Shown here piece by piece: positions 1-64,000 of a stretch of 64,000 nt of DNA. Numbering within the stretch: position 1 is the first letter of the stretch; each line of letters starts with the position of its first letter. Under the pieces are notes generated by a model. The model saw only the letters and a program-made list of their open reading frames with translations, was not told the DNA's origin and ran no database searches. Location: positions 4,402,001 through 4,466,000 of the forward strand of contig NZ_JBBPCL010000001.1 of assembly GCF_038039215.1 (NCBI RefSeq), written 5' to 3'. The position numbers and the translations under genes are program-made. Source of the stretch: Pseudonocardia sp. T1-2H. Its GTDB lineage: Bacteria > Actinomycetota > Actinomycetes > Mycobacteriales > Pseudonocardiaceae.

Positions 1-1
1 C

Positions 2-280
2 GCCGACCAAGCACGCGACGAGCTCTGCAGCGCCACCTTCATGCTGAAACTCCTGCCCGGCTACGACGGCGAACCACGCATTAGCGAGCTCGTCCGCACC
101 CAGATCAAGGACATCACGGTCAAGGGCGCCTGGACCGGTCCCGCCCGGCTCCAGCTCTTTCACCACGCCCTGGCACCCCTGGCCGACCTACCCGTCCTGG
201 ACGTCCTCGCCGCCAGCCACGTCCTCACCGATCTCACCCTGGGCCCCGCCGACGTCGTCCACGACTACCTCACCCACTGA
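2..280 (+). CDS. Acetoacetate decarboxylase family protein (3' end only)
   Basis: Only the last 92 codons are in the window. The frame is already open at base 2, so the start lies off the left edge. The visible part ('GEPRISELVRTQIKD', then 'WTGPARLQLF' and a hydrophobic 'LADLPVLDVLAASHVLTDL') matches the C-terminal beta-barrel half of the acetoacetate decarboxylase family, which decarboxylates acetoacetate or related beta-keto acids. The catalytic lysine would be in the missing part and cannot be checked. It ends 34 bases before a dehydrogenase on the same strand, so the two are probably co-transcribed and act on beta-keto or beta-hydroxy acids. Confidence 0.72.
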   Translation, partial: ADQARDELCSATFMLKLLPGYDGEPRISELVRTQIKDITVKGAWTGPARLQLFHHALAPLADLPVLDVLAASHVLTDLTLGPADVVHDYLTH

Positions 281-314
281 GTCCGCCCCGGCCGCACACC
301 ACCAGGAGCCCACC

Positions 315-1295
315 GTGACCGACACCTCCGCCGCACCGCGCGGCCCCCTGGACGACTACCGGAACGTCAGTGTGATCGGCGCCGGAGTGATCGGAGCATC
401 GTGGGCCGCCCTGTTCCTCGCCCGAGGCCTGACCGTCACCGTGACCGACCCACGACCCGACGCCGAGAAGCAACTACACGATCAGGTGCACGACACCCTC
501 CCCGTCCTGCGTGCACTTGGCCTGCCTGTCACAGACCTCACCCGCAACCTGCGGTTCGAGACCGACCTCGACAAAGCCGTCGTGGACGCCGACGCCGTGC
601 AGGAGAACGGTCCCGAGCAGCTGGACTTCAAACAACGCATCTTCGCCCGGATCGAAGAGGCCACCCGCCCCGATACGCTGCTACTCAGCTCCACCTCCGG
701 CATCCGCGCGACCCGGATCGCCGAGGCGATGAAGCAGCCCGGCCGGCTCGTCGTCGGCCACCCGTTCAACCCGCCGCACCTGATCCCGCTGGTCGAGGTC
801 GTCCCCGGGGAGAGGACGGACCCGGCTGTCGTAAGGCGCGCTGTCGCCTTCTACACTGCGCTCGGCAAGAAGCCACAGGTCCTGCACAAAGAAGCACCAG
901 GGTTCGTCGCCAACCGACTGCAGGCCGCACTCTTCCGGGAGGCAGTCCACCTAGTCGCTCAAGGCGTGGTGACCGAGCAGGAGCTCGACTCCGTCGTCAC
1001 CTCGTCGATCGGTTTGCGCTGGGCCGTCGCCGGCCCCTTCCGCACCTTCCAGCTCGGCGGTGGCCCCGGTGGCCTTCCGTACTTCCTGAAACACCTCGGC
1101 CCGGGCCTCGAGAGCCTCTGGCAAGACCTCGGTTCCCCCCGCCTGGACCAACCCACCGTCGAACTGCTCGGCGAGCAGGCCCGCGGTGACGAATCGATCG
1201 CTGTTCTGGCAGCCGAACGAGATCAGGCACAGATCAAGCTGATGCAAGCCCTGGGGCAGACGCCGCCGGACGACCTCGCGCCGGCGACGCGCTGA
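315..1295 (+). CDS. 3-hydroxyacyl-CoA / L-carnitine dehydrogenase family protein
   Basis: This 326-residue NAD-dependent dehydrogenase starts at GTG, with 'aggag' seven bases upstream. The N-terminal Rossmann domain shows 'GAGVIGASW' near residues 22-30. The active-site segment 'GHPFNPPHLIPLVEVV' is typical of the L-carnitine dehydrogenase / lambda-crystallin branch of the 3-hydroxyacyl-CoA dehydrogenases. The C-terminal helical dimerisation domain follows ('PGFVANRLQAALFREA'). It would oxidise a 3-hydroxy acid, a 3-hydroxyacyl-CoA or carnitine to the 3-keto form. The acetoacetate decarboxylase relative upstream suggests that the keto product is decarboxylated next. The exact substrate cannot be told from sequence. 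Confidence 0.85.
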   Translation: MTDTSAAPRGPLDDYRNVSVIGAGVIGASWAALFLARGLTVTVTDPRPDAEKQLHDQVHDTLPVLRALGLPVTDLTRNLRFETDLDKAVVDADAVQENGPEQLDFKQRIFARIEEATRPDTLLLSSTSGIRATRIAEAMKQPGRLVVGHPFNPPHLIPLVEVVPGERTDPAVVRRAVAFYTALGKKPQVLHKEAPGFVANRLQAALFREAVHLVAQGVVTEQELDSVVTSSIGLRWAVAGPFRTFQLGGGPGGLPYFLKHLGPGLESLWQDLGSPRLDQPTVELLGEQARGDESIAVLAAERDQAQIKLMQALGQTPPDDLAPATR

Positions 1296-1365
1296 CCTAT
1301 CGGCCGATCACCCGCCGACGGCCGCGACCGGCAACCGTGGTTCCCGGTGCCGGGATGAAGGGTCG

Positions 1366-2628
1366 TTACGTCTGGACGGGTCGCAGCACCACGGATCCGA
1401 GGCAGTGGCAGACCCGCAGCGCCAGTTCCACGTCCCCGCGTCGGTCCTGGCTCGGGCGGCCGAGCGCTACCTGCGCCTTGCGGATCCGATACCGGACGGT
1501 GTTCTTGTGCAGCGTCAGGCGTTCCCCTGCGGCCACATAGCTGCCCTTCGAAGTCAGGAAGACCCGCAGCGTCTCGCGGAGTCGTTCGCTGGGCTCGTCG
1601 TCTGTGGCCAGCGCGCCGAGAACGAGCCACACCCAGCCACGGGTGGCGTCGAGATCGGCGCACAGCAGGGCGACCGGGCCGACCTCGGCAAAGCTGGTGA
1701 CCTGTACGCCCGGGCGTGCCGCGACGGCGACGTCCTGCGCCCGCAGCGCCTGCTGGTGGGTCTGCCGGAAGCCGTCGACGCCGGCCGCAGGCTCGCCGAC
1801 GGCGACACGCGCCGTCGAATCCTGGGCCGCGACGGGTTCGGCCAGCCGCTCCCACGCGAGGTCCGTGCGGCTGCCCATGGACAACCACGACCAGGCCACC
1901 GACTCATCGAACGGCACGAACAACGGCTTGCCCGGACAACCCAGCTCGTCGGCGAGAACCGTGGTGAGCCGGTCGAGCCTGGTCAGCCCTTCGCCGCCCG
2001 GCGTCGCTTCGGGCATCCAGGAGATCAGGCCCATGTGGTGTTGACGCAGCCGATAGCCCAGCGCCGCCTCCGTCCGATCGAGGTCGACCCGTTCCTGGTC
2101 CAGCAGCGCCCGCACCCGGACGGCCCGCACCGCGCCCTGGGTCAACAACCATCGGTCCCGCTCGTGCTGGTACGCCGAGATCATCTGTTCGGAGATCCGG
2201 TCGATGTAGCCGAAGCTCTGATCGAGCAGGCGGCGGATGACCGCCCGGACGACCGCGGGGTCATCGGTCTGCTGCGGGACCTCGTCCAGGCACCACTGCA
2301 GGAACCGGGCGTGACCGACGCGGTAGGCCCGGACCAGGGCGTGCAGCGGGATGCCGCGCTGGGCGACGCGCCGGGCGTACTCGACCGCGGCCGCAGGAGC
2401 GTCGAGGGTGTCCAGCGCCATCCCGTGTTCGAGGACGTCAAGGATGGTGGCCACGTTGGCCTCGACGCTGGCGGAGAGCAGGCTCACGAGAGCGTCGTCG
2501 CCGTTGAGCTCGGGGATGTCGTCGACCAGGCGCTGCCAGAGGTCGTGACTGACCTCGACGAGCCGCAGGCTCACGGCCGCCATCGCGGCCGAGACCTGCC
2601 GGTCGATGGGATGGCCGGCGCCGTCCAC
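1366..2628 (-). CDS. PucR/CdaR-family transcriptional regulator
   Basis: The protein has 420 residues from a GTG start; an ATG about 16 codons in is an alternative. The N-terminal half is helical, the middle resembles the GGDEF-like domain of PucR/CdaR regulators, and the C-terminus carries the PucR helix-turn-helix: 'LRVFLTSKGSYVAAGERL' followed by 'LHKNTVRYRIRKAQ'. This family senses metabolites such as purine-degradation products or sugar acids. It faces away from the dehydrogenase gene, with both ends converging at about 1300-1366, and no other regulator lies within 7 kb. It may control the acetate transporter gene to its right, but that is only positional inference. Confidence 0.85.
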   Translation of the reverse strand: MDGAGHPIDRQVSAAMAAVSLRLVEVSHDLWQRLVDDIPELNGDDALVSLLSASVEANVATILDVLEHGMALDTLDAPAAAVEYARRVAQRGIPLHALVRAYRVGHARFLQWCLDEVPQQTDDPAVVRAVIRRLLDQSFGYIDRISEQMISAYQHERDRWLLTQGAVRAVRVRALLDQERVDLDRTEAALGYRLRQHHMGLISWMPEATPGGEGLTRLDRLTTVLADELGCPGKPLFVPFDESVAWSWLSMGSRTDLAWERLAEPVAAQDSTARVAVGEPAAGVDGFRQTHQQALRAQDVAVAARPGVQVTSFAEVGPVALLCADLDATRGWVWLVLGALATDDEPSERLRETLRVFLTSKGSYVAAGERLTLHKNTVRYRIRKAQVALGRPSQDRRGDVELALRVCHCLGSVVLRPVQT

Positions 2629-3086
2629 CGGACCATCCTAGGGCCGTTGGCCTGCACTCGGACCTGCTGCGCGCGGCGAACCGACGCCGGATCGCCGGCC
2701 GGGCCGGCGCGGCCGAGACGGACCAGATGCTCTCCACCTACATCGTCGAAGTGGGGCCTCTGGCGACGTCCACCGAGTGACGGACCACAGGCGACGCTGC
2801 GGGCACATGTTCGGGTCAACCGAGAAGCGACTGTGGCATTCGGCCCCGAGCTCCGCGGTGCGCCGTGAAAGGGGTGGAGAAGACGGGTCCTCACCCCATC
2901 CGTTCCAGCACGGGCCGCATCGGCGGCGCGGCGGTGAGTCGAGGTCGGACCGGAACGTCGTCGGCAGCATGCGTACTGGAACTCTCGACGCCGGACTGCT
3001 GGGCGCTACCTCGACACTGTCATTTCGTGGCGCCGCGGCGCGGACGCCGTCGAGGAGCTGCGAGGGTGCTCAGTGCTCCGGGGGGC
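2629..3086. other. Intergenic stretch without a supported gene
   Basis: About 460 bases separate the regulator start from the end of the acetate transporter gene. A short plus-strand frame ending in TGA at 2778-2780 reads like coding sequence ('LLRAANRRRIAGRAGAAE') but I cannot match it to a family and it has no start in place. It may be the tail of a lost gene. I see no RNA gene or clear terminator here. Confidence 0.4.
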
Positions 3087-3737
3087 CTACCGGGCCGCGG
3101 TCGGGAAGACCGGCAGCACCGGCTTCTTGAACGTCGCGTTGACGACCCCGGCGAACGAGGCGTACCAGGCCAGCACCGCGGTGAGGATGCCGAAGTAACC
3201 ACCGAGCCGACTGACCCCGGCCGCACCGGAGTACGCCCCGATGGTCAGCAGGACGAACGTCGCCAACAGAGCGATCAACACCGCGGCCACCGCGCCGGAC
3301 ACCCGGACCGAGGCGACCGTCATGTAGGCGGTGAAGATGGTCCAGGCCAGCAGGAACAATCCCGTCGCCGATGCCGCGTCGGCGGCAGGCAGCCCGGGGG
3401 CGATGAATTTGACGTAGGCGGCGAAGGACAGCCAGAACGCCCCGTAGGAGGAGAACGCCAACGCACCGAAGGTGTTGGCCTTGCGGAACTCCCACATTCC
3501 CGCGAGCAACTGGGCCAGCCCGCCGTAGAACAGCGCCAAGGGCAGCACCACCGGCTCGACGGACTTGGGTGCCAGCCCGGCGTTCACACAGCTGAGCACG
3601 AAGGTGGTCATCGCAAACGCGGCCAGCCCGAGCGGTCCGGGATCGGCGATATGGTCGACTGGGCTGTGTGGACGGACCTCGAGCGGCTCGGAAGCGGTGT
3701 CCTCGGAAGCGGGGCCTCCGGAGGCCGAGCGGGTCAT
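3087..3737 (-). CDS. satP: Acetate uptake transporter, GPR1/FUN34/SatP family
   Basis: The protein has 216 residues and six hydrophobic segments. The family signature near the first membrane helix reads 'DPGPLGLAAFAMTTFVLSCVN' in place of the usual NPAPLGL. The segment 'GGLAQLLAGMWEFRKANTFG' is also characteristic. Members import acetate or succinate with protons through a hexameric channel. The ATG is preceded by an 'aaggag'-type ribosome site. The gene fits the C2 theme of the window, where acetyl-CoA synthetase and its deacetylase lie at 57-60 kb. It is transcribed alone. Confidence 0.85.
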   Translation of the reverse strand: MTRSASGGPASEDTASEPLEVRPHSPVDHIADPGPLGLAAFAMTTFVLSCVNAGLAPKSVEPVVLPLALFYGGLAQLLAGMWEFRKANTFGALAFSSYGAFWLSFAAYVKFIAPGLPAADAASATGLFLLAWTIFTAYMTVASVRVSGAVAAVLIALLATFVLLTIGAYSGAAGVSRLGGYFGILTAVLAWYASFAGVVNATFKKPVLPVFPTAAR

Positions 3738-3816
3738 GATCTACTCCTTCCGATCGATGCTCCTGACAGGAGGCATCGGGACCATTCCTTCGCACGGGGT
3801 ACCCCGACGGAGGGTT

Positions 3817-4197
3817 GTGACCACCAGCTGCCCTCGCGAGGCCTTGCTCGCGGACATCGACGCGCGGAAGACGGTCGTGCTAGCCGTTCTCGACGAGCTC
3901 GGCCGCAGTGCGGACGAGCTGTCCGCGTTGTCCGCGATTCCGGTCAAGAAGGTCCGGGCCCTGCTGCGCACCCAGCGCCGCAGCACCTCGGCGCCAGCCG
4001 AACCGGCCGTCCCGGCGGTGGTGACGAGGGACAGCCGAGACAGCCTTTCCCCGAGTCGGGCAGGGCCTCCGCGCGTCCCCGTCCGGACCTGCAGGCCGCG
4101 GACGGGCGTCGGTTCGCAGGCCGCGGCCGGCCCAACGACGACACCGGCAGGCGGGAAGGCGGCCACCGCGCGGTGGCCGCCGTCCTCGGCTGCGTAG
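3817..4197 (+). CDS. Small hypothetical protein, basic C-terminus
   Basis: This is a possible 126-residue protein from GTG, with 'ggagg' four bases upstream. The first 50 residues look like a helical nucleic-acid-binding module ('RKTVVLAVLDELGRSADEL' then 'AIPVKKVRALLRTQRR'). The rest is Pro/Ala/Arg-rich and could be non-coding read-through. I recognise no family. It is divergent from the acetate transporter. The helical part is the main argument for a real gene. Confidence 0.35.
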   Translation: MTTSCPREALLADIDARKTVVLAVLDELGRSADELSALSAIPVKKVRALLRTQRRSTSAPAEPAVPAVVTRDSRDSLSPSRAGPPRVPVRTCRPRTGVGSQAAAGPTTTPAGGKAATARWPPSSAA

Positions 4198-4614
4198 TCA
4201 CCGCAGGGGCCCGCCAGCTCGAGGGCGAGTTCGCGCTCCTCCTCTCGGGCCCCGCTCCTGGGACCGGCGCTGCAGTACCGCCGTGGTCGCCGGCTCGATG
4301 CCCAGACGCTCGAAGGCGAGGCGAGCCGTTCGCTCACCGTCCACCCGGGCCTCGAGCGCAGCCCCGCTGATCCTCTCCTCGGCGGAGCAGATCGAGCACT
4401 GCGACTCGTCCATTCCGCACTCGCGGGTGTGATCGTCGGTTTCACGGCTTCGGGCGCAGCCGCTCGGCCAGCCGTGCGGTCTCCTGCACCACGGCGACCG
4501 GGGTCAGGGACCGCAGCTCCTCGGGGTCCGCGCCGATCGATCCGGACCGCCGGCGCGCGTAGAGGATGCGGCGACGCGGCCGGACCGCTCGGGCCCGGCC
4601 GCACTCGCCCTCCG
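4198..4614. other. Unresolved stretch with two short gene-like frames
   Basis: Two minus-strand frames look partly protein-like. One, at about 4198-4413, begins 'MDESQCSICSAEERISGAAL'. The other ends at TGA 4442-4444 and reads 'SLTPVAVVQETARLAERLR'. Neither has a convincing ribosome site or a recognisable family, and the second has no start. They may be ends of decayed genes at the edge of the copper operon. Confidence 0.3.
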
Positions 4615-5085
4615 CTACAGCGCCGTACCGCGCACCGCGCGCTCCGCGCGCAGCCCCGACCGGCGTCCGCCGACCAGCCCGAACCCGTACGCGGCCGCGA
4701 TGTAGGCGGCGACCAGGAGATCCCAGCTCACGCAGGAGACCGGGTAGGCCTCGGGCGTGAAGGAGCGGCCCGGGCCGACGTGGTGCAGCAGCATGTCCCA
4801 CACCGGGTGCAGGGCCCACCCCGCCGCGAGCCACATCGGGGAGCGGCGGATGCCGAGCACACCCATCCCGCCGTAGATGGCGATGCCGACGACCTCGCCG
4901 ATCAGCCAGGCGGTGCCCGCGTCCGCGCGTGAGGCGAACATGAGGTAGAAGAAGGCGGCCGCCACCAGGACGAAGGCGAGCCAGACGCGCCCGATGACGT
5001 CGTGGACGAAGCGGGACAGGACGAAGGCGACGAGGGACACGACGGCGCCGCCGATCGCGCCGTTGATGAGCCAGTCGAGTACCAC
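4615..5085 (-). CDS. Small integral membrane protein (DUF6010-like)
   Basis: The protein has 156 residues and four to five hydrophobic segments, including 'AFVLVAAAFFYLMFASR' and 'LIGEVVGIAIYGGMGVLGIR'. The conserved-looking polar stretch 'ALHPVWDMLLHH' lies between helices. Size and pattern resemble small actinobacterial DUF6010 membrane proteins, but I make that match from memory with low certainty. It starts 27 bases after the copA stop, so it is probably the last gene of the copper operon. The paired His residues could bind metal, which is inference. Confidence 0.6.
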   Translation of the reverse strand: MVLDWLINGAIGGAVVSLVAFVLSRFVHDVIGRVWLAFVLVAAAFFYLMFASRADAGTAWLIGEVVGIAIYGGMGVLGIRRSPMWLAAGWALHPVWDMLLHHVGPGRSFTPEAYPVSCVSWDLLVAAYIAAAYGFGLVGGRRSGLRAERAVRGTAL

Positions 5086-5112
5086 GGTGGTTCCTTCCAG
5101 GAGGGGGCCGGC

Positions 5113-8100
5113 TCAGCCGGCGGTGACGGTGAACGGGGCGGTGATGACGGAGCCGTCGGCGAGCCGGAACTGGGCCCACAGGCGGTATGTGCCGGGGGCG
5201 GCGAAGCGGGCGTGGAAGCCCAGCTCGGGGCCGAAGGTCTGGCCGGGCAGGGCGAACACCGGGTCGCCCTCGGCGTCCTCGACCTCGGCGTGGCCGTGGG
5301 CGAAGGCGCCGCCATCGGCGCGCAGGGACACGACGTGCCCGGCGGCGGCGAGGTAGGGCTGCAGGTCGTCGACGGGGCGCCCGGTGGCGGCGTCGGCGAA
5401 GGCGAAGCGGAACTCGCTCTCCTCCCCGGCGCGGGAGTCGCCGCGCAGGGTGACCCGCACCCCGGCGACGACCACCTCCCGTGGCCCCTCGAGCACGGGC
5501 TCGGCGGCCGGGGCCGGTCCGGCGACGACGACCTCGTGCGCGTCGACGACGTCGTTCATCTCGCCCTGCCGGCGGAACTCGGTGTGGATCGCGTACCGGC
5601 CCGGGGTCGGGAACACCACGTCGACGGCGAGCTCGCCGGGACGGCCGGTGGGCTCGGGGTGGACGTGCGCGAACGTGGCGAGGTCGGCGCGGGTCGCGAT
5701 GAGGTGCATCCACGCCTGGTGGCTGCGGACGACGTCCTCGACGGGCGCGCCGTCGGCGGTCCGGGCGGTCGCCACGACCCGGGTGGGCTCACCGGGGCGG
5801 GCGTCGGCGGGGACCTGCAGGTCGACCCGCAGGCCGGCGTCGTGCGCGTCGACCGGGTCGACGTCGGTGGTCATCATGACCGACATCGCGGTGCGCATCG
5901 GCATGCCCGTGCTCTGCATCCAGGCCAACACGCCGTTCATGCCGCGCTGGGCGAAATCGGCGCGGGACAGCGCGGTCAGCCCGGCTCCGACGGCGAGCGC
6001 GACGGCCGCGACGGCGAGCAGGTAGCCGTAGTCGGCCAGCCGCGTGCGCAGCGGCGGGCGCAGGATCTCCGCGATCCCGGCGGGCGGTGCGAACCGGCGC
6101 AGCCGCAGCGCGTTGCTGACCACGCTGACCGAGCTCATCGCCATCGCCGCGGCGGCGAGGACCGGGTCGAGCAGCAGGCCGTCCCACCAGTACAGCGCGC
6201 CGGCCGCGACGGGGACGAGCGCGAGGTTGTAGCCGAACGCCCAGCCCAGGCCCTGCCTGATCGTGCGCACGGTGCGGCGGGCCAGCGCGATCGCGGAGAC
6301 GATGCCGCGCAGGTCGCCGCCGACCAGGGTGATGTCGGAGGCGGCGATGGCGACGTCGCTGCCGGTGCCGATCGCGATGCCGAGGTCGGCCTGCGCCAGG
6401 GCGGGGGCGTCGTTGATGCCGTCGCCGACCATGGCCACGACGTGCCCGTCGCGCTGCAGCGCGGCGACCCGCGCGGCCTTCTGGTCGGGCAGCACCTCGG
6501 CGATCACGTGCTCGATGCCGACCTCGGCGGCGACCGCGGCCGCGGTGGCGGCGTTGTCGCCGGTCACCATCCACACCTGCAGCCCGAGGGCCTCGAGCTG
6601 GGCGACCACCTCGCCGGACTCGGGCTTGACCGGGTCGGCGACCACGACGAGCCCGGCCGCGGCGCCGTCGACCGCGACGAACATCGGGGTGCGGCCCGCC
6701 TCGCCGGCCGCGGTGGCGTCGTCAGCGAACGCGGTGACGTCGACGCCGTCGCCCGCCATCAGGGCGCGGTTGCCGGCGAGCACCCGTCGTCCCGCGATGG
6801 TGGCGGTGACCCCGTGCCCGGGCACGGCCTCGAAGGACTCCACGCGGGGCAGGCTCAGCCCGCGGTCGCGGGCGGCGGTGACGATCGCCTCGCCGAGCGG
6901 GTGCTCGCTGCCGATCTCGGCGGCCGCGACCAGCGCGAGCAGCTCGTCGGCCGCCCAGTCCTGGGTGCGGACGTCGGTGACGGTGGGCCGGCCGCGGGTG
7001 ATCGTGCCGGTCTTGTCCAGGACGACGGCGGTGAGCCGCCGCGTCTGCTCCAGCGCCTCCCCGGAGCCGATGAGGATCCCGAGCTCGGCGCCCTTGCCGG
7101 TGCCGACCATGACCGCGGTCGGGGTGGCGAGCCCGAGCGCGCAGGGACAAGCGATGATCAACACGGCGATCGCGGTGCCGATCGCGAGGGTCAGCCGGCC
7201 GGTGTCCGGGCCGAACGCCGACCACCCGGCGAAGGTCGCGGCGGCGAGCACCAGCACGGCGGGGACGAACCAGCCGGAGACCCGGTCGGCGAGCTGCTGC
7301 ATCGGCGCCTTCGCGCCCTGGGCCTCGGACACCAGCCGCACGATCTGGGCGAGCGTGGTGTCCTGCCCGACGGCGGTGGCGCGCATCACGATCGAGCCGG
7401 TGCGGTTGAGGGTGGCGCCGATGGCCCGGTCGCCCACGACCTTCTCCACCGGCAGGCTCTCGCCGGTCAGCATGCTTTCGTCGACGGTGGTGGCGCCGTC
7501 GGTGACGACCCCGTCGACGGGCACCTTCTCGCCGGGCCGGACCCGGACCAGGTCGCCGACCACCACCTCGTCGACCGGGATGTCGACCTCGTCGCCGTCA
7601 CGCAGCACCCGCGCGGTCTTCGGCGCGAGGCCGACCAGCGCGGTGACGGCCGCGGTGGTCCGCTTCTTCGCCCGGGCCTCCAGCCAGCGCCCGAGCAGCA
7701 CCAGCGCGATGATCACCAGCGAGGTCTCGTAGTAGACGTGCAGCGGCAGCCCCCACCGCTCCGCCGCAGCGGGCCACAGGGTGACGAACGCGCTGTAGCC
7801 GTAGGCGACAGAGGTGCCGAGGGCCACGAGGGTGTTCATGTTCGTGGCGCGGTGCCGGGCAGCGGCCCACGCCGCGGCGTACACCGCCCGGCCCGCCCAG
7901 AACTGCACGACGGTGGCGACGACGAGGATGGCCGGCATCAGCCAGTCCATGGCGTCGATCGGCAGCGGGACGTACATCAGCACCATCAGCCCGAGCCCCG
8001 CGGCCAGGGCGACCTGCCAGCGGCGGGCGAGCCCGGCGAGCTCGGCGTCGCGGTCGTCGCCGTCGTCGGGCTGGGCCGGGCGCTCGGCACGGGGAGCGGG

Positions 8101-8328
8101 TCCGCGGACGGTGCCGGTGTACCCGGCGGCCGCGACCGCGGTGGTGAGCTGCGCCGGCGTGACGAGGGCGGGGTCGTAGTCGACGGTGGCGACCTCGGTG
8201 GCGAGGTTGACCTGCGCGTCGGCGACGCCGTCGACCCGGCTCAGGGCCTTCTCCACGCGGCGGACGCAGGAGGCGCAGGTCATGCCGCCGATGTCGAGGG
8301 TGCATGTGGTGAGGGCGGGGGCGGTCAC
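5113..8328 (-). CDS. copA: Copper-translocating P1B-type ATPase with fused C-terminal His/Met-rich domains
   Basis: The protein has 1,071 residues. I start it at GTG 8328, which overlaps the stop of the upstream gene (GTGA); the frame is open further upstream but that part is not protein-like. An HMA domain has the C18-x-x-C21 motif ('GMTCASC'). The membrane copper motif is C394-P-C396, the phosphorylated Asp is D438 in 'DKTGT', and the hinge is 'GDGIND' at 635-640. After the usual last helices there is an additional hydrophobic segment at about 766-787. About 255 further residues follow, with two repeats carrying 'FAHVHP' and 'FAHGH' and ending '[10 protein letters not shown]'. These resemble secreted copper-resistance domains. 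It exports Cu(I). The fusion is unusual. Confidence 0.93.
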
Positions 8329-8750
8329 GACCGCACCTCGCAGTGGTGGCCGGTGTACTCGGCGCGGCGCAGCAGCATCGCGGCGGCCATCGCGGGCAGC
8401 ATCAGCACGTGCCCGCCGATCATCATCGTGCCGGTGGAGATCAGCCCGGCCCACATCGGCGGGAACAGCACGACGAACGGCAGGTACATCGAGGCGGCCA
8501 TCTCCAGCGTGGCCGGCCAGCCGTGGCCGCGGAACCGCATCCACGCGCACATGGCGATGGACATGTTCGTGGCCATGACCAGTGCCATCGGCTCGGGGGC
8601 GTGGAGGAACGCGGTCCAGCCGAGGGCGTCGCCGGCGAGGGACCACAGTGGTCCGAGGGCGACCATGCCGATCACCATCGCCACGACCATCTCCAGGTAG
8701 TGGCGGACGAAGTGGCCGGTCGGGGTGGTCGGGCGCAGCAGGGTCTTCAC
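8325..8750 (-). CDS. Met-rich four-helix membrane protein of the copper operon
   Basis: The protein has 141 residues from GTG, with 'aggag' seven bases upstream. Four hydrophobic segments are visible and they are rich in methionine, for example '[17 protein letters not shown]' and '[20 protein letters not shown]'. The C-terminus has '[10 protein letters not shown]'. I know similar small proteins beside actinobacterial copper ATPases, sometimes misannotated as flagellar FliP, but no function is established. The Met, His and Cys residues would suit Cu(I) handling in the membrane, which is inference. Its stop overlaps the copA start, implying translational coupling. Confidence 0.75.
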
Positions 8751-8797
8751 GGACAGGCTCCTGTTCGGGGGAGGGGTGATGTACGCGCGGCGGGTGG

Positions 8798-9031
8798 TCA
8801 CGCGGCGCGCGGAGAGGTCCGCCGGGACCCGGCGGCGGTGGTACGCAGGTCGGCGGTGATCCGGTCGGCGGCGTCGCGGCCGACGAGCCCGAGCAGCGCC
8901 GAGCCGCGGCTGGTCTGCCAGTGCCGGCCGATCGCGGAGAGGCCGGGGGCGGGGGTGAGGCCGCGCTCGTGCAGGTGCCATGCCACGGCCGGCCCGGCCC
9001 CGACCACGGCGACGTCCAGGACCGGGGTCAC
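8798..9031 (-). pseudogene. Flavin-dependent monooxygenase relic with an in-frame internal deletion
   Basis: The 77-residue frame starts at a GTG overlapping the copZ stop. It begins with the FAD-binding start of a flavin monooxygenase ('[11 protein letters not shown]', 'AWHLHERGL'). It then jumps directly to a segment typical of the C-terminus of the same family ('[20 protein letters not shown]'). The whole middle of a roughly 350-400-residue enzyme is missing, so the product cannot be an oxidoreductase. The frame stays open, so a short peptide may still be translated within the operon. Confidence 0.6.
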
Positions 9032-9228
9032 GGCGCGACCTGGTAGCCGGCGTCGGCGATGGCGGCGCGCACCTGCTCGGGTGCCGCCGCGCCGGACACG
9101 TGGACGGTCGTGGTGGCCAGGTCGACCTGGACGGCGGTGACCCCGGCGACGTCGCCGACGCTGCTCGAGATGGCGCGGACGCAGTGCTCGCAGGTCATGC
9201 CCGGCACCCGCAGCTGCAGTTCTCCCAC
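9028..9228 (-). CDS. copZ: Copper chaperone CopZ-like heavy-metal-associated domain protein
   Basis: The protein has 66 residues and a single HMA fold: 'GELQLRVPGMTCEHC' followed by 'VRAISSSVGDVAGV' and ending 'IADAGYQVAP'. The CxxC pair binds Cu(I) for delivery to the ATPase. I start it at GTG 9228, with 'gagagg' about seven bases upstream; the longer open frame upstream is not HMA-like. It is the first gene of the minus-strand copper operon. Its stop overlaps the next frame by GTGA. Confidence 0.88.
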   Translation of the reverse strand: MGELQLRVPGMTCEHCVRAISSSVGDVAGVTAVQVDLATTTVHVSGAAAPEQVRAAIADAGYQVAP

Positions 9229-9654
9229 GGGAGGTTCCTCTCTCCGGTGGCGGTCGCGGACCGACCGCCTGGGATCGAGGTTCAACGGGGGCGCTGTCCC
9301 GCCCCTGTCCCGGCGCTGTCCGGACGATCTCGTGCCGGACAGGCCGGGACAGGCCTAGCCGCCCTTGTCTTCCGTATCGTCACCGCGCCGGCGCCCCACC
9401 CGGCGATCTCGCCGCGGATCGGCAGCCAGTGGTAGGGGATGAATGCGGCGATCACTGCCACCCCGAGAGCAGGGATCACGAGGCCCAGCAGGGTTCCGGT
9501 GGCGATCCAGGCGAGGGCGAGCCGGCGTCGACCTTCCCGTTCCGCGAACAGGTTCCGACACCGCCCGAGTGTGCGGGACCGGAGGCCGCTGCACGCGCAG
9601 CCGAGCGGGTGCGTCGACCGCTCGAACCCGTTGCCTACGCACCGACCTGCAGGC
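9229..9654. other. Promoter region of the copper operon and a hydrophobic frame of unclear status
   Basis: The stretch lies upstream of copZ and downstream of the SARP gene. A minus-strand frame reads 'LALAWIATGTLLGLVIPALG' followed by 'VAVIAAFIPYHWLPIRG', a plausible membrane segment, but it has no usable start and its ends are not protein-like. It may be the remnant of a small membrane protein. I could not identify a copper operator with confidence. Confidence 0.35.
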
Positions 9655-12600
9655 TCACCTCCCGGAGGCCACCGGATCAGCGTCGATGGCGCGTCCCTGC
9701 GCGAGGGCCCTCGCGAAGGCCTCCTCGCCGAGCAGCGCCGTCGCGCCGGCGCAGGCGCGGTCGGCGTCGGCCTGCTCGACGGCGTCGGCGGGCCGCTGGG
9801 TGCGGTCCCGCTCGGCGGCGGCCGCGGCGAGCATCCGGGCCGCCTCGAGCCCGTCGCCGCCGGCGGCCGCGACGCAGGCCAGTCCCTCCAGCGCGGCGGG
9901 CCGGGCGATCGGGCCGCCGAGTTCCAGCGCGCGCCGGTGGGCGGTCTCCGCGGCGGCGAGATCGCCGGAGATCTCGAGCACGTGACCGAGCTGGGTGAGC
10001 AGCGTGGCCGCCAGGCCGCTGATCCCCGCGGCGACCAGCTGGTCGGCGGCGGCGGCGAGTGTGTCCCGGGCGGCGGCCAGCTCGCCGCGGCGGCGGGCCA
10101 CGATGGCGCGCGCGAGGGCGGCGAACGCCGCGCCAGGGCCGGTGCCGAGCCGCCGCGCGGTGTCCTCGGCCTGCGCGCACAGGCGCAGGGCGCGGGCCGG
10201 GTCGCCGGACAGCAGCGCGCAGTAGGCCAGGTCGGCCTGCATCCACTGCAGGGTCAGCAGCAACCCGAGCTCGGCGGCGATCGCGGCGGAGCGCTCGATC
10301 ACCGGCACGGCATCGGCAGTCCGCCCGGCCCACCGCAGTGCCGTACCGAGGTGGCCCAGCACCGCGGACTGGCCCCACCCGTCGCCGAGCTGCGCGAAGC
10401 CGGCCGCCGCCTGCTCGGCCAGCCGCTCGGCGTCGCCGAACGGGATGGTCCGCGCCCGGAACCCGATCTCGGCCCGGACGAACGCGGCCAGCGCCAGCCC
10501 CCACGCGTCGTCGGTGCCGCGCAGCGCCTCCTCCGCGGTGGCGAGCAGCTGCTCGGCCCCCTCCGGGTCGGCCCCGCCGACGCCTTCGACGGCCAGCAGG
10601 ACGCGCGCGTAGGCCGCCGGCTCCGCGGCGCCCGCCTCCTCGGCGGCGGCCAGGCTCGCGGCCGCCTCCTGCGCGCAACGGGCGCTGGGGTGCACCACGC
10701 ACGCACCGGGCCGCCACACCAGCGAGGCCGCCTGGTGGGCAACGGCGCGGGCCGCGGGCGACCCGCCGACCGTCACGCCCAAGACGGCGTCGACGAAGCG
10801 GCGGCCCTCGTCGTGGCGGCCGAAGTACCACCACCAGCCCAGGGCCCCCACCAGCCGCAGGCCCACGTCCGGTGCGTCGGTGGCATGCTCGAGCGCCCAC
10901 GCCAGCGCCGCATCGATGTTGTCGCGCTCCGCGCGCAGCCGCGCCAGCGCAATGTGCTGGCCGCAGCTGCGCAGCTGCGGGGCGGCGGACTCGGCGAGGG
11001 CCAGCACCGCCTCGGCGTGCCGGCGGCCGACCGCGGCGCGCTCGCCGGCGGCGTCGAGGAGCCGCCCGGCGTAGGCACGCACGGTTTCCAGCATGCGGAA
11101 CCGGCCGTCGCCGCCGTGTGCGCCGACCACCAGCGACCGGGCCACCAGCCGGCCGAGCACGTCCAGCACCGTGCCGGCGCGCAGCGGCGCCCCGGCGCAC
11201 GCGGCCTCCGCCTGCTCCAGGGTCCAGCCCCCGCGGAACACCGCCAGGCGCCGGAACAGGACCTGCTCGTCGGCGTCGAGCAGGGCGTGGCTCCAGTCGA
11301 GGGTCGCCTGCAGCGTGCGGTGCCGCGCGGCCGCCGTGCGCGGCCCGGCGGTGAGCAGCGCGAACCGGTCCGACAGGCGCTCGGCGATCTGCTCGACCGG
11401 CAGGACCGCGACCCGGGCCGCGGCGAGCTCCAGCGCCAGCGGCAGCCCGTCGAGCCGGCGGCAGATCTCCGCGACCGTGCCGATCGTGGACCCGTCGAGC
11501 ACGAACGCCGGGTTCACCGACCACGCCCGCTCGGCGAACAGCCGGATCGCGTCGTTGGCGGCCAGCTCGTCCGCGCTCGCCCCGGCCGGCGGGACGGGCA
11601 GCGGTCGCACCGGGAGCTGCACCTCCCCGGGCACCGCCAGGGGTTCGCGGCTGCTGGCCAGCACGTGCAGCGACGGGCACCCTGCGAGCAGCCGCTCGAC
11701 CAACGCGGCGCACGCGTCGACGACGTGCTCGCAGTTGTCCACGACCAGGAGCAGGTGGCTGCCGTGCAGGGCGGCGGTGAGCCGCTCGACCGGGTCGACC
11801 GCGGCGTCGCCGGCCAGCCCGAGCGCGTCGAGCACCGCGGCCGGGGCCCGGGCCGGGTCCTCCACACCGGCCAGCTCCACCAGCGCGACCCCGTCGCGGA
11901 ACCGGTCGGCCACCGCGCGGGCCGCCTCGGTGGCGAGCGTCGTCTTCCCTGCGCCACCCGGCCCGGTCAGGGTGACCAGCCGCCGCGCCTGGCACAGCGT
12001 CGTCACCCGCTCCAGCTCCTCGTCGCGCCCGAGCACCGCGGTCAGCCGCGCGGGCAGCGACGCCGTGGGGCGGGGCGCCGGGGCGGGCGGCGCGGCGAGG
12101 TCGGGATTCTGGCGAAGGACCGCGTCGCGCACCGCCTCCAGCTCCGGCGACGGGTCCAGCCCGAGCTGATCGGCCAGTGATCGGCGGAGATCGGCGTACA
12201 CCTCCAGCGCCTCGGCCTGCCGCCCCGCCTGGTACAGCGCGGTCATCTGCCGGCCGCGCAACCGCTCGCGCAGCGGGTGCGCGGCCACCAGCGGCTCCAG
12301 CTCGGCGAGCACCTCGGCGCCGCGACCGGCGGCCAGCCGCAGCTGCGCACGCTCCTCGATCGCAGTCAGTCGCAGCTCGGCCAGCCGGGCCTGCTCGAGC
12401 TCGGCCCAACCGCTGCCGGAGAACTCGTCCAGCGGCTCACCGCGCCACAGTCCGAGCGCCTCGGTGTAGAGCTGCTCGGCCCGGCGCGGGCCGGGCTCCC
12501 GCCGGGCCCGCTCCACCAGCTCCGCGACCCGCAGCGCGTCCACGCGGTCCGGCCCGACCGCGAGCAGGTAGCCCGGGGCGCGGGTCGTCACGACATCGGC

Positions 12601-12837
12601 GGCGCCCGCCGCCGCGAGCACCCGCCGCAGCTTCGACACCCGTGTCTGCAGTGCGTTGCCAGGGTCGTCCGGAAGCTCGGCGCCCCACAGGTCGTCGATC
12701 AGCCGCCCCGCCGACACCACCTGCCCGGCCCGCAGCGCCAGCAGGGCCAGCAGGGCCCGCTCACCGGCGCGGCCGACGCTGCGGACCTGCCCGTCCAGCA
12801 CCACGTCGACCGGGCCGAGGACCCGCACCTCGATCAA
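9655..12837 (-). CDS. AfsR/SARP-family regulator with BTAD and ATPase domains
   Basis: The protein has 1,060 residues. I start it at TTG 12837 ('IEVRVLGPVDVVLDG'), because the upstream open frame contains ABC-transporter debris. A winged-helix domain (about 1-90) is followed by a bacterial transcriptional activator domain (about 95-245). An NB-ARC type ATPase follows, with Walker A 'GPGGAGKTT' (K298) and a Walker B-like 'LLLVVDNCEHV'. Helical TPR-like repeats fill the remaining 450 residues. Such proteins activate secondary-metabolite or stress genes after ATP-dependent oligomerisation. No biosynthetic cluster is adjacent, so the target is unknown. The frame is intact over 3.2 kb. Confidence 0.9.
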   Translation of the reverse strand: MIEVRVLGPVDVVLDGQVRSVGRAGERALLALLALRAGQVVSAGRLIDDLWGAELPDDPGNALQTRVSKLRRVLAAAGAADVVTTRAPGYLLAVGPDRVDALRVAELVERARREPGPRRAEQLYTEALGLWRGEPLDEFSGSGWAELEQARLAELRLTAIEERAQLRLAAGRGAEVLAELEPLVAAHPLRERLRGRQMTALYQAGRQAEALEVYADLRRSLADQLGLDPSPELEAVRDAVLRQNPDLAAPPAPAPRPTASLPARLTAVLGRDEELERVTTLCQARRLVTLTGPGGAGKTTLATEAARAVADRFRDGVALVELAGVEDPARAPAAVLDALGLAGDAAVDPVERLTAALHGSHLLLVVDNCEHVVDACAALVERLLAGCPSLHVLASSREPLAVPGEVQLPVRPLPVPPAGASADELAANDAIRLFAERAWSVNPAFVLDGSTIGTVAEICRRLDGLPLALELAAARVAVLPVEQIAERLSDRFALLTAGPRTAAARHRTLQATLDWSHALLDADEQVLFRRLAVFRGGWTLEQAEAACAGAPLRAGTVLDVLGRLVARSLVVGAHGGDGRFRMLETVRAYAGRLLDAAGERAAVGRRHAEAVLALAESAAPQLRSCGQHIALARLRAERDNIDAALAWALEHATDAPDVGLRLVGALGWWWYFGRHDEGRRFVDAVLGVTVGGSPAARAVAHQAASLVWRPGACVVHPSARCAQEAAASLAAAEEAGAAEPAAYARVLLAVEGVGGADPEGAEQLLATAEEALRGTDDAWGLALAAFVRAEIGFRARTIPFGDAERLAEQAAAGFAQLGDGWGQSAVLGHLGTALRWAGRTADAVPVIERSAAIAAELGLLLTLQWMQADLAYCALLSGDPARALRLCAQAEDTARRLGTGPGAAFAALARAIVARRRGELAAARDTLAAAADQLVAAGISGLAATLLTQLGHVLEISGDLAAAETAHRRALELGGPIARPAALEGLACVAAAGGDGLEAARMLAAAAAERDRTQRPADAVEQADADRACAGATALLGEEAFARALAQGRAIDADPVASGR

Positions 12838-12944
12838 ACGCCCTGCCTCTCGCGCCTTGCAGCCACCGGCCGGTCCCTGAACGCCACAACCTCGGACCAA
12901 CCATAGGCACGGCGGTGGCCGCGAAGGCGCACCCCGTGGCGGAC

Positions 12945-13196
12945 GGCTCAGCGCGTAGAGGGTGCGGACGAGGTCCTCGATGGAGGGCTCGTCCACCGAC
13001 ACGTCCTGCAGTGCCACGCACCGGGCCACGGCCGCGATCAGTTCGGCCGCCGTCGTGCCCGTCGTGAACTCCAGCCGCTGGCGCAGCCCGTCCGCCTCGA
13101 CGGTCACATCCACCAGCTCTCGGCGAGCGGCAGGTCCCACCACAGCTGGCTGCGCTGGCCGAAGACGACGCCGATTCGGCGGGCCAGCCGACCTGG
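12945..13196 (-). pseudogene. ABC-2-type transporter ATP-binding protein relic
   Basis: Two pieces of one ABC ATPase lie next to each other in different frames. The first piece reads 'RRIGVVFGQRSQLWWDLPLA', the Q-loop region of the multidrug/ABC-2 ATPases. The second reads 'RLEFTTGTTAAELIAAVA' and ends 'EPSIEDLVRTLY', the typical C-terminus. The signature motif, Walker B and about 150 residues between them are missing. The Walker A half is also absent. It cannot encode a working ATPase. Its open frame runs on into the SARP gene and makes that gene look longer than it is. Confidence 0.6.
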
Positions 13197-13476
13197 TGCT
13201 GATGAGGCATCTGCTCAACGGGCCGCCCGACTCAGCTGAGACGGCGCGTGCCGTGCGTACGGCGAATGCCCTTGCTTCGGCACCTCGAATCCCGATCAGG
13301 TCGGCGGCACGCACCCGCACCTCTGGTCCTGCGGGCACCCTCTCGGCGCAGGGCGAGCGACCCCGCCGCCCAGCCGCGGCCAGAGGCCGCACGGGCAGAT
13401 TGAGCATGCCGCGGCAAGGGGCGATCGAGACCTACGTCGAAGTCAGCCCGCCGCAGCGTCCAAGTCAGCTCAGCTG

Positions 13477-14532
13477 CTACGGGCAGGCCTCCAGTATCAG
13501 GTTGAACGGCGTCTCCGTGGCCCGTCGGACGCGGGTGAAACCAGCCTCGTTGAGGATCTCGGTCAGCCGCGCCTCGCCGGCCTGCGCGCCGAGGGCAGCG
13601 CGTGGCTCCTCGGTCATCGAGTGGGGGCAACAGATCACGATCGACGCCCCGTAGTAGAGCCGACCGACCGGAGTCATGTTGTCCTCGAACGTGTCGTTGG
13701 CGAAAGGCTCGACGAGCAGGAGAGTCCCGTCCGCCTTGAGCGCCTCGCGGACGTGCCGGGCGGCACCGAGCGGATCGGGCATGTCGTGCAACGCGTCGAA
13801 GATCGCGACGAGGTCGTAGTCCGTGCCGGGGAAGTCCGCGGCCGCCGCAACCTGGAACGACACCCGCCCCGCGAGGCCCGTGTCGGCCGCGCGCTTGCGT
13901 GCCTGCTCGATCGATGGGGCGTGGTAGTCGAACCCCGTGACCTGTGACCTCGGGTAGGACGCACCCAGCAGCAGCGTTGACGCGCCGTGCCCGCACCCTA
14001 CGTCGGCGACGTTCGCCCCGCGGTCGAGTTTCTGGGCCACTCCGTCGAGCGCGGGTATCCAGGAGGAGACGAGATTGGCGACGTACCCCGGTCGGAAGAA
14101 GCGCTCGACGCCCTCGAACATCGCCGGGTCGTGCTCGTGCCACCCGAATCCGCCGTCCGTCCGGATGGTCTCCGTGAGGCGTTCGACGTTCTTCCCGACG
14201 GCGACCGGGATGTGGAACGCCGCAGCGAGCTGAAGTCCCTCAGGCGCCGCGAGCGCGAACGCCTGCTCCTCGGTCAGGGAGAAGCGCTCCGTGGCGGCGT
14301 CGTACGTGATGTAGCCGCCGGCCGCCTGGCCCCGGAGCCACTCCAGCGCATACCGCTCGCCGACCCCGGCCTCCTCTGCGACCTCAGCTGCACTCGCCGG
14401 CATGGTCGCAAGCAACGCGCGGTACAGGCCCAGCCGATCCCCGATCACCGCGCTGATCGCGTGATAGGCCCCGCCCAGGTCCGCGACAAAGCTGCCCAGC
14501 AACTCGTTCAGCTTGCCCTCGTCGACGCTCAT
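13477..14532 (-). CDS. SAM-dependent methyltransferase with N-terminal winged helix
   Basis: The protein has 351 residues. I chose ATG 14532 because 'ggagg' lies six bases upstream. An N-terminal helix-turn-helix dimerisation part ('LYRALLATMPASAAEVAEEA') precedes a class I methyltransferase domain. That domain has motif I 'NVADVGCGHGASTL', an acidic 'VTGFDYH' and motif 'LVAIFDALHDM'. The layout is that of the actinobacterial O-methyltransferase-like family that also includes mycobacterial winged-helix methyltransferases. The substrate is unknown. It stands alone on the minus strand, and its upstream side is filled by gene relics. Confidence 0.8.
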   Translation of the reverse strand: MSVDEGKLNELLGSFVADLGGAYHAISAVIGDRLGLYRALLATMPASAAEVAEEAGVGERYALEWLRGQAAGGYITYDAATERFSLTEEQAFALAAPEGLQLAAAFHIPVAVGKNVERLTETIRTDGGFGWHEHDPAMFEGVERFFRPGYVANLVSSWIPALDGVAQKLDRGANVADVGCGHGASTLLLGASYPRSQVTGFDYHAPSIEQARKRAADTGLAGRVSFQVAAAADFPGTDYDLVAIFDALHDMPDPLGAARHVREALKADGTLLLVEPFANDTFEDNMTPVGRLYYGASIVICCPHSMTEEPRAALGAQAGEARLTEILNEAGFTRVRRATETPFNLILEACP

Positions 14533-14745
14533 ACCGGCCTCCTCCGTCGTCCGCGTCGTGTCACGGCTCAAGGACCATTGCGAAACCAGGTACGAAATCT
14601 GTCAAGAGGACCAGGCCCGGGCAAATGGAACGAATTACCGGCGGGTGCGGCCGGCCGGCGTAATACGCTGGACCGACCAGCACTCGTGCAGCAATGCGAT
14701 CTCGCGCGTCGGGCCGTTCCGGCGCGGCGACGGCACCGCACTCGT

Positions 14746-15012
14746 CTACCCGCCCTGCTCGCCGCCACAGCTGAGCCGTGCACCCCCTCCCTCGGCTGCT
14801 ACCGGCCACGAGGGATCACCGAACCGCTCGTCCCGTTCGGACCGCGCGCCACCGCGTCGACAGAAGCCCACGTCGATGTGGCAGTTGCCCGCCACCTCCT
14901 CCTGTTCGATCGCCACGATCACCCCGTCGCGGATGCCGACGCAGCGGCCGACCTCCCCGGCAGGGGTGATCATCCGAGGTGCGCGGAACAGCAGGTCGAG
15001 CTCCGTCGTCAC
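14746..15012 (-). pseudogene. Allantoinase (cyclic amidohydrolase) relic
   Basis: The frame starts at GTG 15012, overlapping the previous stop (GTGA). It begins like an allantoinase: 'LDLLFRAPRMITPAGEV' and 'CVGIRDGVIVAIE'. It then jumps to 'GNCHIDVGFC', which corresponds to the 'HVDVGFWGG' region roughly 90 residues further on in allantoinases. The metal-binding histidines of the barrel are missing. This is another gene reduced to two joined ends. It suggests that a ureide-degradation locus once stood here. Confidence 0.5.
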
Positions 15013-15191
15013 TGCTGCTCCCGGTGGGCCCGCCAGGATGCGACGGCCGAGATGTCGCGCAACGATTCGCCTGCCGCGTGCACCGTCGCGCGCAGGAGGA
15101 CGGCCAGCGCCGCGGAAGAGTCCGCCAGCTTTACCACGCCCAGCTCCAGCTCGGGTGGCTCGGCGGGGAGGAACGCGACGCTCACACTCAC
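15009..15191 (-). CDS. Short frame upstream of the allantoinase relic, unknown
   Basis: A 60-residue frame starts at GTG 15191 and overlaps the next frame by GTGA. It reads 'LELGVVKLADSSAALAVLLR' and ends 'ASWRAHREQQ'. The composition is protein-like and the coupling suggests it was translated with the allantoinase gene. I recognise no family. It is probably the end of a longer lost gene. Confidence 0.3.
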   Translation of the reverse strand: MSVSVAFLPAEPPELELGVVKLADSSAALAVLLRATVHAAGESLRDISAVASWRAHREQQ

Positions 15192-15349
15192 GGGCGGCCG
15201 CAGCCGATCGGCTGCCCTACGCCGCAACCGAGCTCCGGGGTACTTCGGTGCGGTACGCACCTCGCCGACGAAGGCAGCAATGCCGCTCCGGAAGACCCAC
15301 CACCCGGTCGGCGGCCTACAGGGCCGAAGAGAAGAAGGAGTTCGCCGCG

Positions 15350-16228
15350 ATGAACCTCGCTGACCACGCCGGAGTCCGGCTCACACACGGCAAGCCCAAG
15401 GTCAACGGCGTGGAGATCCACTACGCGATCGGCGGCGCCGGCGAGCCGGTGTTCTTGCTGCACGGCGTGCCGAAGACCATGTCGTACTGGCGCCACGTCG
15501 TGCCGTTACTGACCCCGCACTACACCGTCATCGCGGTCGACAACCGAGGCTTCGGCGGCTCCCAGCGCCCCCTGACCGGCTACGACACCGCCACGATGGC
15601 CGGTGACGTCGCCGAACTGGCCACCCACCTGGGCTTCGACCAGTTCCGCGTCGCCGGCGAGGACTGGGGCGCGGCCATCGCCTACGCCGTCGCCGCCTTC
15701 CACCGGCCCCGGGTGCAGCAACTGGTGTTCCAGGAAACGCTCCTACCAGGATTGCCAGCCGGCGAACACGACCCCTCGCTCGCCGCCGACGACGGCCGGA
15801 CCGGCTGGCACTTCAGCTTCTTCAGCCTGCCGAACCTGCCCGAGCTGCTGCTGGCCGGGCGGGAACGGCCGTTCTGGACGTACTACGCCAGACGCCAGAT
15901 GTGGGACCCCAGCGCGCTGGCCGAGGAGGACATCGACGAAATGGTGCACTCGGCCGAGCAGCCGGGCGGCACCAGGGCCATCTTGGAGATGTACCGCGCC
16001 CGCCAGACCGACGCCGAACAGAACCGCCCGCATTACGCCGACCCGATCAGCTGCCCGGTCCTGGCCGTCGGCGCGCAGGCCTACCTCGGGGACGAAGTAT
16101 CCAAACAGCTCGCGCAAGTGGCCCGCGACGTCCGCGGCGCCGTCATCCCCGCGTCCGGTCACAACATCGCGCTGGAGAACCCGGCCGCCCTGGCCCAGGC
16201 CTACCTCGACTTCTTCGCAGGCGGCTGA
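15350..16228 (+). CDS. Alpha/beta hydrolase, epoxide hydrolase / haloalkane dehalogenase type
   Basis: The protein has 292 residues from ATG, with 'gaaggag' nine bases upstream; a long open frame before it is not protein-like. The oxyanion motif 'HGVPKTMSYW', the nucleophile elbow 'AGEDWGAA' with Asp as nucleophile, and the C-terminal 'ASGHNIALENP' with the catalytic His are all present. An Asp nucleophile followed by Trp is typical of epoxide hydrolases and fluoroacetate or haloalkane dehalogenases. It would hydrolyse an epoxide or a carbon-halogen bond in the cytoplasm. The gene stands alone between relics. Confidence 0.85.
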   Translation: MNLADHAGVRLTHGKPKVNGVEIHYAIGGAGEPVFLLHGVPKTMSYWRHVVPLLTPHYTVIAVDNRGFGGSQRPLTGYDTATMAGDVAELATHLGFDQFRVAGEDWGAAIAYAVAAFHRPRVQQLVFQETLLPGLPAGEHDPSLAADDGRTGWHFSFFSLPNLPELLLAGRERPFWTYYARRQMWDPSALAEEDIDEMVHSAEQPGGTRAILEMYRARQTDAEQNRPHYADPISCPVLAVGAQAYLGDEVSKQLAQVARDVRGAVIPASGHNIALENPAALAQAYLDFFAGG

Positions 16229-16275
16229 GCCGCGGGTTCAGCCATGTGACCCAGCGGCATTGCGCTGTCACTCCG

Positions 16276-16500
16276 ATGCCGTCGCAGTTCACGTCTGTGC
16301 GCTACGGCGAGCGGCTCGCCGAGATCGACGCGGGCCCCTCGATCGGCAGCGTGGGCGACTCGTTCGACGACGCAATCGCCGAGACCGTCAATGGCTACTG
16401 CAGGGCCGAGTTGATCCGCGGGCCGGCCCGGCAGGGGCCGCGGAAGACCGTCGAGGACGTCGAACTCGCCACGCTGGGCTGCGTGCATAGAACGGGCCTT
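16276..16500 (+). mobile_element. IS3-family transposase fragment
   Basis: About 75 codons match the integrase core of IS3-type OrfB: 'QFTSVRYGERLAEIDAGPS', then 'GSVGDSFDDAIAETVNGYCR' and 'VEDVELATL'. Only this internal piece remains, without the catalytic start or end and without inverted repeats. It directly follows the hydrolase gene. Confidence 0.65.
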
Positions 16501-16713
16501 CATCAGCCCCAGGGCGGCTCACTCGTCGATGGCACGCTTGCTCGCGTTGAGCAGGTGTCGAACACGCCGCTTGATCCTCCAGGCAACGAATGGCATTTCG
16601 CGCTGGGTGTGCTGTTCGCTCTTGGCGCTACTGAGCAACTCGACGCCTCGCCAGTCCAGCGGTAGAGGATCTGATCCAGGGGCAGGTGCGCAGCTACGCG
16701 GCGAGGTGTAGAG

Positions 16714-16750
16714 CCCGACCGCCTTGTCATCAGAAGGCGGCAGGGTCGGG
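16714..16750. terminator. Imperfect hairpin, possible terminator
   Basis: The arms 'cccgacc' and 'ggtcggg' enclose a second pair 'gcctt'/'aaggc' around the loop 'gtcatcag'. No T-run follows, so if it terminates transcription it would be by structure alone. It lies between the IS3 fragment and the cupin gene. Confidence 0.3.
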
Positions 16751-16873
16751 GAGCTGCGGGTTCAGACGGGATCGGTCCGGACGCCTGGTGAGGGACAGCG
16801 GGCCGGGAGGGTCAGACCCGCACCCGCCGATCGGCGGTCGCCGAATGTTCCGACGGCGAGCAAGACTGGGCGA

Positions 16874-17239
16874 ATGACCTCGACAGCTTCCCCAGCGATG
16901 CAGAAGGCCGACCTGGACGCCGTGTCGCCCGACGTCCACGGCCTGATCAGCAAACAGACCGCTGAACTCGACGGCGTCTCCGTCACCCGAGTGCGCTTCG
17001 ACGTCGGAGCCCGGTGGTCGAACGACCTCAAGGACTACGCAGGAACGCACAGCTGCGAGCTACCGCACGTCGCGCTCGTGCTCAGCGGACGCCTGCACGT
17101 CGTGATGGACGACGGTAGCGAGGACGAGTTCGGCCCGAACCAGGTGATGCTCCTGCCCCCCGGTCACGATGCCTGGACCGTCGGCGACGAGCCCTGTGTC
17201 TTCGCGGAGTTCTCCCGGGGCAACGACTACTACAGCTGA
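16874..17239 (+). CDS. Cupin-domain protein
   Basis: The protein has 121 residues. A single conserved beta-barrel is visible. 'THSCELPHVALVLSGRLHVV' is the first cupin motif region and 'FGPNQVMLLPPGHDAWTVGD' the second. It contains His residues that could hold a metal. The function is unknown; small cupins of this size act as metal-dependent isomerases, oxygenases or stress proteins. The ribosome site is weak. ATG 16901 (MQKADLD) is an alternative start. Confidence 0.75.
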   Translation: MTSTASPAMQKADLDAVSPDVHGLISKQTAELDGVSVTRVRFDVGARWSNDLKDYAGTHSCELPHVALVLSGRLHVVMDDGSEDEFGPNQVMLLPPGHDAWTVGDEPCVFAEFSRGNDYYS

Positions 17240-17684
17240 CGGGGCCCAGGTCTGCGCCCCGCAGCCCATCGCCGGAACCCGGTCCCCTGCTGGTGGGCGC
17301 GGACCTCGTCGACGTCGACGATGTTCCCTGTGCTGGTTCTCCCCGAGCTGATCGACGATCCGCTTCGATCTGCGCCGCAGCGCTCGAGTCCGGCTCGGCC
17401 TTGTCCTGCACGATGAAGGGCAGCTCCAGCGCCCGACTAGCCCACGACCTCACACGGACAAAGCAGCGACGGCGTCAGCGGGCAACCAATTCCATTTTCA
17501 GCCCGGAACGGACCGCCCGACAGGGCTAACGGAACTAACCCAGCGCGTCGTCGGCGGTGGGTGGAGCGGACCCACTCGACCGCTGCCTGGGCGAGTTGTC
17601 GCAGGCCCGGCGCGGTTCGTCATGGGCGGCCGGGGTTGTGTGGCGTCGTATCCTTAACCGCAGATCGGGGGACGGGGTGGCGTC
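17240..17684. other. Intergenic stretch, nothing supported
   Basis: A minus-strand frame at about 17300-17450 contains 'ELPFIVQDKAEPDSSAAAQ', which looks weakly protein-like, but it has no recognisable family. No RNA gene or repeat is visible. Confidence 0.3.
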
Positions 17685-18089
17685 ATGTCGAGCCCAGCGA
17701 GGTTGCGAGAGCCCGAGGTGCTGGCGGCGCAGCTGAGCGCCCTCCGCACGGTGGGTAAGCGGACCGGCAGCACGTTCTGCCTGGGCGCGATGGAGGCGTT
17801 GCGCTGGTTGACCGAGGGCGGTCCCGGCCCGCTGACCGGAGCCTTGATCGGGAGGTCGGTGACGTTCCGGGCGATCGTGCGAGAGCTCAGCGCTGCCGAG
17901 GCCGTGATCTACGAGCACCCGTCCGAGCAGCGGCGGTACGCCGAGGGCGTCGAGCACGCCCTGATGTGGGCGCAGTTCACCACCCCGGCACCGCCCGCGC
18001 CGCCCACGCCGCCCGCGCCTTCTGAACGCGGGGGCCGCGCCGGCGTAGCTGCTCACCACACGCGGTTGCCCCGGTCGACGTACGGGTAG
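17685..18089 (+). CDS. Hypothetical protein, 134 residues
   Basis: It starts at ATG with a 'gggga' stretch nearby. The first 95 residues are mainly helical, with 'TGSTFCLGAMEALRWLTEGG' and 'HPSEQRRYAEGVEHALMWA'. A Pro/Ala-rich linker and a basic tail follow. I recognise no domain. It is 36 bases ahead of another small hypothetical gene and the two may form an operon. The tail beyond residue 100 is low complexity. Confidence 0.55.
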   Translation: MSSPARLREPEVLAAQLSALRTVGKRTGSTFCLGAMEALRWLTEGGPGPLTGALIGRSVTFRAIVRELSAAEAVIYEHPSEQRRYAEGVEHALMWAQFTTPAPPAPPTPPAPSERGGRAGVAAHHTRLPRSTYG

Positions 18090-18125
18090 CCACTGTCCAT
18101 CCGAGTTGACGTGGGGAGTATCAGG

Positions 18126-18368
18126 ATGGCAACCGGCGCGACCGGCTTCAGTGACGTCTTCTACGACCTGGTCTCGGTGCAGCACCACGCGCTCAAGGCC
18201 GGTCACGACTACGGCCAGTACGTGCGGGACGCCGAGAACGGCGGTTACGGCGAGATCGCCGAGTTCTTCGAGCAGGTGATGAAGGAGGATTCGCAGCGGG
18301 CCTCGACGTGTCATCGGTTCCTGACCGAGCTGTCCGGCAAACAGGACGCCGGCCCGGCAGCGAGCTGA
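18126..18368 (+). CDS. Small acidic helical protein, ferritin-like appearance
   Basis: The protein has 80 residues from ATG, with 'ggggag' eight bases upstream. It seems to be two amphipathic helices: 'VFYDLVSVQHHALKAGHDYG' and 'IAEFFEQVMKEDSQRAS'. The pattern of Glu, His and Tyr resembles half of a ferritin-like bundle, but this is only a visual impression. I have seen similar short proteins in actinomycetes with no known function. It precedes citrate synthase by about 200 bases. Confidence 0.65.
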   Translation: MATGATGFSDVFYDLVSVQHHALKAGHDYGQYVRDAENGGYGEIAEFFEQVMKEDSQRASTCHRFLTELSGKQDAGPAAS

Positions 18369-18572
18369 CCGCCCCCAAGGGTGTCCCCCGGTTTCGCGCA
18401 GGGACCGGACACTGTCCCCCACCGTCGAGGGCTCCGGCTGGGCCGGCCGTTGCGAGGCCGCGACCGGCGCCTCCCGGCAGCGGCGCGCGAGGCGGCGGCG
18501 AGCAGGTCGACATCTGCTGGTGGGGCCGCCCCGACCCGGCCTCGCGCCCAGATGAGTGGGAGGGATTCGCCA

Positions 18573-19877
18573 ATGTCCGAGCAGAATGGTCCTGACCGCA
18601 CGGCCACCCTGCACTATCCCGGTGGCGAGTACGAGATGCCGATCGTGGAGGCGACCGAGGGCGCCGGCGGGCTGCGCGTCGACTCGATGCTGGGCGAGAC
18701 CGGGCTGACCGGTCTCGACCCCGGCTTCGTCAATACCGGGGCGTGCCGGTCCGAGATCACCTACATCGACGGCGAGGCCGGCATCCTGCGCTACCGCGGC
18801 TACCCGATCGATCAGCTCGCGCAGCGTTCCACGTTCCTCGAGGTGAGCTACCTGCTCATCTACGGGCAACTACCGAACAAGGCGCAGCTCGAGCGGTTCA
18901 CCGGGCAGATCCAGCGCCACACGCTGCTGCACGAGGACCTGAAGCAGTTCTTCCGCGGTTTCCCGGCCGACGCGCACCCGATGCCGGTGCTGTCCTCGGC
19001 GGTTTCGGCGCTGTCGACCTTCTACCAGAGCAGCCTGGACCCGTTCGACGAGCCCAACGTCGACCTCTCGAGCGTGCGGCTGCTGGCCAAGGTGCCCACG
19101 ATCGCCGCCTATGCCTACAAGAAGTCGATCGGCCAGCCGCTGCTCTACCCGGACAACGCGCTGGGGCTGGTGGAGAACTTCCTGCGCCTGACCTTCGGCC
19201 TGCCCGCCGAGACCTACCAGGTCGACCCGGAGGTGGCCCGGGCGCTGGACATGCTGTTCATCCTGCACGCCGATCACGAGCAGAACTGCTCGACCTCGAC
19301 GGTGCGGATGGTCGGCTCGGCGCAGGCGAACCTGTTCGCCTCGATCTCGGCCGGCATCAACGCGTTGTTCGGTCCGCGACACGGCGGTGCGAACGCCGCG
19401 GTGCTCACGATGCTCGAGTCGATCCGCGACGACCACGGCAACCCCGACGCGTTCGTCACCAAGGTGAAGAACAAGGAGCCGGGCGTCCGGCTGATGGGGT
19501 TCGGGCACCGGGTCTACAGGAACTACGACCCGCGCGCGGCGATCGTCCGCGACGCCGCCCGCGGCATCATCGACAGGCTCGGCGGCGGCGACGAGCTGCT
19601 CGACATCGCCCAGCGGCTCGAGGAGATCGCGCTCGGCGACGACTACTTCATCGAGCGCAAGCTCTACCCGAACGTCGACTTCTACACCGGCCTGATCTAC
19701 AAGGCGATGGGTTTCCCGACCGAGATGTTCCCCGTGCTGTTCGCCATCGGCCGGCTGCCCGGTTGGATCGCGCACTGGCGCGAGATGATCGATGACCCGG
19801 ACACCCGCATCGCCCGTCCGCGCCAGCTCTACACCGGGCCGCCCCAGCGGGACTTCGTCTCGGTCGGTGACCGCTGA
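18573..19877 (+). CDS. gltA: Type II citrate synthase
   Basis: The protein has 434 residues from ATG, with 'gggagg' about eight bases upstream. It condenses acetyl-CoA and oxaloacetate to citrate. Visible family marks are 'GILRYRGYPIDQLA' near the start, the active-site 'LHADHEQNCSTSTVRMVGS' and 'MGFGHRVYRNYDPRA' with the second catalytic His. The length and the N-terminal beta-rich extension ('ATLHYPGGEYEMPIVEAT') match the hexameric, NADH-sensitive type II enzymes. The frame is intact. Confidence 0.97.
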   Translation: MSEQNGPDRTATLHYPGGEYEMPIVEATEGAGGLRVDSMLGETGLTGLDPGFVNTGACRSEITYIDGEAGILRYRGYPIDQLAQRSTFLEVSYLLIYGQLPNKAQLERFTGQIQRHTLLHEDLKQFFRGFPADAHPMPVLSSAVSALSTFYQSSLDPFDEPNVDLSSVRLLAKVPTIAAYAYKKSIGQPLLYPDNALGLVENFLRLTFGLPAETYQVDPEVARALDMLFILHADHEQNCSTSTVRMVGSAQANLFASISAGINALFGPRHGGANAAVLTMLESIRDDHGNPDAFVTKVKNKEPGVRLMGFGHRVYRNYDPRAAIVRDAARGIIDRLGGGDELLDIAQRLEEIALGDDYFIERKLYPNVDFYTGLIYKAMGFPTEMFPVLFAIGRLPGWIAHWREMIDDPDTRIARPRQLYTGPPQRDFVSVGDR

Positions 19878-20003
19878 TCCGCACCGGGCCGCCGGCGGGC
19901 GCCGACTCCCAACCACCGGATCGTCGTGCTCGCTGGGTCACCGAGGCCGTCATCGCCCCTTTGGCTCGGAGCCAGCGGGTGTCCGGGCGAGGCTGGGAGG
20001 CGG

Positions 20004-20792
20004 TTACGGGGTGAGCATGAAGGCGCCGTAGCCGACGACCCGGGCTGGGTCGGCCCCGGCGTCGGCGGAGGTGGCCAGGCGCAGGAGTTCGACGTGCATG
20101 TCGCATTCGGCGGCGTGGCGCAGCAGGCCGCGGAGGGCCTGACAGCCGCAAGCGGCGTCGGAGGTGATGGCCGGGGTGTCGCGGGCGAGGATGGCGGTGG
20201 CGGTGCGGGTGTCGCGCTCGCGGGCTGTTGGCTGGTCGAGGTAGTGGCTGAGGTCGGTGGAAACGACGGCCACGGTCTCGGGTTCGGTCAGCAGCGCGGC
20301 CAGCAGCCGGGCGACGGTGGCGGGTTCGGTGGCGCCGACGAGGACGGGCAGCATCGGGATGTCGGGTCCGAGCGTGCGGATCAGGAACGGCAGTTGGGTC
20401 TCGATGGCGTGCTCGGCCGCGTGCGGGCGGTCATCGACGGTCACGCCGGGCAGCTCGGCGGCGGTCTGCCGGGCCCAGGGGTCGATCGGGACCGGGCCGA
20501 GCGGGGTAGCGAAGGCGTCGACGCTCGGCACCGCACTCCCGGTCAGGGGCACGTAGTGCGCGGGGCCCAGCACGACGACCCGGGTCACGTCCGCGCGGCA
20601 GGCGGCGAGCTGAGCGTAGGCGCTGCCGGCGACCGCGCCGGAGTAACGGTAGCCGGCGTGCGGGGCGATCAGGGCGGCCGGGCGTCGGCCGGTCGGTCGG
20701 GCGTCGGCCAGCAGGCCGTCCACCCGACTGGCCAATACCGCCGGGTCGGCCGGATAGAACCGGTCGGCGACAGCGGCCGGGCGGACCGCCAT
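20004..20792 (-). CDS. amrB: AmmeMemoRadiSam system protein B (MEMO1 family)
   Basis: The protein has 262 residues. The family signature is clear: 'VADRFYPADPAVLASRVD', 'IAPHAGYRYSGAVAGSAYAQ', 'VVVLGPAHY', 'AAEHAIETQLPFL' and 'STDLSHYLDQ'. These proteins resemble extradiol dioxygenases and occur with a radical SAM partner and an AMMECR1 protein; the reaction is not established. It starts three bases after the stop of the radical SAM gene, so both are co-translated. No AMMECR1 gene is visible nearby. Confidence 0.92.
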   Translation of the reverse strand: MAVRPAAVADRFYPADPAVLASRVDGLLADARPTGRRPAALIAPHAGYRYSGAVAGSAYAQLAACRADVTRVVVLGPAHYVPLTGSAVPSVDAFATPLGPVPIDPWARQTAAELPGVTVDDRPHAAEHAIETQLPFLIRTLGPDIPMLPVLVGATEPATVARLLAALLTEPETVAVVSTDLSHYLDQPTARERDTRTATAILARDTPAITSDAACGCQALRGLLRHAAECDMHVELLRLATSADAGADPARVVGYGAFMLTP

Positions 20793-20795
20793 CGT

Positions 20796-21905
20796 TCAGC
20801 GCTCGCCGAGCTCGGCGATCGACAATGGCAGCCGCCGCCGGCCCCACTCGCCGACCGGGCCGTCGTACCGACCGGCGAGTGTGGTTCCGCATGCCGTGCA
20901 GCGGCCGTGGTCGGTGAGCTCGTAGCGGCCGATGACGTGCCAGTTCCGCTCGACCACCGCCGCGCCGCAGCCGGGACAGGTGGTCCGCCCCCCGTCGGTG
21001 TCGTGGACGTTGCCGGTGTAGACGTAGCGCAGTCCGTGCCGCTGGGCGATGCGGCGGGCCCGGGTGAGCGTCGCCGGCGGAGTGGGCGGGACGTCGCGCA
21101 TCTTGAAATCGGGGTGGAAGGCGGTGAAGTGCAAGGGCACGTCGGGCCCGAGGTGGTCGGCGATCCATCCGCACTCGGCGTCGATTTCCGCGTCGGAGTC
21201 GTTGTGCCCGGGGATCAGCAGGGTGGTGATCTCGAACCAGACATCGGTGCAGTGCCGCAGATGAACCAGCGTGTCCAGAACCGGTTGCAGGTGCCCGGCG
21301 GAGACCCGGTGGTAGAAGTCGTCGGTGAAGGCCTTGAGGTCCACGTTCGCGGCGTCAAGGTGGGCGAACAACTCCCGCCGCGGCTCATCGCCGATATAGC
21401 CCGCGGTGACGGCCACCGCCTTGATCCCCCGGGCCCGGCAGGCGTCGGCGACGTCGACGGCGTACTCCAGGAAGATCACCGGGTCGTTGTAGGTCATCGC
21501 GACGCTGCGGCACCCCAGCCGTATTGCGGCGTCGGCGATGTCGTCGGGGCCGGCGGCATCGGTCAGGCGGTCGATCTCGCGGGACTTGGAGATGTCCCAG
21601 TTCTGGCAGAACCGGCAGGCCAAGTTGCAACCCGCGGTGCCGAACGACAACACCGCGCTGCCGGGCAGGAAATGGTTCAGCGGCTTCTTCTCGATCGGGT
21701 CGACGCAGAACCCGCTGGACCGGCCCCACGAGGTGAGCACCACCTGGTCGCCGACCCGGCCGCGGACGAAGCACAGGCCGCGCTGGCCCTCGCGCAACCG
21801 GCACGCCCGCGGGCACACGTCACACTGCACCCGCCCGTCGCCGAGCTGGTGCCAGTAGCGGCCGGGTACCGTGTACCGGTCGTCCAGGCTGATCTCGGAA
21901 GTCAC
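20796..21905 (-). CDS. amrS: AmmeMemoRadiSam system radical SAM enzyme
   Basis: The protein has 369 residues. I start it at GTG 21905 because 'ggagg' lies about eight bases upstream. The N-terminal Cys motif 'CDVCPRACRLREGQRGLC' is followed by the radical SAM cluster 'CNLACRFCQNWDISKS' and 'GYIGDEPRRELF'. Two further CxxC pairs near the C-terminus ('CPGCG', 'CTACG') could bind zinc or an additional cluster. It forms an operon with amrB. The substrate is unknown. Confidence 0.92.
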   Translation of the reverse strand: MTSEISLDDRYTVPGRYWHQLGDGRVQCDVCPRACRLREGQRGLCFVRGRVGDQVVLTSWGRSSGFCVDPIEKKPLNHFLPGSAVLSFGTAGCNLACRFCQNWDISKSREIDRLTDAAGPDDIADAAIRLGCRSVAMTYNDPVIFLEYAVDVADACRARGIKAVAVTAGYIGDEPRRELFAHLDAANVDLKAFTDDFYHRVSAGHLQPVLDTLVHLRHCTDVWFEITTLLIPGHNDSDAEIDAECGWIADHLGPDVPLHFTAFHPDFKMRDVPPTPPATLTRARRIAQRHGLRYVYTGNVHDTDGGRTTCPGCGAAVVERNWHVIGRYELTDHGRCTACGTTLAGRYDGPVGEWGRRRLPLSIAELGER

Positions 21906-22122
21906 CGCACCGCTCCTCCCGAACCCACGATAGCCACGATGCGCGGCTCCGGCAGCGGCCGATTCGAGCACCGGCAAGGAGCCTCTGGATCTCCTCGTGC
22001 TCCCACGTCTCGCCCTCGGGCGGCGCCGCCGGCTCCGCGTCCACCCGGTCGACGAAGGGGCCGGCGATCACCGCGTGATGTTCTGGAGACCTCTCACAGT
22101 GCATCAGAAAGCGACTCACGCG

Positions 22123-22235
22123 ATGACCGCACCCGATCAAGTATTGACCCTGGTCGTCTCCTGCACGAGCAGTTGACCTCGGCCTCGCCGGACCTGCTGC
22201 GCTCGATGCTGATGACTCTTTGCTGGTCGGGTCGA
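22123..22235 (+). mobile_element. IS256-family transposase start fragment, frameshifted
   Basis: The sequence begins 'MTAPDQV'. After a shift of one base it continues 'IDPGRLLHEQL' and 'TSASPDLLRSMLMT', the N-terminus of IS256/IS285-type transposases. Nothing of the catalytic core is left. It sits in the 600-base gap before the sugar operon. The rest of that gap holds nothing I can name. Confidence 0.5.
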
Positions 22236-22527
22236 GCCCGACGGCGCACAACGCGGACTGGTGGAAACCACTCAGACCAAGCCCTGAGCCATATCGTCGA
22301 TCATCAGGTCGGGAGACGATGCATCCGGGCCAAAGGCAGTTCCCCGCACCCGTTCAGACCGCGTACTGCCACGCCACTGCGGACGCTATTCCTGTCTTGA
22401 GACCTTTCATTCCTGTACCTCTTGACGGCTACTTGTGATCCAAGACACACTTCTATGCGGCTCGGGCCATCTGTCGAGCGCAGACCGCCTCGACGACGAG
22501 CGTGCATCGCGCAGGGAGGCCCACGTG

Positions 22528-23982
22528 GTGACCACACCGGGCGGTCAGCCCCCGCAGAGCGATCCCTCCCAGGAGTCGGGCGACCAGATCCCGCAGGTCG
22601 GCTTCGCCACTCCGAGTACGGGCCGCACCGTTCTGGTCACCGCGACCGCGGCACTTGGTGGCTTCCTCTTCGGCTACGACACCGCGGTGATCAACGGCGC
22701 GGTGAAGGCAGTCGGGGAGGTGTTCCACGCGTCGCCCCTGGTCCTGGGGTTCGCGGTCGCCGCGGCGCTCATCGGCTGCGCCATCGGCGCCTGGTTCGCT
22801 GGCGCGCTCGCCGACCGGCACGGCCGGATCAGGGTGATGATCCTGGCCGCGATCGCGTTCGCCGTCAGCGCGCTGGGCGTCGGTTTCGCGTTCTCCATCT
22901 GGGATCTCGCGTTCTGGCGCCTGATCGGCGGGCTCGGCGTCGGCGCCGCGTCGGTGATCGCTCCCGCCTACATCGCGGAGATATCGCCTGCCCACCTGCG
23001 CGGCAGGTTGGGCTCGCTGCAGCAGCTGGCCATCGTCACGGGCATCTTCGTGGCCCTGCTGGTGGACTACGCGCTGGTCGCCGGCTCCGGCTCGGCATCG
23101 GCACCGCTGTGGTTCGGCCTGGCGACGTGGCGGTGGATGTTCCTGTCGTTGCTGGTGCCCGCGGTCGCCTACGGCCTGCTGGCCCTGACGATCCCGGAGT
23201 CGCCCCGGTACCTGTGCGCGAAGGAGCGCCTGGGTGAGGCGGCGACCGTGCTGCGCCGGTTCGTCGGCGGGGACGTCGACGGGCGGATCAAGGAGATCAT
23301 CCGGACGCTCAGGGGCAAGAAGGACGAGGGCGGCTTCGCGACCATCCGCGGTCCGCGGCTGGGGTTGCTCCCGATCGTCTGGGTCGGGATCGGGTTGTCG
23401 GTCTTCCAGCAGTTCACCGGCATCAACGTGATCTTCTACTACTCGTCGGTGCTGTGGCAGGCCGTCGGCTTCGACGAGAAGGACGCGCTGGCGATCACGG
23501 TGATCACGTCGGTCACCAACATCGTCACGACCATCATCGCCATCGCGCTGGTCGACCGGATCGGCCGCAGGCCGCTGCTGCTCATCGGCGCGATCGGGCA
23601 GTTCGTCTGCCTCGGCGTTCTGGCGTTCCTGTTCGGTACCGCACCGGTCATCAACGGCACGCCGACCCTCGGGTCGGCCGGCCCGATCGCACTCGTTGCG
23701 GCGAACCTGTACGTGGTGTTCTTCGGCGCCACCTGGGGTCCGGTCGTCTGGGTGCTGCTCGGTGAGATGTTCAACAACAAGATCCGCGCCATGGCGCTGT
23801 CGGTCGCGGCCGCGGCGCAGTGGGTGGCGAACTTCATCATCTCCACGACGTTCCCGGCGCTGTCCTCGGTCGGGCTGGGTCTGGCGTACGGCGTCTATAC
23901 GTTCTTCGCCTTCGTGTCGATCTTCTTCGTGATCAGATACGTCAAGGAGACGAAGGGACGCGAGCTGGAAGAGATGGTCTGA
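22528..23982 (+). CDS. MFS sugar porter
   Basis: The protein has about 484 residues and twelve hydrophobic segments. GTG 22528 (or 22525) follows 'gggagg'. The sugar porter signatures are present: 'GFLFGYDTAVINGAVKA' at the first helix, 'GALADRHGRIRVM' in loop 2-3, 'ESPRYLCAKERLGEA', 'QFTGINVIFYYSS', 'VDRIGRRPLLLIG' and the tail 'VKETKGRELEEM'. It would import a sugar with protons. It is the first gene of a five-gene operon for disaccharide use. Two bases separate its stop from the next start. Confidence 0.92.
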   Translation: MTTPGGQPPQSDPSQESGDQIPQVGFATPSTGRTVLVTATAALGGFLFGYDTAVINGAVKAVGEVFHASPLVLGFAVAAALIGCAIGAWFAGALADRHGRIRVMILAAIAFAVSALGVGFAFSIWDLAFWRLIGGLGVGAASVIAPAYIAEISPAHLRGRLGSLQQLAIVTGIFVALLVDYALVAGSGSASAPLWFGLATWRWMFLSLLVPAVAYGLLALTIPESPRYLCAKERLGEAATVLRRFVGGDVDGRIKEIIRTLRGKKDEGGFATIRGPRLGLLPIVWVGIGLSVFQQFTGINVIFYYSSVLWQAVGFDEKDALAITVITSVTNIVTTIIAIALVDRIGRRPLLLIGAIGQFVCLGVLAFLFGTAPVINGTPTLGSAGPIALVAANLYVVFFGATWGPVVWVLLGEMFNNKIRAMALSVAAAAQWVANFIISTTFPALSSVGLGLAYGVYTFFAFVSIFFVIRYVKETKGRELEEMV

Positions 23983-23984
23983 CG

Positions 23985-24809
23985 ATGGCCGCGCCGACGT
24001 CGACTGTCCGTGATCTGCCCGATGCACTGCACGACGACGGCCGGTTTGCCGAACGCATGGCCGGTCGCCGCCCGGCGGTGTTCCTCGACTACGACGGGGT
24101 GCTGACGCCGATCGTCGACCGGCCCGAGGACGCGCTGATCTCCGACAGCATGCGGGAGACGGTGCAGGCGCTGGCCAAGCGGTGCCCGGTCTGCGTGGTC
24201 AGCGGCCGTGACCGGCTGGTCGTGCAGGAGTTGATGGGTGTCGACGACCTGGTCGTCGCCGGCAGCCACGGGTTCGACATCTGGAGCCCCACCGAGGGCA
24301 CGATCCAGCATGACGCCGCCAGCGGGTTCGAGGACGTGGTCGCCGAGGCCGCGGACCGCCTCCGCGCGGAGGTGGGCTCGATCCCGGACGTGGTGGTCGA
24401 GCCGAAGAAGGCTTCGGTCGCGGTGCATTTCCGGCTCGTCGACCCGGCTCAGCACAAGCGTATCTCCGACATCGTCGACGCCATGCTCGCCGAGCAGCCG
24501 GACCGGCTGAAGGTCACGCCGGGAAAGATGGTCTACGAGCTCCAGCCGCAGATCGACTGGAACAAGGGCCGGGCCGTGCTCTACCTGCTGCATACCCTCG
24601 GCCTCGACACCGACGACGTCGTGCCCGTCTACCTCGGCGACGACATCACCGACGAGGACGCCTTCCGGGCGCTGGCCGGGGGTCGCGGCATCGGGATCAT
24701 CGTCGGGCACGCCGATGATCCCGAGGTGGCCGATCGGGCCACAGCCGCGGACTTCGTGCTCCCCTCGCCAGCAGAGGTGGAACAGCTGCTCTCCACTCTG
24801 GCCCGCTGA
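23985..24809 (+). CDS. otsB: Trehalose-6-phosphate phosphatase
   Basis: The protein has 274 residues of the HAD superfamily. Motif I is 'AVFLDYDGVLTPIV', motif II includes 'CVVSGRD', and the C-terminal motif is 'YLGDDITDEDAF'. The cap segment 'FHFRLVDPAQHKRIS'-like region and 'YELQPQIDWNKGRAVLYLL' are typical of OtsB. It removes phosphate from trehalose 6-phosphate. It sits between the sugar porter and a GH65 phosphorylase, with no OtsA in the window, so it may act on an imported or phosphorylase-linked sugar phosphate. The start is ATG, coupled to the porter stop. Confidence 0.88.
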   Translation: MAAPTSTVRDLPDALHDDGRFAERMAGRRPAVFLDYDGVLTPIVDRPEDALISDSMRETVQALAKRCPVCVVSGRDRLVVQELMGVDDLVVAGSHGFDIWSPTEGTIQHDAASGFEDVVAEAADRLRAEVGSIPDVVVEPKKASVAVHFRLVDPAQHKRISDIVDAMLAEQPDRLKVTPGKMVYELQPQIDWNKGRAVLYLLHTLGLDTDDVVPVYLGDDITDEDAFRALAGGRGIGIIVGHADDPEVADRATAADFVLPSPAEVEQLLSTLAR

Positions 24810-24842
24810 CAGGCCGTTTCGCCGTACCGAGAGAGGGAACCT

Positions 24843-27306
24843 GTGTCCGGCTTCGCGATCGCCTACGACAACTACGACCCCGGCAATGAGGGTTTACGGG
24901 AATCGCTGACGTCGACGGGCAACGGCTACTTCTGCACCCGCGGCACGGCCGAGTGGGAGGACGCCGACGGCGTCCACTACCCGGGCACCTACGCCCACGG
25001 TGGCTTCAACCGGGAGACCACGATCCTCGGCGGCCGGCCGGTGCTGAACGAGGACCTGGTCAACCTGCCCAACTGGCTCATCCTCAAGCTGCGGATCGAG
25101 GGCGAGGACGCGATCCGGCTCGAGAACGTCGAGCTGATCTCCTACGAGCACTCCTACGACATCCGGCTCGCGATGGTCCAGCGCGTCCTGCGTTTCCGCG
25201 ACCGCGCCGATCGCGAGACGACGCTGCGCAGCCGCCGCTTCGTCAGCATGGCCCACAGCCACCAGGCCGGCATCGAGTGGACGCTGACGCCCGAGAACTG
25301 GTCGGGGCGCGTCGAGGTGATCTCCGGGCTCGACGGCCGGGTGACCAACCAGATGGTCGCCCGGTACCGCGAGCTGGAGGGTCGCCACCTCGACCCCGTC
25401 TCCCCCGCACCTTCGGGCCGGAGACCATCGCGATCAAGGTGCAAACCCGGCAGTCGAACATCTACGTGGCCGAGGCCGCCCGCATGCGCGTGTTCCGCGA
25501 CGGCGCGCCGGTACAGGCGGAGCGCAGCCTGCACCAGATGGTGGACTACATCCAGCAGGTGATCGCATTCGACGTGACGCAGGGCGAGTCCGTGCGCGTG
25601 GAGAAGATGGTCTCGCTGTTCACCTCGCACGACAACGCGATCACCGAGACGCTCGCGGCCGCGGGGCGGCACGTGCTGCGCTACCCGGACTTCGCCGAAG
25701 CGCTGGAGGAGCACGCGTCGGCGTGGACGGAGCTTCTGGGAGGTCTGCGACGTCGCTTCCCCACGAGCCCCGGGTGCAGCTGCTGCTGCGCTTCCACGTG
25801 GGCCACGTGCTGCAGGTGTGTTCACGGCACACGGCACGCCACGACGCCGGCGTCCCCGCACGCGGGCTCAACGGCGAGGCCTACCGCGGGCACGTGTTCT
25901 GGGACGAGCTCTACGTCTACCCGTTCCTGAACTTCCGGCTGCCCGACGTCACCCGGGGCTTGCTGCTGTACCGCTACCGCAGGCTCACCGAGGCGCGCGC
26001 CGCGGCGCGCGAGGCCGGCTTCCGGGGCGCGATGTTCCCGTGGCAGAGCGGCAGCGACGGCACCGAGGAGACGCAGGTCGTCCACCTCAATCCGCTGTCC
26101 GGGCAGTGGGATCCCGACCACAGCCACAACCAGCGGCACGTCAACGCCGCGATCTTCTACAACGTCTGGAAGTACTACCAGGCCACCGACGACCGGGAGT
26201 TCCTCCGCGACTACGGCGCCGAGCTGATGCTCGAAATCGCGCGGTTCTGGGCGTCGGCCGCCCACTACAACCCGGAGCGCGACCGCTACGAGATCCACGG
26301 CGTCATGGGACCCGACGAGTTCCACGAGCGCTATCCCGGCTCCGACGAGGACGGGCTGCGCAACAACGCCTACACCAACGTGATGGTCGCCTGGATCGCC
26401 GACACCGCGCCGCGCGTGCTGAGACTGCTGCCGGTGAGCCGCCGGGAGGCGCTGCGTGCCCGGCTCGGGCTGACCGACGACGAGCTGCGCACCTGGGACG
26501 AGATGAGCCGCAAGATGTACGTGCCGTTCCATCCGGACGGCATCATCAGCCAGTTCGAGGGCTACCTCGACCTCGAGGAGCTCGACTGGGAGCGCTACCG
26601 GGCCCAGCACACCAACGTCCAGCGCCTCGACCGGATCCTCAAGGCCGAGGGCGAGGACCCCGACCGGTTCAAGCTGGCCAAGCAGGCCGACACGGTCATG
26701 CTGTTCTTCCTGTTCTCCGACGAGGAGCTCCGGACGTTGCTCGGGCGGCTCGGCTACGCGCACGATCCGGAGCTGACCCGGCGCACGATCGACTACTACG
26801 ACCGGCGCACCTCCCACGGCTCCACGCTGAGCCTCGTGACCCACGCGGGCGTCCTGGCTGACATCGATCCGAAGAGCTCGTGGGACCGGTTCATCGTGGC
26901 GCTGGAGAGCGACATCGGCGACGTCCAGGGCGGGACGACGAAGGAAGGCATCCACATGGGTGTCATGTCCGGAACCCTGGACCTGTTGCAGCGCTACTAC
27001 GTCGGCAGTGACGTCCGGGAGGGCGTGCTGTATTTCGAGCCGACCCTGCTCGACCGCCTCGACGGACTGGTGTTCTCGATGCAGTTCCGCGGTACTCCAT
27101 TACGGGTGTCGATCGCCGGCGACCAGCTGACCGTGCTCGCGCTGCCCGAGGGCTTCCGCGGACCGGTCAGGATCGGCGTCGGCAGCGAGGTGCGCGAGCT
27201 CGGCGCGGGCGACAGCACGGTGTTCCGGTTGTCCCACGAAACCGGGCCGGCGGATCCGAACCATCCGAGCAACGCGGAAGGGAGCCACCATGGCGACAGG
27301 CTTTGA
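24843..27306 (+). pseudogene. GH65 disaccharide phosphorylase (trehalose/kojibiose/maltose type), frameshifted
   Basis: The reading passes through three frames. Residues from GTG 24843 to about 25401 ('YDPGNEGLRESLTSTGNGYF') are in one frame. A second frame runs from about 25407 ('TFGPETIAIKVQTRQSNIYV') to about 25745. The third runs to the stop at 27306 ('LNGEAYRGHVFWDELYVYP', catalytic 'MGPDEFHERYPG'). The first break is a C5 run at 25402-25406, where C6 restores the frame; the second lies at 25735-25762. All parts are fully conserved, so a recent lesion or a sequence error is likely. The enzyme would release beta-glucose 1-phosphate, which fits the next two genes. Confidence 0.85.
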
Positions 27307-28077
27307 GGGGGCCATCTTCGACGTCGACGGCGTGCTCGTCGACTCCCCCACGAGCGGGCCTGGAAGGAGTCGCTCCGCGAGCTGATGGAGTCCGACTGGG
27401 CCGACATCAGGGACCAGAGCTCGTGGTCGGACGACCGGTTCACCCCGCAGGTCTACCAGCAGGTCATGTCCGGCAAGCCCCGCGCCGCCGGCGCCCTTGC
27501 CGCCCTGGAGTACTTCGCGGTCCCCGACGCCGAGGACCGGGTCGAGGCCTACGGCGCGTACAAGCAGGACATGGTCGTCAAGCTCATCGAGGCGGGCGAG
27601 TTCGAGGCCTACCCGGACGCGCTGCGTTTCGTCCTCGCCGTGAAGGGCGCAGGCATTCCGATCGCCGCCGCGTCATCGTCGAAGAACGCGGGGCTGTTCC
27701 TGCGCCAGATCCGGCTCGACACCTTCGCTGAGCAGAACGGCCTGTCCTACGACTTCCTGAGCCCGGGACTGAACCTGCTCGACTCGTTCGACGTCGACAT
27801 CTCCGGACGTGACTTCGCCCAGGGCAAGCCGCACCCCGAGATCTTCCTGACCGGCGCGTCCGAGCTCGGCGTCCCGCCCGAAGACTGCTTCGTGGTCGAG
27901 GACGCGGCGAGCGGGGTCCAGGCCGCGAAGGCGGGTGGGATGGCGGCGATCGGCCTCGCCAGGGCCGACGACGAGAAGCTGCTCGCGGCCGAGCGGGCCG
28001 ACCTCGTCGTCACGTCCCTCGACGAGGTCGACGTCACGGCGCTGGGCCGGCACGAGCTCGTCCGGCGGGCGTCGTGA
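27290..28077 (+). pseudogene. pgmB: Beta-phosphoglucomutase, frameshifted near the start
   Basis: ATG 27290 overlaps the GH65 stop by 17 bases. The first 19 residues carry the HAD motif 'FEGAIFDVDGVLVDSP'. A C5 run at 27345-27349 then puts the rest out of frame; C6 would give 'DSPHERAWKESLREL'. The remainder is normal, with 'YPDALRFVLAVKGAGIPIAA', 'GKPHPEIFL' and 'VVEDAASGVQAAKAGGM'. The enzyme converts beta-glucose 1-phosphate to glucose 6-phosphate, the step after GH65 phosphorolysis. As the sequence stands, translation would need an internal start. Confidence 0.85.
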
Positions 28078-29087
28078 GCAGCCCGGCCCAGCCGGCCTCG
28101 ACGCCGGACACCGGCCCCCGGCCGGTGCGCGACACCACCGAGGGCGCGCTGGCCATCGGCGTCGACATCGGCGGCACGAAGATCCTCGCCGGGGTCGTCG
28201 ACCGGGGTGGTCGCATCGTCGCCCAGACCCGCCGCGAGACGCCGGCCGACGACCCGTCGAAGACCCAGGACACCATCGCCGACGCGGTCCGCGAGCTGAC
28301 CAGCTCCTACTCCGTGGTGGGAATCGGCCTGGGTGCCGCGGGCTTCGTCGACGAGCGGCGCTCGACGGTCATGTTCGCGCCGAACCTGGCCTGGCGCGAC
28401 GAGCGCCTGCGCGAGTCGCTCGAGGAGCGGCTCGGGCTTCCGGTGGTCGTCGAGAACGACGCCAACGCCGCCGCGTGGGCGGAGGTCCGGTTCGGGGCCG
28501 CCCGCGGCGAGACCGATGTCGTGATCCTGACGATCGGCACGGGTATCGGTGGGGGCATCGTGCTCGACGGGGAGCTGTATCGGGGCCGCTACGGGGTGGC
28601 CGCCGAGGTCGGGCACCTCAACATCGTCCCCGACGGCCGGAGATGCGGATGCGGCCTGCAGGGCTGCTGGGAGCAGTACGGCAGCGGGCGCGCGCTCGTC
28701 CAGGAAGCGCAGGAGCAGGCCACGGTGTCCCCGTCGATGTCCCGTGAGCTGCTGCGGCTCGCGGGAGGCCGCGCGGAGCACATCACCGGCCACATGGTGA
28801 CCGCGGCCGCCCGTTCCGGGGATGTCGCGGCGCTGCAGTGCTTCGACGAGCTGGGCAAGTGGCTCGGCAGGGGCATGGCCCAGCTGGCCGCGGTCCTCGA
28901 CCCCGGGATGTTCGTCATCGCCGGTGGCGTCTCGGAGGCAGGCGAGATGTTGCGGGCGCCGGTGGAGGCCATCCTGCGCAAGAACCTCACCGGCCGCGGA
29001 CACCGTCCCACCGCGCAGGTCCGCATCGCCGAACTGGGCAACGAGGCAGGACTGGTCGGCGCCGCCGACCTCGCCCAGCAGCACTGA
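28074..29087 (+). CDS. ROK-family glucokinase
   Basis: The protein has 337 residues. The GTG start overlaps the pgmB stop (GTGA). The phosphate-binding motif 'IGVDIGGTKILAGVVD', the catalytic Asp in 'VVVENDANAAAWAEVRFG', the motif 'LTIGTGIGGGIV' and the zinc-binding ROK signature 'CGCGLQGCWEQYGSG' are all visible. It phosphorylates the free glucose left by the phosphorylase. It completes the pathway porter, phosphorylase, mutase, kinase. There is no helix-turn-helix, so it is a kinase rather than a ROK repressor. Confidence 0.93.
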   Translation: MSSPAQPASTPDTGPRPVRDTTEGALAIGVDIGGTKILAGVVDRGGRIVAQTRRETPADDPSKTQDTIADAVRELTSSYSVVGIGLGAAGFVDERRSTVMFAPNLAWRDERLRESLEERLGLPVVVENDANAAAWAEVRFGAARGETDVVILTIGTGIGGGIVLDGELYRGRYGVAAEVGHLNIVPDGRRCGCGLQGCWEQYGSGRALVQEAQEQATVSPSMSRELLRLAGGRAEHITGHMVTAAARSGDVAALQCFDELGKWLGRGMAQLAAVLDPGMFVIAGGVSEAGEMLRAPVEAILRKNLTGRGHRPTAQVRIAELGNEAGLVGAADLAQQH

Positions 29088-29169
29088 GTAGCTGGCAGCA
29101 GAGGGGTCGCCGCCCACCCGGGCCCGGCAATGCGCGACCAGGCCCGGAACTCCCGGCTGACTGAAGTGT

Positions 29170-29501
29170 CTGGCGCGACCACCCATGGCGCCTCACCTAC
29201 GCCGCGCTCGAAGAGCTCGGCCAGGCCGTGCGCACGATCTTCGCCTGCGACTACCTCGCGAACGCGCATCTGCGGCGCGAGGTCCACGGCGGGCTGCAGG
29301 TGGCGGAGAACTGGAACTCCGGCAACACCGTGATCTTCTACGCCGACGACGGCGACCTCACCGGCCCCGGCCGCGAACACGCCGAGATCTCGATGCTCGC
29401 CCTGCACCTGCTCCAATCGGCGTTGGTGCACGTCAACACCCTGCTCCTACGGCCGGTTCCGGCTCGACATGAACACCCGCCTCGACCTCACCGCTCCGTA
29501 A
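29170..29501 (+). mobile_element. Tn3-family transposase C-terminal relic with internal deletion
   Basis: The frame '[20 protein letters not shown]' and '[19 protein letters not shown]' is the C-terminal region of Tn3-type TnpA. After 'VNTLL' it jumps, in a new frame, to the family's last residues '[17 protein letters not shown]' and a TAA at 29499-29501. About 25-30 residues between are lost, and everything upstream too. No terminal repeat was recognised after the stop. Confidence 0.7.
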
Positions 29502-29641
29502 GGGATCGATGTGTGGCTCGGACCGTGCTGCGTCAGGAGGTTCTCGAAGAAGATGTGGCGACGATGTCGAGACCGGCCTGGCGGCTCCGTCCCAGGGCCA
29601 GATGCGGCCACCGTGGCCGCACCACATCAAGGAGACCCGGC

Positions 29642-30049
29642 ATGACGAAGTACCTGCTTCTCAAGCACTACCGCGGCGCCCCCGAGGCCGTGAACCCCGT
29701 CCCGATGGACCAATGGACCCCGAAGGAGGTCGAAGACCACGTGCAGTACATGGCCGACTTCGCCGCCCGGCTCGAGAGCACCGGTGAGTACGTCGACAGC
29801 CAGGCGCTCTCGCCCGAGGGCACGTTCGTCCGGTACGACGGGGAGGGCCGGCCGCCGGTCACCGACGGCCCCTTCGCGGAGACCAAGGATCTCATCGCCG
29901 GCTGGATGGTGATCGACGTCGACACCTACGAGCGTGCGCTCGCGCTCGCCGGCGAGTTGTCGGCAGCCCCCGGAGCCGACGGCAAGCCGATCCACGAATG
30001 GCTCGAGCTGCGCCCGTTCCTGAGCGCACCGCCCACGGTCACCGAGTGA
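29642..30049 (+). CDS. DGPF/YCII-domain protein
   Basis: The protein has 135 residues. It has the YCII fold and the motif '[20 protein letters not shown]' that names the DGPF family. It starts '[20 protein letters not shown]'. These proteins are found beside ECF42 sigma factors and are thought to serve in their signalling; the biochemical role is unknown. The TGA stop overlaps a possible GTG start of the sigma gene, so the two are tightly coupled. Confidence 0.9.
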
Positions 30050-30075
30050 CCGGACCGGCCAGGGAAGATCAGGTG

Positions 30076-31221
30076 ATGGACGAACTGCTGCTGAGGGAGC
30101 TCACTCCCGCGGTGATCGGCGTCCTCGTGCATCGCGGAGTTGATTTCGCGACGGCCGAGGACGCCGTGCAGGAGGCACTCATCCAGGCCTCGCTGACCTG
30201 GCCGGACCGGCAGCCCGCCGACCCGAAGGGCTGGCTGGTCACGGTTGCCTGGCGCAAGTTCCTCGACGCCCGCCGCTCCGAGGTCTCGCGTCGCGACCGG
30301 GAGCAGCGGGTCGAGGTCGAACCGCCGCCCGGACCGACCGAGACCGCAGACGACACGTTGCAGCTCTTCTTCCTGTGCGCCCATCCGTCCCTGACCCCGG
30401 CGTCCGCAGTGGCCCTCACGCTGCGCGCCGTCGGTGGCTTGACCACCCGGCAGATCGCCCAGGCCTACCTCGTGCCGGAGGCGACGATGGCGCAGCGGAT
30501 CAGCCGGGCCAAACGCACGGTCGGTGATGTGCGGTTCGAGAAGCCGGGCGATCTGGCGACGGTGCTACGGGTGCTCTACCTGGTCTTCAACGAGGGTTAC
30601 ACCGGCGACGTCGACCTTGCGGCCGAGGCCATCCGGCTCACCCGGCAGTTGGCGTCGATGACCGATGACGAGGAGACCGCGGGGCTGCTGGCGTTGATGC
30701 TGCTGCACCACGCTCGGCGACCGGCGCGGACCCGGCGCGACGGCAGCCTGGTCCCCCTGACCGAGCAGGACCGCTCCCGCTGGGACACCTCGATCATCGC
30801 CGAGGGCGTCGCCATCCTGCAGACCGCGCTGGGTCGCGACCGACTCGGTGAGTTCCAAGCACAGGCCGCTATCGCCGCCCTGCACGCCGACGCGCCGCGC
30901 GCCGAGGAGACCGACTGGGCGCAGATCGTCGGCTGGTACGACGAGCTGCTCCGACTCACCGAGAGCCCGGTCGTGCAGCTCAATCGGGCCGTCGCGATCG
31001 GCGAGGCCGATGGCCCCGTGGCCGGCCTCGCGGCCTTGGCCACGGTGGACCCTGGCCTGCCTCGCCACACCGCCGCCTCGGCGTACCTCCACGAGAAGGC
31101 GGGCGACCTTCGGACCGCGGCGCGGTTGTATGCCGACGCCGCCCGGTCCGCCCCCAACCTCGCCGAACGTCACCACCTCACCCGGCAGGCAGCGCGGATC
31201 AGTCAAGCGCTGCGTGGGTGA
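30076..31221 (+). CDS. ECF42-group RNA polymerase sigma factor
   Basis: The protein has 381 residues. I prefer ATG 30076 because 'agggaaga' precedes it by about eight bases; GTG 30046 overlapping the DGPF stop is possible. Sigma region 2 ('DFATAEDAVQEALIQA', 'DPKGWLVTVAWRKFLD') and region 4 ('LTTRQIAQAYLVPEATMAQR') are followed by a 200-residue helical TPR-like extension ('VVQLNRAVAIGEADGPVAGL'). This extension is the mark of ECF42, which has no anti-sigma factor. Its pairing with the DGPF gene confirms the group. Confidence 0.92.
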   Translation: MDELLLRELTPAVIGVLVHRGVDFATAEDAVQEALIQASLTWPDRQPADPKGWLVTVAWRKFLDARRSEVSRRDREQRVEVEPPPGPTETADDTLQLFFLCAHPSLTPASAVALTLRAVGGLTTRQIAQAYLVPEATMAQRISRAKRTVGDVRFEKPGDLATVLRVLYLVFNEGYTGDVDLAAEAIRLTRQLASMTDDEETAGLLALMLLHHARRPARTRRDGSLVPLTEQDRSRWDTSIIAEGVAILQTALGRDRLGEFQAQAAIAALHADAPRAEETDWAQIVGWYDELLRLTESPVVQLNRAVAIGEADGPVAGLAALATVDPGLPRHTAASAYLHEKAGDLRTAARLYADAARSAPNLAERHHLTRQAARISQALRG

Positions 31222-31452
31222 GCCTGTTGGTCAACCACTCCCGCAAGGCGAACCCCGGTCAGCCCGCGCTCCGCGCGGCGCCGCTCGGCCCGCTCGCCCA
31301 CCGCGCGGAAACCGAACATCACCACGATGCCCGCGCCGAAACCGACGATCGCCACCATCGGCGACTGCTCGAGGACGCGGGGCAACAACTCGACCGCCAC
31401 CGCCGCGAAGACGATGGACCCACCACCAGAGACGGCACCCTTGGCGGGTCGC
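31203..31452 (-). pseudogene. Membrane transporter C-terminal relic, possibly ZIP-like
   Basis: A minus-strand frame, closed upstream by a stop near 31460, reads 'KGAVSGGGSIVFAAVAVELL' and 'MVAIVGFGAGIVVMFGFRAV'. Two membrane helices of a transporter are visible, with a look of ZIP metal transporters ('ELLPRVLE'). The preceding helices are missing. It overlaps the end of the sigma gene by 19 bases. Confidence 0.4.
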
Positions 31453-31626
31453 TGCAGGAATGTTCAAGGTCCTGCTGCTGGCCACCAGCTCGGTGACCTT
31501 CCGGGTGCCCGGCGCGAGCGGATCGACACGCCACCGCCGGATTTCCGATCGGCCACCACTCGCCTGGGTACCCCAAGGACGTCGACCTGGGCAGGTCGAC
31601 AACCGAACCGACCCGGAGAGGGAACC

Positions 31627-32063
31627 ATGATCAGTGCACTACCCGTCCCCGCTCGTGACGTCGCACTGCTCATCGTGCGGATCGTGCTGGGCGTCATCCT
31701 CATCGCGCACGGTGCGCAGAAGTTCTTCTCCTACGGCATCGGCGGCACCGCGGCGTCGTTCGCCCCGATGGGGATTCGCTGCCGACCGTCTCGGCGGTGG
31801 TCGCGGCCGTGATCGAGCTGGTCGGCGGGGCGTTGCTAATCGTGGGCCTCGCGACGGCCGTGGCGGGCCTGCTCGTCGTCCTCGACATGCTCGGCGCGGC
31901 CCTGTTCGTGCACGCAACCCACGGCATCTTCGCGGCCGACGAGGGCTGGGAGCTCGTGGGCGCGATCGGCGCCGCGGCGTTGGCCCTGGCGGCCGTCGGC
32001 CCCGGCCGCTTCAGCATCGACCACGCCGTCGGGGCGCGCCGGCCCACAGCCGTGACCCGCTGA
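31627..32063 (+). pseudogene. DoxX-family membrane protein, frameshifted
   Basis: The first part, from ATG 31627, reads 'LLIVRIVLGVILIAHGAQKF' and 'AASFAPMGI'. One base is then missing at about 31775-31778, and the second part continues in another frame with 'VSAVVAAVIELVGGALLIVG' and 'LDMLGAALFVHATHGIF'. Joined, they make a complete four-helix DoxX protein of about 145 residues, ending 'GRFSIDHAVG'. DoxX proteins are linked to redox stress at the membrane. Both halves are well conserved. Confidence 0.8.
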
Positions 32064-32429
32064 CTCTCACCAGGTCGCCCCCGTTCGCGGCGGCTGACGG
32101 GTGGCGAAGGTTCATGGATACGGCCACGGGTTCTCCGACACCCGTCCAGGCCGACGGCTGCTGCCCTTCGGCCCGCCGCCGCAGGACAGGCTCTCCGCAC
32201 GCTGCGCGCCGTGGGTTCATCACCGCGGCGGACCCGGACGGGAGCCCGCTCCGATCCCCCGCATCGTCCTGCGCCCACCGCGTCGACGATGCCGCTCGCT
32301 TCTACACCGTCGCCGTGGTGAGCTTGCTGGTGTCCTGCCTGCTAGGGACGCTCGACGACCAGCTTCGGCACCTGCCCACCCGGGCCGGCGTCCGCCGGAC
32401 CCTCTGATCCGAGGAAGGACGATCCGACC
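32064..32429. other. Intergenic stretch, nothing supported
   Basis: No frame here looks like a known protein. A weakly hydrophobic run at about 32310-32345 ('FYTVAVVSLLVSCLLG') is out of context. No RNA gene or repeat was seen. Confidence 0.35.
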
Positions 32430-33311
32430 ATGAGGTCCGAACCGCGCACGGATCCGGATGCACCGGTCCTGGTGCTGGGCGCGACCGGAGGACAGGGCGG
32501 TGCGGTCCTTCGGGCCCTGCGGGAACGCGGCCGCAAGGTGCGCGCACTGGTGCGGGACCCGACGGCCCCTTCGGCACGCCGGCTCGCCGCGGAGGGCATC
32601 GGACTGGCCGCCGGCGAGTTCACCGACCGCGACGCGCTGGCCGCGGCGATGAACGGCGTCGTCGCGGCGTTCGCGCTGACCACCCCGTTCGAGTCCGGCG
32701 TGAACGCCGAACTGGTGCAGGGCCGGGCGATCCTCGGTGCCGCTGCCGACGCCGGCCTGCCGCACCTGGTGTTCGCGTCGGTGGCGGGGGCGACGTCGGG
32801 CTCCGGGGTGCCGCACTTCGAGAGCAAGGCCGTCGTCGAGCGCGAGCTCGCCGGCGGAGACCTGCCGTACACGGTCGTTGCGCCCACCTACTTCTACGAC
32901 AACGCCCTCAGCGGCGAGCGGGAGATCCTGGACGGCGTCCTGGCCCTGCCCCTTCCACCCGACCACCCGCTGCAGCAGCTCGACCGGGACGACCTCGGCC
33001 GGTTCGTCGCCGAGGTCCTCGACGCACCGGCCCGGTACACCGCACAGCGGATCGAGCTGGCCGGTGACGATCCGACCCCGAAGCAGATGGCGTCCGCGCT
33101 CGCCGCCGCGTCGAACCGGCCCGTGCGGCACGAGGAGGTACCGATGGCCGCGGTCCGCCGGGGCAGCGCGGACATGGCCGCGATGTGGGAGTTCCTGCGC
33201 GGCGACGGCTACCAGGTCGACATCGCGGCCCTGCACCGCGATCACCCGGAGATCGGGTGGACCTCGTTCGCCAGCTGGGCCGATCGCACGTTCGCCGGAG
33301 GTGGCAACTGA
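32430..33311 (+). CDS. NmrA-like NAD(P)-binding protein
   Basis: The protein has 293 residues from ATG, with 'gaggaagga' upstream. The glycine-rich motif 'VLVLGATGGQGGAVLRAL' lies near residues 11-28, and the protein lacks the Tyr-x-x-x-Lys pair of active SDR enzymes. 'VVAPTYFYDNAL' and 'QLDRDDLGRFVAEVL' match the NmrA/HSCARG family. Members sense the NADP(H) state or act as quinone reductases. It stands alone. Its target is unknown. Confidence 0.85.
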   Translation: MRSEPRTDPDAPVLVLGATGGQGGAVLRALRERGRKVRALVRDPTAPSARRLAAEGIGLAAGEFTDRDALAAAMNGVVAAFALTTPFESGVNAELVQGRAILGAAADAGLPHLVFASVAGATSGSGVPHFESKAVVERELAGGDLPYTVVAPTYFYDNALSGEREILDGVLALPLPPDHPLQQLDRDDLGRFVAEVLDAPARYTAQRIELAGDDPTPKQMASALAAASNRPVRHEEVPMAAVRRGSADMAAMWEFLRGDGYQVDIAALHRDHPEIGWTSFASWADRTFAGGGN

Positions 33312-33398
33312 TGGTTCCCTCCCTGTCGGACGACCGGCGGCCCCGGGGCCGGCTGGGCGGAAGCTGTGGTGTCCGCAGGCGCCGGCCTCCCGACCAGG

Positions 33399-33690
33399 CA
33401 TAGCGGTCGATGTCCCAGCCGGCTCGAGAGGCGCCGGCCCGGTAGGCGCCCTCGTAGAAGTCGAGCATCGCGGCCCGACGCTCCGGTGCGGCGCGGACGT
33501 CGGCGTAGGGCAGGACGGCGAGGTGGCTGCCGTCCCGCTCGAGCCAGTGGGCGCCGGCCGGCAGCGGTGCGTCGGCCACCCCCGCGGGCTCGGGTGCGGT
33601 GTAGGGGTAGAACGCCGACTCCGGGTAGGTCGGGTCGCCGAACCAGAACACGGAGCTGATCACCTCGCGCGAGTAGGCCTCGCGGGTCAC
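33399..33690 (-). pseudogene. DUF5996 C-terminal relic
   Basis: The frame opens at GTG 33690, overlapping the stop of the membrane gene upstream. It reads 'REAYSREVISSVFWFGDP', 'SAFYPYTAPEPAGVADAPL' and 'AYRAGASRAGWDID'. This corresponds to the last third of DUF5996 proteins, which have about 300 residues. No native stop is found: the frame runs on antisense through the NmrA gene. Both ends are therefore lost. Confidence 0.6.
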
Positions 33691-34678
33691 ATCCCGTTCA
33701 GGTTGGGGCGGGGTCGGGACAGGATGATCTGAGCGACCCCGACGATGAGGACGGCGATGGTCAGCAGCCGTTCAGCGGCGGGCAGTGGCCGGAAGTAGCC
33801 GTAGACCTGGGTGGCCACGGCGAACAGCTGGGCGCCGAGTGGCAGCACGATCGCGGGCCAACCGGTGATCTCCCGCGACGGACGGGGTAGCGACGGCAGC
33901 CGGGTGGCGCCGACCGCGAACGCGAGCGCGCCCGCGCTCCAGAGGAAGTCGTAGGGTCCGTTGTGGGCCACGACGTCGGCCGCGGTGAGGCTGTATGCGG
34001 TGTCGGCGACGGTCGGGCAGACCAGCCCCACGCCCACCCACGGCCAGCTACCCCCAGACGCCAGGACAGCAGCGGGAGGCTGCCGAGGAGCGCGCCGAGC
34101 AACAGCACGTCGCCGAGGGGGTAGGCGACGGTGACGATCTTTCCCAGCGGATCGATCGGAGCGTTCCCCAGCACCGGCTCGATGAGCAGCAGCACGCCTG
34201 GGGTCGCCACGACGAGGACCAGGACAAAGCCGTCGAGCCACCGGCTCCACGGGACGTCGAGCGCCCGGGCCCGGATCATGAGCACGAGGCCCGCCATGAA
34301 CAGCGGATACGTGCTCAGATAGAGAGCGTCGGTGGGGTTCGGCGAGGGCACGTCGCCACCGCCGGAGTACAGCGCACTCCAGGTGATCTCGGCGAGGCCG
34401 AACAGCAGCATCGCCGCGGCGAAGCACCACCACGCCGCCCGGGACGGACCCGCACGCCGGCGACGCGCACCCCACGCGCAGATCGCGCTCGAGGCCAGGA
34501 TCAGCCCTGCCTGGAGCCAGTCGTCGACGACCGGCAGATCCGAAGGGTGGTCGCCGCCGGAGAGCTGGTGGACGGCCTCCACGACCAGCCCGATCAGCAG
34601 CACCACGGCAAGGGCCCACCGCGGACCCGTCCCGCCGCTTCGCTCGCGGAGCCGCACGAGCCAGCGTGGGTGCGACAC
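33687..34678 (-). pseudogene. Multi-helix membrane sensor-like protein, frameshifted
   Basis: From GTG 34678 (with 'ggaggcggag' upstream) the first frame has at least five membrane helices: 'WALAVVLLIGLVVEAVHQL', 'AAMLLFGLAEITWSALYSGG', 'LYLSTYPLFMAGLVLMIRA'. It breaks at a C5 run at 34051-34055, where C6 would restore it. The second frame continues with 'WPWVGVGLVCPTVADTAYSL' and 'ERLLTIAVLIVGVAQIILSR' to the TGA at 33687. The helix pattern resembles the membrane N-terminus of GGDEF/EAL proteins, but no signalling domain follows. The function is unknown. Confidence 0.65.
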
Positions 34679-34973
34679 AGCTCCGCCTCCGATACCTGAG
34701 GGGTCCGGCTCTCCCCCGACCCAGGACCTTCCACGCCAAGTGCAGTGCGGTTGACGGTGGCAGTCGTGTCGATCACGGTGGATGAGCCGGCCAAGCAACT
34801 CTACGTCGACCCGGGCGACGTCCGCGTCATTCCCGCCACACTCACGGACGAACCGATGTGGGCCGAGCGGGCTCCCGCAGCCCGTCGAGCCCGGCCCGCG
34901 ACCGCATGATGCCTTTCTGATGCTCTTCCGACCCCGAACATGACGAAGGCCCTGGTCTCAGATCCGCGGTTAA

Positions 34974-34993
34974 GACGTCATTTCAGAAGTCGG
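34974..34993 (+). repeat. IS left inverted repeat
   Basis: The 20 bases gacgtcatttcagaagtcgg are the exact reverse complement of 36554-36573. They are preceded by TAA. Confidence 0.9.
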
Positions 34994-35035
34994 GCCCGCT
35001 TCTGGTGGCTCCGGTGGGGCTGACAGCATCGAAGG

Positions 35036-35629
35036 ATGCCCGCGCCTCGCGTGACTGCGAAGACGAAGATCTTCGAGTTCGAGATCGTGTTGGAGGAGGT
35101 CCAGCCGCCGGTCCGGCGCCGCGTGCAGGTCCCGGGCGAGGTGAACCTGGCCGTGCTGCATGAGGTGGTGCAGTCGGCGATGGGCTGGACCAACTCGCAT
35201 CTGCACGAGTTCGAGATCGGCGGGCGCCGCTACGGGGTCCCGGACCCGGACTGGGACGGCCAGCAGGTCACCGACGAGGCCAAGGGCAAGCTGTTCCGCC
35301 TGGTCAAGCCCGGTGACCGGTTCGGCTACCTGTACGACTTCGGCGACAACTGGACCCACCAGCTCACCGTGGAGAAGATCGTCTCGCCGGAGCCGGGTGT
35401 GCGCTATCCGCGGTGTGTGTCCGGGCAGGGGGCCTGCCTGCCGGAGGACGTCGGGGGCCCCTGGGGCTACGAGGAGTTCCGGGCCGTGCTGGCCGACCCG
35501 TCGCATCCCGAGCATGACGAGCGCCTCGAGTGGGCCGGCGGACAGTTCGACCCGCACCGCTTCGACCTCGACGAGGCCGATCGGGCCCTGGAGTGGCTGG
35601 CCTGGCGGCCGCTCACCTCCCTGTCATAG
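35036..35629 (+). CDS. Plasmid pRiA4b ORF-3-like protein (IS passenger)
   Basis: The protein has 197 residues. It shows the family marks 'FEFEIVLEEVQPPVRRRVQV', 'WTNSHLHEFEIGGRRYG', 'YLYDFGDNWTHQLTVEKI' and 'LPEDVGGPWGYEEFRAVLAD'. The family is widespread on plasmids and mobile elements, and its role is not established. Here it lies inside the two inverted repeats of an IS, opposite the transposase, so it travels with the element. Its start lies about 60 bases from the left repeat. The frame is intact, unlike the transposase. Confidence 0.9.
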   Translation: MPAPRVTAKTKIFEFEIVLEEVQPPVRRRVQVPGEVNLAVLHEVVQSAMGWTNSHLHEFEIGGRRYGVPDPDWDGQQVTDEAKGKLFRLVKPGDRFGYLYDFGDNWTHQLTVEKIVSPEPGVRYPRCVSGQGACLPEDVGGPWGYEEFRAVLADPSHPEHDERLEWAGGQFDPHRFDLDEADRALEWLAWRPLTSLS

Positions 35630-35659
35630 AGCGCGGCGAAAGCGGCGCCGGAAGCGCCG

Positions 35660-36505
35660 TCACGACGGTCGCGGGCGGTGCTGGGCGAGGCGGCGGCGAC
35701 AGATCAGGGCGCCGGCCAGCGACAGCAACGCCGTGATGGTGGACTCGCAGCGGTCGTAGCGCAGCGCCAGGCGCCGGAAATCCAGCAGCCAGGACATCGT
35801 GCGCTCGACGACCCAGCGGACCCGCCCAAGGCGAGTGGAATCCTCGATCCCGCGCCGCCCGATCCGCACCCCGATCCCGCGACGGGCCAGGTAGCGCCGA
35901 CAACGGGGGTAGTCATAGCCCTTGTCGGCATGCAGCTTGCCCGGCCGCCGACGGGGACGACCCGGCCATCCTGCGCGTTCGCGGACGCCCGGGTTGGTGT
36001 CCAACAACTTCGCGAGCATGCGGCTGTCGTGGGTGTTCGCGCCGCTGACCAGGGCGTGCAGCGGCAGCCCGTTGCGGTCGCACAGCACGTGGTACTTGCT
36101 GCCGGCCTTCCCGCGATCGGTCAGCGACGGCCCGGTGGCCTCACCGCGCCGCTTGGCCCGCACGCTCACGCTGTCCACCGCAGCCCGGGACCAGTCCAGC
36201 AGATTCTGCTGGGCGAGCCGGTCGAGAACGACCCGGTGCAGCCGCTGCCACACCCCGGCGTCCTGCTACTCGCGCAGCCGCCGCCAACAGGTCACCCCGG
36301 AGCCACACCCGAGCTCCTGGGGCAGGTCGTTCCAGCTGATCCCGGTCCTGAGCACGAACACGATCCCAGCCAGCGCAGCACGGTCCGGCACCCGCGGCCG
36401 CCCGGTCCGTCCTCGCTCCGCCGGCCGAGGCTTCCGGATCAGCGGTTCCACCAGCTCCCACAGCTCGTCGCTGACCAACCGCTCGACACAAGATCGTCTC
36501 GCCAT
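35660..36505 (-). pseudogene. IS5-family DDE transposase with a nonsense codon
   Basis: The frame from ATG 36505 reads 'LVSDELWELVEPLIRKPRPA' and 'LRTGISWNDLPQELGCGSG', then meets TAG at 36266-36268 after 'WRRLRE'. It continues in the same frame ('WQRLHRVVLDRLAQQNLLDW', 'DRGKAGSKYHVLCDRNGLPL', 'HADKGYDYPRCRRYL', 'RVRWVVERTMSWLLDFRRL') to the end at 35660. Homologues have Trp at the stop position, so a single base change (TGG to TAG) explains it. The full protein would have 281 residues. The DDE core is otherwise complete. Confidence 0.88.
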
Positions 36506-36553
36506 CGACAGCGATGATCAGCAACGGGCGCGGATCCACACAGGACCGACACG

Positions 36554-36573
36554 CCGACTTCTGAAATGACGTC
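36554..36573 (-). repeat. IS right inverted repeat
   Basis: This is the exact reverse complement of the 20-base left repeat at 34974-34993, followed by TAA. A diverged copy (tacttctgaaacgacgtc) lies at 40126-40143, also followed by TAA. Confidence 0.9.
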
Positions 36574-37147
36574 TAAACCAGACTGGCCCCTGCCCACCCG
36601 CGGCGGCGGGGTCGGCGATCGCCTCCAGGTCGCCATGCGGTCGCGGGGCCCTTGGAGGGCCGGCCGCCTCGCGCCTCCCAGTTGGCCTCGCCCGCGCCTG
36701 CCGCCGGCCTGGCTGGGGCCCTCGGTCCCCGCCCGGCCACGCCGGCATCGCCACCCCGGTTCTCGACGAGCCCCATGACGTCGACGACGAGCCCGAGGCC
36801 GCCGCGGAGCCCGAGCCCGGGGCCGGGGCCGGGGCCGGGGCCGGGGCCGCAGGTCAACCCAACGACGACGGGCCTGGCACGGAAGCCCCCTCCAAACGGG
36901 CGTATCTGCAGCTCGCGACGGGTAAGCCTATTCCCAATTTCCAAATCTATGGGCCATCCGGGGGCAAGTGTGTGGGCCATGCGCGCGGACCGCGTCACGA
37001 CGGAGGGTGGAATTAACTAGGCGAATCGCTACAGGCGTATCCGTGATTTCGACGATGCAGCGCTGGCGGGCGCCCCGTTTGACTGCATGACGTCGGGTCG
37101 AGTTACCGGTAGGCTACTTGCCCGGGGCGATCCGGACGGGAGACGCG
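36574..37147. other. Spacer between the IS and the Dyp cassette
   Basis: The stretch contains a GGGGCC tandem repeat. A plus-strand frame runs to TAA at 37014-37016 ('YLQLATGKPIPNFQIYGPSG'). This frame has no start and is dominated by the repeat, so I do not call it a gene. Base composition falls sharply after about 36900. The cassette promoter should lie at 37020-37140 but I cannot define it. Confidence 0.4.
36819..36848 (+). repeat. GGGGCC hexanucleotide repeat, five copies
   Basis: Five perfect tandem copies of GGGGCC give 30 bases with regular G4 tracts. Such a tract can form a G-quadruplex. In one frame it would encode Gly-Ala repeats. Confidence 0.9.
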
Positions 37148-37708
37148 ATGCCAACGACCGATCACGACTGGATCAAACCCGCGGCGATGGCCATTCCTAA
37201 GGAGGGCTACTTCGAGCTTGAGCGGGGCAGGTACGGCCCGATCTACCCCAGGACACCGGCGTGTTACGGGTTCTCGATCATCGCGAAGGTCAAACCGGGC
37301 CGCGAAGAAGCCGTTCGGGCGCACGGAAAGGAGATCGAGGCCACGATAGCCGCTAGCCCCAATGCGCTGGCCCCGCTGCGGCTGCATTATCTGCGTTGGC
37401 TGCTGTTTGATGTGGGCTTCGGACTGCATTTCCAATATCAAGGCATCTTCGACACCGATTTCGACAAGTACACCGAGGATGCAGTGGAGCTGTTCAGCCA
37501 AACCGGCATCACCACTGTATTCACGAACCTCGAAGGGTTTCCCGAGGACTGGAAAACAAACCCCGAGGCATTCGTCATGTTCGTTCGTGAACATCATTTT
37601 CCGAGCTTCCTGGAGTACGGAGAATACCCCTACGTCACCTCGGATGAGATCAAGAAAGCGCTGCGGCTGAAGGCGGCGTTCTCGGACATGCTCGATCAGA
37701 TGCAGTGA
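37148..37708 (+). CDS. Dyp-cassette protein 1, alpha/beta-barrel-like, unknown function
   Basis: The protein has 186 residues from ATG, with 'ggga' six bases upstream. A segment beginning 'YGFSIIAKVKPGREEAVRAH' and one reading 'LRLHYLRWLLFDVGFGLHFQ' followed by 'GIFDTDFDKYTEDAVELF' resemble the ferredoxin-like half-barrel seen in Dyp peroxidases and related proteins. No heme ligand pattern is obvious. It is the first gene of a three-gene unit: 19 bases separate it from the Dyp gene. GC content is far below that of the neighbours. The fold call is inference. Confidence 0.7.
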   Translation: MPTTDHDWIKPAAMAIPKEGYFELERGRYGPIYPRTPACYGFSIIAKVKPGREEAVRAHGKEIEATIAASPNALAPLRLHYLRWLLFDVGFGLHFQYQGIFDTDFDKYTEDAVELFSQTGITTVFTNLEGFPEDWKTNPEAFVMFVREHHFPSFLEYGEYPYVTSDEIKKALRLKAAFSDMLDQMQ

Positions 37709-37727
37709 CCGCACCAGGGCGTGCGCC

Positions 37728-39047
37728 ATGCTTGAGCTCGATGACATCCAGCACATCCTCCTGACCCGGACGCCCGCGATGACAGGGCGCTATGAGTTTC
37801 TGTCGTTCGATGACCCCGCCGGCGGCCGGGCCTGGCTGGCGGAGTTGCTCGACCGGGTGCAGTCCGCCGCCGCCGTGCGAGCCACGATGGACAGCTCTCA
37901 ACGCTGGATCACGTTGGCGTTCACCTGGAACGGTCTGCGGGCGCTCGGGGTGCCCGAGGAATCACTGGCGAGCTTCCCGGAGGAGTTCCGGGAGGGCATG
38001 GCCGCTCGCGCCGACATCCTTGGCGACACCGGCGCGAACCACCCCGACAACTGGGTGGGTGGTCTTGCGAGCGAACACCTACACGCGATCGCTATTTTGT
38101 TCGCACGCACCGATGCCGAGCACCTGCGGTGCACAGGAGAACACGACAAGCTGGTCGCGCGGTGCGCTGGCGTGCGGGTGCTGTCTTTTCTGGATCTCAA
38201 CGCCACGCCCCCGTTCAATTACGCCCATGACCACTTTGGGTTCCGTGACCGGTTGTCGCAGCCGGTGATGGAGGGATCGGGCGAGGAGCCGACGCCGGGA
38301 TCGGGTGCACCGCTGAAGCCGGGCGAGTTCATCCTCGGCTACCCCGACGAGAAGGGGCCGCCCACCGGCCCGCCTCAGCCGGATGTGTTGTCCCGCAATG
38401 GCAGCTACCTAGCCTACCGGCGGCTACAAGAACACGTCTCGTTGTTCCGCGACTACCTGCGCGAGTATGCCGACTCACCGGAAGAACAAGAACTGCTCGC
38501 CGCTAAGTTCATGGGCCGCTGGCGCAGCGGCGCGCCGTTGGTGCTGGCACCTGCACACGACGATCCAGAGCTCGGCGCGGATCCCATACGCAACAACGAC
38601 TTCAACTACAGAGAGATGGATCCGCACGGCTATGCGGTGCCGTTGGGTGCGCACACGCGTCGCCTCAACCCACGCGACACCGCAGTGAACATGAATCGCC
38701 GCAGGATGATTCGCCGTGGCGCCACCTATGGACCGGCCTTGGCGGAAGGTGCACCCGATGATGGGGCGGACCGTGGCATTGCCGCATTCATCATCTGCGC
38801 CAGCCTGGTTCGCCAGTTCGAGTTCGCGCAGAACGTGTGGATCAATGACCCAACATTCCACGAACTCGGCAATGAGCGCGATCCCATCATCGGCACCCAG
38901 GACGGCACACTGGAGTTCACAATCCCGAATAGGCCCATCCGCAAAGTCCACAAAGGGCTGCCAGCCTTCACCACCCTGAAGGGCGGAGCGTACTTCTTCC
39001 TGCCCGGGCTCAAGGCGCTGCGATACCTAACGACGCTCAACGGTTAA
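37728..39047 (+). CDS. Dyp-type heme peroxidase
   Basis: The protein has 439 residues. The conserved 'GTQDG' motif (the GxxDG signature, D392) lies near the C-terminus. The proximal-histidine region 'PLGAHTRRLNPRDT' (H309) and 'RRRMIRRGATYGP' are typical of dye-decolorising peroxidases that bind heme. There is no signal peptide, so it acts in the cytoplasm unless exported with a partner. It oxidises substrates with H2O2. The gene is the middle of a cassette with two uncharacterised proteins and lower GC than the chromosome around it. Confidence 0.9.
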   Translation: MLELDDIQHILLTRTPAMTGRYEFLSFDDPAGGRAWLAELLDRVQSAAAVRATMDSSQRWITLAFTWNGLRALGVPEESLASFPEEFREGMAARADILGDTGANHPDNWVGGLASEHLHAIAILFARTDAEHLRCTGEHDKLVARCAGVRVLSFLDLNATPPFNYAHDHFGFRDRLSQPVMEGSGEEPTPGSGAPLKPGEFILGYPDEKGPPTGPPQPDVLSRNGSYLAYRRLQEHVSLFRDYLREYADSPEEQELLAAKFMGRWRSGAPLVLAPAHDDPELGADPIRNNDFNYREMDPHGYAVPLGAHTRRLNPRDTAVNMNRRRMIRRGATYGPALAEGAPDDGADRGIAAFIICASLVRQFEFAQNVWINDPTFHELGNERDPIIGTQDGTLEFTIPNRPIRKVHKGLPAFTTLKGGAYFFLPGLKALRYLTTLNG

Positions 39048-39058
39048 GAGGAATCACG

Positions 39059-40075
39059 ATGAGTACGCTTCCCGCTGCACGTACCTATAACCAGAACCAG
39101 GTTCCCCGCAAGCACACACCGGGGCAGCGGCGCATCAGCATCTACTGGACCTGGAGTTATCCCTGGGAAGCCCAACGCGATCCCGCCGAAATGTACAACC
39201 GCTTCTCTACGATGACCGAAGTTCGCAACGTCTTGTGGCCCAGCTACGAGACCCCTGAGTACGATGCGGCGCACTTCCTGCAGGGCATCGCCGGAACACT
39301 GGAGCTGTTCCACCGCTCGACGTTGGCTTTCCAAGAGCTGGCCGGTGAAGCTACCGGCCACCCGGTCGCTGTGTTCCAGCGCATCGACCAGGCGGGCTAC
39401 AAGCTGCCGATCGACGAGCGGGTCCTCGCCGATACCGACACTCTCATGGTCTTCGGGCTTGACCACATCCTCTCCGAGCAAGAAGCCGCACCCGAGGAGG
39501 TCAGCGCGATCCGTGAATGGTTGCAGAAGGAAGGCACGTGCCTCCTGCTGGCTCCGCATCACGATGTCGGCTTCACCGACGATTTCACCCAGCGTCAGGT
39601 TGAATACCAACACCACGGCGACGCACTGGTTCCGCGCCAACAACGTTTCGGCCAGTACACCCGCTCGCTGATGGAAGCGCTCGACGTGCCGGTTCACAAC
39701 AAGTGGGGGCTACGTCCCGCTGTCGTCGAGGGCACCAACGAGATCGCACCGCTGACCGCGTTTCGTGATCTGGACCCAGCGAGGCTGCTCGGCAACGTCA
39801 CCACGTTTAACTTCCATCCTCATCTGCCGCACTACGAACTCACCGCGCCGCAAAGTGACTCGGTGCGGGTACTGGGCCGCCAACGCATCGACCCCAACCG
39901 GCCCCACCCCTTCACCGAAGCAGGCAATACCGAATTCAACGCCCTTATCTGGATGCCGCCGGAAGGACAACGTGCAGGCGACATCGTCCTGGTCGACTCC
40001 ACCAACTTCACCACGCTCTTCGGCGGCACCGACAGCCTCAGGAACCTTTGGCGCAACCTCGCCACCATGAAATAG
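39059..40075 (+). CDS. Dyp-cassette protein 3, unknown function
   Basis: The protein has 338 residues from ATG, with 'aagagga' about eight bases upstream and 11 bases after the Dyp stop. It starts 'MSTLPAARTYNQNQVPRKHT'. A segment 'ADTDTLMVFGLDHILSEQEA' followed by 'IREWLQKEGTCLLLAPHHDV' looks like a Rossmann-like fold of the glutamine-amidotransferase type, but no catalytic Cys is placed. The histidines of 'APHHDVGF' and 'FNFHPHLPHYEL' could bind metal. I know no family with certainty. It must work with the peroxidase, given the tight spacing. Confidence 0.75.
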   Translation: MSTLPAARTYNQNQVPRKHTPGQRRISIYWTWSYPWEAQRDPAEMYNRFSTMTEVRNVLWPSYETPEYDAAHFLQGIAGTLELFHRSTLAFQELAGEATGHPVAVFQRIDQAGYKLPIDERVLADTDTLMVFGLDHILSEQEAAPEEVSAIREWLQKEGTCLLLAPHHDVGFTDDFTQRQVEYQHHGDALVPRQQRFGQYTRSLMEALDVPVHNKWGLRPAVVEGTNEIAPLTAFRDLDPARLLGNVTTFNFHPHLPHYELTAPQSDSVRVLGRQRIDPNRPHPFTEAGNTEFNALIWMPPEGQRAGDIVLVDSTNFTTLFGGTDSLRNLWRNLATMK

Positions 40076-40083
40076 CAGGCGCC

Positions 40084-40143
40084 ATGATCAGCATCGAGCA
40101 CTGCTCCATACCGGGCCGACACGCCTACTTCTGAAACGACGTC
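40084..40143. mobile_element. Solo right end of a related IS
   Basis: The 60 bases align with the right end of the 1,600-bp IS (about 36512-36573): 'atgatcagca', then 'ccgacacgcc', then a copy of the inverted repeat with two differences, and TAA after it. No transposase or left end is present. It lies directly behind the Dyp cassette. Confidence 0.75.
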
Positions 40144-40171
40144 TAAGCGGCTGACCAGGGCCTTCGGCAAG

Positions 40172-40213
40172 TGGGCGATACTGGGATCGAACCAGTGACC
40201 TCTTCGGTGTGAA
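40172..40213 (-). tRNA. tRNA-Val(CAC) 3' fragment, probable integration scar
   Basis: On the minus strand the sequence runs from the anticodon loop (TTCACAC) through the 3' anticodon stem CGAAG, a variable region, the T-arm 'ACTGGTTCGATCCCAGT' and the acceptor strand ATCGCCC plus A. The T stem pairs perfectly. The 5' half (D-arm, 5' acceptor GGGCGAT) is absent. A 3' tRNA half without the 5' half is the usual trace of site-specific integration into a tRNA gene. Confidence 0.75.
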
Positions 40214-40396
40214 CGCGGATGCGGTGGGATCTCGGCGCCCGGCTGGTGCCGTCCTGTGCCGTCTGATCTGGGGCTTCGTGCCGTCGAGTACCGACAGCTA
40301 CCGGACGCTGACGGTGGCCTCGCTCCGGAAATGCTCCGCTGCGGACAGGGTGTGCTGGCCGACGCCTCAGCTCGCGCAACCATGTGCCCAACGTCG

Positions 40397-40729
40397 CTAC
40401 AGCATGAGTAGCAGGACGATAGCCGTCGCGAAGCCGGCCACTGCCCAGCCGATCAGGAGGACCTCGGTCCGGGCATCGGACACGATGTTCTTTCCCGCTA
40501 TGACACGGATCGCTCTGGTCCGCCGCCCGCGCCTGTGACCGAGCCCCAGGACGAGTACCGCCAGCAGCGCCGCCGTGGCGGCCAGGAGGGTACGTGCGGC
40601 TGCGGGTGGTCCAGTCTGCCGGAACAGCAGGATCGCGCTGCTGGCAAGGAGCCCGATTGCGCTGCGCTCCCACGACAGCTCGGTTCGTTCCGCTTGCAGT
40701 CCGGGCTTGTCCTGGGGTTGACGAGGCAC
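40397..40729 (-). CDS. DUF202 membrane protein
   Basis: The protein has 110 residues with three hydrophobic segments. The N-terminal motif 'LQAERTELSWERSAIGLLA' is the DUF202 signature. It follows another DUF202 gene by 11 bases in the operon headed by a sulfite-oxidase-like gene. Function is unknown; twin DUF202 proteins are common and may form a membrane pair. The start is GTG or ATG at 40729. Confidence 0.82.
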   Translation of the reverse strand: MPRQPQDKPGLQAERTELSWERSAIGLLASSAILLFRQTGPPAAARTLLAATAALLAVLVLGLGHRRGRRTRAIRVIAGKNIVSDARTEVLLIGWAVAGFATAIVLLLML

Positions 40730-40740
40730 GTCACGGCCCC

Positions 40741-41118
40741 CTACGGCCCCGGGACGAGGAACACGACGAGCACCAGGACCGCCACGGCCAGGAGGGTGAT
40801 GCCGAGCAGTACCGGAACCCGGGTTGGTGGCAGCTCGGCATCTCGGCGCATCGCGGTTTGTACTCGTTGCCAGCGCCGGACGGCCAGCGCCGCCAGAACA
40901 CCACCCCCAGCAGCGAGTAGCACGCCGAGGGCGTGCCGCCCTCCTGGAATTCCGAACTCCGGAACGAGCTGGACGACGGCGACGCCGCCGGCGATCAGCG
41001 CGAGCGCGGTCCGGATCCAGGCGAGGAAGGTCCGCTCGTTGGCGAGCGTGAAGCGGTAGTCCGGCTCCTGCTCGTCGCCGGCCACCTCGTGTTGTCGTTC
41101 CTGATCGGCCGGGTTCAT
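40741..41118 (-). CDS. DUF202 (YidH-like) membrane protein
   Basis: The protein has 125 residues. 'YRFTLANERTFLAWIRTALA' is the YidH/DUF202 signature, followed by three helices. Its ATG overlaps the stop of the molybdenum enzyme gene (ATGA), so the two are co-translated. This points to a membrane partner role for the enzyme, but that is inference. Confidence 0.87.
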   Translation of the reverse strand: MNPADQERQHEVAGDEQEPDYRFTLANERTFLAWIRTALALIAGGVAVVQLVPEFGIPGGRHALGVLLAAGGGVLAALAVRRWQRVQTAMRRDAELPPTRVPVLLGITLLAVAVLVLVVFLVPGP

Positions 41119-42305
41119 CAGCTCACAGAGTCCTCAGCGCGCTGGACGGCGCCGATCGATTGGTTGCGGCGTCCTCGTGCGACGGTTCGGCTCCGCAGAG
41201 CACGCATTGGAGATTCGACGCACACGGGGTGGGCCAGCACCGAAGTTTGGAGGTAGCCCAGCTCATTCCACGACGTGGAGTCTGGTTGGGTGTTGCCCTG
41301 GTCATCGGTGGCGCGTACCCGCAGCGTGTGTTCGCCGGGTGCCGGAGTCCAACTGAACTGCCAGCGCACCCACACCCCCGGCGTTACCGGCGAAGTGATC
41401 AACGCGTCCTGCCAAGGACCGTCATCGATGCGGTACTGGACCCTCTCGACCCGGTTCTCACCGGCGAACGCTCGTCCTCGGATCATCTGCGGTTCCGGCC
41501 GTAGCCGCGCCGGCCAGGGCAACTCCACCAGACTCGACACCGGGAGCGCGGTGATCGCCGGGCCACGTGCGGGCTCAGCCGCGGGGAAGTCCGGGCCGAT
41601 CAGCACGTAGTCCTCGGTGTTCCAGGGCACGTACAGGGGATGGTCGGAGACCTGGATCCGGCCCAGCCATTTGATGCTGGCCGCACCGAGCCACCCGGAC
41701 ACCACCAGGCGAGCCGGGAACCCGTGATCAGCCGGGAGCACCTCGCCGTTCATGGCCAACGCGACCAGGGTGTCGTCAGCACACGCCTTGGCCAGCGGCA
41801 CCGGCAGGCGAGCACGGATCTCGTCGAGTGATTCCGACATGACCTCGCACGCGCCGGGGGTGATCCCGGCCGGTTCCAGCAGGTCGCGCAGCCGGACGCC
41901 GGTCCACTCGGCGGTGCCGATCGCACCGCGCCCCCATTGAGTGCCCTCGAACGTGCGCCCGACTTCCTCACCGAACAACACACGGCGATTACCCGCACAC
42001 TCAATCGTGCGATTCACGGAAACCAGCGGAAAGCGATTCCACAGATCGTCGTAGGTGTAGGCGATCGGTTCGTGTACCCCATTGCCCTCGACCTGAAGTG
42101 TCCACGTCGCCGCATCCAAGTGCGGAGTGGGCGCGTGGCTGCGGAGGTAGAAGCGATCGGTCGGGGTGAGATAGCCCGGCATGCGGTCTGGTCGGGTCCC
42201 GTAGTCCAGGCCCGTACCCGCGTCCTCCATCAGCTCCTCGGGAGTGGCTTTGACGACTTTGGGGTCGGCTGAGGAGGCACCTGCCGCCGTAGTTCGGGCG
42301 CTCAT
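41118..42305 (-). CDS. Sulfite-oxidase-like molybdopterin protein
   Basis: The protein has 395 residues. I start it at ATG 42305, about ten bases after 'ggagg'. The molybdenum ligand is C103 in 'NRTIECAGNRRVLFGEE'. The fold marks 'GTAEWTGVRLRDLLEPAGI', 'PADHGFPARLVVSGWLGAAS' and 'KWLGRIQVSDHPLYVPWNTE' are clear, and a dimerisation domain follows ('GEHTLRVRATDDQGNTQPD'). There is no heme domain and no Tat signal, so it is cytoplasmic or needs a partner. It probably oxidises sulfite or a related substrate. About 30 basic residues after 'LAHPVCVESP' are unusual. Confidence 0.88.
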   Translation of the reverse strand: MSARTTAAGASSADPKVVKATPEELMEDAGTGLDYGTRPDRMPGYLTPTDRFYLRSHAPTPHLDAATWTLQVEGNGVHEPIAYTYDDLWNRFPLVSVNRTIECAGNRRVLFGEEVGRTFEGTQWGRGAIGTAEWTGVRLRDLLEPAGITPGACEVMSESLDEIRARLPVPLAKACADDTLVALAMNGEVLPADHGFPARLVVSGWLGAASIKWLGRIQVSDHPLYVPWNTEDYVLIGPDFPAAEPARGPAITALPVSSLVELPWPARLRPEPQMIRGRAFAGENRVERVQYRIDDGPWQDALITSPVTPGVWVRWQFSWTPAPGEHTLRVRATDDQGNTQPDSTSWNELGYLQTSVLAHPVCVESPMRALRSRTVARGRRNQSIGAVQRAEDSVS

Positions 42306-42759
42306 CGAATACATCTCCTCCCCACTCGCTGCGCAACCTTCGTGGTCTCTCGGGGTGACGGGGGTGCGACGACATCCATGACTGCGATAGTCGACTCTTG
42401 CGGGGGACATATCGTCACGGTCACCGCCCATCTGCGCTCCCGGTCAGCCGGACTCTGGACATACCCGCCAGCTGCAAATGCCTCGGGCCGGCTACCCAGC
42501 TGCTGCCATACCTCGGTGCGCAGAGGCAACCGACGACCGAGCCACCTGCGCGGGGAACCTCATCCTGAACGCGAACCTGCGGTGGCCCGATCAGCCCCCA
42601 TGACCGCCTCTTCTCCGAGCACGCGGCGCAATGGGTGGCCACCTGGAACACCGAGACCACGACCGCGGCCCTGGACAGCTCGATCATGCGCACCCATGTG
42701 CTCTCGCAATGGGCCCGGTGCAGCTCGGCAAGATCGACCACGTGCACCCCACCGTCACG

Positions 42760-43025
42760 CCCGGGTCCAGGACTGGTGCGCCGGCAACGGGGTCGAGTTG
42801 GTGTTCCTGCCGACCCACGGCTCGTGGCTGAACCGGATCGAGGCCGAGTTCGCCGCACTGCGCTACTTCGCGCTCAACGGCACCGACCACCGCTCCCACG
42901 CCGAGCAGAACACCGCCATCGCCGGCTACGTGCGCTGGCGCAACGCCCGAGCTCAACCGAAGGTCCACTTCGCGGTCGGGTCACCGATCCGGACCTGGAC
43001 CGATTACCCGGTCAAGGCTGCGTGA
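42760..43025 (+). mobile_element. IS630-family transposase C-terminal relic
   Basis: The frame 'VQDWCAGNGVELVFLPTHGS' followed by 'WLNRIEAEFAALRYFALNGT' and 'IAGYVRWRNARAQPK' is the end of an IS630-type DDE transposase and closes with TGA at 43023. Everything upstream in 42306-42759 is disordered between frames and I can name nothing else there. Confidence 0.7.
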
Positions 43026-43163
43026 CGAGCCACTAGGAACCGATAGGAACCATCACGGGCGCTCTCCTGCTCTATCGGGGACGCGTCCGGACCCCCTCCC
43101 GATGCCCGTCCAGCGCCCCGGCCCGCGGTGCGCGGATCCCGGGTCGGCAGGCGCATGGCGGCA

Positions 43164-43823
43164 CTACTTGCCGCCGCCCACCCGGGAGGAAGGTGGCGTG
43201 GGTCGGCCGCGCCGCACCGCGGGTTCGGCGGGGACCGAACGCCCGGGCCTCGGGCCCGGCGCATCGCGGCGCTGCGTGCGGGGACGGCGATCCGCGCGGC
43301 TCCCCCGGCGCTCGCTCGGCTCGCTGTCCTCGCCCGCGGCGTCCTGCTCTGGCCCGTCCTCGTCGGCGCCGGCTCCTCTCGGCTCGGGCGGTGCCGTGCG
43401 GGATCGGCGGGCGAGGCGCCGCAGCGCCTCGAGCAGTTTCAGGGCCAGCCGCTGCAGGAACTGCAACAGCGCAACGGCGCGGGCGACGACGAGGCTGAAC
43501 GCGGCGTCCATCCGCACGCGTACCGCCCTCCCGGTCTTCCGGACGTCCCCGGCGTCCTTCCGGTCCGACCGCAGCGGGGCGGGCCTGCCGGTCAGCGCCT
43601 CCCGCAGGCCGGTGCCCCCGCTCTCCGCGACGCGGTCGAGCCGGTCGGCGACACGGTCGACCCGCGAGACGGCCATGTCGACCACGGCCCCGAGCACCAC
43701 ACTGCCGGCTTCGCTCATCACCTTGCGGGCGGCCCCGCCCGCAACGCGACGACCGAACTCTCGGCCGGCCTGCTGGGCACCGCCGGCGGCGCGTGCTGCT
43801 GTGTGCGTCACGGTGTTGGTCAT
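43164..43823 (-). CDS. Hypothetical protein of the Asp23 operon, basic tail
   Basis: The protein has 219 residues from ATG. The N-terminal 140 residues are Ala/Val/Arg-rich helices ('AGSVVLGAVVDMAVSRVDRV', 'FSLVVARAVALLQFLQRLAL'). The tail is charged and low complexity, rich in Arg, Pro and Glu, and may be partly non-coding. No family is recognised. It follows the three Asp23-type genes on the same strand and may be membrane-peripheral. Confidence 0.5.
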   Translation of the reverse strand: MTNTVTHTAARAAGGAQQAGREFGRRVAGGAARKVMSEAGSVVLGAVVDMAVSRVDRVADRLDRVAESGGTGLREALTGRPAPLRSDRKDAGDVRKTGRAVRVRMDAAFSLVVARAVALLQFLQRLALKLLEALRRLARRSRTAPPEPRGAGADEDGPEQDAAGEDSEPSERRGSRADRRPRTQRRDAPGPRPGRSVPAEPAVRRGRPTPPSSRVGGGK

Positions 43824-43910
43824 CAGGTCACGTCCCTTCTCGCGGCGCAGCGTTTCCATGATCATCGGTGCAGCCACCCCGGGTGGCGGGTGGAGCCATC
43901 AGCGGGGCCA

Positions 43911-44096
43911 TCAACGGATCCGGTCCCGACCGGAGCCGGTCAGGCTCGACAGGTCCAGCGCGCCGTCGACCCAGCGGCCCACGAGCAGGCCGACAGCGCC
44001 GAGCACGAGCACGATGAGGAGGGCGACCAGCCCGCCGAACGCGCCGGCGAAACCGAGCGCCAGCCCAGCGAGCAAACCGATCAGGGTGCCGTTCAT
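43911..44096 (-). CDS. Small DUF2273-like membrane protein
   Basis: The protein has 61 residues with two membrane helices: 'LIGLLAGLALGFAGAFGGLV' and 'ALLIVLVLGAVGLLVGRWVD'. It resembles the DUF2273 proteins found with Asp23 and AmaP, which anchor Asp23 at the membrane in Gram-positive bacteria. It starts three bases after the Asp23-like gene. The size and context are the main evidence. Confidence 0.75.
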   Translation of the reverse strand: MNGTLIGLLAGLALGFAGAFGGLVALLIVLVLGAVGLLVGRWVDGALDLSSLTGSGRDRIR

Positions 44097-44099
44097 GGG

Positions 44100-44501
44100 T
44101 CAGAACTCCTTGGGCTCCTTCGTTCTGGCAGTGATGCCGGTGATGTCGGGCTGCGGGTGCGACGATGGTTCACCGGGAACCGCGAGGTCTTCGATGGCCA
44201 CGGCGACCCGCAGCTCGCCCGCAAACGGCGCGACCGCCCGCCGGACCTGGCCGGCGACCTGCTCCATGACGGCGGGGTAGCAGGCGACGACGTGGATGGC
44301 CACCTCGTCGACGGTGATGCGGATGCCCGTGATCCGCCGCCCGGGCAGATAGGTGACCGCCTGGCCATCCCGGCCGCCGTGCAAACCGGCGACCAGCGGA
44401 CAGGCCAGCACCGCGGCCACGATCGGGTCCACCCGCCGGTCGATCTCGCGCCCGATCGGCGCGGCGGCCGTGGTGCCCGGGTTGGTGGGATCGGCGGTCA
44501 C
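44100..44501 (-). CDS. Asp23/Gls24-like short protein
   Basis: The protein has 133 residues from GTG. 'GIRITVDEVAIHVVACYPAV' and 'VAGQVRRAVAPFAGELRVAV' follow the alpha-beta pattern of the Asp23 core in shortened form. It lies ten bases after the full Asp23 gene. It is probably a partner subunit in the same envelope-stress complex. Confidence 0.65.
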   Translation of the reverse strand: MTADPTNPGTTAAAPIGREIDRRVDPIVAAVLACPLVAGLHGGRDGQAVTYLPGRRITGIRITVDEVAIHVVACYPAVMEQVAGQVRRAVAPFAGELRVAVAIEDLAVPGEPSSHPQPDITGITARTKEPKEF

Positions 44502-44511
44502 GGATGCGGAG

Positions 44512-45042
44512 TCATTCGACGCGGGCCGGTTGCCGGGCCTGCTCCTCGCCGGTGTTCTCGCCGGGCAGCTGCAGGTCGACCACGCTGATGTTGACCTCGA
44601 CGACCTCGAGACCGGTCATCTGCTCGATGGAGCCGATCACGTTGCGCCGGATCGCGCGGGCCAGCTCGACGATCGCCACCCCGTATTCCACGACGATGAT
44701 CAGGTCGATCGCGGCCTGGCGTTCGCCCACCTCGACCGCCACTCCCTGGCTGCCGCTGGCCCGCGCGCCCGGGATGCGCTCGCGGACAGCGCCCATCGCT
44801 CGCGCCGCGCCGCTACCGAAGCCGGCGACCCCGTTCACCTGCCGCGTGGCCAACCCGGCGATCTTGGACACCACGGTGTCGGCGATCGTGGTCTTACCCT
44901 GGCTGGTTTCCAGATCGCCGCCGCGACCCCGAGCCGCGACCGTCGCGCGGGTCGACGCAGGTGCCTCGTTACGCGGGGTCTCCGGGCTGCTCGAGGCCGC
45001 GGCTCCGCTCGCGGCCGAGATTCCACTCGGTACAGTCATCAT
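44512..45042 (-). CDS. Asp23/Gls24 family envelope stress protein
   Basis: The protein has 176 residues; two adjacent ATG codons (45042, 45039) could start it. The N-terminus is disordered and Ser/Ala-rich. The Asp23 core reads 'GKTTIADTVVSKIAGLATRQ', 'AVEVGERQAAIDLIIVVEYG', 'IVELARAIRRNVIGSIEQMT' and 'GLEVVEVNISVVDLQLP'. The family is membrane-associated and induced by envelope or pH stress. It heads the operon. A CRP-like palindrome lies about 135 bases upstream. A degenerate second copy is at 61.3 kb. Confidence 0.9.
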   Translation of the reverse strand: MMTVPSGISAASGAAASSSPETPRNEAPASTRATVAARGRGGDLETSQGKTTIADTVVSKIAGLATRQVNGVAGFGSGAARAMGAVRERIPGARASGSQGVAVEVGERQAAIDLIIVVEYGVAIVELARAIRRNVIGSIEQMTGLEVVEVNISVVDLQLPGENTGEEQARQPARVE

Positions 45043-45177
45043 CAGCCATCGATCTCCCTCAGCTACCGGGAGGTGGTGCCCGAGGGATTGGCGACTTCCC
45101 GGAGCGGCGTGCGCGTCGCGGTGCGCCACTACCTGCTATATACCCGGCGCCCCCTCCCCGCGGATGATCGAATTCGT

Positions 45178-45209
45178 CCTACGAATGTGATATGTATCAC
45201 ATTCGTAGG
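45178..45209. promoter_or_regulatory. Perfect 32-bp palindrome with CRP/FNR-type core
   Basis: Two 15-base arms (45178-45192 and 45195-45209) are perfect inverted copies around a TG spacer. The core is TGTGATATGTATCACA, which equals the CRP/GlxR consensus TGTGA-N6-TCACA. It lies about 135 bases upstream of the Asp23 operon start. The two-base spacer makes a protein operator likelier than a terminator hairpin, and no T-run follows. Confidence 0.75.
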
Positions 45210-45404
45210 GTAGGCCCCTGCAACCGGGAGGCGGCTCAGGTGAAAACGTCGTCGACGACGGACGACGACCAGCCGGCGCGGCGTCGGCCGCGACGCCGAC
45301 TACCTCACCACCCACCTGCTGCTTCGGGTCGCCGGCCGCACCCGGTGCTACGCAGGCGCACCTGACGCCTGTCGACTGAGCCACCGATGGGCGAGGACTC
45401 CTGG

Positions 45405-45580
45405 CGCCGGTCGGGAAGGTGGGGCGGGTCAGCAACGACAGCAGCGGTTTCGCCGAGCGGCTGGCCTGGATCACCGACCACGCACCAGGCCCGCGGGTGG
45501 TGGTGTCGATCGAAGGTTCCCGCAGCGTTGGCGTCGGCGTGGCCCGCGCGGTCACCGCGGCCGGGCTGGTGGTGGTTCAC
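45405..45580 (+). mobile_element. IS110-family transposase N-terminal relic
   Basis: The frame 'GRVSNDSSGFAERLAWITDH' and 'PGPRVVVSIEGSRSVGVGVA' matches the RuvC-like start of IS110-type transposases. It ends after 'AAGLVVV', where another gene piece begins. Confidence 0.6.
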
Positions 45581-45677
45581 GCTGGACGAGCAGGCCCAGC
45601 AGTCGCTGACCGGCGTCCTTCAGCGCGTCCGTGGGTAGGCCGTCCGCGCGGCCGGGCTTCCCCGTCGTCTCAGCCAT
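45577..45677 (-). pseudogene. Start fragment of a helical protein, possibly SRPBCC-type
   Basis: The minus-strand start 'MAETTGKPGRADGLPTDALK' followed by 'DAGQRLLGLLVQRE' resembles the start of the SRPBCC proteins found in actinobacterial gas-vesicle clusters. Only 34 residues remain before the IS110 piece. Charged low-complexity frames at 45683-45955 may be further debris of the same locus. Confidence 0.3.
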
Positions 45678-45934
45678 TGCTGTCAGCAGGCCGGCCGCTC
45701 CTGCGACCGGCCGCGACCTTGCCTGCCGTATTTGCGACGGGGGCGGCCCTCCGCTTGGGGGTCGCCGTCGCGGCGCCCGCGCCCACAGGCGCGGCCCTTC
45801 CGAGCGAGGGCGAGCAGGAGGCGGCTCTGATGCCTCGGCTGTCTTCTCGTCCTCGGCAATGTCGTCGGGCTCGGCGCCCTCGTCCTCGGCGTACTCGTCC
45901 GTCTCGGGCTCCTCCTCGGCCTTTGCTGGCGGCA

Positions 45935-46070
45935 CGGGTTGCCGGCTACACCCACGTGCAGCTCGACGGCACGCTGATCCGTACCGACCGCTACAAGGCG
46001 GTCGGCCCGACGGCGGAGGTCGACCTGTGGTGGTGCTCACGGCCGGGCCGCACCTCGGCCAGCGACGGAG
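45935..46070 (+). mobile_element. IS5-family (DDE_Tnp_4) transposase relic
   Basis: The frame 'LAARVAGYTHVQLDGTLIRT' and 'DRYKAVGPTAEVDLWW' carries the first catalytic Asp region of this transposase type. The continuation is frameshifted. No ends were found. Confidence 0.5.
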
Positions 46071-46322
46071 GGGCCACCGGCCGCGTCCCGACGGCGGGGT
46101 CGCCCAGCCACCGACCCCTTCGACGCGGCCTGCACCGGCGGCCGACGGCTGGAACCTGGTGAGTGCGGACTGGCCCATCCGACCCGGGCTCTGCGCACCT
46201 GTCTCCGATCGGCAGTCCTACCCCACCCCAGCGATGTTTTCCCGCGATGGCCCCTGTGCTCGGGGTCACACCGGTACTAGCGTCGGCCGTTACCACCCAA
46301 TCTGCACCAGAAGGGGGCTGCC

Positions 46323-47615
46323 ATGCAGGTCGACGAACTTCTGAAGCCGTTCCCGATCAAGGAGTTCCACCCGTTCCCGCGGGCGATGATGGGGCCTGGG
46401 GCGCACGAGATGATCGGCCCGGAGGCCCTCAAGCTGGGCTTCAAGAAGACGCTCGTGATGACCTCGGGCCTGCGCGGCACCGACATCGTCCACAAGATCG
46501 TCGAGTCGATGAAGTACCACGGCCTCGAGGTCGTGGTCTACGACAAGGTCGAGTCCAACCCCAAGGACTACAACGTCATGGACGCTGTGGGCCTCTACCA
46601 GCAGAACAAGTGCGATTCGTTCGTCTCGATCGGCGGCGGTTCCTCGCACGACGCCTGCAAGGGCGCGCGCGTCTCGGTGGCCCACGACGGCCGCAACGTC
46701 AACGAGTTCGAAGGCTTCAACAAGTCCGAGAACCCGCAGAACCCGCCCCACATCGCGGTCTCCACCACGGCCGGCACCGGCTCGGAGACCTCGTGGGCCT
46801 ACGTCATCACCGACACCACGACGGACCCGGACAACCCGCACAAGTACGTGGCGTTCGACGACGCGTGCGTGACCTCGCTGGCGATCGACGACCCGGTGCT
46901 CTACTACGACTGCCCGATCGACTACACCGCGCAGTGCGGCTTCGACGTGCTCGCGCACGCCTCCGAGCCCTACGTCTCCCGGCTGAACTTCCCGCCGTCG
47001 CTCGGCAACGCGCTCTACGCGATCAAGCTGACCAACCAGAACCTGCGTGCCGCGGTGTGGAACGGGCAGGACCTGCCCGGTCGCGAGGGCATGATGTACG
47101 CGCAGTACATCGCCGCCCAGGCGTTCAACTCCGGCGGCCTGGGGATCATCCACTCGATCTCGCACGCCATGTCCGCGTTCTACGACACCCACCACGGCCT
47201 GAACAACGCCGTCGCGCTCCCGCGCGTCTGGGCGTTCAACATGCCGGTGGCCTACGAGCGGTTCGCCGACATCGCCGAGATGATGGACATCGACACCCAC
47301 GGCATGACCAAGGTGCAGGCCGCCGAGGCCGCGCTGGCGGCATCGATCCGGCTGTTGCGCGATGTGGGCATCCCGGAGCGCTTCGTCGATGTCACGAAGG
47401 ACAGCTACTCGAAGAACCGGCTCGGCCAGGGCCCGACCAAGTTCTACGAGAATCGGGGCACCATCTCCGGTGACGCCACCGAAGTGGACCGCCTCACCAA
47501 CCACGTCCTCGGTGACGCGTGCACCCCGGGCAACCCCAAGGAGTGCACGTTCGAGACGGTCCGCCCGGTGGTCGAGCACTGCATGAACGGCGACCTGGAC
47601 GAACTCCTTCGCTGA
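46323..47615 (+). CDS. mno: NDMA-dependent methanol dehydrogenase (methanol:NDMA oxidoreductase)
   Basis: The protein has 430 residues of the iron-containing alcohol dehydrogenase family. It starts 'MQVDELLKPFPIKEFHPFPR' and carries 'VESNPKDYNVMDAVGLYQQN', the NAD-binding 'SIGGGSSHDACKGARV' and the metal-site helices 'HSISHAMSAFYDTHHGLNNA'. This closely follows the Amycolatopsis methanol:NDMA oxidoreductase as I remember it. These nicotinoproteins hold NAD(H) tightly and pass electrons to mycofactocin in the cell. They oxidise methanol, ethanol and formaldehyde. mftM and an MftD-like gene nearby agree with this. The frame is intact. Confidence 0.93.
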   Translation: MQVDELLKPFPIKEFHPFPRAMMGPGAHEMIGPEALKLGFKKTLVMTSGLRGTDIVHKIVESMKYHGLEVVVYDKVESNPKDYNVMDAVGLYQQNKCDSFVSIGGGSSHDACKGARVSVAHDGRNVNEFEGFNKSENPQNPPHIAVSTTAGTGSETSWAYVITDTTTDPDNPHKYVAFDDACVTSLAIDDPVLYYDCPIDYTAQCGFDVLAHASEPYVSRLNFPPSLGNALYAIKLTNQNLRAAVWNGQDLPGREGMMYAQYIAAQAFNSGGLGIIHSISHAMSAFYDTHHGLNNAVALPRVWAFNMPVAYERFADIAEMMDIDTHGMTKVQAAEAALAASIRLLRDVGIPERFVDVTKDSYSKNRLGQGPTKFYENRGTISGDATEVDRLTNHVLGDACTPGNPKECTFETVRPVVEHCMNGDLDELLR

Positions 47616-47663
47616 TCCGCCCCCAGCGAGGAGTGCGCGTCGCACCGCTGGTCACTCGCCTTC

Positions 47664-47790
47664 CGAGCGCTTCCTCGCCGCGCGCCCGCTGCTCGAGGCG
47701 ATCCGCTACGAGCAGCCCGTCGTGCTGCTCATCGACGAGGTCGACCGCGCCGCGAGGCGCTGGAGGCGGTGCTGCTGGATTGGAGACCCG
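47664..47790 (+). pseudogene. MoxR-type AAA ATPase relic
   Basis: The piece reads 'ERFLAARPLLEAIRYEQPVV' and 'LLIDEVDRA', the Walker B region of MoxR/CoxD ATPases. After one missing base at about 47748 it continues 'EALEAVLLD'. Walker A and sensor regions are missing. It lies 48 bases after mno. Confidence 0.6.
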
Positions 47791-47990
47791 GGCGACCGGG
47801 AACGGGCGGCGAGGGACCGGGCGGCCGGCACGGCGAGGGCAGCTACGGCGACTCGGTGCGATCGGCCCGACCGGCCGAGGAGAACACCGCACCGGAGTCG
47901 CGCAAGGTCACCTCGAGCCAGGGCAGCCGGTCGTTCGGCCTGGGCCGCAAGCGCGCTCTGTGAGAGCGGCAGGGTAGGGAGGCGAGAGGC

Positions 47991-48313
47991 GTGGAAGCGA
48001 GCATCCACCGCTTCGTCCGACTGCTCCGGCGGCGGGGCGTGCGCATCTCGGTGTCCGAGACCCTGGATGCCATGGCGTGCGCAGGACAACCCGGAATCCT
48101 CGCCGAGCGGGAGGTGCTGCGGGAGGCACTGCGCGCCGCGGTGATCAAGGGCAGGCGCGACGACCCACCCCGGAGCCGCGGTACTCGTGGGCGCTCGGGC
48201 GCTGCGACCTGCCGGCCTACGCCGAGTCCTGCGACCGTGTGCGGGTGGTCCGCGACCTCACCGGCCTGGAGGCCACCGCCCACGAGATGGCCGACGAGCT
48301 GATCGGGCGCTGA
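47991..48313 (+). pseudogene. CoxE-like VWA protein relic, ends joined
   Basis: GTG 47991, after 'gggagg', starts 'VEASIHRFVRLLRRRGVRIS' and 'REVLREALRAAVIKGRRDD', the N-terminus of CoxE-like VWA proteins. In another frame it continues with the C-terminus of the same family: 'YSWALGRCDLPAYAESCDRV' and 'DLTGLEATAHEMADELIG', with a TGA at 48311-48313. The VWA core with its metal site is missing. MoxR and CoxE-like proteins usually work as a chaperone pair. Confidence 0.65.
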
Positions 48314-48460
48314 GCACCATCCGGCCGACGGTCCGCCCTACGTGGTCGTGCTGGTTCGGACCGACCCAGCACGCGGACCGGTCGCGCGGCGGAGCCCTTC
48401 AACCCGGCGGCAGGCGCCATTACCCTCATCCTGCTTGGGAACGAGAGGTGGCAGCCGCCG

Positions 48461-49162
48461 ATGATCTCGCTGGACAGGCTGGACAACGACCTCGCAGGCT
48501 GGCTGGCCCGCACCCTGATCGCGCCGGGGTTGCTGACCCCGGCGGCGTTCGAGGCCGCTTTCGTGGCAGTGGTGACGGCGGCGGCGGACGACCCGGACGA
48601 CGCGTGGCTCGCCTTCTACCGCAACACCCTGGCCGCGCTGACCGGCCGCGCGGTCCCTGGTGGAACCAACGCCGAGCTGGCGCCGGTGTACGCGCGGGCG
48701 GCGGAGCTCGTCGTGGGCACCGACGTCGTGGAGCTCGGGTGCTGCTTCGGCTTCTTCGCGCTGCGCCTGGCCGGCGCCGGGCGCCGGGTCACCGCGATGG
48801 ACATCTCGGCCGGCACCGTGGCGCTGCTGGCCCGGATCGCGCCCCGGCTGGGTCTGCACCTCGACGCGGTGGCCGGCGACGCCCGTGCCGCGCCGTTTGC
48901 GTCCGGATCGGCCGACACCGTGCTCGCCCTGCACCTGCTGGAGCACCTGCCCGAGGCCGCCGGCGACGCGGTGCTGGCCGAGATGCTGCGACTGGCCCGG
49001 CACCGGGCGGTCGTCGCCGTGCCCTACGAGGCGACGCCGAACCCGACCTGGGGTCACGTCCGCTGTTTCGACCACGCCGCGCTGCAGTCCCTCGGGGCGC
49101 GCACCGGCCGGCCGTTTCAGGTCACCGACCATCACGGCGGGTGGCTGGTCGTCGAGCCCTGA
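48461..49162 (+). CDS. mftM: SAM-dependent methyltransferase, probable mycofactocin oligosaccharide methyltransferase
   Basis: The protein has 233 residues. An N-terminal helical part ('AWLAFYRNTLAALTGRAVPG') precedes a class I methyltransferase with motif I 'VVELGCCFGFFALRLAGAG', 'ITAMDIS'-type motif II, and 'VLALHLLEHLPEA'. It ends 'VTDHHGGWLVVEP'. The layout corresponds to MftM, which methylates the glucan chain of mycofactocin. The methanol dehydrogenase upstream, a mycofactocin-dependent enzyme, supports this. The symbol rests on memory of the family, so it is probable and not certain. Confidence 0.7.
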   Translation: MISLDRLDNDLAGWLARTLIAPGLLTPAAFEAAFVAVVTAAADDPDDAWLAFYRNTLAALTGRAVPGGTNAELAPVYARAAELVVGTDVVELGCCFGFFALRLAGAGRRVTAMDISAGTVALLARIAPRLGLHLDAVAGDARAAPFASGSADTVLALHLLEHLPEAAGDAVLAEMLRLARHRAVVAVPYEATPNPTWGHVRCFDHAALQSLGARTGRPFQVTDHHGGWLVVEP

Positions 49163-50543
<1,381 letters not shown>

Positions 50544-50754
50544 GGAGGTCCATGTACGGCTGGAGCATGTCTGTCAGCTCGCGAGGATCGTCCGTCTCGA
50601 TCAACATGAATCCTGCTCCACCACCGGCCAAGTCGTACCAGCCGCGAATCCGATCTGGCTGGTTCGTGCCGGCGCTGTCCTGTTCGAGGATCCGGCGGCG
50701 CAATGCTTCGACCGTGGTGTGCGCATGCCACTTGAATTTGCAGTACCACAGCAT

Positions 50755-51112
50755 GTCTTTCGCCTCCTAATTTTGATCAATCCAATTGTTCACTGGGCCC
50801 GTGAGCGCGTCAAGCCAGCGTGAGTGTGAGGCGTCGTCGGGCGAGCGCGTGGAAGCCCGGTTCTCGACGAGGAGACTCGAACGTGTGGGTGCCCGAAACT
50901 CGGCACATGTCATGCGACGTGCTGGTATTCGTGAAGGAGTCCGCCGAGCCGGTCGTGTCGTCGGACGTGGGTGGTGTCGGTGTGGGTCTGGCGATGTTCG
51001 GGGGACTGAGTGGGAATCGGGGGGCGCCGTCAGGGCGACAGCGCCACCCGCAGACGCGTGCCGGGCGGCTCGTCCATCTACGGTGCTGCTCCAGGAGATG
51101 AGGTCGTTGCCC
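50755..51112. other. Intergenic stretch, nothing supported
   Basis: Several short frames exist but none looks like a protein I know. No RNA gene, repeat or terminator stands out. Confidence 0.35.
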
Positions 51113-51385
51113 TCACGGGTATGGCACCTCGGTGTTCGATGACGCCGGACTCGACTTGTCGAAGCTGGGCGCCTGACGGTGGATACCCCACAGCTCGCCG
51201 GTGATCTCCCGGTGCTGGGCGATCTCCAGGGTCAGGGTGCGAGCGAGCTCGCCGAAGGAGACGTCGAGCGTCAGGGCGTTGTACAGCTCCGGGACGGAGT
51301 TGCGTGGGAGCTCGACGTCGACGACCGGGCCGGCGACCTGAGCGACCCGGCCGGCCCTGGTCTGGGTACCAGCGGTGGCGGTCAT
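51113..51385 (-). pseudogene. ATP synthase beta subunit (AtpD) relic
   Basis: The frame starts like AtpD: '[20 protein letters not shown]' and '[20 protein letters not shown]'. After 'LEIAQH' it jumps to '[13 protein letters not shown]', which lies about 60 residues further on in AtpD, and then ends after 20 unrelated residues. The P-loop and catalytic core are absent. The working atpD must be elsewhere. Confidence 0.7.
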
Positions 51386-51399
51386 CAGGTCTCGCTTCC

Positions 51400-51580
51400 T
51401 GCGCTCGAGCCCTGGTGCGCGCTGGAGCCGGGTGGGCCTCGCAGAAGCGGTCGGCGGCCTCCTTGTCCCGCGAGTAGCCCGCAGCCACGGTCACGCCGCG
51501 GTTGGCCAGGCGATCGCAGGCCGCCCCGATGCCCCGGGTCCCCCGGTGACCAGCGCTACCTGCCCAGTCATGTCCGACAT
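51400..51580 (-). pseudogene. Short-chain dehydrogenase (PhaB-like) start fragment, frameshifted
   Basis: ATG 51580 gives 'MSDMTGQVALVTGG'. A C5 run at 51540-51544 then shifts the frame; C6 would give '[20 protein letters not shown]' and '[18 protein letters not shown]'. This is the NADPH-binding start of an acetoacetyl-CoA reductase type SDR. The rest is missing and the AtpD relic follows. It lies 15 bases after the thiolase, as phaB follows phaA. Confidence 0.65.
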
Positions 51581-51595
51581 ATCGATGATCTCTTC

Positions 51596-52780
51596 TCAGG
51601 CCGGAACGCGGAGGACGAGGGCTTCGCCCTGGCCGCCGCCGCCGCACAGGCCCGCGGCGCCGAGCCCGCCGCCGCGGCGGCCCAGTTCGAGCGCGAGGTG
51701 CAGGGCGAGACGAGCGCCCGACGCGCCGACGGGATGTCCCATCGCGATGGCCCCGCCGTTGACATTGACCACGGACGGGTCGATGCCCAGGTCGCGCATC
51801 GACTGGATGGCGACCGCGGCGAAGGCCTCGTTGATCTCGAACAGGTCGATGTCGGCGGGGGCCAAGCCCTCGCGGTCCAGAGCCTTGGCGATCGCGTTGG
51901 CCGGCTGGGACAGCAACGACGGGTCCGGGCCGGCGACGACGCCGTGCGCGCCGATCTCGGCGAGCACCGGAACGCCGAGCTGTTCGGCCGTGGCCCGGCT
52001 CATCACCACCACCGCCGCGCCGCCGTCGGAGATCTGCGAGGCAGATCCGGCCGTGATCGTGCCGTCGGCGGCGAAGGCAGGGCGCAGCTTGCCCAGCGAC
52101 TCGGCGGTGGTCCCGGGGCGCACACCCTCGTCCTCGGTGACCAGCAGCGGGTCGCCGCGGCGTTGGGGCACCTCCACGTTGACGATCTCGTCGTCGAACA
52201 GGCCGTTCTTGCCCGCGGTGGTGGCTCGCTCGTGTGACATCGCCGAATACTCGTCCTGTTCGGCGCGCCCGATGCCCCGGGCTGCGGTGTAGCGGTCGGT
52301 GGCGTCGCCCATCCCGAGCTGGTCGAACGAGCAGAACAGCGCGTCGCGCTGGGTGGCATCGATGAGGGAACCGTCGCCGTAGCGGTAGCCCAGCCGCGCG
52401 CCGGACAGCAGGTAGGGGCCGTTCGTCATCGACTCCATGCCCCCGGCGACGACCACGTCGAACTCGCCGTAGCCGATGAGCTGGTCGGCCGTGGCAATCG
52501 CATTGAGACCGGACAGACAGACCTTGTTCACGGTCAGCGCCGGCACGGTCATCGGGATCCCGCCCTTGACGGCGGCTTGGCGGGCGGTGATCTGTCCCGC
52601 GCCGGCTTGGATGACGTGTCCCATGATCACGTAGTCCACTTGGTCACCGGAGACCCCGGATCTGACCAGGGCTTCTGCGATGGCGATGCCCCCCAGGTCC
52701 ATGGCCGTGAAGCACTTGAGCGCGCCGGAAAGCTTGCCGATCGGGGTCCGGGCGCCTCCGACGATGACCGACCCTGGCAT
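51596..52780 (-). CDS. Acetyl-CoA C-acetyltransferase (thiolase)
   Basis: The protein has 394 residues. I chose ATG 52780 because 'gaggaag' lies eight bases upstream. The acylated Cys is C88 in '[12 protein letters not shown]'. 'NEAFAAVA', '[18 protein letters not shown]' and the C-terminal '[11 protein letters not shown]' complete the active site. It condenses two acetyl-CoA or cleaves acetoacetyl-CoA. The PhaB relic behind it suggests an old polyhydroxybutyrate operon (phaA-phaB). It may now serve acetoacetate metabolism. Confidence 0.93.
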
Positions 52781-52952
52781 TGGGAACACTTCCTCACGTG
52801 GACTTACTTCGAATTGCTTGTCGGGCACATAGTTGGTGCTTACTGCAGACCGTGGTGGCCAACCCTGGACGAGCGGGCCGATCCCACCCGGAGGGTGCGC
52901 ACCAGGCCAGGCTCTGTCGATCGGCCGCCGCGGCGCAGGGTGCCGGCCTGCG

Positions 52953-54125
52953 CTAGGGCGCTCGGGTGAAGTCCGCAGGAACGATCAGATCGTCGCGAAC
53001 AAGATCGTGGATCGAGGCCCGCCCGAGTCCGAGGAGTGCCTCGTCGATCCCGCTGCGCAGGATCTCCAGCACGTTCTTGACCCCGGCCTCGCCGTTGGCC
53101 GCCATCCCCCACAGGTAGGCGCGTCCGATCATCACGGCCTTGGCACCGAGGGCGAGGGCCTTGACGACGTCGCTTCCGCGGCGGATCCCGCCGTCGAGCA
53201 GGACCTCGATCTGGTCTCCGACCGCGTCGACCACGCCGGGCAGGGCGCGGATGGACCCCGGGGTGCCGTCGAGGTTGTTGCCCCCGTGATTGGACACCGA
53301 GATGGCGGTGGCCCCGATGTCGACCGCGCGGCGGGCGTCGTCGGGATGCATGATCCCCTTGATGGCGAAGGGGCCGCCCCACTCCTCGCGCAGCCATCTG
53401 ACGTCGTCCCATGCCGGCAGCGGCGTGCCCATCCACTCCCCGTAGGCACCGAAGAACGTCGGGGCCTGCTCGCCGGGCGCGGCGAGGTTGGGCGTGGTGA
53501 GGTCGGGAATCCCGCCGTGGCGCATGAAGTCGATCAGCCACCAGGGCCGCACGATCCCCTCCGGCGCGAACCGCAGCATCGCCTTCAGGCTCATCCGCTC
53601 CGGGATCGGCGGGCTGCCCCAATCCCGCCGGGTGGAGAACGACCAGTCCAGCGTGACGATCAGGGCCTTAGCCCCGGCCTTCTTGGCCCGCTCCGCCCGC
53701 TCCAGGATGCGCTCCCGGGTCCCCACCCAGTACATCTGGAAGAAGACCTGCGGGTTGGCCTCGGCGACGTCCTCGATCGGTTTGCTGGCGAACGAGCTCA
53801 ACCCGATCGCCGTCCCGGCCGCCGCCGAGGCCCGGGCGACCGCGACCTCCCCGTCCGGGCTCACCGCCTGCACCCCGGTCGGCGAGATGATCACCGGCAA
53901 GGAGATGTCCTGACCGAGCACCCTGGTCGACTGGTCCCGGTGCTGGGGAAGGTCGGCGATGTGCGGCCGGAACCCCAGCTCACTGAACGCGTTCACGTTG
54001 TCGTCGAGGGTCAGGCCCTGCTCGGACCCGGCGACCAGCGCCATGTATACCGATTTCGGCAGCCGCTTCTTCGCCCGACGCTGCGCCTCGGCAACCGTCT
54101 CGAACCACTCTCTACTGCTTGCCAT
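52953..54125 (-). CDS. mftD: MftD-like FMN-dependent alpha-hydroxy-acid oxidase family protein
   Basis: The protein has 390 residues. It starts '[20 protein letters not shown]'. The FMN barrel shows '[20 protein letters not shown]', '[20 protein letters not shown]', '[20 protein letters not shown]' with the catalytic His and '[20 protein letters not shown]'. '[20 protein letters not shown]' is shared with MftD, which oxidises a mycofactocin precursor to its redox-active form. It could also be a paralogue acting on a hydroxy acid. mftA, B, C, E and F are not in the window. It shares the strand with the aldehyde dehydrogenase upstream. Confidence 0.75.
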
Positions 54126-54262
54126 TTCCACTCCCGTACCGCTCTCACAGCCGGTCCAGATCCGATCTGGTGAGGGGTTGCGTCGGGTGCCGCGACGCGG
54201 CCCCGACCCCGTTCATGTGCCCCTCTCCATTGCGGAACTCCGGTCAGAGGGACCGGTCCTGG

Positions 54263-55765
54263 TCACAGTCGCATGCACACGGATTTGATCTGGGTGTACA
54301 GGTTGAGGACCTCGTGGCCCATTTCGCGGCCCCACCCGGACTGCTTGTAGCCGCCGAAGGGCAGTGCGGCGTCGAAGACGTTGTAGCAGTTGACCCAGAC
54401 GGTGCCGGCGTGCAGCCGTTCGGCCATGCGGTGGGCTCTGCTCAGGTCCTTGGTCCAGACCCCGGAGCCGAGGCCGTAGATCGTGTCGTTGGCCGCGGGC
54501 AGCACGTCGTTCTCCCGGGAGAAGGGATGGGCGGTGACCACCGGCCCGAAGATCTCCTCGCGCACCACCTTCATGTTCGGGTTGGTGTCCACCAGCACGG
54601 TCGGTTCGATGAAGTATCCGGGACCGTCCATCTTGCGGCCGCCGCTCAACGCCCGGGCCCCCTCGGCGAACCCGGACTCGACGTAGTCCCAGACCCGGTC
54701 CAACTGCTCCTCGGCCACCAGCGGGCCCATCTCGGTGGCCGGATCCATGCCCGGGCCGACCTTCATCTGCTTCGCTTGTTCGGCTACTCCCTCGGTCACC
54801 TCGTCGAAAGCGCCGTCCTCGACATACAGCCGCGACCCGGCCGAGCAGACCTGGCCGTGGTTGAAGAAGATCGCGCTCGCCGCACCGGGAATCGCCTGAT
54901 CCATGTCGGCGTCGGCGAACACCACGTTCGGCGACTTGCCGCCCAGTTCCAGCGTGACCTTCTTCAGGTTGCCCGTCGCAGCCCCGATGATGCGTTTGCC
55001 GACCGCGGTGGAGCCGGTGAAAGCGATCTTGTCCACGTCCGGGTGCGCGGCCAGGGCCTCCCCGGCGATCGGCCCCGGCCCGGGAACGACGTTGACCACA
55101 CCCTTGGGGAAACCGGCCTCCATGATCAGCTCGCCCAGGCGCAGCGCCGTCAGCGGGGTGTGCTCGGCCGGCTTGAACACGACCGTGTTGCCCCCGGCCA
55201 GGGCGGGACCCAGTTTCCAGGCGGCCATGAGCAGCGGGAAGTTCCACGGGATGATCTGCCCCACCACCCCCAACGGTTCCCGCAGCGTGTAGGCGTGGTA
55301 CATCGCGCCGGGCGTGTAGGGCACCGACAGCGGGATCGTGTTGCCCTCCAGCTTGTTGGCCCAGCCGGCCATGTACTGGAACAGCTCAGCGGTCAGCGGC
55401 ACATCGACCGCGCGGGTGACGCTGATCGGCTTGCCGTTGTCGAGGGTTTCCAGCTCGGCGAACTCCTCCAGGTGCTCCAGCACCAGATCGCCGAGCTTCC
55501 AGATGAGCCGCCCCCGCTCGGTCGCGGTCATCGCCGGCCAGGGCCCGGTCTCAAACGCCCGCCGCGCCGCCCGCACCGCCCGGTCGATGTCGACCTCGTC
55601 GGCCTGGGCGCACTCGGCCAGGAGCTCACCGGTGGCCGGATTGTGGGTCTGGAAGGTCTGCTCGGACTTCGCCTTCACCCAGTCCCCGTCGATGAGCAGC
55701 TCCCACCGACGGGCGGTGTACTCCTTGACCTTCGGGTCTACCGGAAGATCAGCTATCGCGTTCAT
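54263..55765 (-). CDS. NAD-dependent aldehyde dehydrogenase
   Basis: The protein has 500 residues from ATG, with 'ggagg' six bases upstream. 'LGVVGQIIPWNFPLLMAAWK', 'FTGSTAVGKRIIGAATGN', 'VTLELGGKSPNVVFADAD' and the catalytic Cys in 'FNHGQVCSAGSRLYV' are standard. It resembles the class of acetaldehyde dehydrogenases that feed acetate to acetyl-CoA synthetase. Methanol/ethanol dehydrogenase, this enzyme and AcsA together make a complete alcohol to acetyl-CoA route in the window. The frame is intact. Confidence 0.94.
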   Translation of the reverse strand: MNAIADLPVDPKVKEYTARRWELLIDGDWVKAKSEQTFQTHNPATGELLAECAQADEVDIDRAVRAARRAFETGPWPAMTATERGRLIWKLGDLVLEHLEEFAELETLDNGKPISVTRAVDVPLTAELFQYMAGWANKLEGNTIPLSVPYTPGAMYHAYTLREPLGVVGQIIPWNFPLLMAAWKLGPALAGGNTVVFKPAEHTPLTALRLGELIMEAGFPKGVVNVVPGPGPIAGEALAAHPDVDKIAFTGSTAVGKRIIGAATGNLKKVTLELGGKSPNVVFADADMDQAIPGAASAIFFNHGQVCSAGSRLYVEDGAFDEVTEGVAEQAKQMKVGPGMDPATEMGPLVAEEQLDRVWDYVESGFAEGARALSGGRKMDGPGYFIEPTVLVDTNPNMKVVREEIFGPVVTAHPFSRENDVLPAANDTIYGLGSGVWTKDLSRAHRMAERLHAGTVWVNCYNVFDAALPFGGYKQSGWGREMGHEVLNLYTQIKSVCMRL

Positions 55766-55994
55766 GAATCCTCCCATGCCGGTGCGGTGTCCCACCGCGC
55801 GATCGTGGTGGGCGACATGGCCCGATGGTCGACAAAAAGTAGGCACGCTGCAGCGGAGCCGAGCAGGCCGGGAACCGTCTGTACCGTGAGCCGAGCCAGA
55901 CGCGTTGCTCAGGGAACCGCCCTGGGCAGCGGTGGGAAAGGACGGATCGGAGAACGGCTCATCACCATCCCCGATAACACCTTCATGATCGCCC

Positions 55995-56921
55995 TCAGGA
56001 TCGCGCTTGGCCCGCCACCTGAGCCCGCGGTTCCAGCCAGCCCAGCCGCCGGGACAGCGCGCGGGCGCACCCGAGGACGGCGTGGACGTGCTCGGAGGAG
56101 TCACCGGCCCGCCACAGCAGCGACCACGGATAGCGCGACGGGGGAGCCACCAACGGCCTCCATGCCATCCCCGTCCCCGGCGGTACACACGAGGACGGTG
56201 CACACAGCACGCAGCGCTGTTGCACGACGAGGTCGACCGAGGCTCGGATGCTGTCCACGGTCCCCCGGTACAGGGTGGGGATGAAACCGACCGAGCGGCA
56301 CAGCTCGATCACGAACTGGTTGAACTCCGGGGCCCGTTCGTCCTCGGCGAACAGCAGAGGTTCGGTGGCGAGGGTGGCGACCGGGACGACGGACAGCCCC
56401 CCGAAGCGGTGTCCCTCGGCGACGAGCACCCCGAGCGGGTCCAGACGAAACAGTTCGGAGGCCACGCTCGGCGGGGCCAGCGACGCCCGCCCGAGGCCCA
56501 CGTCCAACCGCCCGTCGACCAGTCGCTGGAACTGTTCGGGCACACCGACCTCGACCTGGTGGATCTCCAGGTCGGGATAGCGCTGCCGGAGCTCATGCAG
56601 GATCAGTGGCATCGAGTCGTAGCTGGCGTCGACGATCCCCACCCGCAGGTGGGGCGTTGAGCAGGCGGCGCGCTGCGCGGCCACCGCCGCCCGCTCGACG
56701 TGGGCGAGGATCTGCCGGGCCTCGATCAGAAAAGCGGCGCCGGCCGCGTTCAGCTGCACGTGGTGGGTCGTACGCTCGATCAGGAGCACCCCCAGCTCCC
56801 GCTCCAAACGTTGCAGCTGCTGGCTCAGCGCAGACTGGACGATGTGTTCGCGTGCCGCGGCCCGGCCGAAGTGCAGCTCCTCGGCGAGGGTGACGAAGTA
56901 GTGCAGCTGCCGAAGCTCCAT
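55995..56921 (-). CDS. LysR-family transcriptional regulator
   Basis: The protein has 308 residues from ATG 56921; GTG 56930 is three codons longer. The helix-turn-helix 'MELRQLHYFVTLAEELHFGR' and 'VQSALSQQLQRLERELGVLL' is at the N-terminus, followed by the effector domain ('LRVGIVDASYDSMPLILHEL'). It lies between the aldehyde dehydrogenase gene on the same strand and the divergent acsA. The 200 bases between LysR and AcsA should hold a shared control region. It is the likely regulator of the C2 block. Confidence 0.93.
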   Translation of the reverse strand: MELRQLHYFVTLAEELHFGRAAAREHIVQSALSQQLQRLERELGVLLIERTTHHVQLNAAGAAFLIEARQILAHVERAAVAAQRAACSTPHLRVGIVDASYDSMPLILHELRQRYPDLEIHQVEVGVPEQFQRLVDGRLDVGLGRASLAPPSVASELFRLDPLGVLVAEGHRFGGLSVVPVATLATEPLLFAEDERAPEFNQFVIELCRSVGFIPTLYRGTVDSIRASVDLVVQQRCVLCAPSSCVPPGTGMAWRPLVAPPSRYPWSLLWRAGDSSEHVHAVLGCARALSRRLGWLEPRAQVAGQARS

Positions 56922-56992
56922 GCGCGACACCCCCGATCAGGCTTGCCGTGGAGTCACGCCGCTACGGTCAGTCTGGCGGGTTGCCTTGGCAC

Positions 56993-57028
56993 AGTCCAGG
57001 TCCCGCGGCCGGAGCGAGGTGCCGTTCA
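56993..57028 (+). repeat. 36-bp direct repeat, copy 1
   Basis: This stretch in the lysR-acsA intergenic region matches 60343-60378 at 32 of 36 positions, and all four differences are transitions. It begins agtccaggtcccgcggccgg. The two copies flank acsA and acuC exactly. Confidence 0.75.
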
Positions 57029-57132
57029 CCTCCCGGGTGGCCGGGGTTCCCTGTTCCTGTGCGACCCAGCGCGCTAGCCTGATCGGTCCGCACCGTTTGA
57101 TCCCTCGCCGGGCTTCTTCCCAGGAGCGAGTG

Positions 57133-59127
<1,995 letters not shown>

Positions 59128-59149
59128 CGGGAGGCGGTGAGGCGATCTC

Positions 59150-60343
59150 ATGAGCGGGTCGGTCGTCCTCGTATGGAGCGAGGAGCTGCTGAACTACGAC
59201 CTCGGAGCCACTCACCCGATGGCTCCGGGCCGCCTCGAGTTCACCATGGCCCTGGCCCGCGACCTCGACGTGTTCGCCGGGCGCCACACGCGGATCACGG
59301 CACCGCGGCCGGCTTCCGACGACGTGCTCCAGCTCATCCACGACCCGGCTTACGTCGCCGCGGTACGCGCCGCGCCGCGGCGCCGGTCCGCCCAGCCGTA
59401 CGACACGTTCGGGTTGGGCGGCGAGGACAACCCGATCTTCGGCCGGATTCACGAGGCGTCGGCTCTCGTCACCGGCGGCACGGTGGACGCCGCCCGGGCG
59501 GTCCGCAGCAACGGGGCGCAGCACGCCGTCAACCTCGCCGGCGGTCTCCACCACGCGATGCCGTCGAAGGCATCCGGGTTCTGCGTATACAACGACGCCG
59601 CGGTTGCCATCGCCTGGCTACTGGCCGACGGTGTACAGCGGGTGGCCTACGTCGACGTGGACGCCCACCACGGCGACGGCGTGGAGGCGGCGTTCTACGG
59701 CGACCCCCGAGTTCTGACGATCAGCCTGCACGAGAGCGGCTACACAGCATTCCCGGGCACCGGTTTCCCGGAGGAGTCCGGCCACGGCGCCGCGGAAGGC
59801 GCCGCGGTCAACGTCGCGTTGCCGCCGGGTACCGGCGACGCCGGCTGGCTGCGCGCGTTCCATGCCGTCGTGCCGCCGCTCGTGCGGGCCTTCGAGCCGC
59901 AGATCCTCATCACCCAACTCGGCTGCGACACCCACCGCCTCGATCCGTTGGCCCAGCTCAACCTCACCGTCGACGCGCACCGGCACAGCTACGCGGTGCT
60001 GCACCAACTGGCACACGAGGTTGCCGGCGGCCGCTGGGTCGCGGTCGGCGGCGGGGGCTACGAGATCGTGCAGGTCGTACCCCGGTCGTGGACCCACCTG
60101 CTTGCCGAAGTCACCGGTAGCCCGCTCGACCCCGACACGGCGACGCCCGACGGCTGGCTGCAGTTCGTCCACGGACGTACCGGACGCGAGGGACCGAAGC
60201 TCCTCACCGACGGCACCGAACCGACGTACTACGCCTGGGACGCCGGTGAGGGCGACCCCGACGATCCGGTGGATCGCGCGATCGCCGCGACCCGTCGCGC
60301 GGTGTTCCCCGACCACGGCCTCGACCACATCGATCCGCGATGA
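59150..60343 (+). CDS. acuC: AcuC-type protein deacetylase
   Basis: The protein has 397 residues of the histone-deacetylase fold. 'GGLHHAMPSKASGFCVYNDA' carries the His pair, 'VDVDAHHGDGVEAAFYGD' the zinc Asp and His, and 'ALGGGGYE'-type 'VAVGGGGYEIVQVVP' the end of the pocket. AcuC removes the acetyl group from the active-site Lys of AcsA and so restores its activity. It lies directly behind acsA. The operon probably ends here. Confidence 0.92.
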   Translation: MSGSVVLVWSEELLNYDLGATHPMAPGRLEFTMALARDLDVFAGRHTRITAPRPASDDVLQLIHDPAYVAAVRAAPRRRSAQPYDTFGLGGEDNPIFGRIHEASALVTGGTVDAARAVRSNGAQHAVNLAGGLHHAMPSKASGFCVYNDAAVAIAWLLADGVQRVAYVDVDAHHGDGVEAAFYGDPRVLTISLHESGYTAFPGTGFPEESGHGAAEGAAVNVALPPGTGDAGWLRAFHAVVPPLVRAFEPQILITQLGCDTHRLDPLAQLNLTVDAHRHSYAVLHQLAHEVAGGRWVAVGGGGYEIVQVVPRSWTHLLAEVTGSPLDPDTATPDGWLQFVHGRTGREGPKLLTDGTEPTYYAWDAGEGDPDDPVDRAIAATRRAVFPDHGLDHIDPR

Positions 60344-60378
60344 GTCCAGGTTCCGCGGCCGGAACGAGGTACCGCTCA
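60343..60378 (+). repeat. 36-bp direct repeat, copy 2
   Basis: It begins at the last base of the acuC stop and repeats 56993-57028 with four transitions. It starts agtccaggttccgcggccgg. Confidence 0.75.
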
Positions 60379-60485
60379 TCATCTCCGGTGATGAACGCTC
60401 CACGTGTTGGCCATTTCGCGCACGGCCGAGCGAGAGTTGGCTAGCCGGGCGCCAGATGGCATGGGGCACGGCAGCGAGGAGCATG

Positions 60486-60803
60486 ATGCCAAGAGCGATC
60501 CTCCACAGGGCAGACCTCGGTGACCTGCGCCGCTGCGCGCACGCTGCCGCCGCCACGCGCGTCGAGCCCCTCTCCACGGTGTGTCTGGAGTGCCGGGAAC
60601 ACGGGCACGGCTGGGTCGAGCTGTGGTTGTGCCTGTCCTGCGGCTGGGTGGCATGCTCGGACAATTCACCCAACCAGCACGCCAGAGCCCACTACGAGGA
60701 AACGGATCACCCCGTCGCCGGGCCACTGCAGGACGACGCACGCCCGCGGTGGTGCTACGTCCATGAACGCTCCGTCGGATCTGTATCCGCAGGTAGACCT
60801 TGA
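60486..60803 (+). CDS. UBP-type zinc-finger protein
   Basis: The protein has about 105 residues; ATG 60483 and 60486 are both possible, with 'gaggag' just upstream. The zinc ligands lie in 'RRCAHAAAATRVEP', 'TVCLECREHGHGWVELWLCL', 'SCGWVACSDNSPNQHARAHY' and 'DHPVAGPL'. This is the ubiquitin-hydrolase-type zinc finger that occurs as a stand-alone protein in actinomycetes. Its role there is unknown. It follows acuC and repeat copy 2. Confidence 0.85.
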   Translation: MPRAILHRADLGDLRRCAHAAAATRVEPLSTVCLECREHGHGWVELWLCLSCGWVACSDNSPNQHARAHYEETDHPVAGPLQDDARPRWCYVHERSVGSVSAGRP

Positions 60804-60838
60804 TCTTCATGTCGTGTGCTGCAGTCGCCGGACGGCTC

Positions 60839-60990
60839 AGCGCAGCTGCTGGATGCGGATCAGGTTGCCCGCGGGATCGCGGAAGGCGCAGTCGCGAACC
60901 CCGTACGGCTGCTCGATCGGCTCGTGGACGACCTCGGCGTCGCTGGCCTGCAGCTTCTCGAAGGTGCCGTCGCCGTCCTGTTCGGTGTGC
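60839..60990 (-). pseudogene. Glyoxalase/VOC-type protein C-terminal relic
   Basis: The minus-strand frame 'FEKLQASDAEVVHEPIEQPY' and 'GVRDCAFRDPAGNLIRIQQL' ends with TGA at 60839-60841. It is the last beta-alpha-beta unit of a vicinal-oxygen-chelate protein. The first half is missing. Confidence 0.6.
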
Positions 60991-61017
60991 TCGCCGTCAT
61001 CGGCAGCGGCGTCGACC

Positions 61018-61164
61018 GCTCAGCAGGCGGCGGCAGCAGCGCGAACGGGCTGTCCGCGTCCTCGGGCGTCGACGAGCGGATCACGATCCCCAACGTCGTC
61101 GGCATGACCGGCGACCAAGTGGCCCAGACCCTCAACGCCGCCGGCGCTACGAACGTCCACCTCC
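61018..61164 (+). pseudogene. PASTA-domain fragment
   Basis: After a Gly/Ser-rich linker the frame reads 'ITIPNVVGMTGDQVAQTLNA' and 'AGATNVHLP', the first part of a PASTA domain, which binds peptidoglycan in secreted or kinase-linked proteins. It starts and ends abruptly between other relics. No start codon of its own is evident. Confidence 0.4.
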
Positions 61165-61194
61165 CGCAACACGCCGCCAGTCTCCCGATCCCGC

Positions 61195-61610
61195 TGACCC
61201 AGCCGGCGCACCACGACACGGACGCCGCTCCGGGAAGTCGCCAGTACCCTCGGGCACCACCTCCCGGTAGCTGAGGGAGATCGATGGTTGATGATGACTG
61301 TCCCGAGTGGAATCTCGGCCGCGACCGCCGCCGCCGACTCGAACACGCCGCAGACCGTGCGCAACGAGGCAACTGCGTCGACCTGCGGGCCAGTCTCGGC
61401 CCGCAGTCGCGGCGATCTGGAAACCAGCCAGGGTAAGACCACGATCGCCGAGACCGTGGTGTCGAAGATCGCCGGGTCGGCCACGCGGTAGGCGAACGGG
61501 GTCGCCAGCTTCGGTAGCGGTGCCGCGCGCCGATGAGCGCTGTCCGCGAGCGCATCCCGGGCGCGCGGGCCAGCAGCAGCCAGGGAGTGGCGGTCCGGCC
61601 GAGATCATGA
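61195..61610 (+). pseudogene. Degenerate second copy of the Asp23 gene and its leader
   Basis: ATG 61291 starts 'MMTVPSGISAATAAA' and continues to 'GDLETSQGKTTIAETVVSKI', nearly identical to the Asp23 gene at 44.5-45.0 kb. A TAG replaces the Gln codon after 'ATR' (61489-61491). 'GVASFGSGAA' follows, then a frameshift, then 'AVRERIPGARASSSQGVAV', and the rest is lost. About 95 bases upstream are also similar, including the leader. It is a truncated duplicate in opposite orientation. Confidence 0.8.
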
Positions 61611-62098
61611 GCGGCCTCGTGACACCATGATCCGGACATCGTTGCGATGGTCGCTCGAATTCACCGACACACGTGCTCTCCCGTTGCGCCTGTCAGGACG
61701 TCGTTCTAGCCTTCCGGTAGAGCCAGTAAGGCTCCGCCTTATGCCCCGGACCTCGGTGTATCGCCTTGATGCAGTTCCCGTGGACGGGGCTGATTTCTGT
61801 GTTTACACGCGCGGTGACCGGCCGAAGCGTCGGAGACCGGGTTGCCCGACGAACGCTCGCGCAGCTCCCGGCACCCGTCCGCCGGCACGCGGTCCTTGGT
61901 CCGAACCCTGGGCGCCGTGCCGTGGACGGGTGGACAGAACGTCCGCTCGGCCCGTGCCGAGGAGGCGGCGCGCGTGAGCTGACCGTCGGAACCCCTCGGG
62001 TCCCCGTCGTGCTCGGGCTCCGGAGCCTGCGAACGAAGATGTGTGGTGGCTGCCGATGACCGACCTCGATCACGGCTGCCGGTGCCGGGGCGGCGCGA
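61611..62098. other. Intergenic stretch, nothing supported
   Basis: I see no protein-like frame, RNA gene or repeat here. It presumably holds the promoter of the GAF-ANTAR genes. Confidence 0.35.
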
Positions 62099-62833
62099 AT
62101 GGTTGAGCTGGGTTCGGTCACCCGAGCGCTGCTGGCCATCGCCCATGACGGCGCGGACGAGCGCGCGTTGGCCGAGCGGATCTGTCAGGCGTGTGTGACG
62201 GGTTTGGACGTCGACGGCGCGGTGATCTCCGTGCTCACCGCGAGTGTGTCGCGGGAGACGTTGTGGGCCACCGACGCGACGGCGGAACTGTTGGAGGAGT
62301 TGCAGTTCACGCTGAACGAGGGCGCCTGCATGGAAGCGGCGGCGACCGGGTCACCGGTGCTCATCCCGGACCTGCACCACAGCACCGAGACGGCGCGCTG
62401 GCCGATGTTCGCCGCCGCCGTGGCGGAGCAGACAGATGTCAGGGCACTGTTCGCCCTGCCGCTGCAATGGGGAACGGTCAACGTGGGTGTGCTCGACCTG
62501 TACCGGATCGCGCCGGGCGGGTTGAGCGCGGCGCAACGCCGGGACGCCGTCAGCGCTTCGGAGACCGCAACGTTGCTGATACTCGGGTTGCGCACCGACC
62601 CTGGGCACTCCGACCCCGAACGCGACGGCGGCATGTCATGGCTGGATCAGTCGCACAGCAGCCGCGCGGAGATCCACCAGGCCACCGGCATGGTGCTGGC
62701 CCAGCTCGGGGTCAGCGCACAGGAAGCGTTGGCCCGGATGCGGGGCCTCGCGTTCGTCGAGCAGCGGTTGCTCATCGACGTGGCCCGCGACGTGGTGTCA
62801 CGACGGTTGCGGTTCACCGAGGAGATGAGGTAG
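62099..62833 (+). CDS. GAF and ANTAR domain protein
   Basis: The protein has 244 residues. The GAF domain spans about 15-160 ('FTLNEGACMEAAATGSPVLI', 'WPMFAAAVAEQTDVRALFAL'). The ANTAR domain spans about 175-240 ('SSRAEIHQATGMVLAQLGVS', 'EALARMRGLAFVEQRLLIDV'). ANTAR proteins bind paired hairpins in nascent RNA and prevent termination. The GAF ligand is unknown. A second gene of the same type follows by 32 bases. Confidence 0.9.
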   Translation: MVELGSVTRALLAIAHDGADERALAERICQACVTGLDVDGAVISVLTASVSRETLWATDATAELLEELQFTLNEGACMEAAATGSPVLIPDLHHSTETARWPMFAAAVAEQTDVRALFALPLQWGTVNVGVLDLYRIAPGGLSAAQRRDAVSASETATLLILGLRTDPGHSDPERDGGMSWLDQSHSSRAEIHQATGMVLAQLGVSAQEALARMRGLAFVEQRLLIDVARDVVSRRLRFTEEMR

Positions 62834-62865
62834 CACCAATGCGATCCCGGGAGGAGAAGACCCTC

Positions 62866-63630
62866 ATGAGCCAGGCGGGCAGAGGTCGCGAGCAACTGGT
62901 GGGCCTGGCGTTCGTCTCCTTGGCCGACACCCTGGTCGACGAGTACGACATCATCGATCTGCTCGACCGGCTGGTCGGCCACAGCGTCGAGCTGCTCGCC
63001 GCGGACGCGGCCGGGATCGTGCTCGGTGACGCGCGGCGCGAGTTGCGGGTGGTGGCGGCATCCAGCGAGGACGCGCAGCTGATGGAGCTGCTGCAGCTGC
63101 AGAGCGACGAGGGCCCGTGCCTGGACTGCTTCACGAACGCCGCCCCGGTCAGCGCGGTCGACCTGGCCGAGGCCGCGGATCGGTGGCCGGTGTTCGCCGC
63201 TGCGGTCGCCGACCGAGGTGCGTTCCGCTCGGTCCATGCGCTGCCGCTGCGGCTGCGCGGGGAGGCGATCGGCGCGTTGAACCTGTTCCACCGCCAACCC
63301 GGATCGCTGCCCGCCGTCGACCTTGCTCTGGGCCAAGCGTTGGCCGATGTGGCAACGATCGGGATCCTGTCCGAACGCGCCATCCGCCGCGGTGAGGTGC
63401 TCAACGAGCAACTCCAGTCCGCACTCAACAGCCGAGTGATCATCGAACAGGCCAAGGGAGTACTCGCCAACAGCGGAAACCTGAGCACGGACGCGGCATT
63501 CGACCGGCTGCGACGCTACGCCCGCAGCAACAACCTGCGGCTCAGCGACGTGGCCCGCAACGTCGTCGAGACCGACCTCGCCGCCGACATACTGGCCCCG
63601 CGTGGGGCCTGGAGACCCAAGCATCGGTGA
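62866..63630 (+). CDS. GAF and ANTAR domain protein
   Basis: The protein has 254 residues. I chose ATG 62866, with 'ggagg' seven to eight bases upstream; ATG 62839 is possible. The GAF domain ('LQSDEGPCLDCFTNAAPVSA', 'RWPVFAAAVADRGAFRSVHA') and the ANTAR domain ('ALNSRVIIEQAKGVLANSGN', 'AAFDRLRRYARSNNLRLSDV') are complete. It forms an operon with the preceding paralogue. The two probably form a pair that controls RNA read-through. Confidence 0.92.
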   Translation: MSQAGRGREQLVGLAFVSLADTLVDEYDIIDLLDRLVGHSVELLAADAAGIVLGDARRELRVVAASSEDAQLMELLQLQSDEGPCLDCFTNAAPVSAVDLAEAADRWPVFAAAVADRGAFRSVHALPLRLRGEAIGALNLFHRQPGSLPAVDLALGQALADVATIGILSERAIRRGEVLNEQLQSALNSRVIIEQAKGVLANSGNLSTDAAFDRLRRYARSNNLRLSDVARNVVETDLAADILAPRGAWRPKHR

Positions 63631-63687
63631 CCACGACGTCACGCAATTGCTTGTTCGACTCCGGAGGGCCCGCCCAAACGGTAGCTG

Positions 63688-64000
63688 TCAGTGCGCCAGA
63701 CCCTGGCAATCTCGTCCACGACGCCCGCCGGAGGTGGCTGCCATGTCGGGACAGCAGGACGACATCAGCTCAGACGCACGTCCTCGCACGGCAGCCCGTT
63801 TCGTCCACGGCGCCCGGGGTGATCCCGCTGCCTCGACTCTGATCACCAAGCTGGTGGCGCCGCTCCCCCGCGACTGGCGGTAGCTGTGCAGGCCTCCCAC
63901 CACACCCAGGGCCAGCCCCTTGACGACGTATCCGACTTGGCCCAATCGCGCCACGCCGCTTCGGGCGACGGGGGACATCGACGAAGTGTCAATCTCCTCG
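63688..64000 (-). CDS. DUF1206-like membrane protein, partial and apparently truncated
   Basis: The frame enters from the right edge without a start. It reads 'VARSGVARLGQVGYVVKGLA' and 'LGVVGGL', typical of one repeat of DUF1206 proteins. After that it turns into unrelated sequence ('HSYRQSRGSGATSLV') until the stop at 63688. The native gene therefore seems cut off at about 63885. The start is outside the window. Confidence 0.4.
   Translation of the reverse strand, partial: EEIDTSSMSPVARSGVARLGQVGYVVKGLALGVVGGLHSYRQSRGSGATSLVIRVEAAGSPRAPWTKRAAVRGRASELMSSCCPDMAATSGGRRGRDCQGLAH

Follow-up and report, generated by a model that had tools for sequence, protein, structure and literature searches.

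Three genes lie in close succession, all in one direction, in the DNA of Pseudonocardia sp. T1-2H that we analysed (Table 1). Here, the window means the whole of that stretch, 64 kb in length. The genes encode a protein that we call g1, a DyP-type peroxidase and a third protein, g3, and they are separated by only 19 and 11 bases. This layout, and the sizes of the first and third products, agree with the original prediction, which had been made from the DNA letters and described a three-gene cassette between insertion sequence (IS) ends.

Table 1. The three-gene cassette and the features at its borders (positions in the window)
Feature	Position	Strand	Remarks
IS4/5-type transposase, two ORFs	35660-36505	-	left neighbour; DUF4096 36266-36505, DDE_Tnp_1 35660-36253
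IS end next to transposase	36511-36576		reference copy of 66-nt repeat
gene 1 (g1)	37148-37708	+	186 aa, DyP-adjacent family; without Pfam or NCBIfam match
gene 2 (DyP)	37728-39047	+	439 aa, DyP-type peroxidase, distal motif GFRDR
gene 3 (g3)	39059-40075	+	338 aa, unnamed family, strongly conserved histidines
solo IS end	40081-40146		83% identical to 36511-36576; begins six bases past g3 stop
tRNA-Val(cac) 3' region duplicate, 72 bp	40144-40215	-	probable att end of ~55 kb island rightward

The borders are also much as they had been described. The IS said to precede the cassette is there, with its DDE_Tnp_1 and DUF4096 ORFs, and behind g3 we found both the solo IS end, a copy of the 66-nt repeat, and the tRNA fragment, which is identical in 72 of 72 bases to the tRNA-Val(cac) gene region 55 kb to the right. 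ARAGORN and Rfam called no tRNA within the window; the fragment was recognised by this 72-bp identity. It probably marks the duplicated end of an island that entered the genome at tRNA-Val(cac). Because this att-like duplicate stands 3' of g3, the cassette would lie just outside the left end of the island. The ORFs of at least 200 aa beside the tRNA (L125, bases 500-5200) included no evident integrase; one of them resembles a flavohemoprotein.

Gene 2 encodes a variant DyP peroxidase. The protein exceeds the cut-off of Pfam DyP_N (30.6 bits versus 27.5), falls below that of TIGR01413 (86.3 bits versus 100.5) and does not reach that of TIGR01412, the EfeB or iron-transporter DyP profile (19 bits versus 428). 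Its best solved relative is 8re2 (E = 1.7e-109), in an alignment that spans the length of the DyP. We took 8re2 to be DrDyP, the Deinococcus radiodurans enzyme, because its GYKDM equals the motif of the D. radiodurans gene and the partner entry, 8re3, has Gly at that place. The peroxidase had been credited with a proximal His and a GxxDG motif. The proximal His stands (H309), but the distal motif reads GFRDR (residues 171-175) and not GxxDG; a GTQDG at 389-393 falls C-terminal to the proximal His and is not the distal motif.

The active site was compared across 83 complete triplets, 3 of 86 loci being omitted. D174, H309 and R329 are kept in all 83 and are aligned with DrDyP D189, H324 and R348, although R329 was equated with the DrDyP Arg by counting along the alignment. 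The fifth position of the motif (R175) is Arg in 81 triplets and Gly in the other two, both from Streptomyces. Among 18 DyPs of the sister or B-type loci described below, this position is Gly in 15, Ala in two (L011 and L158) and Met in one (DrDyP), and it is never Arg. Since DrDyP, L011 and L158 likewise deviate from GxxDG, we filed gene 2 as a DyP variant. Arg at this position may lower peroxidase activity. According to the DrDyP study, the purified enzyme is inactive at pH 7.5, where its heme is low-spin and stays so after a Met-to-Gly change; the authors ask what triggers DrDyP and consider other proteins as possible governors (PMC10820274).

On visual inspection, all three proteins lack a signal peptide, and the DyP also lacks a C-terminal extension, ending just past a conserved PGLKALRYL segment. 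We dropped the idea that it is an encapsulin cargo: encapsulin-cargo systems likewise combine a peroxidase with a partner protein, but the genome's only PF04454 match (C1:3031547-3032314) is 1.4 Mb away and a C-terminal targeting extension is absent.

Pfam and NCBIfam searches gave no named family for g1, and no solved-structure match was found. The alpha/beta barrel that had been suggested for this protein received no profile support: Pfam ABM hit only one of 10 family members, below the cut-off (E = 0.051, 14.2 bits versus 23.1), and it did not hit the g1 of the window. An averaged Chou-Fasman pattern, which is a weak method, is compatible with a beta-alpha-beta-beta-alpha-beta core, and g1 may be a ferredoxin-like-fold protein. 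The residues G30, H80, R83, D88, D102, D106, Y108, E129, P132 and P161 are invariant in a 10-sequence alignment that takes in DyP-preceding proteins from Rhodococcus, Deinococcus, Paracoccus, Acinetobacter, Bradyrhizobium, genome G189 and a second locus of T1-2H itself. The D. radiodurans homologue lies immediately 5' of the DrDyP gene, and the pairwise route to it runs through that second locus (window g1 to L124, 28%, E = 7e-11; L124 to D. radiodurans, 39%, E = 3e-37). The idea that g1 is a detached DyP domain was dropped, as a profile comparison was empty.

The g1 family keeps close company with DyPs. Each of the 5 genomes with a g1-family match in the phylum sample has a DyP within 1.4 kb on the same contig, as do 11 of the 12 such genomes in the order sample; the match in the twelfth genome was marginal (E = 4e-4). 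In the converse direction the association is not strict. DyPs scoring above 160 bits had no g1 alongside in 4 of 10 cases in the phylum sample (G188, G042, G117 and contig 24 of G100) and in 2 of 14 cases in the order sample (G338 and G275).

That g3 belongs to no known family had been predicted correctly as far as Pfam and NCBIfam are concerned, which gave no match. A search with 94 family members found no credible match, and nothing credible was found in the PDB (best E = 0.87). The family that these searches left without a name or a structure is a large one: of 8,000 candidates that were scored, 5,833 are relatives at E <= 0.001. In the 94 sequences, 53 positions are at least 97% identical, and 8 of them are His (H136, H168, H185, H186, H253, H255, H258 and H283), out of 14 His in the protein (P = 3.1e-4, in an enrichment test that was set up after the alignment had been seen). 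As conserved His are enriched, a metal site would be the simplest reading. Thus, g3 is likely to be a metal enzyme.

To examine the three genes together, we used a GTDB profile scan, with one genome per species, which gave 300 relatives of g3. The best 80 by g3 score were analysed, and because they were ranked and kept by that score these 80 loci are close relatives by choice. A DyP accompanies g3 in all 80, and g1 is present in 78; at the two loci without g1 (L058 and L091) the contig starts inside the DyP. The DyP is immediately next to g3 in 78 of 80 loci, and one gene (~1.4 kb) stands between them in L070 and L091. Both g1 and the DyP of L070 are split between frames. No more than 34 bases separate g1 from DyP in 64 of 78 loci, and in 78 of 80 no more than 46 bases lie between DyP and g3. 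The hosts are chiefly Mycobacterium and Nocardia, in which the proteins closest to those of the window within this set of loci are also found (86-91%), together with a Gemmatimonadota MAG (L061) and Alphaproteobacteria MAGs (L070, L091 and L092). Three Nostoc plasmids carry the triplet in the same gene order. Flanking genes do not move along with the triplet: when the triplet and overlapping frames were excluded, the best family of flanking ORFs occurred in 29 of 80 loci and none was commoner.

The genome samples gave a similar picture. The phylum sample (198 genomes) has strong g3 matches in 2 genomes and the order sample (150 genomes) in 6, with g1 and DyP in place at every one; G150 has a marginal partial g3 match, with neither g1 nor DyP beside it. 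In the family sample (200 genomes) g3 occurred only in T1-2H itself and in G484, and there was none among the 10 congeners listed. Compared with the GTDB loci, g1 has a median dN/dS of 0.060 (four g1 pairs with saturated dS left out), DyP one of 0.100 and g3 one of 0.094. The triplet is under purifying selection across phyla. Thus, the unit holds beyond its own genome (DyP in 80/80 loci, g1 in 78/80, and 6/6 in the order sample), as had been anticipated. Close g3 relatives come with a DyP, but distant ones (35-39% identity) do occur free of DyP.

The lower G+C that had been noted at this locus was confirmed by computation. The line at 37381-37440, said to be about half G+C, has 48.3%, and the cassette has 62.0%, versus 70.7 ± 2.6% in equal-sized windows across the rest of the 64-kb window, the lowest of which has 66.9%. 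Here the cassette lies 8.5 points below its flanks (10 kb or less per side); at 80 other loci it lies on average 1.8 points below, with a largest deficit of 5.2. It is lower than its own flanks at 74 of 78 non-Nostoc loci and about 14 points higher on the two Nostoc plasmids that were measured, and the triplet stays at 54-69% G+C across very different hosts. Because the gap is larger here than at other loci, it fits a fairly recent arrival of the cassette in T1-2H. The G+C gap and the presence of the triplet in distant hosts, with its near-absence from the family, support the earlier proposal that the unit was acquired horizontally.

We tried two other identities for the triplet and dropped both. 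PADLOC, searched for anti-phage defence, matched none of the three proteins at E <= 0.01, so a defence system was set aside. A phage origin was dropped because PHROGs gave no match and relatives were encoded in 0 of 72 and 0 of 27 pattern stretches of viral contigs. A regulator site upstream of g1 was sought in 84 sequences, which showed only weak, patchy conservation close to the start. Our literature search found nothing on the triplet, including its expression or biochemistry.

Some copies of the cassette contain additional genes. The gap between g1 and DyP exceeds 300 bases in 14 of 78 loci, and 11 of these 14 hold a coding insert of ~133 aa; the one that was scanned (L025) is a SnoaL_3 match. 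In L070 and L091 the ORF between DyP and g3 is an FAD-NAD(P) reductase, and the L070 copy, which was scanned, matches Pyr_redox_2. Because SnoaL-like and FAD-NAD(P) reductase accessories occur in some copies, they suggest an aromatic or quinone-like substrate. There are also sister loci with a g1-family gene and a DyP that have no g3. We found a catalase-like gene in 8 of 15 such loci and did not find one in the other 7, six of the 15 being only 4-6 kb long. The catalase-like sister loci are those of Deinococcus, Rhodococcus, Paracoccus, Acinetobacter, G189, G317 and G330 and the second locus of T1-2H.

The triplet occurs in two arrangements. Arrangement A, that of the window, is g1-DyP-g3; arrangement B is g1-g3-DyP and is found on Streptomyces plasmids (L004 and L005) and in G484 (L138). 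Arrangement B is likewise a tight cluster, and its g1 and g3 are 66-70% and 61-63% identical to those of the window. However, the gene order differs and the DyP is from another lineage, being only 47-48% identical and having an intact GYRDG in 3 of 3. The window DyP is 38-47% identical to catalase-type DyPs, so the B DyP is hardly nearer to it. In a DyP tree of 39 of 41 loci (L070 and L006 left out), all A-type DyPs belong to one clade with a long stem (100/100), and the B-type DyPs fall among the catalase-type DyPs. A single clade of A and B DyPs was rejected (p-AU 0.0002) in a test on 33 rows, from which six more long-branch rows had been left out. In contrast, the g1 proteins of A, B and L070 form a single clade (100/99); when monophyly of A and B g1 was tested without L070, which is of the same type with split frames, p-AU was 0.067 and the log-likelihood was 13.2 lower. 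As the DyP clade is rejected and the g1 clade is kept, the DyP was replaced at least once, with g1 and g3 retained. Accordingly, g1 and g3 are the stable core and the peroxidase is exchangeable.

Based on these results, we propose a model for the triplet, which is a conserved unit with an exchangeable DyP and is kept by purifying selection. Our tentative reading, with a probability of roughly 0.4, is that the triplet spreads horizontally as an operon whose products would oxidise one small molecule in the cytosol at the expense of peroxide, with g1 as an obligate partner of the DyP and g3 as a metal enzyme. The DyP would supply the heme oxidant. By binding the peroxidase or its substrate, g1 may make the peroxidase competent at cell pH. 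A metal-dependent g3 could then deal with the product or with peroxide, and it may take the slot that a catalase-like protein has in several sister g1-DyP units. We hypothesize that the substrate is a small aromatic compound. Several observations count against this model. The Arg in the distal motif, the weak conservation upstream of g1, the related DyPs that have no g1 match and the seven sister loci at which no catalase-like gene was found are among them. The pairwise distances of the three proteins in the close set are only moderately correlated (r 0.49 to 0.68), and distant relatives of g3 are at work in other settings. In Rhizobium bufferin-type MNIO operons (L007 and L135), a distant g3 relative (~38%) sits between DUF692 and DUF2063-type genes, with no DyP beside it; these operons differ from the triplet in being peptide-modifying, and neither DyP nor g1 is annotated in the stretches inspected. 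Another distant relative follows the PLP decarboxylase gene of an operon, and a DyP is annotated ~7 kb away.

It is also possible, though we consider it unlikely, that g1 and g3 are the actual enzyme pair and that the DyP is a swappable helper that provides or removes an oxidant. This would explain why g1 and g3 are close between the window and the Streptomyces and G484 loci and the DyP is not. However, the g1 family sits with DyPs even where g3 was not found, and for this reason its tie to the DyP is no looser than its tie to g3.

Slightly less probable to us is a role in oxidative-stress defence, in which all three proteins would scavenge H2O2 or organic peroxides and g3 would replace the catalase-like protein. 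It is favoured by D. radiodurans, where the sister DyP (DR_A0145) and the catalase-like protein (DR_A0146) are both reported to be raised after UVC/vacuum (PMC5731708). Against it, the same peroxidase is inactive at physiological pH, family searches related g3 to no catalase, and the SnoaL and reductase accessories are a better fit to small-molecule chemistry. Last, the cassette has an IS on one side and a solo IS end on the other and its G+C is lowered, but a chance assembly of unrelated passengers joined by insertion sequences has next to no probability and was rejected because the synteny is conserved, with the same order in several phyla, short gaps, flanking families in at most 29 of 80 loci, and purifying selection.

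The preferred reading, a peroxide-driven oxidation by a DyP with two partners, would point to an undescribed enzyme system made up of a variant DyP and two proteins without a named family. As the g1 family accompanies DyPs across phyla and stands just before DrDyP, it is a concrete candidate partner for peroxidases that seem inactive. For the natural role of DyPs, g1 may be a candidate for the kind of governing protein that the authors of the DrDyP study consider (PMC10820274). A wider version of this idea is that g1-family proteins are general obligate partners that activate cytosolic DrDyP-type peroxidases at cell pH, and that g1 and g3 form a new metal-enzyme core that accepts different DyPs; this we offer as a speculation of low probability.

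Two described systems are worth comparing with the triplet. In Streptomyces, DtpA is a DyP that is reported to be genetically tied to a partner metal enzyme, GlxA (PMC4736821). It differs in that DtpA is Tat-exported and required for the copper oxidase, whereas the triplet proteins are, by eye, without signal peptides. The DrDyP unit consists of a hypothetical protein, the DyP and a catalase-family protein. Its third gene is catalase-like, with no match to g3, its DyP is 42% identical to that of the window, and it has Met rather than Arg in the distal motif. It is like the triplet in that a g1 homologue stands just before the DyP and that position 5 of GxxDG is substituted too (Met190).

The 72-bp perfect duplication at tRNA-Val(cac) probably marks an integrated island of about 55 kb. 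This island would start at the right edge of the three-gene cassette (gene 1, DyP and gene 3) and extend beyond the end of the window. The sulfite-oxidase-like molybdopterin oxidoreductase gene and the DUF202 gene probably lie within it. The ORF at window 42342-43025 resembles the end of an IS630-type transposase; an overlapping ORF in another frame was scanned and gave no match.

Coordinates of the duplication and of associated loci in the Pseudonocardia sp. T1-2H genome (C1, the contig of the window)
Feature	Position	Remark
72-bp perfect duplication, tRNA-Val(cac)	window 40144-40215; C1:4497450-4497521	
Molybdopterin oxidoreductase and DUF202 genes	window 40741-42431	right of cassette
Second gene 1-family/DyP locus (L124)	C1:2158000-2176000 (L124); genes at 7533-13422 of L124	
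Encapsulin-family gene	C1:3031547-3032314	not adjacent to cassette
Separate PF04261-type DyP	C1:536981-537445	

The second locus, L124, contains two gene 1-like genes (82% alike), a DyP with an intact GFRDG motif and a catalase-like gene, and no match to gene 3 was found there. In the Alphaproteobacteria MAG locus L070 (687-2591), gene 1 and DyP are each split over two frames, reflecting either decay or sequencing error.

On Rhizobium plasmids (L007, L135, L133 and L134), bufferin-type operons have a distant gene 3 relative beside their DUF692 (MNIO) gene; in L007 and L135 this relative is placed between the DUF692 gene and the DUF2063-type gene. It is possible that this relative is an extra component of copper-related bufferin-type systems.
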